DNA from: Pomacea canaliculata
Lineage: Eukaryota; Mollusca; Gastropoda; Architaenioglossa; Ampullariidae
Assembly (NCBI RefSeq): GCF_003073045.1
Contig: NC_037590.1
Coordinates: forward strand, 11,365,042 to 11,429,041
Length of the DNA stretch: 64,000 nt
Reading direction: 5' to 3'
Of the stretch, positions 1-64,000 are shown piece by piece. Made by a program: the position numbers and the translations under genes. The notes under the pieces are model-generated. The model made no database searches. It was not told the DNA's origin and saw only the letters and a program-made list of their open reading frames with translations. Every line of letters starts with the position of its first letter. Within the stretch, counting starts at the first letter, position 1.

Positions 1-1253
1 TGGCACCTACAGCACCCGCTCGTTTATTTTTCTCTCGCCGAGGGGGCTAGCTCATGTTACTTTTACCGAGATAAAGCTGATAAAGTTTCCAGAACCTTGA
101 CTGCATGATCTTTCAGCCAGGGGCTGGGTACCGGAGGTGTCTAGAACCTGGTCTTGCATGCTCTTTTATGAAGAGCGCGGCGATAGGTAGAACCTTCCCG
201 AGAGTCCGGGGCTCACCACCTGACCTCAGAGGAAGCGGATATTTCGCGAAGGCGAGAAATACAGCTGAAAAATATTTAAAAACTAAATCTCGTCAGGAAC
301 TTGTGCCTACCTTTCACCAGATAATATAAAAGTATAATTACTGAAAATCGCGCGCGCGCACACACACACACGTATTGAAGGATAGGTAAAAAGACAGTTT
401 GTAAATTCTACCCTGTGACATGACATACATTTTTCTCCCACTTTGCACAAGGTGTGGCCCTTTAGATTATATAAAAAAAAAAAGTTCGGTTAACATACTT
501 CAGTCAGGCTGTCCATCAGGCTCGTATGCGTGGAGCTTGGTTTGCAAACCTGCTACCCGGAATAGAGTTTTGCTACCTGCATATAGCGACTATAACCCTT
601 ATTCATCGCTTCATGATAGGGCTAGCCAAGTCTACCAGCAGGTAATTTTCGGAGAAAACCCTTTCCGAAGGAAACACACCACTCCACATGTAAAATAACA
701 ATGAAGAGATCATCAGTGACAAATGAATTAGACAAAAATATGGAAACAAAGGTGTTTGGTAATTTTTAAAAATTAAATAAACTCAGTATTCTGAGAGTTC
801 AGTGTAAACAAAAATAAAACTACATCTCAAACTAGGGATATATTTGACTGCACGCAGTCTCCTCCAGCTTTTTTGATTTAAATTTTTTTTTTCTCGTTTT
901 GGTTGGTTGTTTCCGCCACACCTTGTGACCAAACATGCGCAGCCTGACTATACGACAGGTGAGCTAACCTCAGCTGCACAGTGGCTCATAAACCAGGTGT
1001 TGATACCTGTCGGGTTAAGACGCTAGTTCCCTCCCTAAATTAGCCCCGATTTTACCCATTTTAGTTATTGGCCAGTAATACGAGTTCAGAGATGTTATCA
1101 GATAGCATACGTTCATCACAGGTATGTCTACAGATGCATTCAGTTCTTCTGTCTCTCTCGCTCTCTCTCTCTCTCACACACAGACCACGCAGGTGCTGCT
1201 GACTGTGGTATGAACAGGTGTCATGTGGTGTGTCTCTTATTTGTACTTTGCAG
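1..1253. other. Upstream or intronic DNA of the neuregulin-like gene
   Basis: I see no supported exon here. There is a CG/CA dinucleotide run near 350-371 and a CT-rich microsatellite near 1150-1180. The short open frames have no recognisable motif. The signal peptide or immunoglobulin-type exons expected for a neuregulin are not visible and probably lie left of the window. Confidence 0.5.
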
Positions 1254-1334
1254 TGAAGAAACGGATCGTGTTGTACGGTCTGTTCCCCGACTACGGGTAC
1301 ATGAATGAGGAGGCCAATGGAAGTCATGACTATG
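1254..1334 (+). CDS. NRG: Neuregulin-like, candidate upstream exon
   Basis: The acceptor TACTTTGCAG is followed by 81 nt that stay open in one frame (V-KKRIVLYGLFPDYGYMNEE and onward). The donor is G|GTCAGA. The exon ends in phase 1, which joins exactly to the EGF exon at 4340 (G + TC makes valine). It would encode the linker before the EGF domain, a poorly conserved region, so homology cannot confirm it. The donor is weak. The exon is inferred mainly from phase and acceptor quality. Confidence 0.5.
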
Positions 1335-4300
1335 GTCAGAATTTTTCTCTCCGTTGCAGCAAGTGTCGTTGTTCTTGGCTTAGTCTACTGACTGTGTGTC
1401 AACTACTTACCTCGTCTCACGGCATTGCATTTCACCTGCATGGGACGACGTGTAACAGATATACCCCTACCCTCCTTATTAAACAGATACTTAGTAACCA
1501 TGGACAGATTATTTTCTCAGCATCTGATTCTCGTTTTTCTCATAGTGACATTTAAACTCTGACATTCTTTTATTCGTTTAACGAACACAACCGCATTCAG
1601 CCTTTGATAAATCCACAAAACCTCGTTTACCCAATAAGCTACCCGGCTTTTGGTGTAAGTCAATGTAATTGTCGTTCTGACCAGTTGAGACCTCAGAGTA
1701 CAGAGGACAAGTGTACAGAATCTTTGTACTCAAAGACCTGGCAAGTTCAGACGATGAACAACCCTTGTACAGTCCTTTCATAGGATGCAAGGAGCATCCA
1801 CCAGTGAACAATACTTGATGCTGGTGTTGTGCATCCGTTGGCTTGTTTTTGGTTTTTTTCCCATGGGGATGTAACACCATCTAATCAAATTCGTGTGGAG
1901 AGGATTTTGTTTCGAGTTTATTAATCAATTACTGTAGACGTTTGTTTTTGTTCTATATATTTATTTATTCATTAATTGTGACACTGGCCTTGTGCGTTGG
2001 CATGCCAGGAATCTAGGAACAAAATAATAAATTAATGCATGAATAATAGTCTTGTTGAAGTGATGAATTAACTAGAAAACTGAGTGCTGATGTTTTTTTT
2101 TTAATTTATTGCAACTAGCTCATAAACCATCGCTTCTTTTTTATTGTGCGGACCCGGTTGTGAATCTTTGCTTGGAGAGGATCATAACCATTAATACTGA
2201 TGCACATTTATCACTACTTATATGAATCAGCATCTGTTTACAATTCTGACAAAGTTAAAATATTTGGCACAAAACTGGATCTCATATAGAAACATAAATG
2301 GCATATGTATCTTGTTCTTTAAAAAAATCTGTTTTGAAGTGTATTCTGGAGAATGTTAATGGAAGAAAGGGAACTTGAAGGTAGGAATGGTTGCTTCTGT
2401 AGACAGCAAGTCCTAGTTAAGGTTCTCCTCAAATTCGATCCTCCCAAAAAAACTGGAGGCGTTTCCTGAGACTGGGAGGGAGGAACTTGTGATATGATTT
2501 TCAGCCGACATTTTTACTTGCATCTGACGGTCGTGCGTGTATCTTTACACCCGCTCGTGTTTGCAGTGAAGCAGCAAATGTTTGATAAACGATTCCAGGT
2601 ACTCGTAATGCGTTTTCAAGACAAGCTGCAGGAACCTTAAATTAAACCTCGCATGCACTTCAGACATGCTTTTTTTTTTTACTTCCAAATTTAACCAGTT
2701 TACTGGCATTCGTGAGACGATGAATGCAAGCAAGGGAGGTGATGTGTGTAGTTTGTGAAAGGTTTGTTTGAACACGTGTCTAACCCATGGACGAGAACTA
2801 GCGATGTCCTGTATCAAGCACCCCTTTAAAGAAAAATACAAACCAGGTCATTGGCTGTAGGAAAATCGGAGAAGTCTTTCGACAAAAGAAGTCATCTCAC
2901 TAAAATCTGGAGTGGCCACAAGAGGACGGCTTGATCAAAGTGTTCATTTCCCCCTCAGGGAGATTTTTTGATTGGTCAAGGTCACTGGTTCTTCCGGTCC
3001 TCGAGTGGATGAGCGGAAGTGGGCCACTAGGTGGCCTGCAAATTCCTGATGAAGTTTTCCTCTAATGAGATCGCGCAATCGCAGCTTGGTCTATGTCACG
3101 TGTCTCCAGACAAAAGCACTTTTTAGGAAAATATTTAGGCCACGCGAACTTGGAACACTCCTTCACTCTTGCTCTCTATTCTCCCTCTCTCTCTCTCACG
3201 CACACAATGTCTGTCTGTCTGTCCGTGTGACTAGAGTAAAAAAGGATTGGAGAACTAAAAATGTTGACAGAAGAAGGTCGGGCAGGTATCCTCCATGTAT
3301 GCTCATGAAAACATGGTTGTGACACGACAAATCTCAATTTTGACAACAGTGGACAACTGCGGACCCAGTCTCTTTAACATGTTACCTCCCTTGTTCATAA
3401 ATCGTAGTTTTCACCATATTTTTTTATTTCATCCCAACTAAATGTCAATGCCAGGCATGATAGGTTCGAGAGTCTGGTTGGAAAAGGTCCAGATATGAGC
3501 ATGCTCCACAGGAGAAGCCGAACTCTTATCTCTCATGTCTTTTTGTAGCCGAGACTTTTAAACGGATCGCCTTCTGGAACAGTCTTGGGTAAACTGCACC
3601 GTGGAGCATGTGAAGAACAAGTTGTAGAAAAAGAATGTTCGAGCACTCGAACTGATAAAAGGGAAGAAAGATGGAAAAATAATTCGGCAGACATTCTTCA
3701 TATTCTTTTCTAGGCACGGCGTCGTAGAGAGACACCGGGTAGGGCGGGTGGGAGACAGCAGGTAGATGCTCCAGCTGTGGGTGTCGGACCTTATCAGGAC
3801 ACGCTATTTTCTTCTTTTATTTTTCTGTCTTCTGCAACATTCCTTTTGCACGTTTTTCCGCTGGTGCGTAATGTACTAGAGATCTCTCCCTCACACTTAA
3901 AATAGCTTAGGATATTTTTGTAGATAAAATACATTATAAGGTAGTATAAAGCTTTCTGGCAGATGAATGAAGAATGTGTGATGAGTGTTTCTTAGGTTTC
4001 TGAAGGAGACCCAAAGCTGAGGTTTTTAAATCGCTCGTTTTTTCGCTGTAGTAATACAATATCTGTGTGTTGGGGAGGGGGACTGCAAGTTTGATACATT
4101 TCATTGTGTATGCGCAGTCATCTTCTTTTGTAGCCGCAGTCCATTCTGAATAAATCTTGCATTCTCCTTCGTGAGCGTGACCTTGCGCTATAACAACAAA
4201 CTCATAAGTCTTCATATAGTTCATGTGTGTAAATAATTGTTCTCTGTGGATCCGCAATTATTTTGTTTGTATCCACATTTATTTCATCTATATATACAAG

Positions 4301-7300
4301 TCTGTTTCATGTCATTTTTGTTCATGTCTTTGCCTCTAGTCTCGGCGCCGCAAAAGATCTACAAAGCCTGCGAGAAGCAGACCTTCTGTTTTAACGGGGG
4401 CACCTGTCGGTACATACCCGAACTACACCAGACATTCTGCGAGTGAGTACAAAGTTTCATTAGCAGCTGGGCATTCATTGTTTGGGTTAAGAAATCCAAA
4501 AACTAGTACCCACTTCACTACTAGAAATTAAAGGAAAAAATATATTAAATGATCAAATATACTCTGAACATATTTTGTGAAATGTTAGATGTTTGAATTG
4601 ATGGCGATCTTCACGAATAACAGTGTGAAAATATGGCGACTGGATCTTACGTTTGGAACACACAATACACTCCACCACAAGACGAACTTTATACCCGTTT
4701 GCTGTCCATTTAAACTTGTCTACCATGGCCTTGAGTGCTTCGACATTGTAACATTCTCCTTTAAAACTTGCACTGTAGTCCTACAAAAAAAAAAAAGCTA
4801 CTACCCTAACCTTTTGTCAGAAATATGGTTTAAGCAATGTTTGTAGCCTATGGTGTGTGAATAGGGTGTCCAGTATACAAAGCATGTGATGTCTTCAAAA
4901 TAATAGACAAATTAGTTACGAAATCGTCGAGAAGGTTGTTTAACACAGTACAGTATAGTGTGTGAAGGAAGAGGACTCGCGAAGTCCCAGTATGCTAAAC
5001 ACTCTGTCTCTACCCTTTGTGAATAAATGGTTTCATCAATGATTGCAAAAGGCTTTGTGTTATGACCTTTTAAGTGATGTTAACCTCTGCCTATCATAGT
5101 AAAGAGTAATTCTCGCTGATGAAACGCTTGTGAAATTTAAGACAAGGTGGTCTTTGTGAACAACAGATGCCCGGAGTCTTACGAAGGTAAACGGTGTGAG
5201 AAAGAAGTCGCACACCCCTCCATCCTCAAAGGTGAAGGAGCTATGCGGTTCTACCATATGTTATCAACAGGTGGACAAATGTTGTCGATTGCTTTGGCAT
5301 GGCATGACTCGCATAATGAGCAGAAAGTATTCAAACGTTCAGAACTAGCCAGCGTGTGTAGTTCCCCTTTAATAACTTTTGGCTGCTGCTACTTGTGTTT
5401 GAGCATTGGCATGCCCGGTTGCTGAAACTAAATGAGACATGTTTTTAAAATTTTCTAAATAATTTTCCACATTTAGAATTTTGGCTTACCCAGTCTTGTA
5501 AAAAGCTCCAGACGTTGGCTTGCATCATTTCTTTGTCCTAACGACGGTAAACGAACATCAGTTGACCAGTCGACCAACAATATTCAGTGAAGATTAACTC
5601 TTCATGAGGTAGTCTTCAACCTGCCTGGATGGCGGTATTCCAGACGAGTCCGTTTATTCGTTTATTTATTTATTTTTTTTACCCCAAGATTGTATAAAGA
5701 AACATAAATAACGGGTGCATGTCCATTTTGTTTGCTTCTAAGGCTGAAGAAAAGCCGTGACGGGTGTTCACCCCATTGCTGTACAAAGTGAAGCGATTTT
5801 TGCATGCAGAGCTGTGTAAATACTTGTTTGTGCATGCCACTTAAATAACAAAAGTAACAAAAATTTGTGGACAATTAATTCAACTGACAAATATGACAAG
5901 AAAGTCCTGTCTGTGGGTGATGGCATGTCCAGTCCTGTCGTCTGTTCCACAAGACAGAGACTAGCGGGGCGGGGTGGACTGTAGGGCAGTAACAGGGAGG
6001 ACAAGTGATGGTAAAATCTGAAGATCGAGGAATGCCATGAAAAGCATCAGCTGCATTTGAAACCGTTTTGAATTTGCGGAGATTTCCCTTCTGTTTTGTG
6101 TGGTTTTGTGTGCGTTTGCTCTAACCTCATTACCAAAGATCTTGTATCTGCTTTTGGCAGCTCTGACCATGGCACGCTGGTCCAGGGCAGAATGTCAAGG
6201 CCGAACCCTTAGTTTCGATATCTAAAAATTATCCTCGCTAGTATAGTGGATAAATAAAAATTAAAATAAAACAGCATATGCTGTTGGGAAGACTTGAATT
6301 TTATAAATACTGTTAGGAAATGAAATACAATTTAAAAAAAAAAACTATTAATGTAAAGCATGCTGAGGATCATTTGATGTCCAGTTGAGAATCTCAGTGA
6401 ACTTGCATGTTTGTATTAGTGTGGACTGAAGCCTAACACGAGATAGCGAGTGGTTATGCCAATACTGACCAGTTTCAGTGTAAACTAATAAACAGTTTGA
6501 TGTCTCAGTGCAAGTCTATGCTAACATTACAGTGTACATAATATGTAAATAGCTCAGTATCATCTGAGAGTCTTTGAAACGAAAACAATCTTTCGCTGAA
6601 GGAATTAGTCCGACAGTTGTTTTGTAAAAATTGTTTGACAAACGCTTTAGGCGTGAATAGTAGCTAAGTGTTAGTTGGTTTATTTGTCAGACAGCAGGAA
6701 GGCAGCGGTGCAGTGTAATGTTTTATTGGTTTATTTTAGTATTTGTAAATGAGCTGTCAGTCTGTCTGCCTGCCTGCTGCTGCCTGCCATGTTGTCAGCT
6801 CTTGCAGTTTACCTGTCTCCATATGCTGACGCAGCGTTTTTTCGACATTATTTAGGATTGTCAGCATCTCTCTCTCGCCAGAAAGTAGCATTCCTCTGTG
6901 ACAGGGAGTCGGGTGCCTGGCATTGGATTTATTCTTTTTACATATATTTCTGCTAGCATTTTTTATTTGTTTTCTTTTGTTTTCCATACTCAGTATTCTT
7001 CACCTGTATTATCATCTGTCACAAACCGCCATTTACATTCGTCATTCAGTTTGTTCTAAGAACGATTTTTTTTTTTCGTTTCTTCATTATCATCCTTCCA
7101 ACTATTTACTGATGAACATCCTCTCCATAGGTCAGATTTGTTTCTGCAGAAGATCGCATCGTCTTGACCCTTGCCACCTCCGTAAATTGACCTTAACCTC
7201 TGTTCATCCTGACCTTTCACCTGTGCTTATTCTGCTTTGCTACTGTCACTCCCCTAGGTGCCCGGCAGAGTGGGCGGGCCAGCGTTGCGAGCTCCTAGAC

Positions 7301-10300
7301 AACCTCAGCGTTCAGGACAAGTATAGCCGTATGTATCTCGTCGGTCGCCAGCCTCCTCACTGCTCCGTTCACAGGACACGATTGGCTATGAACAAATACT
7401 AAGTTTTTTTATAGTTATTGAAAGAACATAGACCTGGAGATGTTGTTGTTGTTGGCAGTGTGTAATAATAATAAAAAAGAAGCTGCTGATTCTTCGTAAC
7501 CTACATTCAGTTTCAGACTCTTGTAGTTGCTGAGGGATGGTGGATAATATAGGGCAGGGCTGGAATTTCTGTTTAAATGTGATCAAGAAGCAAGGAGGAC
7601 TAGAGCGGAAGTAGACTATCACTATGAGAGTCCAAGCGTGTCTTGTGAACCTGAGCATCGGTCAGCTGGCTTAGATGTGCATGCTGGTTTTTGAAATATT
7701 AAAGATGTTTGCATGTACCTTGTGACAATTTTTTTGAGACCAGTACTTTCGGTTGCATAACTGGCATTCTCATTCTGCTTATTTCAGGCTCGTGTAAGTG
7801 TAATAAATGCCATTTTTTTTACTGGGCCCTCTTTTGTTTCAACACCGGCTGTTAATATCGGCAACAAATGTTTAAATTCGGTCGACAAAGTTGTAAAAAT
7901 TGTTGTTTCCGGAATTGTCGCCTGGGAAAGTCAGCCTGAAATTTTAAATCGCGGCTGTTGAAAATGTGAATTATACTGTTTCACTTTAGGTTTTCCCCAC
8001 AACTTCACTTATTTTACGAAGCAGGTGGCCATTTTTAAAGACCCATTGGGCTGAGTTCATTACCCAGGGCTGAGTTCATTACCCAGGGCTGAGTTCATTA
8101 CCCAGGGCTATTTCCTTAAATCAGAGCCAAAAATATGAACAACTCTTCTGTGGACATGACAAGGCTTCAATCATCGACATCCTCACCTACCAGCTAGCAA
8201 CCGTCGACATCCTCACCTGTTTGCCATCAACCGTGACCAGAACACGTATTCGTCACGTTATGTGACGTCACGGCATATTCGTGTCGATGTTTGAAGCCTT
8301 GGGAATAACTGTTATGAAATAAACTAACTTGTAAAAATTTTACCCCTCTGGGTCTTTAAAAATAAAATCTTAATGGTTGCTTTTGAGCATCCGAGATTTG
8401 CATCGCGCTTTGTACAGTTTTACTTCTGTCATTGTGTCCTGTTACCACCCCATCATGGTCATTGTCGTACTGATCATTATTACCCTAAATATTGCCATTA
8501 TAGTCATTATCATTACCGTTATTATCATTACTGTTCACCTGTTGCCTTATAACTTGGATGGTCGTTTGCGGGAATGGTATTATTTCATACTTGTATGCCT
8601 TCAGTTCGCTCCCCTGCCTGTTTAACATTTTTTCTAGAGTTCCTTTTTCATTTTCTCATCTCTTCCATTATATTTTAATGTTTATACTCATTTTTCATTT
8701 TTTTGCTTCTAATTATTTATGATCTTAAATCTGCTTAGCTGCTTGCTTAGTGAAGTTCCAGGTGATGCATACAAATGTACAATGTTTTTACGATCACCAA
8801 ACTTGTTTCCGCTTTGATGCTTCGGAAGCTGCCTTTTGTGTTTGTTCTTGTGTTTTTGTGTATTTTTTTTTTTAATCTTCCTTGTGTGTAGAGTGTAGAG
8901 GTGAACCATTTTAAATGCTCTTCCTCTGCCTGGTCTGAATTCTGGCGAATATGGTGGCGCGTACTGGTCTTTCTTATAAACTGAAACTGATTTTCACTTG
9001 GTGAACACGCCAGGACATGAAGCTGATACTAAAAGTCTGACAGATGATAATAAAGAGATCATCGAGCGCCTGCAAACCTCGCTTACTCAGGCCCAGACAG
9101 AAAGAGTGGCAAAGCTTTGAGAGGACTTCTGTGATGGTTCCTGTTGTAATGTTGCCATGGAGCCTCACGAGGTCTCTCTCTCTCTGCATGCTGATGGTTG
9201 TCATCTCTATCACTGTCCTGCTTTCAATTATTTACTTGGTTTATTTACTTATTTATTTTTCTGATTGCCGTGCTGCTGCCATCATTGCCTGTTCGCTTGC
9301 ATGTTTCGTGATGCTTGTTTGATGGTTTATTGGCTTAACTGATATGCATTACTGTAACTACATTGAATAGTTCTTAAGTGAATCTTACAAAATTCGACTT
9401 AGTTTGAGAGAGGAGGGGCTATAAATAGCTTTGAAGGAGAGAGTGAGTGATTATAAATTTATTTCCTAGCTTATTTATTTTTTCAATTATTATTTAAAGT
9501 CCTAGAGTTGTACTTGAATAACGTCCCTTGGATTCCCCTCTCCTCCCAAATGACAAATGAAGCTCGTGCTGGTAATGGCGGGGGTAAGTGCAGTGGTGTC
9601 AGTTTAAAACGTGAATGTTGGAGGATATAACACGAATTTCCCATTATCGGCGACACACTGTAAGTTTCCAGATGTCGGTGCCTGGAATTTTAATTTCCCA
9701 TGATGTAGTTGACCTACCATGAAGTACTTCAACAGTAAATGGCCTGGTCCAAAAAAAAAAAAAAAAAAAAAATCAGGGCAATCTGGAGAGATGGCGACCC
9801 TGCTCTAAAATGATTTCTCTGGGATTAAATAATATAACGGCTACCTTACCTTGAAATAGTTCCAGAGTTACAGCTTATCTAACCACCAAGACATTATCAG
9901 GTGCACATACCACCGCTCCTCTAATTCTGCGCAGCTTTTTTTATGTAATTATTTGTTGTTGTTGTTATTATTGTGTGGATGTGTGGTAGGTTTAGCTAAT
10001 GGCATCTTTAAGTAAAGGGATTCTTCTTTTAGAGCTAACGCATGGGCAGGACTTTGTTCACCTGTAGCTGGAAATGTTTGCAGAAGTCTAGATTTCTAGA
10101 GTTTCTGTGAGTTAAGCAGGGTCACGGGCACGTCACGTGCACGCCGTCCAGACCAGCCAACGCGTGCGCACGTGCCTTGTGTGGTCGACCACGTGACCAG
10201 CCGCATGCCTTGTGTTTTTCAGGTCAATCCACTCTTTTGTATGAGCGCACGTTGATCATCTTTGGGATTGTTATCGCTGTCTTGGTGTTCCTCGTCATTT

Positions 10301-13300
10301 GCATTGCTTCCTACTTCCTGGCAAAGTAAGTGCATCGTGCAGCACCCCACTCCAGCCCCACCCCTCTCTGACCTGTCTCTCCCCTCCCCCGCCTCCCAGC
10401 TCCCATGACAACAGACAATACGACTTGACTAAAAAAAAAAATATCCCCCTTTGAGAGATTACAGTTCTGCTGAGGTACGATCGGCGTTGGGCTCAAATTC
10501 TAGAAGGTTCGTCGAGCCGAACGAGTCTTGTAGTGTAGAAATTAAGTTCTTTGTCCTGCGCACGTGGACAATTGTGCAAATCTTTGTGAAAAAAGTAGAA
10601 AACTAAATTTGAATTATTTTCCAACTGTATTGTCAACTTTTGTTCATTTCGTGTACAAAAATAAATAAAAACGTACTGTATACCAAACGTAGGATGTACA
10701 AAGGTTTGCAGACAGACGAGGAAATGAATAAAAGTTTCGCCGATCGTTGCGTCAGCTACTGTTAATCTACAAATGCCCCTCGGTCCATTTTCTACAAAGC
10801 TTTAGTTCTACTACCATAGGGTCTGTCTTTAACACTGCCTTGCTGAGTGACGTCTGTGATGAAACTGTGCGTGCGATGTCTCTCAGTTCTCATGCACGTC
10901 ACGTACTGGGGCAGCCGAACAAGTCGCTTAGTCGTGGACAAATAAATAAATAAATTCGATATTGGATGTGTGGAGGGCTTGTCAGCACTGTCGCGTGCTG
11001 CCAGGCTGAGATTTTGAGAAGACGGCCATTTTGTTGGTCAGTAGATATCACACACAACAATGGTCAGTCAGGAGGTCCGATGCGAATGTTCGGCTGCCTG
11101 TTCGTGCCTGTATGCATGTCTGTCAGATAAGATAACTGAACTCGTGTACGTGCTGGTGTTGACGTCACTAACGCACGTGTCTCACTGTGACGCACATGCT
11201 TGTTACACTATTTCAAAATGGCGAACACGCCATGTTTCCACACACCGAACAGCATGGGAGTGGAGTACCAGACGACATTTTGTGAACAGTCAACTTTCCT
11301 ACCCACTTTTATCTAGAAACATCTTAATTTTCATCAACATTTGCAGAGCAGTGACTCTGCCCCCAGTGTTAGCCTAAACGATGATATGATGTAGTTTAGC
11401 AGCATCCCCCCCCAGGAGACAACAATCAGTACTTAAAGCCACATTCTCTACAATAAAGAAATTGAAGGTTCATTGTCACGGAGCTAAGCTCTTGTAGGTT
11501 TAGTGAGCTCACTTCCTGCACAGAAAAGAAGGGTTAAAACAGCCAGAAATATCCCTCACCAGGTTCCCCTTAAAAAAATTCCGTTGGTTAAACAGAAATC
11601 GCCCCCAACTCAGAAGCGGGTTGTGTCCCGATTCTTTAGTAGTTTGAACCCTGCCCGTTAGTGGAATGTCGGTACGAACTCTGCTTGTGGCATGATATAC
11701 ATCTGTACTCTCACCATCAGACTCCTGCATCTGCATGACCATTAACAGAATGAAGTCGGCTAGTTCTGTACAACATTAACATGGCTGCTCACTCCTGGGC
11801 TGAAACGACAGTCTTGACCTGAGGTCAAAGTTTAAAGTGCACGTGCACCTCTTTTACGTGCGATGTGTGTCTTGTGACGGACGTCACTGTCAAAGTGCTG
11901 TGCATGTGCTGCACGTGTGTGTGTGTGTGTGACTGCACGCGACTCACGTCACCCACGTGCTGCGTTCAATCAACTCTACAGACAGGTTGGAGCTCACCGA
12001 AGGCGTGTGAAGAGTTTTCTCCGTTATCATGTTGGTGCTGTTGTTGCTGTGCTTTTCCTGCACGTGCACGTGTGTTGCAGTCGCCGTCGGAAGAGGTCAG
12101 AGGCGAACAAGAGGAAGATGAAACGAGACGGGGACCCAGAGAGTGACCGACTTTTACCAGACAAGGCCGAAGCAAGCTCAAAAGGACAGCATGCACCCAA
12201 CTATTCCCCGTCAACTCACCAGGTATGACCTCAGTGCATGCCGGTCCTTTCCCCTTGCTTACAGACATGGGAGAGTAATAAGGACTCACTTGTTACATTT
12301 TATTATACTTATTGCGTGTGGCTGGATGAACTGACAGTGTGTGTTTGTGCGCGCGCCTGCATTCATGTCTCTCATTCGTTGCTAGGCAACCCAGACAGAA
12401 GCAGACGCTCATCTGCCTAACCCACTGACCAAGTTCACCAGCAACGCCAACAGCAACTTCTTGCATCTGGACAGGACCTTCCCTATGGTCAGCAGCGTTG
12501 TTACTGCCCCTGTCGCCGCGCCGCCTATCCTTGCAAACGGTCAGAGGTCAGGTCACCGTACCCCGGACCGTGACCCGCTAGAGCGACGAGAGCCGCGGCA
12601 TCGCCTCAAGGCCGCCCCCGAGGACGACAATGTCACGGAGACCCGGACCCCTGTCGGTGTGACCGCCCCCATCACTACGGGGGGGAACTCCCCTGAGATA
12701 GTAGAACTAACTGCCACGGGGCCTGATCCCACTGACCAGCGAAGGTTTCTGGGCCCCGAACATGAAAAGCAGGGAGGCTGGACACCCGAGACTTTCTCCT
12801 CTCTAATTCCATTTACGGAGATGTCGGAACCGGTGAGGATGGAGGTGCGTCCGACCGCCAACGTGTACGCGCAGATGAAGCCGCTGCCGAAGGCTCCTAA
12901 TGCCCCCAACACCATCCTGCACACTCCCCCGTCCAAAGATGCGCCCAACACGGTCAAGGTCGTGGACGTGTCCTTCCCGGAGACTCCTCCCATGAACGGT
13001 GTGCTGATCGGCGACTCGGACAACGAAGGAGAGAGCGTGACGAGCCCTCAGCTGCCCCTCCTCCACATCAGCGAAGAGGACCTGACCCGCAACGTCCACA
13101 AACCGCAGAAGCCGTTTCCAGGAGGCGGTCTATCGTCTCCCTCGGCTCCACCTACCGTGTCCTTGACCCCGGCGTCGCCCGCTCGCGCCTTGGAGCCCCG
13201 CCCTGAGTCCTTCCCTTCGCAGTTCCCGGTGGGGGTTCGCGCCCCGCCCAACTCCAGCAGCCTGTCCGACGAGGACTCTGGGGGATTCTCCGTGCGGAAC

Positions 13301-13522
13301 CTCAGCGGCAGCGAAGCCACCAGCCCGACCTACTTCTCCTCCGCCGCCACTGCCCGCCCCTATCACTACGCCTTCGACCCGACGGCGGACTCCGATCCCA
13401 GCGAGCTGCTGGACGAGTTCATGCATGTCCCACCCAACACCTACCTGGCTGGGGGTCTTGACGACCGGCGAGAGCTGCGTCTGCGAGACGTCCGTGACAA
13501 CCAGGAGGCCATACCCATCTGA
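1254..13522 (+). CDS. NRG: Neuregulin-like transmembrane EGF growth factor (5' end missing)
   Basis: Neuregulins are membrane-anchored ligands of ErbB receptor tyrosine kinases; the EGF domain binds the receptor. Exons read here are 1254-1334, 4340-4442, either 5167-5231 or 7258-7328, 10223-10325, 12081-12222 and 12386-13522 (stop TGA). All junctions are GT-AG and phase-compatible. The product has one six-cysteine EGF domain with the FCFNGGTC core, a short stalk, one hydrophobic membrane helix (IIFGIVIAVLVFLVICIA), a basic stop-transfer segment (RRRKR) and a tail of about 380 residues. A single EGF domain close to the membrane with a long tail separates neuregulin from Spitz/TGF-alpha types, which have short tails. 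No start codon or signal peptide is in view. The alternative EGF half-exons match the alpha/beta arrangement of vertebrate NRG. Vein-like or other EGF ligands are less likely because of the long tail. Confidence 0.82.
4340..4442 (+). CDS. NRG: Neuregulin-like EGF domain, first half (Cys1-Cys4), constitutive exon
   Basis: The acceptor CCTCTAG and donor GA|GTGAGT bound a 103-nt exon. It encodes C-x5-C-x5-C-x9-C, with the segment CEKQTFCFNGGTCRYIPE close to the neuregulin EGF pattern (KTFCVNGGEC). The exon ends in phase 2, so the next exon must supply one base to finish a glutamate and then Cys5. Both downstream candidates, at 5167 and 7258, do this. Confidence 0.85.
5167..5231 (+). CDS. NRG: Neuregulin-like alternative EGF exon A (Cys5-Cys6)
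   Basis: This 65-nt exon follows AACAG and ends at AAAG|GTGAAG. It supplies Cys5 and Cys6 in CPESYEGKRCE, with the conserved Gly and aromatic residue of the EGF C-loop, then the stalk KEVAHPSILK. It starts and ends in the same phases as the exon at 7258. An earlier GTAAAC inside the exon would cut off Cys6 and is rejected. Since 65 is not a multiple of three, joining this exon to 7258-7328, or skipping both, breaks the frame. Confidence 0.75.
7258..7328 (+). CDS. NRG: Neuregulin-like alternative EGF exon B (Cys5-Cys6)
   Basis: This 71-nt exon follows CCCCTAG and ends at C|GTATGT. It encodes CPAEWAGQRCE and then the stalk LLDNLSVQDKYS. It replaces exon A in frame: both complete a glutamate codon, give Cys5 and Cys6, and hand over in phase 1 to the membrane exon at 10223. 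Residues in the receptor-contacting C-terminal EGF loop differ from exon A, as they do between vertebrate neuregulin alpha and beta. Confidence 0.78.
8041..8108. repeat. 19-bp direct repeat, three copies
   Basis: TGAGTTCATTACCCAGGGC occurs three times head-to-tail with no mismatches. It lies in the neuregulin-like intron between exon B and the membrane exon. Confidence 0.9.
9014..9120 (+). CDS. Possible alternative terminal exon of the neuregulin-like gene
   Basis: After an acceptor-like ACGCCAG, 107 nt are open up to TGA in the phase left by either EGF half-exon. The peptide is hydrophilic and helix-prone (HEADTKSLTDDNKEIIERLQ, then a short tail ending VAKL). If spliced, it would end the protein before the membrane helix and give a soluble ligand. 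The polypyrimidine tract is weak and no homology is recognised. It could equally be a fragment of an unrelated repeat. Confidence 0.25.
10223..10325 (+). CDS. NRG: Neuregulin-like transmembrane exon
   Basis: The acceptor GTTTTTCAG and donor AA|GTAAGT enclose 103 nt. The exon encodes a short juxtamembrane stretch (QSTLLYERT), one helix of about 20 hydrophobic residues (LIIFGIVIAVLVFLVICIAS) and YFLAK. The position after the EGF domain and the LI-x-x-G-I pattern resemble the vertebrate neuregulin membrane segment. An inserted ligand of this type is released by shedding in the short stalk; that is family knowledge and is not visible here. Confidence 0.85.
12081..12222 (+). CDS. NRG: Neuregulin-like basic juxtamembrane exon
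   Basis: The acceptor GTGTTGCAG and donor CACCAG|GTATGA bound 142 nt. The peptide starts NRRRKRSEANKRKMKRDG, a strong positive-inside stop-transfer signal after the membrane helix, and continues as a polar cytosolic stretch. A second acceptor 99 nt upstream (exon start 11982) is also in frame and would add 33 residues including a hydrophobic run. The downstream acceptor is preferred because it has the better tract and places basic residues right after the helix. Confidence 0.75.
12386..13522 (+). CDS. NRG: Neuregulin-like cytoplasmic tail, terminal coding exon
   Basis: After TTGCTAG, 1137 nt are open to TGA. They encode about 378 residues rich in Pro, Ser, Thr and Asp/Glu, with the features of a disordered intracellular tail and no catalytic domain. 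The stretch is markedly GC-rich compared with the AT-rich DNA around it. It ends in an acidic segment (SDPSELLDEFMHVPPNTY) and then EAIPI. Frames on the opposite strand across this exon (for example 12553-13023) are byproducts of its GC-rich third positions. Confidence 0.85.
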   Translation, partial: ATQTEADAHLPNPLTKFTSNANSNFLHLDRTFPMVSSVVTAPVAAPPILANGQRSGHRTPDRDPLERREPRHRLKAAPEDDNVTETRTPVGVTAPITTGGNSPEIVELTATGPDPTDQRRFLGPEHEKQGGWTPETFSSLIPFTEMSEPVRMEVRPTANVYAQMKPLPKAPNAPNTILHTPPSKDAPNTVKVVDVSFPETPPMNGVLIGDSDNEGESVTSPQLPLLHISEEDLTRNVHKPQKPFPGGGLSSPSAPPTVSLTPASPARALEPRPESFPSQFPVGVRAPPNSSSLSDEDSGGFSVRNLSGSEATSPTYFSSAATARPYHYAFDPTADSDPSELLDEFMHVPPNTYLAGGLDDRRELRLRDVRDNQEAIPI

Positions 13523-16500
13523 ACGCCCTCAGCGACTGTGTACACCTGTACTCCAAGAAGCAGCAAGAGTCTGCCTCACACCCTTTTGACCATGACGGAC
13601 TCCGGGGCAACCCCGAGGTGTCATCGTGACTTTTGTGACCTTACGTTCAGAGAGACTGCAGAGCCTTGAACTGAATACATTGACTGTGACACAAACTTCA
13701 CTCACTGTGCACGTCACCTCACTCGAGCTGTCTGTGCACGTGTTCATGTATTTACTTATCGTGCGTGATATAAAGGTGCGAGGTGTTGACACTGGGACTG
13801 AATGACCCGTGAACCTGTCGCCAAGGTTACACTGAGCACCTTTTGTGAAGAACAGTCACTCTGTGAACATCGTGTCTTTCCCCCACCCCCCACTGCAGCT
13901 GGCTTTGTACTTATTGCTTACATTACGCAATGTTGTCTGTATATATGGTACTTGTATTTAATTTAACTACCTGCAGATTATGTGTGCCATTTTCTAGGCC
14001 AGGCTGAGTGCTTGGCAACGAGTGTCAGACTATGACACTATTCAGTGGTTAATTATTCTGTTTATATATTCTGCTGCCGTGGACTGCTTGTTGAGGTTTC
14101 CTGCCAGGTGTACGTAGTGTATCGGGGCGATCAGCTGTGTAATTCTGTGCCGTCGGTGTGTTGCACAGTTTGTAATTATCAATTTTGTACTACTTGTAAT
14201 AACTTGTATAGAGATCGCCACGCATGCCACTCGTGATGCTCAACCCAGACAAGGTCCCGTGTCCGACATGGCTTTTCCAACACGCACCCTGTCAGCATGT
14301 GACATCACTCATGAAGCGGCATCCTTTTGTTTGGTGTCCTCGTTTCAGTTCCGCTGTTTGCATCTGACAGGTCATGTTGCTTGCTATGACCTCGCTAGGT
14401 CAGTTTACTGTCTGTATGTCTGTCTGTCTGTCTTTCGTGAGCACACGTATTCCTCCTGCATCTCTAACTCGTGCTTAACACCGGACCCAGCGGAACGTGA
14501 GCTTCCGTACACTGTCATGGACCTCACCGACTCGTCCCTTAAAAACTGTGGACGCTTTTGTAAGCAGCCCTTGCAAGGGCTGCATGGTTGTGTTCGTTCA
14601 TCTGTTTTCCCACTGACAAGTTCTTGAAACGATTGTTTCCCGTGTACTCGTGTTCTGCTCCAATAATTGTACACTATTGCTTTTCTGGTCACGTCTTCAT
14701 CACCTACTGGATTTTTTTTTTTTTTTTAGAAGCACATTTATCATTTTTCATTTGTGTGCATGGTTGCTAGGGGAGCAAAGCAGAGGGCAAATGTCGGTTA
14801 TTGTTATTGCTTATTTTGTTTTTGCTCGATTTGTGAAGGAGAGCTGATTTCTTGAAGTAACCGACCTTTCACCTTGCACGTTTCCGTCTCAGGTAGGGGA
14901 GTAAGTTCCAGAAATGTTTTGGTGTAGAAAAGCAAAGCTACGTAATTTACCATTGAGGTCAATGCAAACTGGTTCGAAACTGTGATGACAAACGAGGAAA
15001 GATGTACATTATTATACCTTGAGCTTGTACGGTTTTGTATTCTCAAATTACTGTTATTGCATGGTCGAGAAATGGAAAAAAAGTCAAGTAAATATTTCGT
15101 GAATAACACGCGTTTCATATGTTCATACATGTGGTCAATAATCTGAGAATCTTGACAATAACCACAAATGTTCAAAACGATGTTACCTGCTCCAGCCAGG
15201 ACATATTACTCTTGTTATTCATGCTTAATGTGTTTTCTTCAATTATTGTGATACCGAGATGGAACGTTGTGTGTGCACCCTGTATGCTAGAACGGGTACT
15301 TTTCCTTTACCCTCTTCTCATTTTCAAAAAAATCTTTTCCCCATCGTCCCTGTACTTGGATGATGGATCTACTTAGAGATACCCAGCCGAACTTGCTTGC
15401 TCCGTGAATACCAGGGAAGCACTTGGCTTTGGCAAAGCAGCAACAGAAGAACTGGGCAGGCCTTATTTATAGCTCACAGATTCTTGTTTTGAGCCTCCAA
15501 AGTATCTGATCTTAAAATATAAATGCTAGGCGCCGGATTTTCATTATTTTGCCTTCTATCTTAAACGGCGCCATGCTTGATTATTTATTTTGAAGACGCA
15601 GGAGGACTGCTTCACGGAGACTGCTGTAAGCCGTTCACTCTAATCTCCACGGACTGTTGCATGAATCCGCCATACCCATCAGTGTTGCTTCGGATAGTTT
15701 ATTTCTCACAGATATAAGGCATCACCCATAATCCATTTAGAAAACATAAAACGAACAACTGCCAAAGCGTTTTACTTATTAAAGCTGTATGATACGATAG
15801 CTGTTTACTCGACAAGATAATGTGATGAAAGCAGTTTTCAATTTTTCAGTCGTGATCTAAACATAAACAAATAAACGATTTTTTTTAAATGGAGAGGTAT
15901 GGTCATAGATATCTGAATTCTACCCCCGGCTCCCACCCCTGACTTTTGAAGTGTTATGTTGTGCAAGGTGTACATGAAGCGTTTATCGGTTGTTAACGCT
16001 GGTGTTGCGTAATATCCAAGCAAAAGTCCGTTAGCCTACTGAATCACAGTGTCGCTATAGTAATGGATTGGGATGTGTCTTTGAAAGGGTGGAGTCACAA
16101 GCTACTGGAAATTAAAGCTGCAAGTTGTGTTGGCATCAACTGGCTGAATTCTATAGGTGAACAGAAGCGTCAGATCAACCCTTGATGTGAAAAGGGGAAT
16201 GCAGAGCCATCCAACAAGCCTGCCCACCCAATTGTTGTGGCCGTGTTTGCTGTATGCACACGTATGATCATATTTGCCTCATTATTGTTATTATTGTTAA
16301 TACACTGTTTTTCAGTTGGCGCTGTTATTGAATGTATGAACCTAGAGAGGAAAGTCAACAGACCACTATGGACAGTCTGTTAGGGAAAGGATAGAGAACG
16401 AACTGATTGCGTACTATTCAACGATTTGACACTGTACATCTGCCTGACCACTGAATTTTGTTCTGGCACTGCTAGCCTGGCTTTTTCCCTTTTTATAACA

Positions 16501-17830
16501 CTCCCTCCCTCTCGCTGTCATATTCGGTTGTTGAAATCGCTGGAAAAGGATGGTATCAGGAAAGGACAGCGTATAACTCCATCAGTGGTAGCCTTGCCGC
16601 CATGTCCACCAAGGATCATAGGAAGGACGTGCCAGAAGAAGACTGTGATGACGTAGCGTTGCTCATCAACAGGAGTGTCATCTGTTGGCTTGTGACCTTT
16701 CACGATCCGAAGTGTCATCTATGTAACTTGCGGTACCTTCTTGTCGTTGTGAATGATGTCGAACTATTTTTGTAATTCTTTGCTGATGGCATTGTTCATT
16801 TTGACGAACATTTTAACATTCCACACAGAACTCCATTGTGCTTCAAAGCGATGAGACTGGTTGTGTGTTTGGAAGTATTAAGCACATGCTGGTTGAGTTT
16901 TCTTTTCCCTTTTTTTTTCTTCAACATTTTGCAGGAGCTGGATGATGGAAGTGTTTTTTTTTCCTCGTCTGTAGGAATAACTCCGAGAAGGTCAACGGAG
17001 GCCAAGGAGAAAAACACATCAAATATTTCATCACTTAATCTTTCTGGCATCAAAGTAACGTCATCGTTTGTGTTCATCACAGGCACTGGTGTATTTATTT
17101 TCAAGAAAAGATGTGTGGCGGGAAGCGGGTGTTCAGTAGATATGTGCTCAGTGTCCTTCGGCGCTGCTTGAGCCGTTGCTCCATGTGATTTTTTTATTTT
17201 TGTCTCACGCAAATGTGTCTGCTGCGTGTCTTCAGCAACACTGACTGGCTTATTTTAGATTCTCAAAATGTTAGAGAGAAGGGAGCTTTGGAAACGGGAA
17301 AAGTAAACATTTCAGAATATTGTTCAAATGTAGTATTATTACATTTGATTTTGTACGCTTTCTGGTTTTCTAACTGATTAGACTTATTGTACTTACATGG
17401 ATGGTAAAACTTTATAATATTTTGATTCATATTCAGATGTTAGTGAGTTAATTTTGTGGACGTAGGCTTGTGTTGCTATGTTACTAGTTGACTAATCTTG
17501 ATGTAAAAATTTTTTTTAAAGGAACTAGATACTGGGTATTAGATGCGGAAGCAGACACTATTTTAGGGTTCGGTCCTTTCTAAACTTTAACTGACATGGT
17601 GAAAACTGGATAATCAACTATGTAAATCATTTACTCACGTAACCTTGATTGCTAGTTTGTAATAACGTAAGCCATCGAATCAAGTAAGCCACGTAAAGAC
17701 GTGAGCAATCACACTTATTTCTGACATGGCCCGCGGGCTTCAAAAGAAGAACCACCGGTATGAAAGTGTAATATATGTTCGTGACTGTGGAAGAAACATC
17801 GTCAATAAATCATGAAACGTTTGGAGTTTA
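13523..17830 (+). other. NRG: Probable long 3' UTR of the neuregulin-like gene
   Basis: No further exon is supported. The sequence turns AT-rich after the stop codon and carries TGTCTG microsatellite runs (about 14410-14435) and T-runs. The poly(A) signal at 17804-17809, with GT-rich sequence after it, is the best candidate end. A 57-codon frame at 16602-16775 is not recognised and is treated as chance. Confidence 0.45.
17804..17809 (+). terminator. Candidate poly(A) signal AATAAA for the neuregulin-like gene
   Basis: A perfect AATAAA is followed within about 60 nt by GT-rich sequence (GTAATTTGTGTGTGTCC), the usual downstream element. Earlier sites could also be used. Confidence 0.4.
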
Positions 17831-18499
17831 AGTGTTTTCAGAAGTGATTCTTCGTGTAATTTGTGTGTGTCCGGCGAAACTGCTCTACATACATATGAGG
17901 GCGGGCGAACGTATGGATGCGATTGTACATGTGTTAGAGTGAGTCACTATGTGTAGTTGTATGTCAAAACAGATTCTGCAGTCTCGTTTCCACTCCTTTC
18001 CACACACGCACAGAGAAAAATAAAGAGGACTGAAGACAACCGGTGGAATGAGAGTCTTAGTAAAAGCAAGGCACCCACTATTTTTCAAGAAACCTTATCC
18101 AATTGTTCTTATTGTAGTCGCAACGCCGACTTGTTCAGCAGCTCGCATGGTCATACCAAATCAAAGAGCCTAATTACACCATACAGCGACAGAGATATAA
18201 ATAAACAAACTCAATATTAGCAAATGCTGAAAAGAACGGTGCCAGATAGCTAAAATGAATCACTAGGTACATTAAAAGAAATTCGAAGGCAGTACTTTAA
18301 ATTCTTTACAGAAAGGTGAGGTAAATGAAAATTCCACTTAAGTTGATCAGTGATGCTTATAAAATGACAGAACCTTCTTTTAAATGATTTAAACGTGTGT
18401 GTAATAAGAGATCACTACTGAAGAAAAAAAAAATGTTGAAAGCACGACACGGAAGGAAACGGTGTGAAGCACGGTCCAAGGTATCTAACCCCAAATAAA

Positions 18500-19609
18500 C
18501 GACGGAATAGGTCACGAACAATTATGTCCCTTTTATGAAGCTTTAAGCATATTTTTATTATTCGTCAAAAACAAAACGGTCTAGGTATCTCTCTCTGAGA
18601 GAAGGTTTAAACAAAAAATTTACGTGTATTATGTGAGGATGTGCAGCTGGCTGTTGGAATCTACTAAGAAAGAATGTTTATTTATATTTATATAAAAAAA
18701 AAATTCTCTCACGCACTTCCTACATAAAATGGCGGGACTTATTTTTTACATGAAAAAACTAAAATAAAGGAGAAAGAAACAAACACTGTCGAGAAAGTGA
18801 ACATTGTTGAAGGGGAAAAAAAAACCCAAAACAACTCCGGGCCCGAAATGCTTCACATCTCGGTCAAAGGGAACAAACCCATAACGAGATGCAGTCAATG
18901 TAAGAAAGAGCTATGTCCCTTCTATGTCAATACAACCAATGTCCCTTTTTATTTCCAAATCGACAAAATTTGACGACGTTTGCGTTTCCCGGACAAAAGA
19001 AGGTTGAAACGAAGGTCATGTTTAAGTATTTATTAAGATATACAAAAGATATGCAGTTGACTATTTGAATCTATTCAATAATTTATAGTTTTGAGAAATA
19101 CTCTTGTCTTCTTCCCTTCACAGCACCCATCTCTCTCATACACACACAACTCTTCACTCAGGTCTAGAACTGAAGGAAACCACGGCGACATTAGCATGAT
19201 TACTGTGCTGATTACAGGCGATTTACACACTTGTGCTCAAATGGGCCAGCCCTATTGCCTATGAATCTGAACTGTCAGATTTCTTGTTTTTATCTCTTTG
19301 GTTTGTTTAGCTGATTAAAACACACAACGTGTGCGTGTGTTCAGGCCAGGCGTTGGCCTTTGTATAAAGTTCTTTTTAGTTTTGATTTTACATTATAAAC
19401 TCTCTAAAGATATAAAATACTCTTTACAGGCTTAAAGTCCAGTGTTGAAAGAAAAACTTATTGCTGCTAGCGTGGAGGTTGTCATTCACCAATGCGAACC
19501 TATACGCCAGAGGACTAGCAGCCACAACGTTCTGTCAATGGCCCATCATTCCGTATGGACAGCAAACACTGCCGACAAGAGTGGCGGTGGCAGACCAACA
19601 CATGAACGT
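18500..19609 (-). other. Probable 3' UTR of the CYSTM1-like gene, with an internal diverged duplication
   Basis: This lies just downstream of the CYSTM1-like stop codon on the minus strand. An AATAAA on that strand lies at 19029-19034, and TTTATTTAT near 18677 offers later ones. Two related blocks (about 18530-18700 and 18940-19110) share the phrases ATGTCCCTTTT, GAAGGTTnAAAC and GATnTGCAGnTGnCTnTT in the same order, so the region holds an old tandem duplication of roughly 400 bp period. Confidence 0.35.
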
Positions 19610-19721
19610 TTAATTCACACTAGAAGCGAGGCAGCAGCACAGTGTTGCCCAACAACACGCCAGAAGGCAGCACTCTTCTGCCGCCAGTTCGGAGTCTCTT
19701 CTGTCCTTCTCCACGTAGACA
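19610..19721 (-). CDS. CYSTM1: CYSTM1-like terminal exon with the CYSTM motif
   Basis: On the minus strand the acceptor GTTTTTGTGCAG is followed by 112 nt ending in TAA. The exon carries the charged linker VEKDRRDSELAAEE and the cysteine-rich hydrophobic tail CCLLACCWATLCCCL, which defines the family. Human CYSTM1 has the equivalent order TVYVVEDQRRDEL then a C-rich tail (from memory). Confidence 0.85.
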
Positions 19722-20284
19722 CTGCACAAAAACAACGCCACCCCACCTTATCTAGAGAACATGAATTCGGGGACTTAGGAATCGTCTGTTTCAAACTTGT
19801 ATCATTTAAGCAATGTCTTTATTATATCTTCACTTCATATAAAAGCCTCTAACCATATCACTAATGATTTTTTAAAAATAATATCGTCACTTCTAAAAGT
19901 ATTTTCAGGTAACTGCCGTCTCCATTCAAACAACACTTGCCCTATCATATTTATTTACTCAAAGATTTCGTAAACCTTTTCCTATACTCTTGCAACAACA
20001 ACAAAAAACCCTCTAGGTTTAAACTTTTCAACTAAAATTTGCAATCAGTTTTGCAATTAAAAACAAAAGTTCAAGACCCGTGTCTGATGTATGTTCTTCA
20101 GGGATGGTAGATCACACCGACTTACATTGTCTGCTGACTCTGAGGCTGCCCATAATACGCTTGAGAGTAGCTCCCCGCTGGAGGTGGTCCATACCCCGGG
20201 ACGTAACCTGGTGGTGGTGGGCCGTATGCAGCCCCTTGCTGGTACCCGCCCCAGGTAAGGCGGAGGTCCTTGCTGGAAACTCAT
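19610..20284 (-). CDS. CYSTM1: CYSTM1-like cysteine-rich transmembrane tail protein
   Basis: CYSTM proteins are small (human CYSTM1 is about 97 residues): a Pro/Tyr/Gln-rich N-terminus and a C-terminal cysteine-rich hydrophobic motif that anchors them in membranes. They are linked to stress tolerance, but the mechanism is unclear. Here exon 20126-20284 starts MSFQQGPPPY and continues with GPPPPGYVPGYGPPPAGSY and YYGQPQSQQT. Its strong donor, AT|GTAAGT, joins in phase 2 to exon 19610-19721. That exon encodes VYVEKDRRDSELAAEE and then CCLLACCWATLCCCLASSVN, stop. The order and the CYSTM signature match the family throughout. One oddity: the PPPY part and the rest of the first exon are in different frames (see 20240-20262). 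The total would be about 89 residues. The gene is convergent with the neuregulin-like gene. Confidence 0.82.
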
Positions 20285-20288
20285 GTGT
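20126..20288 (-). CDS. CYSTM1: CYSTM1-like first coding exon with an apparent frameshift
   Basis: On the minus strand the acceptor TTTTTGCTGGCAG precedes ACACATGAG; the ATG is at 20284-20282. The first ten codons read MSFQQGPPPY. The remainder (GGYQQGAAYGPPPPGYVPG and onward) is one frame over and is the frame that joins the next exon. One base too many, or two too few, near TTACCTGGGGCGG (about 20240-20262) explains this. Confidence 0.75.
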
Positions 20289-23200
20289 CTGCCAGCAAAA
20301 ATAGATTGTTTAAAGGAAAAATTCCATGGCATCAACTAAAATAGAAATTCTCTCAATTTTAATGCGGTTTGGGTAATGAAATCCTATTCAATAAGTAAAA
20401 GGGAAAATCGATACATGAATAATTACTTTCAATTCGATCAGCCTCCATTGACAGCACGTTCTATCAGATCATAAAACTAAGTAAACACTAAGAGTTTTCA
20501 ATATTTTCGATATTTTGGAGTTCATTTTAACAATATTAAAGGCATACAATATCACTTGAGTTCTTCTAAGTGATTTTTTAAAATATACTTTAACACATGG
20601 TTTTGAGCCGCTTTTTGACTCAACTCTTCATCCCTCTGTAACCTTGATTATAGAGAACCCCTCGCTCGTACCATGGGAAAGAACTCTTGAAAATACCCTG
20701 AGGAATACCTCAGTAGAAAGCGTTGCTTCCCTTTGACCATTAACCAGCATAGTTCTCCTCTCGCTGCTTTACGTAACAGTGGTCAGTGGTAATGTTTTCG
20801 CGAACACTGGCATTATTTTCACAATACAGCAAGGAGTGAAAAATAGTGTACCTTCTCCTATACATGAAGATGAATTATAGTCCCAGCAATCCAGAAGATG
20901 ACTAGCACCGTAGTACAAACCACTTCTCTTCTATTTAATTCAGCAATGTCTTTATTTAAACAATAAATCCCTTTACAAAGATCGTTTTTAAAAGAAGTCG
21001 CATCATTCGACTACAGAGCTCTACATATTTGTTATCTACACTTCAGTCCGACACGCCGTTCACAGATAAAGCGCAAGAAGGAAAGGGCCAGATATCATAT
21101 CTCTAGTTGTGGCACAGTGATCAGACTAGAGAACCAGAGACACCTTTGTGTCTAGTCCGTGTACGTGTCTGCTCACTCTGTGAACAAATGAGTTCCCATC
21201 ATGGTTGTCGCCAATGTTTTAACACGCGCCCGACGCCGGCATGCCTTAGAGTAGGGGTGGGTTACGTTTTTTCTTCCAAGGGCCATAATATTTCTATTAT
21301 TATTTGCAGGCCGTACAAAATTATCAACTTAAAAGTGAGCCTGTTTTGTTTAGTCAAGCTGTATTTTTGCCACAGTGTGTTATCACTTTTGCAACGTGTA
21401 CAATATCAGCCTGCCAGGCACTGCTGCTCTCTGAGTCACTACAATCCACTTGCTACAACACTCACCTTTGTGTTCATGCAAAAATAAACTCATAAACCCA
21501 AACTATATTTTTTCCAGCTAAAGCTTTTTCATTTGTTCGTCCTTTAACAATCTATAAAAGGTGATTGTTGGATACTTGTAGGCTTAAACTGTACACTAAA
21601 GTAGACAGCAATGTCAACGATCATTTGTGTTTGTGTGTTTTTTGTATTGTATGGTCGAAGAAGGCCACGCGTATCAGCACATGAAGCCGGTCGTGGTCTA
21701 CTACAGGCTTGAGGTGAAGGTAAAATGCATGGATAATTCTCCAAAATCGTCCATATAAGCCTCGGGCAGCAGACAAGAAACAAACATGTCTGTCCCGTCG
21801 TGTACTCATGTGTCTTGTCTGTCCCGTAATGGACCTAATTCCTTGGTTGTCCCTCAAAAATTACGTTGCTGTTTTATTATTATTTACTTAATATATTTAT
21901 GTTGCTATGAAAAGGCTTATAGATCTACTGAAATCTGTGGTTGTCTTGGCGGGCCGGAGTAAATGATTTGGCGGGCCGGACGTTCCCCACTCCTGCCCTA
22001 GAGACTAACGGGCAACATGGTGTCTTGAAAGCGAAGGCCCTACAAATAATACATGGTCTCTCTTCTTCTTTCTATTGTTTCTGATCCTTTGCTGTTTTAG
22101 CGATTGCTTTCGAAACGGTTATGCATGTGACATTATCAACATCGGGCTGTAATTGTCAGCTGCCACTAGAAATATATCCAGTAATGTCGTCTTCTTCCAA
22201 AACAAATTTCCGTGTTTTCAATACAGCTATCCATTAAAAAGTTATAAAAGTTTGCTATAGAAAACATTCAATGGAAAAAGCTATCGCATAAAAACTAATG
22301 TAGTTTCACTTAGAGGCTACGTAACTCCCTCTCTCTTGAAAAAAAAAACCTGTAAACAAAACTGTTTTGACCAGATATAGCGCTGTAAACTACGCTGGAT
22401 ATGCTTATGTATAAGCGTTTTAGGGAATGTGCCTGTGAATCCTCCTCCACAAAAGATCGATATGTCTAATGAGCCATGGGTTTCAACAGCTTGCGGAAAG
22501 AAAAACAACCCCCGTTTTTTTTAACCCTACTCTATGCGGAAGTTGTATACAGTTGCATACATACACATTGCCCTGACAAGTTCTGTTGTCATTATGAAGT
22601 ACATTTTGCAAACGGTAATGACCTCTTGCGTCTCATCTCATCCACACATAACATGGCAGACAGTGGAATTGGGACGCGGTCTGCTGAGTTCAGTGGACAA
22701 ATGCTTTCGCACGTTTCAGGTATCCGTTCCCTTACATTATTTTTACCAGGACTTCTTGGGTGTTTTATCAGTCAGCGTGACAGGGGGAGAAATTGGGATC
22801 ATTATACCAGATAATTCTGTCGTTATCTGGTCCTGTGTAGCCAACACTAATTACAAGTTACATGGTTTCCAGAACAATCGACCCATATATTTGTTCCGTT
22901 ATACTATGATTCCTATGCAGTCGTTCCACTACAGCATGTTTCCACATTTCATATTCTTGGCAAGAACGCATTAACTGATGAGAACTAAAGATCGTTATGG
23001 TAATTATGTTTCCGCCCTCAAAAACAGCCATGTCCTAATTAAGTTGTTCATTTTGAGTTATCGTGTTTATCGGAAAGTGTCATAGCACACCGTTTCGTGC
23101 GTTCAATGCGGTTACTGTGTATCCTGGTTATCAGATTCCGAAACTGAAATGCTTATAATTAATAACCATATATAGTAGGTTCACTGCCAGCAATCACTCA

Positions 23201-23294
23201 CAAAGCCACTGCAACATACGTAGTTTGATATCACTTGAATAGCTTATCACGATTTGGATTAACATTTCTAATATTTATAAGTTTCAGTACTTAC
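20289..23294 (-). other. Intron 1 of the CYSTM1-like gene, containing a hAT element
   Basis: No coding exon is supported. The intron runs from the donor at 23294/23293 (CTG|GTAAGT on the minus strand) to the acceptor before 20288. The hAT element at 21252-21995 accounts for 744 bp of it. Confidence 0.4.
21252..21995. mobile_element. hAT-superfamily DNA transposon, non-autonomous copy
   Basis: The ends are TAGGGGTGGGTTACG and, inverted, CAGGAGTGGGGAACG, the C/TAGGGGTGGG type typical of hAT. The flanks CCTTAGAG (21244-21251) and CCCTAGAG (21996-22003) form an 8-bp target duplication with one mismatch, the hAT length. Inside the right end is the GC-rich phrase GGCGGGCCGG. At 744 bp with no recognisable transposase it is non-autonomous. 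Confidence 0.8.
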
Positions 23295-23470
23295 CAGCGT
23301 GTGTGAAAAGACAAACAACTACCAGTCAAATCGCAGCACTTCTCTGTGTTCTGTCAAACGTGTAGCGACCTTCGGTGGGGACCACAAGCTGTCGATACTA
23401 AAAATAGCTCGTCACATGACTCTGACAGCTTGCCATGTGACGTCAGGCTGTTGAGATCATGGATCTCTAT
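23295..23470 (-). promoter_or_regulatory. Candidate promoter and non-coding first exon of the CYSTM1-like gene
   Basis: A strong minus-strand donor, CTG|GTAAGTACTG, lies at 23295/23294. Just upstream on that strand are GTCACATGAC (23411-23420, E-box-like) and a perfect CRE, TGACGTCA (23438-23445). Such sites are typical of stress-responsive promoters. The transcription start is not defined. Confidence 0.4.
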
Positions 23471-25960
23471 CCCCGGTCCGTGGTTCAGATGATTGTTTTC
23501 TGCGCGTCAAATGAAAGTCATGCGACTCAGCGCATGTGTTGCAATATCTCAGACAGATAACACGTTAGGTCAGTTGTCAGTAACAAAGAGAGAGAAAAAA
23601 AAATGAATCACAGTTTTTACCACAATGACAAGTTGACAACGAAGGATCACTGAAAGAGAACTTTGCTTTTGAGTAGGTTTCGACCATAGACGTGTGAACA
23701 CAATGTAGAAAATCGATCTGCGTTTCATCAGACACACTACAGTTTGTTTTGCTCGCGAGTTCTTTAGGATGGATCACGAAGCACATGACTTGTGATCACC
23801 ATTCAATGGCTATATATACAGCCATCAAACTATATATTAATTCGCATTTTTATTTGGAATGGTTCGGAAGGTAATAATTAATATTTGCAATGTACATAAC
23901 CCTAACCCTAACTATAACTTAAACTCAGGCTCATTCTTAGCCCCGCGGGGCCTGAGGCATAATGTGCGGGGCCCTCGATCGACGCCACGATTTTAATCAA
24001 AATTAAGCGCAGGGCCCCTGACGACTATCAAAAGCGCGGGCCCTATAGGCATGCAGATACCTCGTCTGCCTGCACCTAAACGTAAAATATGTTTAGAGTT
24101 TTGTTGGTGATAGCTGTACCAGATAAAGTCACTCTTTCACACGATGTCTGCGTTAGAGCCAATATATAATAATTAGTTACATATATTGTTCTAGTACATT
24201 CAAGCACGCATCTATAGCTCGCTCTCCGTCTCTCTCGGTTGGCTGCTTAATTGTTTGCTTTGGTGTGAAAGTGCTTCTACCTAGAGCTAGCTAGGTGATT
24301 TCACACTATACGGGAGAAGAAGCGGAGAGGAAAACGGAGAACCCAGAGAAAACTCCCGGCGGCCGGCCCTGCAAACAGGTGTCACAGTGTATCGGGACTT
24401 TGAACTTTAAATCTTTCTTTGCAGTGGCGACATTACCAGGCAACCCTCAATCGATCTCGCTTGCTCACCTGTGTCTCATCTCCCCTTTTCCAAACTCCCT
24501 CGTTAGGATTAAATCTTGTCAAACCAACCATCTGACAGCCATGAATCTTCCTATCTACTACCAATTCGTCGCCAGGTGTCAAAACGAAATCAGATTTATT
24601 GCCTGGCAAACCAGGGGAGATTCGGAACAGATAGCCCACAGCTACACTCCAATTGCTGACTGGTTCAACTAGAAGTGTCGAAGTGCTGCCCCATCCGTCA
24701 GCCTAATCTCGCTGAGAGAGAGGGCAATGAAGAATAAAAAGAATTTGTTGTGAGCGCTGTACGTTGTTTGTTGTGCTACAAAACTTTGCATGCAGTTCCT
24801 TGAAAAGAAAAGCTTATATTTGCTTGAAGTTTGCACTTTTCCTTAAGGTTTCTTGCAGTAGTCTCAGATTAGAACCATATATGTCGTGCGTACTTACGCA
24901 TGGTGACGTATAGGAACCTGCTGGGGGTAAGAGACACCCCCACAAAAAAAGATGCTGATCGAGAAGCACGAATGTGAACGCTGATCACTGTCAGCATGAA
25001 GTTGCCCCCCTCCCCAAAGCCGAGCATCTTTGTACGCCACTGGGTATACAGGCACACATACACACAGAAAAAAAATGTCTTTCAATCGCCATCTCTAAAG
25101 ATACGCAAAAATCATAAGACATAAAGACGTATATTTTTTCTTTTTAATTTGTTATTTTCTATGTTTTCTCCTTCTGACATTTATTCAGGTGAACGCATCT
25201 CCTGCTTATGGTGCTGATGTGATGGGAATACGACAAACACGATCATTATTGTTGATCTCAACATTCTGTGCTGCGCATGTGGATTGATTGAGGGCTTAGA
25301 AAACAACAGAAGATCGATGGACCAACACTAGCTTATCAATATTATCCAACAAAGTGACAATACGCCTTTAGATGTAGTTATAAACCATGGGCAGGTCACA
25401 TTTCCGGACTGGCCACATGGATGCTTATATAATGCTCTATATTCTATAATGACCGGAGTGTTGCCGGGTCTTTTTTTCTTCCTTTTGGCTACAACCATTT
25501 TAGAATGAATAATAATTTGTATAGCGCATTTCCCAACGAGTAGGGTGTGCGTTTACAAAAGCAAAACATACAAAATAACAAATAAATATTCAAAATAAAT
25601 ACATAACATGCATGCAAAGACCAAAACATAACAAATACACAGAGGCACAGAAACACATCGTCAATTAGGATGGAGCTATATATAGATGTCGCTGAGGAGG
25701 CGAGATGAAGTGTTGCGGTTTGAATGAATCTTTTAAGACACGTGATTGTCAATTACAGGCAATATGTCACTGTGGGTTATAACTGTTCCTAACTGCTAGT
25801 CAATCAATTCATCAGTATGCCATAATTAAATGATGCTACCAGGACGTAAACTGACACAGTTGACATAATGTAGCGACGACGAAGTTACAATCATGAATGC
25901 ATATCCCACGTTCATGATACAATGGCTCAGAAAGGAAAGGGGCGATACCGTATTGATATT
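23471..25960. other. Intergenic DNA between divergent CYSTM1-like and SEC24 genes
   Basis: No gene is supported. Contents: a telomere-like CCCTAACCCTAAC at 23900-23912; a GC-rich repeat-like block at 23940-24050 (GGGGCCC motifs); a block at 24310-24660 with the phrase GGAGAACCCAGAGAAAAC, common in dispersed animal repeats; and a LINE 3' end on the minus strand near 25500. Confidence 0.45.
25500..25740 (-). mobile_element. LINE 3' end remnant
   Basis: Read on the minus strand, the sequence ends GCGCTATACAAATTATTATT, the tail style of molluscan and fish LINE families whose 3' ends close with short ATT repeats. No coding part is left. Confidence 0.4.
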
Positions 25961-26004
25961 AACTTCTTAAAACAGGATTTACTCCCTTTGGGCTGCCACG
26001 TATC

Positions 26005-26050
26005 GCTGCTTTACGCATGCGTTAGAGCTGCTGTCACTTCCGGAAGCAAA
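26005..26050 (+). promoter_or_regulatory. Candidate SEC24 promoter elements
   Basis: TTACGCATGCGTTA (NRF1-like GCATGCG core) and ACTTCCGGAAG (26036-26046, a palindromic ETS/GABP site) lie about 200 bp before the SEC24 start codon. Both are common in TATA-less housekeeping promoters. No TATA box is seen. Confidence 0.35.
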
Positions 26051-26238
26051 TCGTGGACTTCGACGCAGTGTCACAGCCAAAGTTTCGATGTTTGCGTGTA
26101 CAAGACTTGTGTATAATATAAATGTTCGCCCTGTATATTTTTATTAGTGTTGGCATATCTCGTGAATAATGTCAGTAGCAAGATAGATATTTGTATGTTG
26201 TCATTTACATAGCATTCGCGGTGTGTGAATCAAAGTAA

Positions 26239-26338
26239 ATGGCGGATCCTAGCCAGCCCCCTTTAGGCCAGAATTTCCAATATAGGGCACCATTGCCGAA
26301 TCCAGGTGGATCTAATGTACCTTCGCAGTTTGGTCAAG
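26239..26338 (+). CDS. SEC24A/B: SEC24 first coding exon
   Basis: The ATG (AAATGGCGG context) starts [15 protein letters not shown]. The exon ends AAG|GTAGGC in phase 1 and joins the next exon at GTCCTCC. It is the first ATG after the promoter motifs and is in frame with the rest of the protein, so it is chosen as the start. Confidence 0.8.
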
Positions 26339-29300
26339 GTAGGCTATTGTTTTCTTTTCTAAACTTTTGTGTAGTATGGCTATACTTGCATGAAAGGACG
26401 AGACCTTTGTGATTGCAAATACAGACATCTCACATCTGTTAGTGTTATCTGAGTTGTCAAGTGCAGAACATTTTACTACGTGTCGATAAACTTTTAACTT
26501 TAGTGGGTTTTTCTAAGCAGTAAATTGTCAGAACAGATGGTTTGTATGTGTTTCTTAATATCATCTACTGCTTAATACAAGAAAAAAGCGGCTTTATTGT
26601 GTGTGGCCTCACAGCACGTAATACAAGGCATCGCTTCCAAAAAGCAGAACTTGCAGATCGGTTGTCGTTTTCTTTTTTATATAGGTCCTCCTAAAATGAG
26701 TGGAATGCCAGAAGTTTCACTGGTTGGACAGAGTGTACCACAGAGCAATATGTTTTCTGGCCCATCTCATTCAGGGACACAGTATGTAAGACCTACTCAT
26801 CCATCACATTTCGGCAGTGTTTTACCACATCAAGGAACAAACAGTGTCAATGGATTCACCTTTCCAGCATCTCGGCCTCCTTATGGCCCAGGTACTGATA
26901 TAGGTAGGGAGACATCTGGAGTTATGCTTCCTATTAGGCCAGAGCAACCATCTGTGGGAAGTGTTCATCAGCCTTCAGGACATTTTGTGCCTCCAAGTAG
27001 CTATGGCAGCACCAATTTATTGGGAGCATCAGGATCTGCTGTGAATGGGACATTAACTCGACCATCTGTGCAGCTTCCTGTTGCTGGGTGGCCAGGTGCA
27101 CAGCCACCAAACCAGCCTCAGCAGCTTCCTCCATTGTCACAAGGACAGACACCCTTTCTGGCTGGTGCCCAAGGGCCACGCCCACCTTTTTCAAATGAAT
27201 CACAACCATTTCTGCCAGTTTCAGCAAGTTCAGGGCAACCAAAGCTAATGCAGTCAGCTCCTCCTCCTATGACTGTATCAAAAGGCTCAGATATATCTAG
27301 TAGCGGACAGAGTTCAGCTTTCACGCCTGTGCAGAACAGTAATCCAGGTGTAGCAACAGCTTCAACAAAGAGTAAGTGCTATAATGTCCAAAAATGTGTT
27401 AAGCAATGATTTAGTTAAGGTAATAGCATATGACTTTTTCCTTTATTGTTAATTTTGGTTGACCTTGGTTTTTTTTATCTGCTAATTTTTTAATAAGCTT
27501 TGTGCTTATTTTACTAATACATTGCAGATATTGGCCAGATTTTGCATGAACTAAATTTTGACATAATGTAAACATTATAAAAATTAGTAAGATCAATATA
27601 TATTTTATAGAGTAAATATTACCTAACTTCTATCTCATTGAGCAAGACAGGTTAGTACTAAAACTTCACCCGAAATGCCCTAATAGTATGGATAATATGA
27701 GCTATCATACTATGGGGCTGTTTATTATGTGTGCCCATGGTTGTGGTTGTATACAATTGCAGAGTAAGAGATGTTTAAAAGGTGCAACTGCAAGCGTCCA
27801 TATAGGTGTTAGTTTTTCATTACAGATGCCATTTGATACCACTATGATAAGTTTGAGCAATACATTAAATATGATTTGTGGACAGACTTTAATAAAAGAC
27901 TAGATGAATATAAGTTTGTTTTTTTACTTATGCATGCACATTTACTTACAGTTATTTGGTGGATGCATGTGCATGCATACATGCTTATCTGTAAATGCAT
28001 GTAGGCAGGTTTTGTCTTCTTTCCATGGGATGGTTTTCATTTACCCTTTTCCCATCACTTTGCAGGCATTTGTTGTCCCTTTTTTTTCCCAAATCAGCTA
28101 GATCCAGGCCACATGCTAGAAAACTAGCCTCTCAGTGTATATGTGCCATATCCAGCCAGTAGTCAGTAGTAGTGAATGTGATAAGGATACTGCTGATATG
28201 GTTGCTGTGTTTCCCAGGTCCTCCCAACGAGTTGCCTATCCCTTATCAGGGGCAGGCTCAGTATTCACATCAGATTGGTGCCTCCATGAAGCTTACGCCT
28301 GTCCCCACCCCCAGTAATTCAGGTATCATATTTTCCTGCTCTTTTCTTCTTCCCATATATAGACAGCTTATATAATTTTTTCAGCTAGCAAGTGATTTTG
28401 TTTTCTAAAAAACACATTACCTATGGCACAGACTTGTTAGACTTCTTAACTCATTAATTACTAACATCTGCCCCTACTTATTCTCCAGTTTCCAGACTTT
28501 GGAGTTCATTTATGAAATATTGTATTTAGTGCTTTTTAAAATTACTTTGTAGATCTGAAGAAAGAGTGTTCCTCCATTGAATTCTGATTGTCAGATCTGC
28601 AAAAATTCTGAGCTTGTTTAAGAATAGTCACTGGTTGTTTGGGAATTGTGTTTCATCTTGCTTTTAGCTGGTCTTAATTGTCAAATTTAAGACTAGTTTA
28701 AATCATTCAATTGATTGCAGGTCTACACTAACCTCAGCATCTAATTTAAACTGTCACTTTATAAGATAGTTCTTGTTGATCAGTGATTTCTAACTTGGCA
28801 GAAATAATTGTTCTGTGGTATTTGGAATAATTTTTTATTCTGATTTAAAAGGAATTTATAACCTCATTGATTGGGCTGCTAAAAAGATTTACATTTTTCT
28901 GTTAATGAATTTCTGAAGATTGTAATCCTTACCTTCCTAGTACCATAGTCCCAACAAACATGCCATTAAATGTCACAGCTTAAATATAGGAGCCTTATAT
29001 ATATCAAGCTAAATACTTGTTATGCTTATTTATCTTAAATAATTTTCAAACTGAGATAATCCATTTCCTTTCTTTTGGTTTTACACAATTAGATGGAATA
29101 TATCATCTCACAGTAACAAATAAAAGAGACTATATTATGGTTTTGATGCATTGCATGTCTCCTGAAGACATCAAATAATTATATGCTGACAGTTCATTGA
29201 CTTCTGTTTCGTACAGAGTATTTTCTGTGTTTTTGGCATGGGTATGTGGGAATCTTTTTCAGTGTGTATGCGTGTCTATTTTAAAGAGAAAGAAGTCTAA

Positions 29301-32300
29301 GAATCTCATTCCACTGGTCACTTGTCCAGTATGTTCATATGCTTAGTCTTTAGAGGCCAAAGAATTATGGTTAAATCAGTTCCTTGGACACATTGCCAAG
29401 CCCCTTGTTCACTCAAGTGCTTTTGAGAATTTAGCCTGTAAAACACTGGTTGACATTACCTGTAATTTAGTATTTTTTAACAGTTGTCCAATTCAGATTA
29501 TTATTTCAGGAATGTTATATTTTCTTTCTACTGTAAAAGCAGTCAAATGTTTTTTTAAGGGCAGACCAACTTCTTGTTTTCTCATACACTTTATCCTGTT
29601 TTTTCCACCTTTCCAAAAGAACTGAAGACATTCCACGAAGCACAAAGTATATTTTACAATTAATAATTTTGTGTGACTATACATGTGTGAGAGTGCATGT
29701 GATAAATTACTTATTCGTTGTCAAACAACATATAGCATTAGGCCTTTTTTAAAGAATGCTCTTTTCTTGTATGCTTGTAATGTTTTTCTTAACTATATAA
29801 ACTATGAAGTGTTTGGTCCTGTGCTTGGATTCTGTTTGGTCCTACTGCCATTATTAGTTCCAAATATATAGTATTTTAATTTACATCCCCTTGTAAAATT
29901 ATCATGTCTTCTGAAATGTGCTTTGTAAAGGGTACAAAGGCATGAAATAAAAAATATTGTACAATTTCAGAATAATATGCTGATTTTCTTTTTTTTTTTT
30001 TTTCACCTTTGGCATAAGATGTCACTTCGGAATAATTTTGGTTGATTTTTTAAATTAATTTATTGATTTATTTTCTGATAAAATTATTTATCTACCTATA
30101 CTTATCTTTGTCAGTACAGTTTGAGCTGAAAAACTTGTGCATACACAATGGCTGTGCTGGCAAGAAAGGCAGAAAAGATGGGTTTCTCTTGTCATGCAGA
30201 TATTTACCATCATATTGGAAGATCTGTAATGACTGTTAATGAAAATTTTCTGCTTTGCAGAACCTCCATCACAGCGATCTTCACGGGGTCCATCACCCGT
30301 TAATTTGACTTCAAGCATTGATGCTTTGGAAGGACAATGGACACCAGGCCATGGTACAGAATTGTAGAGAACTCATAGATCTTTTGAGATTTCTTTTTTT
30401 ACAAAAATTCCATGTTTTAACATACATTCAATTAAATGTGATAGACTGCCTGGCCTGACACTGTGGCATTAAAAATTGATGCTGGTTTCTTGAATCCATA
30501 CCAATCCAGACTTGATTACTGCAATTCCTTGCTTGCTGACTGCCCTGAATATCTTCTTCACAAACACCAGAAAGTACCGAACTCTGCTGCAGGTCTGGTG
30601 CTTAGAGCTAGGAAACAGGACCACGCCACCCTTCTCCTTCGTTTTCTACACTGAGTTCCCATCCATTCTCGCATCCAGTACAAACTGTCCCTGCTGTGTT
30701 TTAATTTCTTTGCTGGCACCTGCCCTGATTATTTCTCTGATCTGTTTTTCTTTTACATCCCAGCTAGACAACTCCGCTCCCGTCTAATGATCATCTCCTT
30801 ACTCTTCCTGTCACCAAAATAACAACATATGGCCAAATGATTTTTAATTATTGTGCAGCGAAACAATGGAACTCTCTCCCTTTCCATATCAGCCACCTAC
30901 CCACTATTGAATCATTTAAAACATGGACTGAAAACGCACCTCTTCAGTAAACATTACTCTAACACCCTTTCCCATAATGATAGTCCTTTTTCACACCCTT
31001 CCTTTTGCAGTATCATGTTACTCTCATCTCTTGTTCTTGTTATTTGGTTCCTCTTTGTGTTTTCTATATTTGATTTTATTTTGTTTAGTATGGTTGTTTA
31101 TTCTTTTATAGTTCATATGTTATTTGTTTTCCTGTTCCTCGTATGCTGTCCATGTTTCGTTCTTGTTCTTAAGCTCTAAAAGTCTGCTCTTTAGGAGTGT
31201 CAGTATACGCTTTACAAATTTTACATTTATTATTATTATTACCCTGTTCTTTTATTCTTGGACTTTCATTTTCAAAATTTGAAAGTATTGTGGAAGGTGG
31301 AACCATTTCTCTTTTTTTTTTCCATCATTTGTAGGAGTATCACCGGTACCACCACCCATGAAAGGTACAGGCATTCCTCATCCAGGATCATCAGCCCCTT
31401 TTGTTACCAGCACGTCCCCATCTGGACCACCACATAGCCACAGGATTCCTCCACCTGCTCTCTCAAGTTTGACTCAGCCAGGTATGGTAATGCCCCCTAT
31501 CTCAAGGCCTGGCATGCCAGGACCTCCACCTGTAGCTGGGCCTCCTCCGTCTTCTGTACCTGGTATGCTTCCACCTTCACAATTAAGGATGGGAAGTGGT
31601 CCACCTTTATCGAGTATGGGAAGTGGTCTTCCTCCACCACCAAATATAGGAAATGGTCCACCACCACCACCAAGTATGGGAAGTGGTCCACCACCACCAC
31701 CACCAAGTATGGGAAGTGGTCCACCACCACCAACTATGGGAAGTGGTCCACCTCCACCACCAAGTATGGGAAGTGGTCCACCTCCACCACCAAGTATGGG
31801 AAGTGGTCCACCACCACCAACTATGGGAAGTGGTCCACCTCCACCACCAAGTATGGGAAGTGGTCCACCTCCACTGCCAACAATGAGCCAGCAGCAGCAA
31901 CAACAGACAGGGTATCCATCAATGGTGCGTTGTAATTTATGGTTACATGATTCCAAATCCTAGAAAGTCATTTGTGTCTCAGTATTTAACATATTCAAAT
32001 ATAAATATATGTGGTCCTTTCAGCAACTAAACAACATGGTTCTATGTGTATACAGGTAGTCCTCGACTTACGACATTGATCCGTTCTTACGCGGCATCGT
32101 AAACCGAATTTCGACATAAGTCGGATCATACGTTCATACAGTATTGTATCATAATAACAGTACAGTACTGCAAACACTTAGCCTATCCAAACACCTATCC
32201 TAACACAGTACCCTACATAATTATCAATAAACATAAGTACAGTAAAATATGACTATGACTTCCGCGCATGTGGAATGAGGCGCACGTACAGTTCGACTTA

Positions 32301-35300
32301 CAACGCTAAACCTCGTAAGTCGGAATGAGCGTCGTGTAAAGTGTCGTAACTCGAGACCGTCGTAACCCGAGGACTACCTGTATATCATATTTAATAAATT
32401 TTACTCCAAATCTGTGTTAACAAAAGGGATAAATAACCAGTCATGTAACTCAGATTTTTTTGGATGGGTTACAATGAAGCAAAAAAATGTTGATTTTAAA
32501 ATGTAAATTTTTTTTATTGATACGTTTCTTTTCAAATATGTTGGCTCATTTCAAGATGGCTGGTGACATTTTTACCTTTTTTATTGCAATGTGTTAAATA
32601 CCATTGTGTAAAATCAGATTGCTTTTCTGCAATAATATTTTCTTTCAGCTAAAACATGTTTTATTTGTACTTCGTATATTTATATGCACATTCTAGCTTG
32701 AGAATTGCCAGTTGGTAATTAAACCCCCCCCCCCCCCCAGATTGTTAAATTTTCTGATCCCCAAAAAAATTAGGCTCCATAAAAAAAGGAAAAAAGGAAA
32801 CTTCTTTGTTTCTTAATGTGTGCATTCATCTGCTGTTTAAAAGTTTTTAAACTGCAATTTTTTTAAAAAAAAAGCTTATTGCACTTTATTTTTAACCTGA
32901 TACTACCAGTAATTTGGTTGGTGTGATAATGCTGTAATAAATTTTAAGTTTCTGCCATTTCAACCAATTTTAAAAAAATTTCAAGTTTTTAATAGCCAGT
33001 TCTTATGCCTAATATTTGCCTTTTCTCCATGGCGTTGTTGTGTAAAGTATGCAGATTATTAGGAACAATGGGGGTGTTCTGTGTGTGTTGGAATTTTCAT
33101 TATTTTGCGGTTGTTTTCTTACTTAAGAGTGGTTTGCAATACAGATCTTAATGAGGTTTTACTATATATTTTTTTTTAATCTGTATTAATTCAAATTGTA
33201 TATTTTCTGCAACTATTCCATGTAATGTCTGATTAATAGTTACATGACAGATAAATAATTTCTCGAGAAAGATTATTAAAGATGTTTTGTATTTGTCTGT
33301 GGATTTCAAATGTTAAAAGTTTTAAGGTGCCTTAAATATTGTGTTCTTTTGTTACCTGGAAAATATTGGTTTTTAGTGTTGTCTTATAGTTTATAGATAA
33401 GCAGATTCATAGATTCTTATTCCTACTGATTGCATTTCAGCTGCCTATGCAAGGAGCAGTGCCACCGACAAGTCGATATAGCCAACCTGGCCCTGCCTCT
33501 GGCCCATTCAATGTTGGACCACCACCAGTGGGAGGGGGAATAAACCAGCCTAGTGTATATACACAGTCTCCAGCTCCCTTGTCTGGGCCTCCTTCAGGGT
33601 TAGTTGGGCCACTTTCGGGGCCACCGGGCCTTCCATCTGGAACACCAAGCTCATATCCACAAATGCAGACAAGTCCTGCAACTGGTCCAGCATATCCACA
33701 TGTACCTGGGCAAAATACAGTCAACAGCATGGCAAGAAATTTCAGCAATATGGCCATTAGTGTAAGCTGATCTTAGTTCTTTTCAGCTTTGGAAAGGAGG
33801 GGGATGTTTGATCTAACCTGCTTGTTGCCTGTACAATGAGAATATGGGGAGAATTTGCTCTTTATCATTTGCTTTTTTTTTTTTTGAATATTACTATATG
33901 AAAGGTAACAAATGATGCCATCTTTCATTTTATTAAAGGATTTAATTAACTATTGATGGAATTTTTGCATTATCTGAGTCCATTTTTACATAAACTAAAT
34001 TTTTTTCCTTGCTTATTTGCAGAACACTCAAGTCATAAATCTGTTGAACGAGAAGCATCTGATACCAGGGGAAGGTGTAGAAACACCACGACCAACCCTT
34101 TATCATGACCACAAAAGAGTCAACTGTAGTCCAGAGTGAGTAACTAAATGCCATCTAAGAAGTGTTGATAAATGCATAAGGGATCAAATAGTTCAGCAAA
34201 GCCTTCAGCAGTAATGTAGACAGCATGTGTCCTGCCACAAAACTGTATTCTAATAGTTTGTATAATAGTGAGACAGCAGGTAAAGGAACTAGGATGGTTG
34301 ATCAATTCTTGTACTAGAGTACTCTCTTAACCACTATTTAGCTTAATAATAGTATAATGCCTTTGAAAACAATTGTGAATGTCATGTGATATTGCCTTGT
34401 GTCTGATTTCTGTGTGAGTTACCAATTTTGGAATGGGTTTTACACAACAAACCCAGAAAAATACACCATGCAATAAATGTGTGCTATATAGGTTTACTGG
34501 GTAGAGTGTAGGAGTGTGGCAACTGCATGGAATGTACGTGTGGATAACTTGCCTACAGATTTTTAAGCCTGTTGTTTAATGACTGCCACTTTTCACAAAA
34601 AAAAACTCAATGTACATGACTTGCTCTCTGATGTATGCAGTTTTAAAACTATTTTTGCAGTGTATTCCGTTGTACTCTAAATGCCATACCTCAGACATCT
34701 GCATTGCTGAACAAGGCAAGGCTTCCGCTGGGCATATTAATACATCCTTTCAAGGATTTATCGGTATGCGTATGTTCTACCATTATTGGTGTAAACACAG
34801 ATTGCTTTTCTTGTCTGTGATACTTTTTTTAGCTAGAACTTTTATTCTTGCATAGTATTCTGCCAGTTGGTGGTTTTGCACCAAAATTTTTTACTTTCTT
34901 GCCAAAAAAGAAAAGAAGTCATTATCCATGAAAATTAAGTGAATGATGGGAGTTTTTATGTTTCTAAATGCATGCATTCACCTGGTATTTCAAAATTTTT
35001 AACTTCTTTTCATATAAAAGTAATATTTTAGCACTTGTTAGCAGTAAATTGGTTGCTGTGATAATGCTGTAATAGATTGTTAATCTTAAGTTTCTGCCAT
35101 TTCAACAAATTTTTAAACATCTTTTAGCCTGTTTTGCACCCCTATGCTCCTGGAGGAGTAACAAGAAATAAACTAAAAATTACACTTTAGCTTTTGCTTG
35201 ATTAATTCTCATTTCTAATATTGTAATTCCTTTTCTCCATGGTTCTGTTGTAGAAAGTCTGCAGATTATTAGGAACAAAATGGGTGTTCTGTCTGTCATT

Positions 35301-38300
35301 TTCAGTTTCTGGTCATTTTGTTTACTTCAGTGTTTAAAACACTTATGGTTTGTCTTTAGAATGCTTAATAGTGCACTGATACTAGAATGTTGGATCAATG
35401 CTTGCTGAATATCTTAATTATATTACAGAGTGAAGAGGATGTGGTGAGTAATAGTGAGACCCTCCCTTCTTTAAAAAAAAAAATTAAGGTGGTTGGATTA
35501 AATCTTTATTCTGAGTTTGTAGTTCTAGTGGTCTGTGGGTCCAGAAAGACACTGCAGTGGTGGAGGTCATGAATGATGCTAACTTAAAAAACTGAATGTA
35601 CCTTGTGTCCCCATTAATGGTTACTTCCATGTCACGTGCCATCTTCTCCTTAGCTTTACATAAAGGTAATGAAGCAAGCACAGAAACAGGAAAAGTTTCA
35701 CCATTTCTTCTGTTGTCTAAATCCAAGTTTTCAGTACATCTGCCTTGCACCTTGTGACTTATCTTCAGTTCTATTTAAATCTGAGAATTTTTCCTACTGT
35801 TATTTATTAGAGGCAAAGGACCTTTTTGGTAACAGTTTGTTGATAGTTATAAGATTTGTAACCTGCGAAGAAGATGGTCTTCTTGAGTTAGAGTGGAATA
35901 AATCTGTCAATTCAAATCATGTCCATTTTCACAGTTTTGATGTTCAGTGCCGATAGGTGCAAAGAAAAATGTTTAAACTACCCTTGCCTTGATACAGAAA
36001 TTAAAAAAAAAATTCATAACAAAAGCACAGATCACAGGAAACACTTTACCTCATGGCAAAAGATTGTTGTTGAAGTAGTGTCACAAGAGGTCTAAGTATT
36101 TTAGAGATAATAGGGAAATGATCCAAATGTTTTATGCTCCTCTCTTGGATTTCCTCATACCCCTTCTTTCCATTTGTGTTATTTTATTTTGTGTCCTCCC
36201 ACAACACCTTACCACAGTCTTACCACAAAACCCTACAACAAAGATTTATATGCTTAGCAGATTTATACTGGAAAAGTTCAAGAAAAATGAGAGGTTCCTG
36301 ATCAGAGTTAAAATAAAGCTGATCGCAACAAAGACTTGGTGCATATCATACATTTCATGATTGATAATGGGGGTTATCATTTTATTTCAGCAATTGCCTG
36401 TAATCCAGTCAAGTGTCATTGTGCGCTGTCGGTCCTGTCGCACCTACATTAACCCGTTTGTGACCTTTGTTGATCAAAGACGCTGGAAATGCAACCTTTG
36501 TTTTAGGGTCAATGAATGTGAGTGAATCAAACAGAATTGCTTATGGCATTTATTCCTCCATGATAATAGCAGTAAATTTTAAAGTTAGTATTGATTTTTT
36601 AATTCTTTGATTAATTAAGTAGAGATGCTTGCAAATATTGTTGAAATGATCATCAAACAAGGATATTGATAGAAGGATGCTGTTAGAGTTTTGTTCTTCA
36701 GTCATTATGTTTGCATTACTCTTAATTTTTTTCATTAATTTTCAGTGCCAGATGAATTTTCTTTTGATCCCGTTTCTAAAACATATGGTGACCCCCAGAG
36801 ACGACCTGAGATACGCTCAGCCACTATTGAGTTTATTGCTCCATCAGAATACATGGTGAGGCACCTTTTTTTTAAAAAAATTTGCAGTTCTTTAGAGGAA
36901 GTATTTTGTAAAAGTAATGCATAATTGTAGCCAACATTTTTTGAATATAGAATGAAATACTATGTGAAAAGGACAGTTACAGATGAGATAAAAGTACCTT
37001 TAAGTTTCTTGTTTTGAAATTTGCAGCTGCGTCCACCTCAACCTGCAGTATATCTATATGTTCTTGATGTCTCATTTAACGCCATTAAAACAGGTAAGTG
37101 GTATCTATTAAATTTCAGAGGGTTTTTTTTTTTTTTTTTTTTTGCAGCTTTGTGGTATTCTCACAAAAATTTTATTGTGGGTGCATAGCTTAGGGGTGAG
37201 CACAACCATGTATCTTTAAAAATACCATAACTAGGGCATTAGGGGAAACACTTTAAAATAATTATTGGCGTTTTTCCACTGCTTTCAAATCTGAGGTAGC
37301 ATCCATGATGATTAGCTTTCAAATGGACCAACTATTGTCTGTCTACCATCTTGAAACTTTGCAGCAGAAAGTTGGTGAAATGTTAGCACTTGCAACTGTG
37401 ACCTGAGAGCAGTCTCAGGGGTGAAGGCATGAAGGTGAGGTTTAGTCTGTAAATGCTTTGAGGTTCGACCAACTGAGCAGAGCTGTTTCCAGATATTCGG
37501 GCCTTCAAGAGTATAGCAAGATCAAAGGCTTGATAGGTAAACAAAAGGACCCAGTCAGTTGATGGGTGCGAGGTGGTTTTGATGGGAAAAGATGACAAAA
37601 ACAAAACAGAACAAATGAGGTCTACATTAGAGACAGCCAACATGTCTCACAGCAAATCATGCCATGTGAGTTAAAGAACTAAACTGAATGAACTTAGAAG
37701 TGAATAGCATAAACAAAACATGAAATGGTATGTGTTAATTCACAGCTTCTTTTGAATGTGAAAGAGAACCACAGACAATCACTATAACCTTACAATCTAC
37801 AATGTTGGAAATAATTTTTTGAATGTTAATCCCCTAAGCAAAAATCATGTAATAGTTTATTCATGCAACATATCATGGAACACAAATACATATCATTATA
37901 TAAAGCTGAATTTAGATTGGGGAAGGCCAGTGCTTATATTTAATCCATTGGCTACAGGATCTTACTAGTTGATACTTAAGATTTTCCAACAAAAAATGGA
38001 AATAAGAAATAATTTTTGCAGTATGCTGTTAATTATATATGAGTGAATTTTTGATACTAAAATTTTATCACACTTATTAAACTTTGCATGTCACAATGGT
38101 GCTAGTTAGAGAAAAATGAAATGAGACTGAACCCAACATGATAGGTTTGCAGATGAACCTATTGTTATCCAGTTCAAAGTCTTAGTGGAGACTAGTAATG
38201 AAAGAAGATGGTACAACAATACATAAGAAGAAAGAAATATGTGCATCTCATTAACATCATAATTTCTTTGAGATTATTAAAGTATTTCTTCTTCAACTAC

Positions 38301-41300
38301 TACCAAATAATATGACCGTATGGAGTTATCACCCTCTAGTTACCTCAGTTCCAGTTGTCCACTCCTGATTAGTCAGGAATGACCAGTGAATGGAGAGAAA
38401 ACAAAATTGATCAACTCATCTCTCATTCATGCCTGGCTAGTGATAACACCTCCAGTTTTTAGCCCAGCTTCAACTCGTTGGTCTTTTTTTTATGCTATTT
38501 TGTTTGCTGTACGCTTGTTTTGTGGTGACATTAAATATCCTTACACTGATCGCAGTGTGGCCAGTCTCCTGCCAGCTAACTCTCATACTCTTTGCACTCA
38601 CCACTTCTTGTGATGTTTGTTACTCCTGGTCCAAGGACAGTTGATTGCAAGGTGATAAGAGCCAAACTGCGTCAGTAGAGGATGCCTTGTTAAAAACCGT
38701 ACCTTATCTTTTGAAAAGACTGCCACAACTGCTTTGTCTCTATCTGGCAAACTAAAGCAACATGCTTTCCATACTGAAACAGCCACATAGTCAGATCTTT
38801 TCATCTGACCCCAGAGCAACTGCACTCCAGATGACATCTTGGCGTGAAGCTGCAGCAGAAGCTCCAGCAACCAACCAACCAATTGAAGGACCTCTAGTGG
38901 TGCATGAGGAAAGTGAAGAGTATTTGAGCCATGGTGAGCTCATCAAGTACTGTCCAAAAGTGATGGACTTCCTACTGTGGTTCCTCAAGGTGAAAACCCT
39001 GGCACCCATCATGATTAAGGGCTACAGAGCGAAGCTGATACCTTCCACCATTTGGCGCTCTGGGATGTGGGTGCCAATAAAGACCTCTCTGGCCTCCTTG
39101 CCATTTGTTCTCTCCCAGCCTGGTGGCTGCTCACATTTCCCACTTTGAGATTCCAAATCTGTCCAGAGACTAATCTGTCTTTATCTTTCTAAAGCTTGCT
39201 GTGTTTAATCTTTATCTTAAGCCTCTTTTAAGCTTCTTTTCTGGGAAACCTGTATCGTAATTGCAGCTGCCTTGGTATCTGTGGTTTCTGTAGTTTACCC
39301 CCCTGTCCTCCAATCCAGACTGTCTGCAGTTTCAGGCTGATGGTTTGGTCTCCCCTCTTACCCATCCAGGCCTTTTGGCCAAGAAAGGGTTATCATCACT
39401 TAGTCCACAGGAATTTAAGAAGCTAGAGGGTGATGTCTCCATTTAGTCATGTCATCTGGTAAGTACTCGAAAAAGTTTTAATACCAAAAATGGCATTTTA
39501 CTCTGTATTCTGCTGTAATTAGATATAAAGAGAAAGAAAAGGGATTTGTCAAAAAGTACTTTTGTTTTAATGAGCCCCTTTTTCTCTATATTTGGTTACG
39601 GGTGGTGGGGCTTGCTGAATTCATTCTTGAAATCTTACAGAATATCTGAATATATTAGGTGCTATATTAAGAGATTATCCATAGCTAGTCAGTTAATTTA
39701 TTTTTCCTGCTTTTATATGCTTCTGACTGTATCGACATTCACAAAGTATTTATGTGTTTGTGGTGGTAGCAATTTATGTGTTTTGCTAAGACTGTTTTAA
39801 TGTTTGTTTACAGGTTATCTTCGCCTGTTTACTCAGGTTTTGATAGAAGAACTGGAAAGAGTGCCTGGTGATGGTCGGACTCAGATTGGCTTTTTATGCT
39901 TTGACCGTTCTCTTTATTTTTTCAATCTTGCTGATGGATTATCTCAGCCTCAGATGTTGATTGTCCCAGATTTGGAAGGTATGTGAAAGCACATGTTTGT
40001 ATATCATGCTTTTGTGTTGTGTGCACAGGCATGGGTATGTGCAGCGTATGTAAGACAGAGAGGGGATGAAGAACAATTTAAAAACTGCTCATGAATGGCC
40101 AATGCATGAATTAATGGTTGATGACTTAGATAATAATTGCACTCTGGAGTTTGTTGAGTGGGGTGTTGGAAGATCAATAAACAGAGAGATACTATGCATT
40201 AAATTATTATAGTTGGTTTATGTTCTTTTCAGCCTACAGTCATATAATCTTACCACAAATACACATCAATTTTTATTTTTACTCTAACTTGCAGATGTTT
40301 TCCTGCCCTGCCCAGACAATCTTCTAGTTAATTTACACGAGTGTAAAGAGATGGTAGTGGAGCTGCTCAACCAGTTGCCAGGGTTGTTTGAAAATAATCA
40401 AGAAACAGGCAGCGCAATGGGTACAGCTCTGCAAGCTGCTTTCAAGCTCATGGTTAGTTGGCAGAACGCCTTCTTCATGGGGACATAGCGAGTCAATATA
40501 TACCTTGAAAGTGGATATCTTGTCCAGTTTGATTTGCATTAGTTCACATAATGAATTCAAACTGATATTTGTTATACATCAGGTTCATTAGATAATTTGA
40601 ACTAGCCAGGTTTAGAGCAACTTATTGTTTATCTGCTGTCAGTACCATCTGTCTGAATCTGGAAAGCAATGAAGGTATTTCGTCAGTTATTCACAGTATG
40701 CGCTGGTCAGTGGTTAAAGTGAAAGTTGGGGTAAGCCATTCAGCTGCTTTTACCGAGACTATAAAGGGAAAGGGTGAAAAGATCACTGCTGTGTTATAAA
40801 TTGCCGCAACAGTAAATTTTAAAAAGGCAGGAAAAGAGTTAATATGATCTGTTTTCCAGATGATAAATCCCTAAATTTCGAGAGACGAAAATTGTGGTTA
40901 TTTTTTATGCGATATGAAGAGAGAACTTCATGCTGACAGCAAACTCAGCAGTATATGTGGCTGACATTGCGTACTAGGATTTTCACACAAATGACGTGTT
41001 TAATCAGCCAGATCCCAACATTACATCGTGACTATAAAAGTGAGAGCACACAATTGTCACCGCAACAAGCTAGACAACTGCCTACGGTGCCTGCTCAAAC
41101 TTCTTTGCCATGCTTGGAGAATAGTGTAAAAGATGCATGCTGCAGCGTCAGGCACTGATTCTAAAATAACATTGGGCAGAAGGCACAAAAAATATATTAA
41201 TAAATGGATTAATAATAAATATCCATTAAGCTATTAATATTGTTTTGGTACAGAAACGAATCATTGGAGAAACAGAAATGTGCAGAGTGATGGTTTGCCT

Positions 41301-44300
41301 ATTGCCTTTAAATTTCACTGTGATATGCTTGCCAGATCCCATATATATATAGAGAGAGAGAGAGAAAGCAATAAATAAGAAATACTTGATTACAGTTTTG
41401 ACAAACGACCACATACACAAAAAGGGGGAGAATTTTCCTGGCATTAGACGAGCCTGTCCCCATATTAAGTACAGTACAAAAAATATATTGTGCAGATCTA
41501 ACTATTAGGCTAATAGTTGTGCTGATCAATAAATATGCGGCTCATGGATAAGCTCTATGCATGTTTGGATGAAGTGGGTGAAAACAATTCTCCACCCCTT
41601 CTGTCTAGTGCTCCTCACACAGGAAGAAAGGTGTTGATAGTAGCAGCTGACAAGTGTTCTCTCCGCTAGCCCGCAGCTAACAGTAGAAGAGTCAGACACA
41701 TGCAGACCATGCAGGACTCTTTCATGCATCAAGCAGACTAAGGCTTCGCTTTCATCGTTTTGTTTCCTCTACTCTTTAGCTAAAATTAATTACCTCAACA
41801 AGAGCAGGAAACCGTGAAAGTGGCTAAGAACTTCTCTTTAATTTAAATTGCTCTTTCTCCATGTTAATGAAACTGAAATTGGAAAGCTCGTAGAGGATGC
41901 CCACAGTGAGAGAATCTACAAACCAAGCCATGCATATAGGCTTATCCCTGACTGTCGACTAGCACTCCACAGTAAGAAACCTGCTAAATGCTGATTGGAT
42001 GTTGCCGTTGGTCACCAACATTGATGAAATACCCTTATTGCATTGTATAGTCCATATGATAGTTACATGTTTTTAGTAATGTTTCTTTCCTTTAACAGCC
42101 CTTTTTTTTTCTTTCAAGTATAGCTGGATTAAGAGAAAATGTTTATTTCAAGCCCATTCTTTTTTAAATGTACCCTTTTAGAAAATTTCTGAGTTCCTAT
42201 AAGTTTATTGGTTCTTTGAAAGGCAACAACAGGTGGCCGTATGACAGTAATGCAAACAACACTGCCATCTGTTGGACCTGGAGCACTGGAAGTGAGAGAA
42301 TCTGGATCCCAGGCCTCTAGTGTGGTAACTGTCTCTTTTTCTGTCACGCACATACTTAACCTTTCATTCCTTCCATTCCTGTTATACAATATTTCCTGTC
42401 CCCACTATTACTCTTTGTCCATTATTAAGTCTTGGTAATCCATACATCCACAATAGTAGTTGAGAGTATTTTGGTACACTTGGGTACAGTGATCTGTATG
42501 CAGTTCTGGTATTTACAGAGTTCCTCAAACCTAGGACCAGCCACTGACTACTACAAGAAGCTGGCTCTTGACTGCTCTGCACAGCAAGTGGCAGTTGACC
42601 TTTTCATGCTTAATGGGCAGTATGGTGACATTGCCACAGTCTGTGAGTCTGGTTATCTCTGTTTACAATTTTCCTTTTTTTATTTTTGCAGCTGCAAAAA
42701 CTGTTGACAACATGTCACTGTCTTTAACAATTAAAAAAGATATCTCAATAGTGAAGACAACCTGCAAAGGATTGGTAGTTTTCTTCATAAAATAAATACA
42801 AACAGAGAAATTTCTCTTTCATGAGTTATAGTTTACTAACATATCTGTTGTTAGCTTGCATCTCCAAGTACTCTGCAGGCTGCGTGTATTACTATCCATC
42901 TTTCCACACCACCAAGAATCCCTCACTGTCTGACAAATTTGAGTCAGATCTTCGTCGCTACCTGACCCGCAAGATTGGTTTTGAGGCAGTAATGAGAATA
43001 CGATGTACAAGAGGTTAGTAAAACTTGCTGTTATTTTGCAGGTTTGAAGCAGTCATGGTTGCCTGATCTGCATTAATAATATCCTTTAACAATTGTTTGA
43101 TAAGTCTTGATATGAGAGTAATAGAACAGATTTTCCACATTTCACCTTTTTCTACTACAGCCAAAAAAACAGGAAAAAGATAAAACCAACATGTGGTAGG
43201 ATAAAAAAAAAGAGGAAGCAATCAGCAATGCTTAGGAAAACTATGCTTATTTCTTTCAGTAATTGAGAACCTCAACGTACTGTGTATTAACATAAGCTAA
43301 TGCAGTACATTGTGAGAAGGGGTGGTCAATAATATTGATCGGGAGGAGGTGGTCCTTGCTAGACTAAAGTTAGGACACACCTATGCCATGCAGGGACACC
43401 TCTTATGAGGTGAATCACCACCTGTATATCCTTGGTGTAGGGAAATTTTAATGTGCTACATATTTTGATTGTTTGTCCTGAGCTCCAGGCTATCCGTCAG
43501 CAGTCTTTTGCACAGAATTCTTTTTGTTTTCCTTGTTCAGGTCCATCCCATTGGCAGCAATCTGTAAATTTTTAAGGAGGATAGGACTGTTGGTGGCCTT
43601 TTTGGGCTTCACCACCCCTTTTTACACTTTATCTACTCTTTTACATTTTGTTTACTTATTGTGTTGACTTTTTAAAGAGTGTTATGGTTATATGACTTGG
43701 GAAGTTTTGTCCTTAAACTTTTAAAGTTAAAATTACTTTTAAAGTTAAAATTACTTTTGTTGCCGTGATATAGCCCTAGTTGCGGGCACGGCATTAAACA
43801 CAAAGAACAAATAATATAATAATAGGGATGCAAGCTTAGAAGCTTTCAAAAATAATTGTATTAGTTTAGAAAGAAAAGATGATAGTTTTATGTAGGGGTG
43901 CAAACAAGACCTGCCTAGATAAACCCTTTACTGTCTTCTTTTCCAGGACTTAGCATTCACACCTTCCATGGCAACTTTTTCGTAAGATCAACAGACCTTC
44001 TGTCTTTACCTAACGTGAATCCTGATGCTGGCTTTGGCATGCAGATGTCTGTAGAGGAAAATCTCACAGAATCGAGCAATGCCTGTTTTCAGGCTGCTCT
44101 GCTGTATACTTCTAGTAAAGGTGAGAAACCAAAAAAATCCATAATCTAAAATGTTATCGGGATACTGAAATGGAATGGGATATTATTGTAGAATAATGCC
44201 TAGAAAATTAGTCCTTGTTAAGAATGAAACTTTTTTTCTGTGGGTATAGCAATAATCCATTCTAATTTTCATTTGTTGAGGACAGAAAAGAAACAAATTT

Positions 44301-47300
44301 CCCCTTTGTGCTGTCCCAGATGACATGACTTTATGGTGTTATCCCAACTACCTATCTCAATAGCTAGTCGGGATAACCCCATATAGTCATGTCATTTGGT
44401 AAGTACTCGAAGAAAGAAATTTTACCATCAAAAATGGTGTTTTGGTAAATTACATGCACAGAGATGTATGTTTGTGATTCTTAGGAGAAAGGCGAATACG
44501 AGTGCACACTTTGTGTATTCCTATCACTAATCAGCTTAGTGATATTTTTGGGTGCTGACCAGCAGGCTATTGCAGCTCTCTTGGCCAAAATGGGTGAGTT
44601 TTATATATTTGAGTAATGTTTCCTTTAATTTCATTTAGGTAAGAGCGCTTATAGTACTGACATAGTTTATGGTACTTTTGGTTTTCTAGTAGGAGCTTAG
44701 TACCTTAAAGATTTCAGTAAATTTTGAATGTTTATGTAGACATCGCTAATTATTAGGACAAGACCTTAAAGACTTCAGAACACTTTGACTTTTTGTCTAA
44801 GAAGTATCATCATTTTTAGTGCGAAATTGTTACCTCTGTTGCCCTTCACTCATGCCTATATTTTTATTTGAAAGTTGTAGTAGCCTTTACGGTGTGCTAA
44901 AGTAATTTTGTCCATGTTCTGAAGATAAAAACAGAGGAAAGAACAATTACATTAAGTGCTAGAATTGTTTGCTTCAAAACGGAATGTCTCTTACATAGCA
45001 GACTAGTGCATCTGTGACACCATTATGAATGACATTTATGGTCTGCAGCGGTTGATCGCACCATCAACTCCTCTCTGGAGGATGCTCGTGATGCTATGAT
45101 GAATGCTTGTCTGGACATGATGACTGCCTATTCATCACAGATTCCTGCATCACAGCGAGTAGGCGCACTTGTTACTGCCTCCTCTTTGCGCCTGGTGCCT
45201 CTGTACACACTGGCCATGCTCAAGAGTGTAAGTTCTTGAGAAAATGTCTGCTCAGATTGAACAACTATTGCTGTCTTAATCTGCTGGGACCATATTTTTG
45301 CAGCAAGGATAAATCATTACCATGGGGCAAGATGGAGAACTCAAGGATAAACATCTTGTCCAGACGGTGAAGAGTAAAGTGACATAAAGCAATGTTTGTG
45401 GGGTGCACACACCACTTTGCCAATTCAGAAACAAGACACTTGCCCTTGTTTTCATCTCACTTTATAATTATATTTCAGATGAGAGGGTAGTTAGAGGGTA
45501 CAATTTGTAAAAATTTATTTATGGAAATGTTTATGTGTGCAGACAGCTTTTAGGTTGTCATCAACTATTCGTATTGATGAGCGGGTGTTTGCTTTCCACA
45601 TGGCCAAGACCCTACCTACAAACTTGTTGCTGCAGAACTACTACCCCCATCTATATCCTGTACATGCTCTTGATGATGAGGTAGGTCTAAAGTAGGATTT
45701 TGCCTTTCTTTTCCTTTTTTTTTTTTTTTAAACCATTTGTCTGTGCAAGGGAACAGTGGCTTTGTCCTTTCTTGGGTGTGGAAAAAAATGGTAATTAGAT
45801 GAGAAATATGATGGTGATAGTACTTATCTGATTGATACATGAAGAGGCCCTTTTTTGAGATATCTTCCGCTTTTCTGGTCATAAAAAAAAAATCAGAGTT
45901 GTTACTTTTACTTCATTCCTGGCTCACTTCCAGTACCCTTGGAACAATCCCTTTTGAATTACTTCCACTATGTGCTCTGTGCCAATTTACTTTCTGCCAT
46001 GAAATTTGGAGCTGATTAGGTGGATAAATAACAATTGGTCAGCTTGAAAACTGTCCAGTCTTTGGCATTTATACTAGATTATTGGTTGCCAACGGTTTTG
46101 AAGTGTCATACTGTGTACTGAGATGCGCTCCAGCCGTGGTATTTTTGTGCATGGTTGCACCGACTCAGACTGTGCACCCCTCAAAGTTTGTGGGAATCCT
46201 GCAAGGCTGCAATAATATAATCCAGTCATAGAAATGTACTATCTGTCATGAATAATGAATATTTTACAATTAGTAATGATCAGTTTCCAACTGGTAACTA
46301 ACTTCCTCTTGACCTGCTTCTTACATTTTTTCTTTTTTTTAATGCACAGAGACACTCTGAATGTACCTGTTGAATTTTGATGTAAAAGACAAGGCAGCTG
46401 TTTGCAACAGAAAAGTGGAAGCATGTAATTCAAAACTGCACCAATAGCTATCTAGTCAGTATGTCTCCACTCTAGTAAATACTGAAAGCTGGGATGGGAG
46501 TGGGGAGGAATCAACATGAGTTATGTGCCATAGTCACTTTGTTTTTCCCCAGAATGTTATCCAGCAAGGGGAAGAAACTATTCCAAAGAGTCGCTTACTG
46601 CAGCTGTCTTCTGCTAATATTGACCGACATGGGGTGTACCTCATGGATCAGGGTGACAACATGTACCTTTTTGTTGGTGGAGCTGTGTCAGATTCCTTCT
46701 GCCAAGAGGTGTTCAATGTGCCAAACTTCCTGTCTATCCCTGAAGGACTGGTTAGTATGTCTCTTGACAGATTGTATTATTGTAGAGTTACTATGAAAAT
46801 AACGAGATTGGAAGGACATTAAAAATAAAATGAAAACAAGTACTTTAAGAAAGTATAGATTAGGGTAGTTGAACCATAATGAGATGATAAAAGAGAAACA
46901 CAATAGTTTTGTGATGAAGATTTATCATCCAAAAGACCATGTCAGTGTGTTACATAGTCCCAAGAAAAAAAAATACACACTAATAATAATGTCCCATTCT
47001 TTTGACAAAAAACAGCACAGATGCTTGATTGTTTTGATAATGCAGAATGTTGTTATGCAATGTGTATTGTTAGTATCTTAGTACATCACTTTTTGCCAAG
47101 CACTGTGAGTCATTAGGGAGCAGCACTCTTCATTATTATTACTAAAATAATGGAAGGGCAAGATGGAAGCTATCAGATGATTACTGTATTCTGTTTCCTT
47201 CAGTCGGACTTGCCAGAGTTGGAGAATCCTACCTCTGAGAGACTGCGTTGCTTTATAAGTCATCTGATGGATTCAAGACCTGGAGGTGTTAGCTTTCTAG

Positions 47301-47629
47301 TGTTGAGGTAAAGACTATTAGACTCGGACTTCTAAATTTTGCAAATAGCTTTAAGACAGTACAGTCAGACCTGAACACTCACAGAGTTAGGTATAAGCTT
47401 TTTTCATGGACAGCTTTAAATAAGATTATGAAGACATGTATGTTATAATGAGCACTAGGTTTCGATTTTTAGTAGTTTTAGTAAATGACCATTAAAGTCA
47501 CTGTAATAATTTTGCAGGGATGACAGCAGGATGCGCCACCTCTTTTTCCATTTAATGGTGGAAGATCGCACAGAAAACAGCACATCTTACTATGAGTTCC
47601 TGCAGTTCCTAGTACAGAAGATTAAGTAA
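26239..47629 (+). CDS. SEC24A/B: SEC24, COPII cargo-adaptor subunit (A/B class)
   Basis: SEC24 pairs with SEC23 in the inner COPII coat, binds cargo export signals and is recruited to ER exit sites by SAR1-GTP. Coding exons: 26239-26338, 26685-27371, 28218-28322, 30261-30353, 31335-31924, 33441-33761, 34023-34135, 34661-34763, 36391-36517, 36746-36855, 37027-37093, 39814-39978, 40295-40452, 42223-42324, 42519-42642, 42855-43013, 43947-44120, 44485-44593, 45049-45227, 45543-45680, 46553-46750, 47204-47307, 47518-47629. All junctions are phase-consistent, about 1380 codons in total. Residues 1-630 are low-complexity; then come a C4 zinc finger near 715, trunk, beta-sandwich and helical regions, and a gelsolin-like domain near 1245-1310. 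Motifs such as [14 protein letters not shown] and [11 protein letters not shown] place it with SEC24A/B rather than C/D. Exon 18 has an apparent frameshift. Confidence 0.95.
26685..27371 (+). CDS. SEC24A/B: SEC24 exon 2, disordered N-terminal region
   Basis: This 687-nt exon, between TTTATATAG and A|GTAAGT, encodes 229 residues rich in Pro, Ser, Gly and Gln, with no folded domain. SEC24A and B have similar long N-terminal extensions. Open continuously in one frame. Confidence 0.85.
30463..31243 (+). mobile_element. LINE remnant (reverse transcriptase C-terminal region)
   Basis: In SEC24 intron 4. The frame at 30463 reads [20 protein letters not shown] then [12 protein letters not shown], and neighbouring frames continue [15 protein letters not shown] and later [10 protein letters not shown], the well-known C-terminal part of LINE reverse transcriptases. 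It is broken by stops and frameshifts, 5'-truncated, and ends in a (TTA)n tail near 31229-31243. It is in the same orientation as SEC24. Confidence 0.75.
31335..31924 (+). CDS. SEC24A/B: SEC24 exon 5 with a coding minisatellite
   Basis: This 590-nt exon joins in phase 1 after TTTGTAG and ends ATG|GTGCGT. From about 31595 to 31880 it holds about ten units of [10 protein letters not shown] (27-33 nt each; variants PPPPT, PPPPPPS, LPPPPN), followed by MSQQQQQQT. Unit-length changes are whole codons, so the frame is kept. The poly-proline runs could bind SH3, WW or EVH1 partners; this is inference. Confidence 0.85.
32053..32380. mobile_element. Tc1/mariner (pogo-like) MITE
   Basis: The terminal inverted repeats are CAGGTAGTCCTCGACTTACG and its inverse ending CGAGGACTACCTG, flanked by TA on both sides (32051-32052 and 32381-32382), the target duplication of this superfamily. 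At 328 bp with no transposase frame it is a MITE. The interior repeats TCGTAA/TTACGA words, suggesting a foldback interior. Confidence 0.8.
32600..33140. repeat. Diverged intronic duplication, copy 1
   Basis: Shares, in the same order with 34780-35340, the phrases CAGATTGCTTTTCT, GCCAGTTGGT, GTGATAATGCTGTAATA, AAGTTTCTGCCATTTCAAC, CTTTTCTCCATGG and GCAGATTATTAGGAACAA. Confidence 0.7.
33441..33761 (+). CDS. SEC24A/B: SEC24 exon 6, end of the disordered region
   Basis: This 321-nt exon in phase 0 between CATTTCAG and AGT|GTAAGC encodes 107 residues rich in Pro, Gly and Ser. The conserved core ([15 protein letters not shown]) begins in the next exon. Confidence 0.85.
34780..35340. repeat. Diverged intronic duplication, copy 2
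   Basis: Partner of 32600-33140, starting only about 20 nt after the donor of SEC24 exon 8. The two copies lie in different introns in the same orientation. Confidence 0.7.
36391..36517 (+). CDS. SEC24A/B: SEC24 exon 9, zinc finger
   Basis: The exon reads [16 protein letters not shown] then [13 protein letters not shown]: four cysteines as two CxxC pairs spaced 18 residues apart, the zinc-binding module of SEC24, followed by RVN as in vertebrates. Acceptor TTTATTTCAG; donor T|GTGAGT. Confidence 0.93.
37094..39813 (+). other. SEC24 intron 11 with an inserted element
   Basis: A 2.7-kb intron. The middle (38281-39480) is bounded by inverted repeats and holds a recombinase-like frame. The rest shows a T20 run near 37120-37143 and nothing else recognisable. 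Confidence 0.45.
38281..39480. mobile_element. Transposon with imperfect inverted ends and a recombinase-like fragment
   Basis: The left arm (about 38281-38345), inverted, reads CTAGAGGGTGATAACTCCAT. The right arm (about 39423-39480) reads CTAGAGGGTGATGTCTCCAT. They stay alignable for about 55 nt. The frame at 38762-39148 includes [17 protein letters not shown] and IKGYRAKL, resembling the N-terminal part of tyrosine recombinases of DIRS-type elements; that part is tentative. The right end contains GGTAAGTACTCG, a splice-donor-like sequence. A related foldback is at 44318-44410. Confidence 0.5.
43540..43820 (+). mobile_element. Probable retroelement 3' end
   Basis: The segment ends GCCGTGATATAGCCCTAG then GCGGGCACGGCATTAAACAC and an A-rich tail, a 3'-end style seen in molluscan non-LTR and SINE families. 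It also holds an 18-bp direct repeat (TTTTAAAGTTAAAATTAC twice, about 43720-43757). Family not resolved. Confidence 0.4.
44318..44410. mobile_element. Foldback element related to the 38281-39480 ends
   Basis: AGATGACATGACTTTATGG and onward (44318-44345) pairs with its inverse at 44371-44398: 28 nt with about four mismatches and a loop of about 25 nt. The right side continues GGTAAGTACTCG, identical to the right end of the element in intron 11. It lies in SEC24 intron 17. Confidence 0.6.
44485..44593 (+). CDS. SEC24A/B: SEC24 exon 18 with an apparent frameshift
   Basis: The exon starts [20 protein letters not shown] and then IF in the incoming frame, which would stop at TGC TGA. The next frame reads [14 protein letters not shown] and joins exon 19 (AVDRT) correctly. 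The length is 109 nt where 111 is expected. The break is at GATATTTTTGGGTG (44541-44554). Vertebrate SEC24A has VFLGAD here (from memory), so two missing T in the T-run would restore a match. Splicing cannot explain it, since no intron of usable size fits. Confidence 0.85.
46553..46750 (+). CDS. SEC24A/B: SEC24 exon 21, gelsolin-like domain
   Basis: A 66-codon exon with [20 protein letters not shown], the beta-strand core of the SEC24 gelsolin-like domain, and FLSIPEGL. Acceptor TTTTTCCCCAG; donor CTG|GTTAGT. Confidence 0.9.
47518..47629 (+). CDS. SEC24A/B: SEC24 terminal coding exon
   Basis: The exon reads [20 protein letters not shown] then [14 protein letters not shown] and TAA. EDRTE-x-x-x-SYYEFL is the conserved SEC24 C-terminal signature, so the protein end is secure. 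Confidence 0.95.
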
Positions 47630-49800
47630 TAGCTAATCCTTTTAAGTTCTTTAAATGTCTCCGCGCCTTTTTCAGCACAGTTTTTATTTCCTTGAAAAGA
47701 CAGTTTGTAAAAATGTAAAGATCTCTGTTGAAAGAGCAGAATATTGCATGAAGATGTTTAACAGGATAGGAGGATAACCAACAAGGTAAAGTATCAGAAT
47801 GATACATTTTACTTATCATGCTGTGTGGATTGAATTTTTTTTTTTCATGTTCAAAAGAGATCATTTATGCGAAAGGCAGTTATGTTTATGTGAAGTGAGT
47901 AACAAAGCTGCATTAATCATTTCAGCAGCAAGACTGGCTGTATATATATATAAATGTCATCTGGATCATGACACATGCTATTTTTTTTTTTTAATTCATT
48001 TTGGTGATGCAAAAACTTAAGTCTTGATGTTTCATCCTTGCTTATTTCACACCTTGTCATATCAGCAAGGGTACTATTCACAGATTACAGTTTTAAATAA
48101 GCTGTAGCTCTGAGAAGTGCTATGAACAGGCTTTTGCAAGTGTCTTCCACAAGTCTGTAGTCAAAATGATTAAAATTTGATTTTGTCTATTCTCCCCCCA
48201 CCATTTGCCTCCAGTTATATGCGATTGCTGTTCATAAGTTAGCACAACATCACCATTAAGAGCATGCTTACATCCTTTTTTAAATTTATTTGGATTTTCA
48301 TTAAACAATAATTCTAGTGCCATTATTTTGCAGTTGCTGTGCTCAATTTAAAGCCAATTTGTATGTCTGTAAAACATGTAACTTTTATTTAGGTTTTGGA
48401 TTTCTGCCTCACAATTCTCATATCTGTTTTGTCATTGTTCTCATCAGTTAGAAGATCCCAGGGCTTTCACACTTTTGCATCAAGCTATAAACTATCTTTT
48501 GCACACAGAAATTCAACTGTCATGGGCCAGTTTGTTATCCAAGGATAAAGCAGAAAATCTGCTATTTTTTTTTCTCCCCACCCACCTGTTCACACTCCGT
48601 GACAGCCATTGCTGTCCTCATAATTTTAAACAGGATGTATGTGGTTGTGTAGGAATGAAAGTTTCTCTTGTACAATGAGTAATAATGTTGGTCATATGAA
48701 GTAGGTATATTAAAAATGCAAGCCTCGTAGAAATATTGATAATTATGGAAAGTACATCAATAAGGCAAACAGTTTATATGAAGGCATTTTTGTTGATGTT
48801 TTCCTTTTGGTGTTTCTCCCCACTTATTCCTGCTTTATGGGGTTTTCTTTTTAAAAATTTTTTTTGTATTTGGATAGGTTGTATTCTGCGCATGCTGTTT
48901 GTAAATTGGTTGATCATAAATTTTGAACAATCCTCTGTATTGATATAGTATTAAAAGGCCGTCATAAAGTCAGTGTTATCACTGTGCAATAATTGGCACT
49001 TCATAAGACTGTTTGCACTGGGTCAGGGCTATAGTTGTTTGTTGTGGGGTAGATAAATGGCTGTTCAGTAACAAGATATTCTGTGTTTGCAAACTTCAAA
49101 AAGCTGCTCTGATATCACTATGCCTTGTGTACAGCTATCTGACATTTCAGATCATTCGCAATTGACATCGTCTGTATCATGGAAAAGTCCTCCAAGGACA
49201 TTAGTGACACATTTTTTGTTCTAATTTTGGTGTATGTTTACACCTTTATATGATTTTTTTTTTTATTTTAAGTTTGGGGGTAGGGTACCATGAAATTGTG
49301 GTGGCAAATAGTACTTTACTTTTTTCTGTTGGTTCTAAATGTTGCCACCATTTCCCCAAGGCTTTGTTGGTCCAAAAGTAGATGTTTCATGTTGCTGTTG
49401 GTGTCAGTGTTTGTACTTGAGAATGACAGATTTTGAAGAACTGGATGCTTGTCAGTTTTTAAATGTTCTTTGAAGGATGTAAGTATTTGTCATGAAATAA
49501 AAATAGAGGTAGCAAGTTGCCAAAGATGATTTTGTGCTGAAAGTGTCTTAGAGTGCAGTGTTTGCATACAATGAGGCACATGATTGTTTTAAGCATTTAT
49601 GGCAGTATTCATGCTCCTCTACACCCCATCCCCCAGTGCAGGCCAGCAGTACAGTCCATATTTAAGTTATTACCCTGTGAACATTATTAGATGTTTGTTA
49701 TATTTTGCATTTTCCTGAAAAATTTATCATCATCCCCAGTGTGCTGGTAGAAAATCATTGAAAAGAACTCAATAAACATTTTCCATTACATTTGATGTAT
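47630..49800 (+). other. SEC24 3' UTR
   Basis: AT-rich, with no exon. AATAAA at 49496-49501 and 49771-49776 are the best poly(A) signals. Several small frames here have no recognisable content. Confidence 0.5.
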
Positions 49801-50320
49801 TTTAAAATGAAGGGCTTGATTTCTTCATTTACTGATAAGGTAATAAGGGTAGAAAATGCCCCCTTGCCCCATGCAAACTTTTATTTTTTAAAACACTTTT
49901 TCTACAGTGTGGGCATTGCCTTTACACACAGTTGTTGATAACAAATACACCTGAGATGATGTTTGATGTTTCCAGTGTCACAGATTGTCCATAAATGTTG
50001 ATAATCCTATGTTGCGTACTGCAACTGTCATATAGAATAAAAATTGTGTACATTTGGCATCTGCGTCTGTACACAGTGATGTTTGCATACTTTTACCTTT
50101 ATGCCAGAACAGACAAAACTGAACATTATTTCAAAACTCGAGTCAGGAAATGACATGTTCTGCAATAATGAAATACCAAGAATTTTAAGGAAAACAGTAT
50201 TTAGATAGAAAATTAAAAGCAAAATATTTCCATAATTTTTAGAAAAAGATGCATCAGATTACCGCATGGTTAGCATTGTTTCTGAGAGCAACGTCTATGG
50301 CACCCAGGAAAGTGCACATA

Positions 50321-50862
50321 CAAGGGGCAGTCAAATGAAATGTAACAGATGCAAATTTAGGACATGAAAACTCACTGGTGGGTGGTCCAGTATTTCCCCT
50401 GGAACTGTGCCAGCTTGTCCATTATATTTGCTTTATGGGCATTGTGTAACCTTGTGACAAGAGTCCGGGGTGTTTTTTATTTTTCGCAGTCACCCAAGAG
50501 TGCCCACATACTGCTCTGCATTAATGGTGTGTCTGACCATGTTTCAAGAATTCCTTAAGGAGAAGCCCCTGATGATCAAAGGAGGACATGACTTTCACTG
50601 TACTGGCCTGTGTCTTGAACTTTTTCAGAGGGAATGACCATGCTACCACTGCATGCTTTAAGAGATGTTTCTGGCTCGTAACGGTGATACCAGCTCTCAT
50701 TACGTTACAATATGCTTTGGGAATGTGTCACCCATCTGTTCTCTTTCGAGAGCTCCCAGTCAGGCCAACAATGGCAGGGGTGCCAGCTCTTCAGCATGCA
50801 GGGAGTCCATGAGCAGGAATTATTTTCCCGGTGTTCGCTACATTTAATTTGACTGCCCCTCA
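50321..50862. mobile_element. Mariner-type DNA transposon remnant
   Basis: The left end, CAAGGGGCAGTCAAATGAAA, matches the inverted right end, TGAGGGGCAGTCAAATTAAA. TA dinucleotides flank both sides (50319-50320 and 50863-50864). GGGCAGTCAAA ends with TA duplication are characteristic of mariner elements. At 542 bp with no usable transposase frame it is internally deleted. Confidence 0.78.
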
Positions 50863-51601
50863 TACATTGTAAGAAATCTCCTTGATATTTTCAATAACTG
50901 CAAACACTTTAGTCATATCTTGCCTGTATTTAGACCCTTTTTTTAAAAGCTAAATTTGCAAGAATTAGCATGGCACCATTTAAAACTGCATTGGTAGTTC
51001 TTGCATTTACTGTAATGGGGAGGGTAAGGTAGATTTCCCAGTTTAATTAAGTACAGTTACTGTTTTGCATCTAAAATTCAGGATCGAAATTGCAAAAAAT
51101 AAATAAAAAATAAACTCTAGAAAATACCAGCAACTTCTTACAGCTGCATTATTTGCAGATATATGTGGGAATTCTTATTCAGGTCTTGACAATTCAGTTT
51201 AGTTCAGTTGAACATATACTGTAACAAAACACACACACCCACACACCCCTTTATGTTGCAACTAACCAAAAAACCATGAACTGGAAAGATCTGATGTCTG
51301 TTCTCAAAAACATTTTGTAAACTTTGATGGAATCTTGAAATTAGTGACAAGATTCCACCAATCTGTAAAATTAGTTTTCAGCAACCGAGTGCTATACTGG
51401 TTTTATAAGTTCCAGAACTATGCTTTGGGTTAAAATTTTCAGGCAGTTTTTAAATGTGTCAAGCACTTCATATATTTGTAAACCTATATTACATAGAACT
51501 CATGCACAGCATGTCAAAACAAATGTAAAATCTTGAGAATGAAGACAAGAAACTCAAGGACTTTGGATTTCTCCACTTTCTTTCTGACTATCATGCAACC
51601 T

Positions 51602-51607
51602 TTTATT
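51602..51607 (-). terminator. Poly(A) signal of MRPS24
   Basis: AATAAA on the minus strand lies 46 nt after the MRPS24 stop codon, the only good signal close to it. Confidence 0.6.
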
Positions 51608-51652
51608 TAAAGATGGCTACACAGAGTGTCGGATCTCTTCACTCATTCTGAA

Positions 51653-51952
51653 TCATATCATTTTGAAAATAACATCTTTCTTGTCTTGTACAGTTTGAAT
51701 CTCTAACTTCACTGGACATTTTAACAAAAAGGAAAGCATTTCCTCACTATACCCTAGTAGGAAGTAGATCTTGCGTGGAGTCAGATGCTGAAAAACCAGG
51801 CATGCCACAACTATCATATTGTGACGTCGCTTAATGATCACTTCAGATGCCAGAAGACCTGGCCAAGTCCCTGTCATAAATCTTCGAATAAGGAAATCAT
51901 CAAATGTCATAAGTGCAGGTCTTGCATCAAATCGTTCCTTGGTCAAGATTAG
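51653..51952 (-). CDS. MRPS24: MRPS24 terminal exon with an apparent frameshift
   Basis: The acceptor TTTTGTTGCAG is followed by NLDQGTI in the phase handed over by exon 2 (HT-A-NLD; human HTGNLD). At the AAA on the plus strand (51929-51931; TTT in the gene) the frame must shift by one to continue with DARPALMTFDDFLIRRFM to the stop. One extra T, or two missing, explains it. Confidence 0.85.
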   Translation of the reverse strand, partial: LILTKERFDARPALMTFDDFLIRRFMTGTWPGLLASEVIIKRRHNMIVVACLVFQHLTPRKIYFLLGYSEEMLSFLLKCPVKLEIQTVQDKKDVIFKMI

Positions 51953-54900
51953 CTGCAACAAAACCAGAATATTTCACAGATGTCTGTGTATAATAAATAC
52001 ATGTATCTGCATCAATCTTGTTTCTGCTAAATGAACTAGTACAAAATCTGTTGAACAAACTAAAGAGAATGTCCCAGTTTTTTCATGATTAGCTTTTTAG
52101 CATTAATACAATGAAGATGAGACTCAAGTGTTATGCCCATTTCTAAAGAATATTATGAAAACACATAAAAGCATACAATACAATGTTTGCCCTTCCTAAA
52201 CACATACTACTGGTCTTTACAAGCAAACCTATTGCTTCGTCAATGACTCTGTCATGTATATGTGTGTGCAAACCAAACAAATTATAGTTCTCTACAATTC
52301 TGTCCGTATTTTTTTTTAAGCCTTATATTTCTTTTTAATTGAGAATTCTTTTTGTCTGTTACTTCTATGTAAATAGATATTGGGTGCATGGTATGCTCTG
52401 CTTCTAATGAGTATACCCCATTTTTCTCTTTGATCTTCTTTTCCTCTCTCTCACCATCCCCTTGATCAGACCATAAATGTCTGTAGCGGAAGAAAGGATT
52501 GTTGCACAAGACATTTATTTCAGGTTTGTAAAAGTGCATGCAAGTTTTATCAAGTACTGTGAGCCCAAATTTTGCATGGAAAATAGTGCTATTTAAGTTC
52601 TTTTATTATTGTAAGGTGTTCCCCGTTTTCTAAACTGGTAGTCAAATCCTCTCTGGCTGTCTATTAACAGCAGCAGTCAATTTGGTTATTTTGGTAAATA
52701 GCTAAATTGATTGGCCCTATGTGATAGAGTATGGAAGTCTGGTTTGCAAATCTTAAGCTCATAAAATTTTTTGAGATTATTTTTGTTTGTGAAGTAAATC
52801 ATTAATGAGACTTGGCTGAAGGAGGCTGACAGTGATAATGACATACATATCAGCGGGTTTGGCGCCCTATAACACCAACAAATCCACCGGCAGAGGCGTG
52901 TGTTTGTACATAAACAAGCGGTACTGCAACACCATTGTGGTCAGAAAATGATTGTGCACCACCAATCTTGAACTGCTGTCCATTTCCCTCCATCCTGACT
53001 ACCTCCCTAGGGAATTCCCTCAGTTGTTTTATACATTTGTGTACATATATATATACACACGAGCAAACGCAGTCCACTGTGATACACAAATTAGATGCCA
53101 TTTGCCCGGACACTCCCAAGTTTATCCTTGCGGATTTTATCGCTGCTGGCTTACTGGGATACTTGAAAGCTATCTATCTAATCCTCTTCGTGCATCAGAT
53201 TGCACATAAAGCCTCAACCAGAGTCTGCCACTGATGTCAATCAGGTGAAACCCGCTTAGGTGACCCATGTCCAGCCCTTTCCTTTCATCTCCCTTTCCAC
53301 TTGTTCTTCTCCAAGTTTCCTTTCGCCCGTCAGGCTTGAATCTCCATCTCCACATTCTCCAGTGATTGACATTTTGGACCCAAGATAGGTGAAACTGTCA
53401 ACTTCCTCAATCTCTTCTTCATTTAGTTGGATGCTGTTGGAGTCTGGTGTTCACTCATACTTTTCGTTTTCTTTGCGCTGACCTTCAAGCCAAGGCTTCC
53501 AGCTGTTTCTGAGAAAGCATTGGTTTTTTCCTGCATGTCTTGGTGGCGGTGTGACAAAAGGGCAATGTTATCAGCAAAGTCCAAGTCTTCCAGCGTTGTT
53601 GTTGCTGTCATAGTCATGGTCCATCTGATCCCTCTCTTCTCACTGTCGGTGGAAGTCTTCATGATCTAGTCCATGGTCAGTCAGGATGAAGAGGAACGGC
53701 GACAGAATGCAGCCCTGCTTCACCCCGGTACTGACGCTGAAGGGGTCTGTGAGCTCCGTGTCACAGACAACCTGGATTTGAAATCGCTGTACAGCATTGC
53801 AATGACCTGAACAAGTTTTGCAGGGACTTCGTAATGCCTCAGGATCTTCCATAAGGACTCTCAGTGAATGCTGTCAAAAGCCTTCTCCAGGTCGATGAAA
53901 TTGATGTACAGCGGTGTGTTCCACTCGTTGCTCTGCACCAGAATCTGTTGCAGAATGAAGATGTGTTCAGAGCAGGATTGCCCAGGGCGAAATCCTGCTT
54001 GCTGTGGTCGGAGGTCTTTCTCAAGGGTTGCCGTCAGTCTTGCTGAAGACCTTGCTGGTGAGGAAAAAAAGTGTTATGCCCCTCCAATTATTGCAGTCTC
54101 CAAGATCTCCTTTTTGGGTAACTTGATGATGAGCCCTGTTTTCCATGGATCAGGGAGCTGTCCTGATTCCCAAACTTGCGTGAAGATTTCAGTCAGCATG
54201 GGAGCTGTCACATTCACATCTACTTAAAAGCTGAGCAATATGTATTCTGCTCCATCACACAGGAATTCTATTATTGACCCTTGTTGCAGCACTATCCCCG
54301 GCGCTTACCATCCCTTGGAGCATTGTATCACATATTCTCCTGGCACAGGTGTATAAGATGGCGTGTCAGCGATCGGGTGTGGGATGCAATGACCTCATTT
54401 TGTACACTTGTGTGATGAACACTTCCTTGTCTTGAATGTCTCAAAGACATGATCTTCGACTTTATGGTATAAACCTTAGAGCTAAAAACATATCAACTGA
54501 TAAAACTGCTCTTTCTAATGCCAAAGAATTTGAGACATCACTGTTTTTTCATGCCTATACTTCATGGTGGGAGGATCCATCACCCTGTGATAAGTATGCT
54601 AAGCTGTGAAATGCTGGTTTGAGACTTACATAAGGCAGCGACTGGAAAACTCACTCATTACTTAAATGATATTGATTTACTGGAGAACTGGAAGGTAAAA
54701 AAAGACTGCTGCTGCACTCTGCCTTGACTATGCCATGTCACAGACAAAGTGACTTAAGGTATGGAACACTTCAACATGTTTTTTGCCCACCAGGCTCCCA
54801 GACCTTTACTATCCATTTTTTTCTTCTCTATTTCTTTAACTTCATATGAAAAGCCTCTTGTGAACATCAACTGTATATTTTTAATGCAAGCTGGCATGCC

Positions 54901-55695
54901 TTAAGTGATCTAGAGTAAAAAAATTCAGCAGCCAATGCAGTGTGCACATGGTATTATAATTTGATTCCAGTCCCCTGAAAATTGAGTACCATTGTGATCT
55001 AAAAGAGCATAGTAATGTTTATGTGAGTTTTAAGATTTTATGTATAACAATAAACTGACTGTTGTTTCATAAATAGAGTTTCACAATTTCTTTCCCTTTC
55101 TCCTTCTCTAGCTGCAATGTAGTACTGCCATAACACCAAATCAAGGAGATGCTTTGCGCAATTTTCATAAGAATGAATGGGCATACCCGTGTGCCAAGAG
55201 TTCCAGCTTTTGGTAACACCTATTTTGAAGGGGGCTTGTGCCTGCTCATACGTTAAGGGTTTATTTCTGTTGATTGTTGCTTTTGGAACACCTGCGCGTA
55301 TGTTCTTCAAAGAAACCCATGTCGTCCGCAGTCCCCGAAATGCAAGCAGAAAAACCGGCGGTACCGAATGTACTTTATTTGACGCCTGTCAAACAAAAAA
55401 AAAAAATAATAATCGTAAACTGACATCAATTTATTACAAGTAATTTTTAAACTAAATTGCAGACCAAAAATAAATATACTATATAGCCTTCTACACCTCT
55501 CAATGCTTAAAATTATTCATGCAGCTACGAACACGCCGTCAGATCTTACAAATGGCTATAAATTCTCTTCAGCGTGAAAATATTTATGTGATATTTAGGT
55601 CTATAAATAGTAAAGCTGTATAGTTCATGCAAAACCAGGTTTGTAAAGTTTGACAAGCTGCTGACCTTATAAAACTGAAACGCTGTTGTCGCCAT
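51653..55695 (-). CDS. MRPS24: Mitochondrial small ribosomal subunit protein uS3m (MRPS24)
   Basis: MRPS24 is the mitochondrial uS3 protein at the mRNA entrance side of the small subunit. Exons on the minus strand: 55695-55666 (MATTAFQFYK), 55385-55187 and 51952-51653. Exon 2 reads KATINRNKPLTYEQAQAP and KSWNSWHT, as in the family (KPVTYEEAHAP in human, from memory). Exon 3 reads FLIRRFMTGTWPGLLASEV, IIKRRHN, PRKIYFLLGYSEEMLSF and CPVKLEIQTVQDKKDV, then stop. The first 40 residues have no Asp or Glu and several Arg/Lys, fitting a mitochondrial targeting peptide. About 175 residues, close to human (about 167). Exon 3 opens in frame as NLDQGTI and then needs a one-base shift to continue as DARPALMTF. 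The large intron holds LINE debris. The first exon is less certain because its donor, GTCAGC, is weak. Confidence 0.9.
52855..53212 (+). mobile_element. LINE endonuclease-domain remnant
   Basis: The frames read GRGVCLYINKRYCN, then LELLSISLHPDYLPREFPQL and VYIYIYTRANA, and then a damaged copy of the GDFN region (PKFILADF in the next frame). This is the middle of the apurinic-type endonuclease of a common LINE family. It is broken by stops and frame changes. Confidence 0.65.
53215..54225 (-). mobile_element. LINE reverse-transcriptase remnant
   Basis: Minus-strand frames give, in order, LYINFIDFEKAF-like sequence, VSTGVKQGCILSPFLFILT, LEDLDFADNIALLSHRHQDM, LGLKVSAKKTKSM, EVDSFTYLGSKMS and TWRRT. 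These are the RT palm motifs. The catalytic FADD is FADN here, and stops and a deletion before TWRRT show that the copy is dead. It lies inside the MRPS24 intron in the same orientation as that gene. Confidence 0.75.
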
Positions 55696-55939
55696 GCTGG
55701 AGCAGAAGACGAGAAAGAATGCAACGGAAGTGGAAATGACTTGTAAAAGAAAAATTCATTGGTTCTGGGATGCAATCTAACCAATCGGTATTTAGATGAC
55801 AAACGCTTCTGTGTATATACGTCAGCGGTTGACTTCTCAGCCATTTTGGTTGGGTACACGTCTCACACACGCATTTTCGGGAAAGAAGTGGTGCATACAT
55901 CTACGACTTTACTTATTGGTTTAGGTAATCAGAGTAGAG
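55696..55939. promoter_or_regulatory. Shared MRPS24/SAR1 promoter region and SAR1 5' UTR exon
   Basis: MRPS24 starts leftward at 55695, and a likely non-coding SAR1 exon ends rightward at 55939 (AGAG|GTGAGT). Between them are TACGTCAG (CRE-like, about 55819) and CAGCCATTTTGG (about 55838, YY1-like), with no TATA box close by. A head-to-head housekeeping promoter is inferred from this layout. Confidence 0.45.
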
Positions 55940-56952
55940 GTGAGTACTTTAAAATACTTCTGTTCACAGAGTTTTTAAAATAATAAATTTATTATAGAGG
56001 GCTAGATCAGATGTCACATTTTAAAATATGAAAAGTGCTCCGTCAGAGGCATAACGCAACTGAATCCAATTCCAAGGTTCATTAATTGTAGACTCGAATA
56101 TTTTGACGCCGTGAGCTATGTTTTAATGTTAAAATCTTCTCTGATCCATTAAGTAAGCGTAAGTTTTAAAGGGTATTTTTATTTAAAATATAATGTTTAT
56201 ATATCTATTTATGGTTTGTTCTGTTCTCTCACACAGATCGTAGACGTAATTGTAAGTCGAACGTAAGGTGATATGATGAACCAGTAAAATAGTAGACACA
56301 GTCTCTTAACAGCTGTTCGCTTCTTTTGATACATAGTTAGATAGTGTTGACAGAAAGGACACAAGATGCAATATCATATAATTTAGATATATAACTCGCA
56401 CACATTACAAAAGCATTAACTTGTTGCAAGCGGGCACACAGTTTATCTCTCCCTCCCATTCGCTTGCTCTCTCACACAAGATACTTAATAGACAATTGAA
56501 TTAGTCCAGATCATTTCATTTGTGCAACCTAGTGTTATTTTATGTTACTTAAATCATTTTCTAGTAGTTTTCCATATTTTATGTGACAGCTTTTGTGAGG
56601 GCATATTTTTTCACATGATGCATTTATAAACATTGGCCAGCCATATTCACATATTACACGTTGACAATGTAAGCCCTCTTACACATAGATATATATGTTA
56701 ATTTTAGAAAGTGATCATAATACAGTACTGTCATACATGTCACACACATAATAACACATGCAAAGGTACAAAGTATCTCAAATTAAATAATTAATGCATA
56801 AATTAGAAATCATGAAAACCCTGTTCTGTTTTCTGCTGCAGTTTTTGCAGCAAACAGGCATAGAAGTTGTAGGGTCTGTTGGTTGTTATAATTTCAGCAT
56901 AGTACACAAATGTGATTGCACAGTAAAAGTCTTTTGTGCTAATTTGTTACAG
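55940..56952 (+). other. SAR1 intron 1
   Basis: About 1 kb of AT-rich DNA from GTGAGT to TTGTTACAG. No exon or repeat is recognised. Confidence 0.45.
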
Positions 56953-57004
56953 GAAGTCAAGATGTTTCTTTGGAGCTGGTTTCAGAATATGCTGTCATTC
57001 TTGG
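56953..57004 (+). CDS. SAR1B: SAR1 first coding exon
   Basis: After TTGTTACAG there are nine untranslated bases and then ATG (AAGATGT). It encodes the membrane-inserting helix [15 protein letters not shown], rich in Trp, Phe and Leu, and ends G|GTTAGT in phase 1, compatible with both alternative exons. Confidence 0.88.
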
Positions 57005-60000
57005 GTTAGTTAATTATAGCAGTATAATTGGGAGCATGATTTTAATACTTTTGTGGAATATTTGTTCCTTACCATTTTTAATTACTGTTAGAACATAAAT
57101 TCAGTGGCAAAAAAAAAATCCAAAAGAGGTATTCAGATTGTGTGGTGGTGTGCAAACAGAAAATACCAATGTAGATAATATAAAAGCTTCATTATACCTC
57201 CGGTCAGATATATTAAGCAAACGGTATAGTACCTGGAACAATTCATGGTGTACAGAAGTGAATGGAACTTTTTCTGTGAATATACTTATCATTGAACAGG
57301 CCTTGGTCACAAATCAGGAAAGTTGTTATTCCTGGGTTTAGACAATGCAGGCAAGACTACTCTGCTTAGTGTCCTTAAAGAAGGGCATATAATTCAGCCA
57401 GTGCCAACGCTGCATCCAAGTAAGTTACTGCCAGCAGAAATCCTGGATGGCATGCTGCATGGACCAATTTGCAGTGCTGCCAACGCAGTTTATAAACCAT
57501 GTATGGAGCATGCTGGAACGCCTTCACATTAAGATGTTTCTGATGTGGACAGAAGATTTAGTGTAGCACTACTTGAAAGTGTCAGTCATGGGATATCACA
57601 GGAATTAAGTAAAATATGCAAAACTCTGCTACACCTAAAATTTAAAGTACTTAATTTTAGTTGCTTTTATTTACAAAAATGGAAACTTATAATTTAATTA
57701 TCAAATTATTTAACTACTTCATCAGATTGGTTCTATTAAACAATTTTTCAAACTTTTGATCACCTAGCGGTAGACATGATCAGCAGAAAGAAAACAAGTT
57801 AGAAAGACAATTAACTTTCGATTGTTTTGATTGTTTGTAGTTTAGTAGGATTTTATTTGTGTTTATAGAACTTCGCCACATCATGAAATATAATGTGTGT
57901 GGGTGAGTATTTTGTTGGTGTAAACTCTTACATCCATTATCTTGATACAGGGATTAATAATTGCCGTTACTAAATCTGAAATGCAGTAACAAGTCAGTGA
58001 TATATATATAACGCATTAGGCAAGACTTCTTGAGGCAAAACATAAAATATCCATCTGCGTGACTACATTCTGTCTTTCTCTCTCTCTCTCTGTGTTCCAT
58101 AGGCTTATACAAAAAGTCTGGTAAGCTAGTATTCCTGGGTCTAGACAACGCAGGCAAGACCACGCTTCTTCACATGCTTAAAGATGACAGAATGGCTCAG
58201 CATGTGCCAACCCTGTATCCAAGTAAGACTGACATCCTATGCATTTGTTTCATTTATACTTGTAGAAACTGCTATTTGCATTTAGATTTATATAAAGCAT
58301 TTTTCCTGCTCAGTAATGCATTGCTGTTGGCATTTGCAAATTTGCACTAACACTAGTTATTTTACTGCTAAATAAAGTGCAGGATGGCTATATAATAACT
58401 ACTAATGGGGGAATGTGAAGTGTTAGATGTGATTATGCTGCATACTTCCCCGTGTAGTAAAGTAATTTTATTTGTCTGTTAGTCTTTGTGTAACGGTAGC
58501 ATTGAAGTGGCAAACTGTTTACAGTTCAGAATTTATCCCTTGTATCTTATCACATACTCACCCTTTAAATTAAAGTACTTTGGTTGTACACATTTAAGTG
58601 AACTGTAAAGTGAGATGGATTGCTTTTTCCTATTCTGTTGCTGTTGAAGTGGCATATGATTGCATGGTTTTCTGCTTTATGCTGTAATTAGCAGAAATGC
58701 ATTTTTTTTTCTCCTGATGTGGCCCAACCTAGCAAGACTTCTCCATCATGTGTTACAAAAGTTAAATTTTTTTTTAATATGCAGTAAAATATAATTTAAT
58801 GGAACTTGGGATTAAATCATATTTTATTGTGACATTTAAGCATATCTAAAGAATATCCACAGAGGAACTATTTTAAAAAGTTAAATGAAATTTATCTCTA
58901 GTTTCGCTTTTTTAAATCTTATCTAACAACATATATAAACTTTAACATGCTGGAAAAATGTATCTAATATTTATGGCGTTACAAATTTGTATAAATTCTG
59001 GATATAACTTGTTTAATTATTTACACAAAATTTCTTTATCTTTTTTTTAGCCTCTGAAGAATTGAGCATGGGAGGGATGAGGTTTACAACTTTTGATCTT
59101 GGTGGTCATAGGCAAGGTAAGATTTTTGTGTAAGATGGAATGGTAGATTTTCTGTTTTGGGAAAACCTATTAAAGGTGCTATGATTTCACAAGCCCATTT
59201 GTGGAAGGGGCTTATAATATCATGGATAATATTTTTTGAGAAAGACAGAGCCTATCCTCACTTTACTGCCAATGTCTTCATTAAGCATGATTTGAGGGTC
59301 AGAGGACCAAAAACCATACAGATGGTCCCCATCGAACAAATGATCATATGTTATTTCTGCACACTTGAAGTGTTGCATTTTGCTGAGAACTAAATGCTAC
59401 CTTAGCCAGTGATAGAGGGGTGGGGGGATTGGTGTTTTATGCCGTTCCAGCAACTGAGGCTATATTACGGCAAGGCAGCCAACCCTGTAAACAGATGCCA
59501 CGTGCAGAGAAAGAACAGCGTGCCCGAGACGAGAAATGAACTCTGGGCAGCCAACCTTCACTGTATTGGTGACAGGCGCTAACCGTTGCACCACCGGACC
59601 GCTCGCCAGTGATAGGACACACAGCATGAACTACTAAGAAATGAGACAAGCCAACACACTGCCAAGAAACGAGTAGAATCAATATAAAACTGGCAAAAAG
59701 CAAAGCAAATGAGAATCGGCAGACTTCCAAAAAATAAGTAGAATCTATGCATGCTGCCAAGAAATAAGTAGAATCAACACAGAAACAAGATGAGAAGCCT
59801 TCCAAGAAACGAGGAATTGAGGCATGTGGCCCAGCAGCAAACAGAACACACTCTACCAAGAGGCAAATAGAATCAACACACTCTGCCAAGCAACAATAGA
59901 TTCTGGACAGACTGACATCATTTGACTAATTCCCCACAAAAGATAGACAGGGAGACCAGCACAAACATTTATCAGTGGATTTTAAAATAGTGCTAGAAGT

Positions 60001-62245
60001 GGTGTTAACTAAACATAAAATTCTTTATTACAATATTTTGAAACTTAAAATGAATAAAGGCATTTTATTACTGGAAATAGATGGTTGTGTACATAAAAAC
60101 TGTGCGTGTTTTTGGACACATGATTTTCGGTCTTCTGTCCCAGGAAAATATCTGGCTCCCATTCATGCATGTTGAAAGATTGGATGAAACTTGGTATGAG
60201 GAATGTACAGAGAACTGAGTTTTAATAGGGAAGTTTTGAAATATTAGGACAGTAATGATAGTCTGATAACTTTAAAAAAATTGTAATATATTTTAAATGC
60301 TAGAGTTTTGGAACCACAAAAATCAAACTGATTTTAAGTTTGGTTTTTTTTTTTTTTGTTTTTTTTGAAATGTGATGTATTTTATGTGATAAATATCCTC
60401 TAAATTGTAACTTATTTATCAAGGGAAATCCATTCTTTCAGGCAGATAAAATTTGGCATGTATTTGGTTAGAAGATTTTTAATACATGCAAGGTTATTTA
60501 CATGTGCAGTATTACGTTTTTAGGCAAATTAAAGTATGTATAAATAATTCCTGAAAATTCCAAAATGTTACTGTAGTCTCTTGGTGTGCATGAATGAAGT
60601 TTATTTTGGAAAAGTCAGTATTTTATTTTTTGGCATAGTAGTACAAACCTTGTTTAATAAACCCAAGAAAATGGCAGATAATATCCTTTTCTGGATTTCA
60701 GCTAACTCGTGCTTTATTGATTTATTGTTGATTTTTAACATAGATGCAAAGAAAAGTAATAATGTAAATTAATGGTAGGGAAAGGGGTTATTGCTTTTAG
60801 GAATTTTACAACATTTCCTGCATGTTATTCTTGCTTTTAGAGGATATCTGATATTTGTGTTTACAGCTCGGAGGGTTTGGAAAGACTATTTCCCTGCTGT
60901 GGATGGCATTGTCTTCCTCGTTGATGCTCATGACAGAGAGCGATTTGTAGAGGCAAAAGCAGAGTTAGATGTAAGTGATGTGATATAGTTTTCTTTTTTT
61001 TTAAAAAACCAACATACTTTTCAGTGCCAAGTATGTTATAAACTGTATTGAATTTAAAGAATTTTTTTCATTCCATATTTTGGGAAGCATATTTATACAG
61101 ATATTGCCTTCAAAAAATAAAGTTAAGATTTTACAGTAGCAAAACCATACCCAGTTTCCTTAAAGTCATTTTCCTGAGCTGAATTGTGTTTTCTGCATAT
61201 CAGTACGTTTGGCTTAACCATTTTGCAATCAGTAAGTGTCCATAAGTTCAAATAGTACTTTTTAATCCTTTATAATTCTCATTGTATATGAAGACATGGA
61301 TTTTTCACATTTTGTATGCAACATATAGAGCATAGAATGATTTACAAGTGACATCTAATAAATTTATATTAAAAAAAAAAATGGTGCATGGTGATGTTTC
61401 TGGGTTGTTCTTTGTGCAGATTCTCACTGTTTGCCTGATCCTAATTCAATTTTGCAGAAGTACTTTATCTGTTGAAAAGTTCATATACTATGTTTGGTTT
61501 ATGTATTTTAGTCTATGGCATCTTCATTATATTCATATTAAATTTTATATTATTACAAGATTCGTTAATAGTGAATTAGTCCATAAAGTCTTTTCATATC
61601 ATATAAGCGAGAGGGGGAGGTGGGTAAAGTAGTCCAGTAACAGAGTTTAATCCAGCTTAATTTTTTTGTAATTATCAGAGTCTGCTGACAGATGAGCAGG
61701 TGGCAAATGCTCCTATATTGATCTTGGGAAACAAGATTGATATCCCTGGTGCTGCTAGTGAAGAGGAGATCAGACATTTGTTTGGCCTTCATAACCTTAC
61801 TACTGGCAAGGTTATTCTCCAAGTGTTTTCTTTGTCTCTTGTTTTTTAATGATCAATTTTGCCTTGAAATGTGATGTTTTGCATAGGTGCCAAAGATGCT
61901 TGTAGGAGTGTTAAAGGCAGCAACCTTAAGTCTTACTAAAAACAAAGTGTAGTGTTTTTTACCATTGTACTGAATGATGAATGATTGCGAGATTTTGTAT
62001 CAGTAGCCATTTGCTTTTTAAATTGGGCTTGTTCCCAGAGTTTATTGTTAAAACAATTTGTCACTTCCATTATTATTATTATTTCTTACCAGAAAAATAT
62101 TTGTGTGTCTCTTGGCTCTTTTTTGCAGGGCCAAGTTTCTCGTAGTGAATTGCCTGGCCGCCCTATAGAATTGTTTATGTGCAGCATCTTAAAACGTCAG
62201 GGCTATGGTGAGGGATTCCGCTGGATTGCCCAGTATATCAACTGA
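56962..62245 (+). CDS. SAR1B: SAR1, small GTPase that initiates COPII coat assembly
   Basis: SAR1-GTP inserts its N-terminal amphipathic helix into the ER membrane and recruits SEC23-SEC24. Coding exons: 56962-57004 (ATG at 56962), 57300-57419 or 58103-58222, 59051-59116, 60867-60970, 61679-61810 and 62129-62245 (TGA). The product is 193 residues (vertebrate SAR1 is 198). Motifs: [15 protein letters not shown] (amphipathic helix), GLDNAGKT (P-loop), switch I PTLHPT or [17 protein letters not shown] (switch II, with the catalytic His of SAR1), ILGNKID (base binding) and [16 protein letters not shown] at the C-terminus. No lipid-attachment glycine follows the Met, as expected for SAR1 and unlike ARF. 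The gene is intact, and the two alternative P-loop exons are its outstanding feature. Confidence 0.95.
57300..57419 (+). CDS. SAR1B: SAR1 alternative P-loop exon a (divergent)
   Basis: This 120-nt exon follows TTGAACAG and ends A|GTAAGT. It encodes [20 protein letters not shown], then [20 protein letters not shown]. The P-loop and the switch I threonine context are intact. About 28 of 40 residues match exon b; the differences cluster before the P-loop and between the P-loop and switch I. No stop or splice damage is seen. Confidence 0.82.
58103..58222 (+). CDS. SAR1B: SAR1 alternative P-loop exon b (canonical)
   Basis: This 120-nt exon follows TTCCATAG and ends A|GTAAGA. It encodes [20 protein letters not shown], then [20 protein letters not shown], nearly the vertebrate sequence ([20 protein letters not shown], from memory). 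It has the same length and phases as exon a, so it is the ancestral form and exon a the diverged duplicate. Confidence 0.92.
59051..59116 (+). CDS. SAR1B: SAR1 exon with switch II
   Basis: A 66-nt exon reading [20 protein letters not shown]. It contains DxGGH, the G3 box with the SAR1 catalytic histidine. Acceptor TTTTTTTTAG; donor G|GTAAGA. Confidence 0.93.
59418..59606 (-). mobile_element. tRNA-derived SINE
   Basis: Read on the minus strand it starts GCGGTCCGGTGGTGCAACGG, then TTAGCGCC. TGGTGCAACGG is a perfect RNA polymerase III A box (TRGYNNARNNG). A B-box-like AGTTCATTTC follows about 45 nt later, and the 3' part contains GGCATAAAACACCAATCC. The structure is that of a tRNA-headed SINE, inserted in a SAR1 intron. 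Confidence 0.7.
59640..59900. repeat. Degenerate tandem array next to the SINE
   Basis: About six to seven diverged units of roughly 30-40 bp, each with a core like TGCCAAGAAACGAGTAGAAT followed by CAACACA. It lies directly beside the SINE and does not code in any consistent frame. Confidence 0.6.
60867..60970 (+). CDS. SAR1B: SAR1 exon, central beta strand
   Basis: The exon reads [20 protein letters not shown], then [15 protein letters not shown]. FLVDxxDxERF is the conserved strand and following turn of SAR/ARF GTPases. Acceptor TTTACAG; donor GAT|GTAAGT. Confidence 0.93.
61679..61810 (+). CDS. SAR1B: SAR1 exon with the NKxD base-binding motif
   Basis: A 44-codon exon with [20 protein letters not shown] and IRHLFGL. 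NKID binds guanine. Acceptor TTATCAG; donor AAG|GTTATT is less typical but the phase fits. Confidence 0.92.
62129..62245 (+). CDS. SAR1B: SAR1 terminal coding exon
   Basis: The exon reads [20 protein letters not shown], then [18 protein letters not shown] and TGA. [15 protein letters not shown] is the SAR1 C-terminal signature, and CS is the G5-like position. Confidence 0.95.
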
Positions 62246-63200
62246 GTTTAGCAGCTTGTGCCTGCAGTGGATGTGACACAGTAGACAATGTGCAACTGGA
62301 CCTGACTGAAACCCTGAACTCTTGAACTGAATGGCACTTGCATTTTGTGGCACTTTCATGCCATTGTGGGTGCTTGATTGTTTGCATGTGTGTGTGTGTG
62401 TGTGAACATGTGCATGTTGTATGAGATGTGTTGATCATGACAGAAACTTAACCTTTTCTCCATTTCTTCCATTCTGTTGTAAAAGTGATACACTAAATGT
62501 ATGCCACAAATCACTGTGAGCAAGTGTAAGTGTAAGAGAAAATGTAAAGAGTTCCATAGAGAAATAAATCAGTCTTCATGTAGAGAAGGTCAAGGAGAGA
62601 AAAAGTAAAGTATTAAGGCTGGCAATGCTTTCAACAACATGAGAAGATGACAGTATGCTTTATAACAAAATATCTGTTTCATACTAGATTTATACAGGAT
62701 TGATCTTTCCTCCCTTTGAATAGGTAGTTGCTGTTGCCTAAGTTTTCTCATCTCTTCTTGGGGTTACTGCTTCACATTCTGATTTTTTCCTTCAGCTTCA
62801 TGTCACCATGGTGTTTGCTGTCATCAGCCACATACCATTTTATAGCACATTTGAAATGTGAATGCCTAATCTGGTGTAACAGTTGTTTAACCTTTGCAGG
62901 ACAGTTTGCAACTCTGCAGTCTTACTGTTTTCTGTTGTGTGTTGAGAACTTAAATGCCTCTTTTCCCTTGGATGGGGTGGGGAGGATTCCTTTCTAGTGT
63001 TTGTTTTTGTTTTTTTGTTTTTTTCTTTCCTTTCCTTTCTTGGCTAATATTAAAGGATAAGTTTCAAAGTTAAAGAACCAGTTCTTTTGGAGAAAAGCAT
63101 GTGAAATCTAAAGGCCAGGTGTATATCTGTGTGAATGAAGTGTATTTTTCCATGCATTTTGTTACAACAGAATAAATGCTAATCCCTTAATTGTTAGTGT
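62246..63200 (+). other. SAR1 3' UTR
   Basis: AT-rich, with a GT microsatellite near 62385-62403. AATAAA at 62573-62578 and 63171-63176; the latter is followed by GTTAGTGTTTG and is the likelier end. The remainder of the window to 64000 shows no recognisable gene. Confidence 0.5.
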
Positions 63201-64000
63201 TTGCTGTTAATAAGTTCTACTTATTTCTGTCTTTTTTTTTGGTGCATTGAATTTAGTTGCTTTTTGTGTTATTTGAACACCCCAACAGGGTGTGCAAGGA
63301 AAAAATTACACGTGAATGTGTGCAAAAAAGCAGCTGTCTTTTCAAGGGAAACGTGTATCAGGGGTAACCCAATCTTGTATGTTTATGACCTTCATGGAGA
63401 AGTGATTGTTAAGACTCCTTTCCAAGATTTCTAAAACCTTTAGGATAGGTGAAGCTGGGTTTAATGTTTTTTTTTAAACCTAAACTACAAATAAATTTTC
63501 TCACGGGTTAAGGTCACGTTTCGCATAACATCCTCATTAGTGGCAGTCATTTTTCCAACTGCACTACAGGCTTGCACGAGTCTCTAGTCTTGTATATATA
63601 TTAACTCGGTTTTGTTAAGGAAAAATCAAATTTTCAGCTGGGAGGGGTGTCCTTTATATTGTCTGTGTGATAGAGTAAAAGAACAGTCTGTAGATCTTTG
63701 TACAGTGCTTTCACTGTGTGACAAGCTTGCTACACAGTAATGGTTGTAACTGCACTGAAAAACTGCATTTTAACTCCAAGTACATGTATTACAATGTAAT
63801 TTGGTGCTGTATTTCAGGATATCTGATGGACTGGAGAACTAGTGCATTAATCAAAGTATATGGAGAACTTGCCATCAGTTTTTCCTAAAATTTGTAATTT
63901 ATCCAGATCTTAGACTTAATATCATCATGCTGTAGCAGGTATTGTTTCCATTCACACAAGCATGCATGTTAGAAATAATGCCATATGAGCTCGTAAACAA

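Follow-up and report, generated by a model that had tools for sequence, protein, structure and literature searches.

A gene on the + strand of Pomacea canaliculata DNA reads as encoding a membrane-anchored EGF ligand of neuregulin type, with a pre-mRNA into which one of two exons, A or B, is spliced; we give this reading a probability of about 78%. Like human neuregulin, the gene would probably give rise to two ligands. The window, that is the whole stretch of DNA that was analysed, is 64 kb long. The part of the gene that it contains translates into one EGF domain, then a stalk, a transmembrane segment, a basic region and a long tail.

Exon layout and the frame of exons A and B

The exons are as follows.

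1254..1334, + strand: tentative upstream exon, KKRIVLYGLFPDYGYMNEEANGSHDY; phase 1 in and out; joins E1 in phase with an open frame
4340..4442, + strand: exon E1, linker and EGF Cys1-Cys4, SAPQKIYKACEKQTFCFNGGTCRYIPELHQTFC; 103 nt, phase 1 in, phase 2 out
5167..5231, + strand: alternative exon A, Cys5-Cys6 and stalk, CPESYEGKRCEKEVAHPSILK; 65 nt, weak acceptor, good donor
7258..7328, + strand: alternative exon B, Cys5-Cys6 and stalk, CPAEWAGQRCELLDNLSVQDKYS; 71 nt, good acceptor, weaker donor
10223..10325, + strand: transmembrane exon, QSTLLYERTLIIFGIVIAVLVFLVICIASYFLA; 103 nt, phase 1 in, phase 2 out, donor gtaagt
12081..12222, + strand: cytoplasmic juxtamembrane exon, basic, NRRRKRSEANKRKMKRDGD...; AG/GT sites, phase 2 in, phase 0 out, open frame
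12386..13522, + strand: long last coding exon, cytoplasmic tail ending ...DNQEAIPI-stop; open frame of 378 residues in GC-rich DNA

Exons E1, A and B are all bordered by AG and GT, and the 3′ end of E1 falls in the codon preceding Cys5. The candidate exon at 1254..1334 has an acceptor at the 98th percentile of the AGs of the window and a donor, GTCAGA, at the 93rd percentile of the GTs. A Pfam scan of the ORF around it gave no match; the exon is tentative and may be a false call. The tail exon has no match in Pfam, alone or inside the B isoform. A second tandem exon pair lies in the same 64-kb window, in SAR1; human 5q31 has the synteny NRG2-SEC24A-SAR1B.

A and B share the entry phase and the exit phase, and each carries Cys5-Cys6 with a stalk of its own. 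With either exon alone the frame is open to the stop ending at 13522, giving 515 (A) and 517 (B) residues from E1. When both are skipped, E1 joined to the transmembrane exon is translated as ...FCESIHSFV-stop. When both are included, a complete EGF-A domain is followed by KGARQSGRASVASS-stop, the early stop lying inside exon B. The sequence-only reading had proposed that exons of 65 and 71 nt finish one EGF domain with different stalks, and that using both or neither breaks the frame. Coordinates, lengths, phases and peptides all agree with the first proposal, and the early stop in either translation bears out the second. The pair, placed at one junction, is frame-incompatible when both exons are used or both skipped, which supports the view that the reading frame makes A and B mutually exclusive for a full-length protein. 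A human NRG1 isoform with both exons exists, and its beta exon is frame-shifted, according to PMC11360300. The frame rule is the same here as in human NRG1, since both exons together shift the frame there too.

Cys5, Gly, Arg and Cys6 are kept in A and B alike. At the DNA level the alignment of A with B does not rise above shuffles (207 of 2000 score as high), and the best match between their flanks has an E-value of 0.27. A recent duplication is therefore rejected.

A strict pattern, consisting of an acceptor AG, N-Cys-X5-Gly-X2-Cys and an in-phase GT, occurs at two places, A and B, both in the intron 4443-10222, and nowhere else in the 64 kb on either strand. Its mean count is 0.0105 over 2000 copies of this intron generated by a third-order Markov model, with at least one occurrence in 20 copies and at least two in 1, odds that serve as a guide because the pattern was composed after the exons had been seen. 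A looser pattern finds 9 places in the window, 7 of them besides A and B, and 2 of these 7 have an in-phase GT. All 7 lie outside the intron 4443-10222, which holds no third alternative exon by either pattern.

The junction and the origin of the exon pair

In the human NRG genes, alternative alpha and beta Cys5-Cys6 exons are followed by the transmembrane segment, and vertebrate beta1 and beta3 have extra stalk exons. The present gene resembles vertebrate NRG1 and NRG2 in having a single EGF domain, a common Cys1-Cys4 part, two Cys5-Cys6 exons with their own stalks, and then a transmembrane segment. It differs from them in its loop and stalk sequences, in showing no one-to-one match of A and B with alpha and beta, and in lacking a Pfam neuregulin tail. 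In the solved chains, NRG1 alpha and beta have the same residues up to and including ...YLCKC and part at the residue that follows, right after Cys5. The A and B isoforms have ...FCEC-P in common and differ from the following residue on. The two pairs thus separate at one position within the domain, as had been claimed from the sequence alone. An intron between Cys4 and Cys5 is common across the EGF-ligand family, so the boundary position is weaker evidence than that claim held; only the duplicated, separate Cys5-Cys6 exon would be specific to neuregulins.

Pairing A with alpha and B with beta gave no signal and was rejected (score difference 12, column-swap p 0.54, over 18 columns with provisional NRG2 pieces). 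Both exons are nearer to NRG1 beta, in the pairing comparison and in E-values alike. As the exons show no pairwise correspondence with alpha and beta, the origin of the pair may be either ancestral or convergent. That this is a neuregulin orthologue whose exon pair arose separately from the vertebrate one has close to an even chance: the missing pairing and the shared nearness to beta speak for it, and if all EGF ligands inherited this intron position, duplications recurring at a single site would be favoured. Against it, 18 compared residues are too few to resolve so old a split, and the identity of A with B (6/18) is like that of alpha with beta (7/18 in NRG1, 6/18 in NRG2), so that a similar age is possible. 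Somewhat less likely than an even chance is that the alpha/beta switch dates to the last common bilaterian ancestor and has been retained here and in vertebrates; joint inclusion of A and B may then yield a secreted EGF-A ligand as a third product, comparable to human NRG1 alpha-beta3.

In C. elegans lin-3, also an EGF ligand spliced between the EGF and transmembrane segments, the splice forms add residues after the EGF domain, whereas here the Cys5-Cys6 loop itself is swapped. Neuregulin-like ligands were listed as one in Crassostrea gigas, none in Lottia gigantea, one in Schmidtea, and vein in Drosophila, in Barberan et al. 2016 (PMC4914847), where the class of EGF plus transmembrane ligands, to which the present gene conforms, is said to be a bilaterian innovation. 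The main text of PMC4914847 has 0 occurrences of "splic" or "exon". Among the literature matches listed, judged by titles and the starts of abstracts, none described an invertebrate neuregulin with alternative EGF exons; nor was a date of origin of the alpha/beta switch found among the matches listed. A pattern scan for relatives gave 3 matches in viral contigs and 36 in genome contigs, 0 of them confirmed, neither collection being meant for animal genomes.

Family of the ligand

E1+A and E1+B both pass the Pfam EGF cut-off. Against solved structures, NRG1-beta chains come first for isoform A (E 6.6e-6, followed by tissue plasminogen activator at 1e-5) and for isoform B (E 3.9e-6, followed by an EGF/TGF-alpha chimera at 1.6e-5). 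The query of the isoform A structure search and of the Pfam EGF search ended in K, versus N from the exon end at 10325. The lead of NRG1 over other EGF-containing proteins is small for both isoforms in this comparison, which consists of solved structures alone; EGF, TGF-alpha, epiregulin and others score somewhat behind.

The small lead suits another possibility, that the gene encodes an EGF-type ligand of the TGF-alpha/Spitz kind, with a Cys5-Cys6 exon duplicated independently and a likeness that reflects the layout common to EGF-family ligands. The Cys3-Cys4 spacing of 10 also fits it, the structure alignments giving 13 for NRG1, that is three extra residues; yet the spacing of NRG2 is also 10. 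None of the six + strand ORFs of at least 70 residues in the 4.3 kb of the window upstream of E1 matches an Ig domain or anything else in Pfam. The 6 Pfam families listed for the B isoform, at E up to 10, do not include the neuregulin intracellular domain. In PMC4914847, neuregulins are defined by an immunoglobulin I-set domain together with an EGF domain, and the phylogenetic signal of EGF ligands is described as low; as far as those upstream ORFs show, the Ig domain is a point in which the present gene may differ from the invertebrate neuregulin-like ligands.

Other features point to neuregulin. The transmembrane exon and the basic stretch after it can be aligned to human NRG1 with no gaps (score 71; 0 of 5000 segment-wise shuffles as high), and NRG3 fits more poorly (score 48 with gaps), all NRG1 and NRG3 sequences for these and the C-terminal comparison being provisional. 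The tail end shows a faint likeness to that of human NRG1, which we take to be ANQDPIAV (14 of 2000 shuffles as high). A separate Cys5-Cys6 exon with a long tail is also the neuregulin layout. With NRG1 first for both isoforms, these features make the TGF-alpha/Spitz assignment unlikely. The label "neuregulin-like" in the sequence-only reading is supported for a transmembrane EGF ligand, with family membership less complete as regards the tail and the Ig domain; the gene is best described as a predicted growth-factor ligand resembling vertebrate neuregulin, yet far diverged.

Splice sites and the proposed switch

Splice sites were ranked against all GTs or AGs of the window with a general metazoan matrix. 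Exon A has a donor at the 98th percentile and an acceptor at the 64th; exon B has an acceptor at the 95th and a donor at the 81st. Use of one exon alone, the other being either a copy in decay or a poison exon through which nonsense-mediated decay sets expression, would suit these lower-ranked sites and the early stop of joint inclusion, but it is improbable, for a dead copy is expected to lose some features, and A and B keep Cys5, Gly, Arg, Cys6, phases, splice dinucleotides and open frame all intact though at the DNA level they resemble each other no better than shuffles do. RNA structure around exon A is ordinary (z -0.73; 47 of 200 shuffles give a fold as good). UGCAUG, an RBFOX-like site, has 8 + strand copies in the intron 4443-10222; it is not used as an argument, because the motif is frequent throughout the window (92 copies on both strands, shuffle mean 52).

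For the preferred reading, a neuregulin-type gene spliced with A or B, we propose the following. The cell would select one exon per transcript, and splicing factors could tip the choice, since the acceptor of A is weak and the donor of B weaker. Products with neither or both exons would hit an early stop and mostly be cleared by nonsense-mediated decay. The pro-ligand would be cleaved in the stalk, which is also specific to A or B, and the released EGF domain would bind an EGFR/ErbB receptor. In EGF-family ligands, receptor contacts involve the Cys5-Cys6 loop as well as the residues following Cys6. A and B should therefore differ in receptor affinity, and perhaps in shedding, like alpha and beta of NRG1 and NRG2. 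Receptor affinities are reported to differ between NRG1 alpha and beta and between NRG2 alpha and beta in PMC10898996.

With an exon pair at this junction in a gene so remote from its vertebrate counterparts, the age of the switch can be tested in public genomes and RNA data. The outcome would be either a splice switch of great age or one intron at which the invention was made repeatedly. Animals that have one or two EGFRs, for instance the two molluscs in the table of PMC4914847, would then gain ligand variety by splicing, instead of receptor variety.

Exon organization and reading frame

Translation of the window places the downstream part of a neuregulin-like gene on its + strand, with the following exons.

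1254–1334, + strand: tentative further upstream exon, in phase
4340–4442, + strand: E1, EGF Cys1–Cys4
5167–5231, + strand: alternative exon A, 65 nt
7258–7328, + strand: alternative exon B, 71 nt
10223–10325, + strand: transmembrane exon
12081–12222, + strand: basic juxtamembrane exon
12386–13522, + strand: long tail exon

The boundaries of E1, A and B proposed in the sequence-only reading are exact to the single base. The A form (E1 joined to A) and the B form run to 515 and 517 residues, respectively, from E1 to the stop codon. E1 exits in phase 2, within the codon preceding Cys5. The lengths of A and B are each 2 modulo 3, and both exit in phase 1, the entry phase of the transmembrane exon. 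The claim that using both exons or neither breaks the frame is borne out by an early stop in each case. Skipping both gives a stop 7 residues past Cys4, and including both gives a complete EGF-A domain followed by a stop within exon B. Provided that decay was escaped, this joint product would be a secreted ligand. It parallels the human NRG1 class VII isoform, which carries the alpha and beta exons together with the beta exon frame-shifted, and is short, without transmembrane or intracellular parts (PMC11360300).

An in-frame ATG at 4309 opens a reading through the acceptor tract of E1 (4309–4347; MSFLFMSLPLVSAPQK...) that resembles a short signal peptide. A pyrimidine-tract accident would explain this, as would an Ig-less form starting there from a different promoter. 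The intron 3′ of exon B holds a short tandem repeat at about 8048–8109, with a unit like GGGCTGAGTTCATTACCCA.

Both strands of the 64 kb were scanned for places at which a Cys-X5-Gly-X2-Cys reading lies between an acceptor and an in-phase donor. E1 and the transmembrane exon dictate the phases, and the EGF fold dictates the spacing. This strict pattern occurs at two places, both in the 5.8 kb intron, and nowhere else on either strand. Simulated introns contain it 0.0105 times on average (at least once in 20/2000, at least twice in 1/2000), odds that serve as a guide only, since the pattern was drawn up after both exons were known. A looser pattern finds 7 other places within the window, none of them in this intron. 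The A/B exon pair is very probably real.

Relation to neuregulins

The EGF domain exceeds the Pfam cut-off in both forms. Among solved structures, NRG1-beta chains rank first for each, with tissue plasminogen activator, EGF/TGF-alpha and others close behind, so the EGF domain alone is insufficient to settle family membership. The Cys3–Cys4 spacing is 10, whereas that of NRG1 is 13. An ungapped alignment of the transmembrane and basic region to human NRG1 scores 71, which none of 5000 segment-wise shuffles reaches (median 35, best 66). Reversing the transmembrane part lowers the score to 54, and NRG3 scores 48, with gaps. The C-terminal DNQEAIPI resembles ANQDPIAV of NRG1, 14 of 2000 shuffles scoring as high. 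Pfam finds no neuregulin tail domain, and none of the six upstream + strand ORFs of at least 70 residues contains an Ig domain. We call the predicted product neuregulin-like and do not claim strict family membership.

The switch had been read as lying at the same place as in vertebrate NRG1. At the protein level this holds: solved NRG1 alpha and beta chains are the same through Cys5 and diverge from the next residue, the point at which A and B begin to differ in the present gene; the human gene would have its exon boundary there too. Genes of EGF-family ligands probably share an intron between Cys4 and Cys5. In that case the boundary position marks an EGF-family ligand only, and an exon pair could arise twice at that one inherited intron. 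Pairing of A with alpha and B with beta gives no signal (p 0.54), each exon scoring higher against NRG1 beta than against alpha. A and B share 6/18 residues, compared with 7/18 and 6/18 for the alpha–beta pairs of NRG1 and NRG2, and their DNA is no more alike than shuffles (207/2000 as high). Divergence at the alpha–beta level, with DNA likeness at the shuffle level, makes a recent origin of the pair unlikely.

Neighbouring genes and a second exon pair

Two COPII genes, SEC24 and then SAR1, lie close together downstream, at about 26576–62250. The SEC24 stretch near 42.9 kb best matches Sec24B, and SAR1 best matches SAR1a. Proline-rich ORFs at 26.6–33.8 kb have no Pfam match and are perhaps the N-terminal part of SEC24. 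An open frame at 31283–31963 contains many tandem copies resembling one 10-residue peptide. Human SEC24A, SAR1B and NRG2 are presumably all on 5q31, SEC24 and SAR1 being neighbours there too. Such shared synteny would be a lead only to neuregulin orthology, because a review (PMC10898996) prints NRG2 at 5q13.2.

SAR1 holds the second tandem exon pair of the window, two copies of its P-loop exon.

57300–57419: P-loop exon, first copy, 120 nt, phase 1-1, AG and GTAAG sites
58103–58222: P-loop exon, second copy, 120 nt, phase 1-1, AG and GTAAG sites

The copies are identical at 84/120 bases, and their differences by codon position (11/6/19) suggest that both are maintained as coding. In this COPII GTPase gene they are candidates for mutually exclusive use. 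Unlike the frame-incompatible neuregulin-like pair, their 120 nt are a multiple of three, so the choice would not be enforced by frame. No open-access report on the subject was found, judged by title.

Elsewhere, a reverse transcriptase match at 53861–54073 on the − strand (27.7 bits, Pfam cut-off 29.6) is probably a retrotransposon remnant. Counted over both strands, the window has 92 TGCATG sites, against a shuffle mean of 52 (0/100 shuffles as many), often as the palindrome TGCATGCA.

Proposed switch and its significance

Splicing would pick one exon, A or B. The acceptor of A is weak and the donor of B is the weaker one, an arrangement suited to regulated choice. The product would be a pro-ligand anchored in the membrane, its third loop and stalk depending on the exon used; by analogy with mammals, the loop would alter receptor affinity and the stalk shedding. 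According to a review, the beta kind of NRG1 has a higher affinity than the alpha kind, and NRG2 has one high-affinity and one low-affinity form (PMC10898996).

According to Barberan et al. 2016 (PMC4914847), neuregulin-type ligands originated with Bilateria; the paper lists one for the oyster but none for Lottia, a limpet, and 'splic' and 'exon' are absent from its main text. A 2013 study judged NRG1 present in zebrafish only, among six selected proteomes (PMC3865767). Searches of open-access papers, judged by titles and abstract beginnings, brought up no account of an invertebrate neuregulin with alternative EGF exons; subscription papers or database gene models may well show such isoforms. 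This kind of switch is already known from vertebrates, and the A/B exon pair makes its age a testable question.
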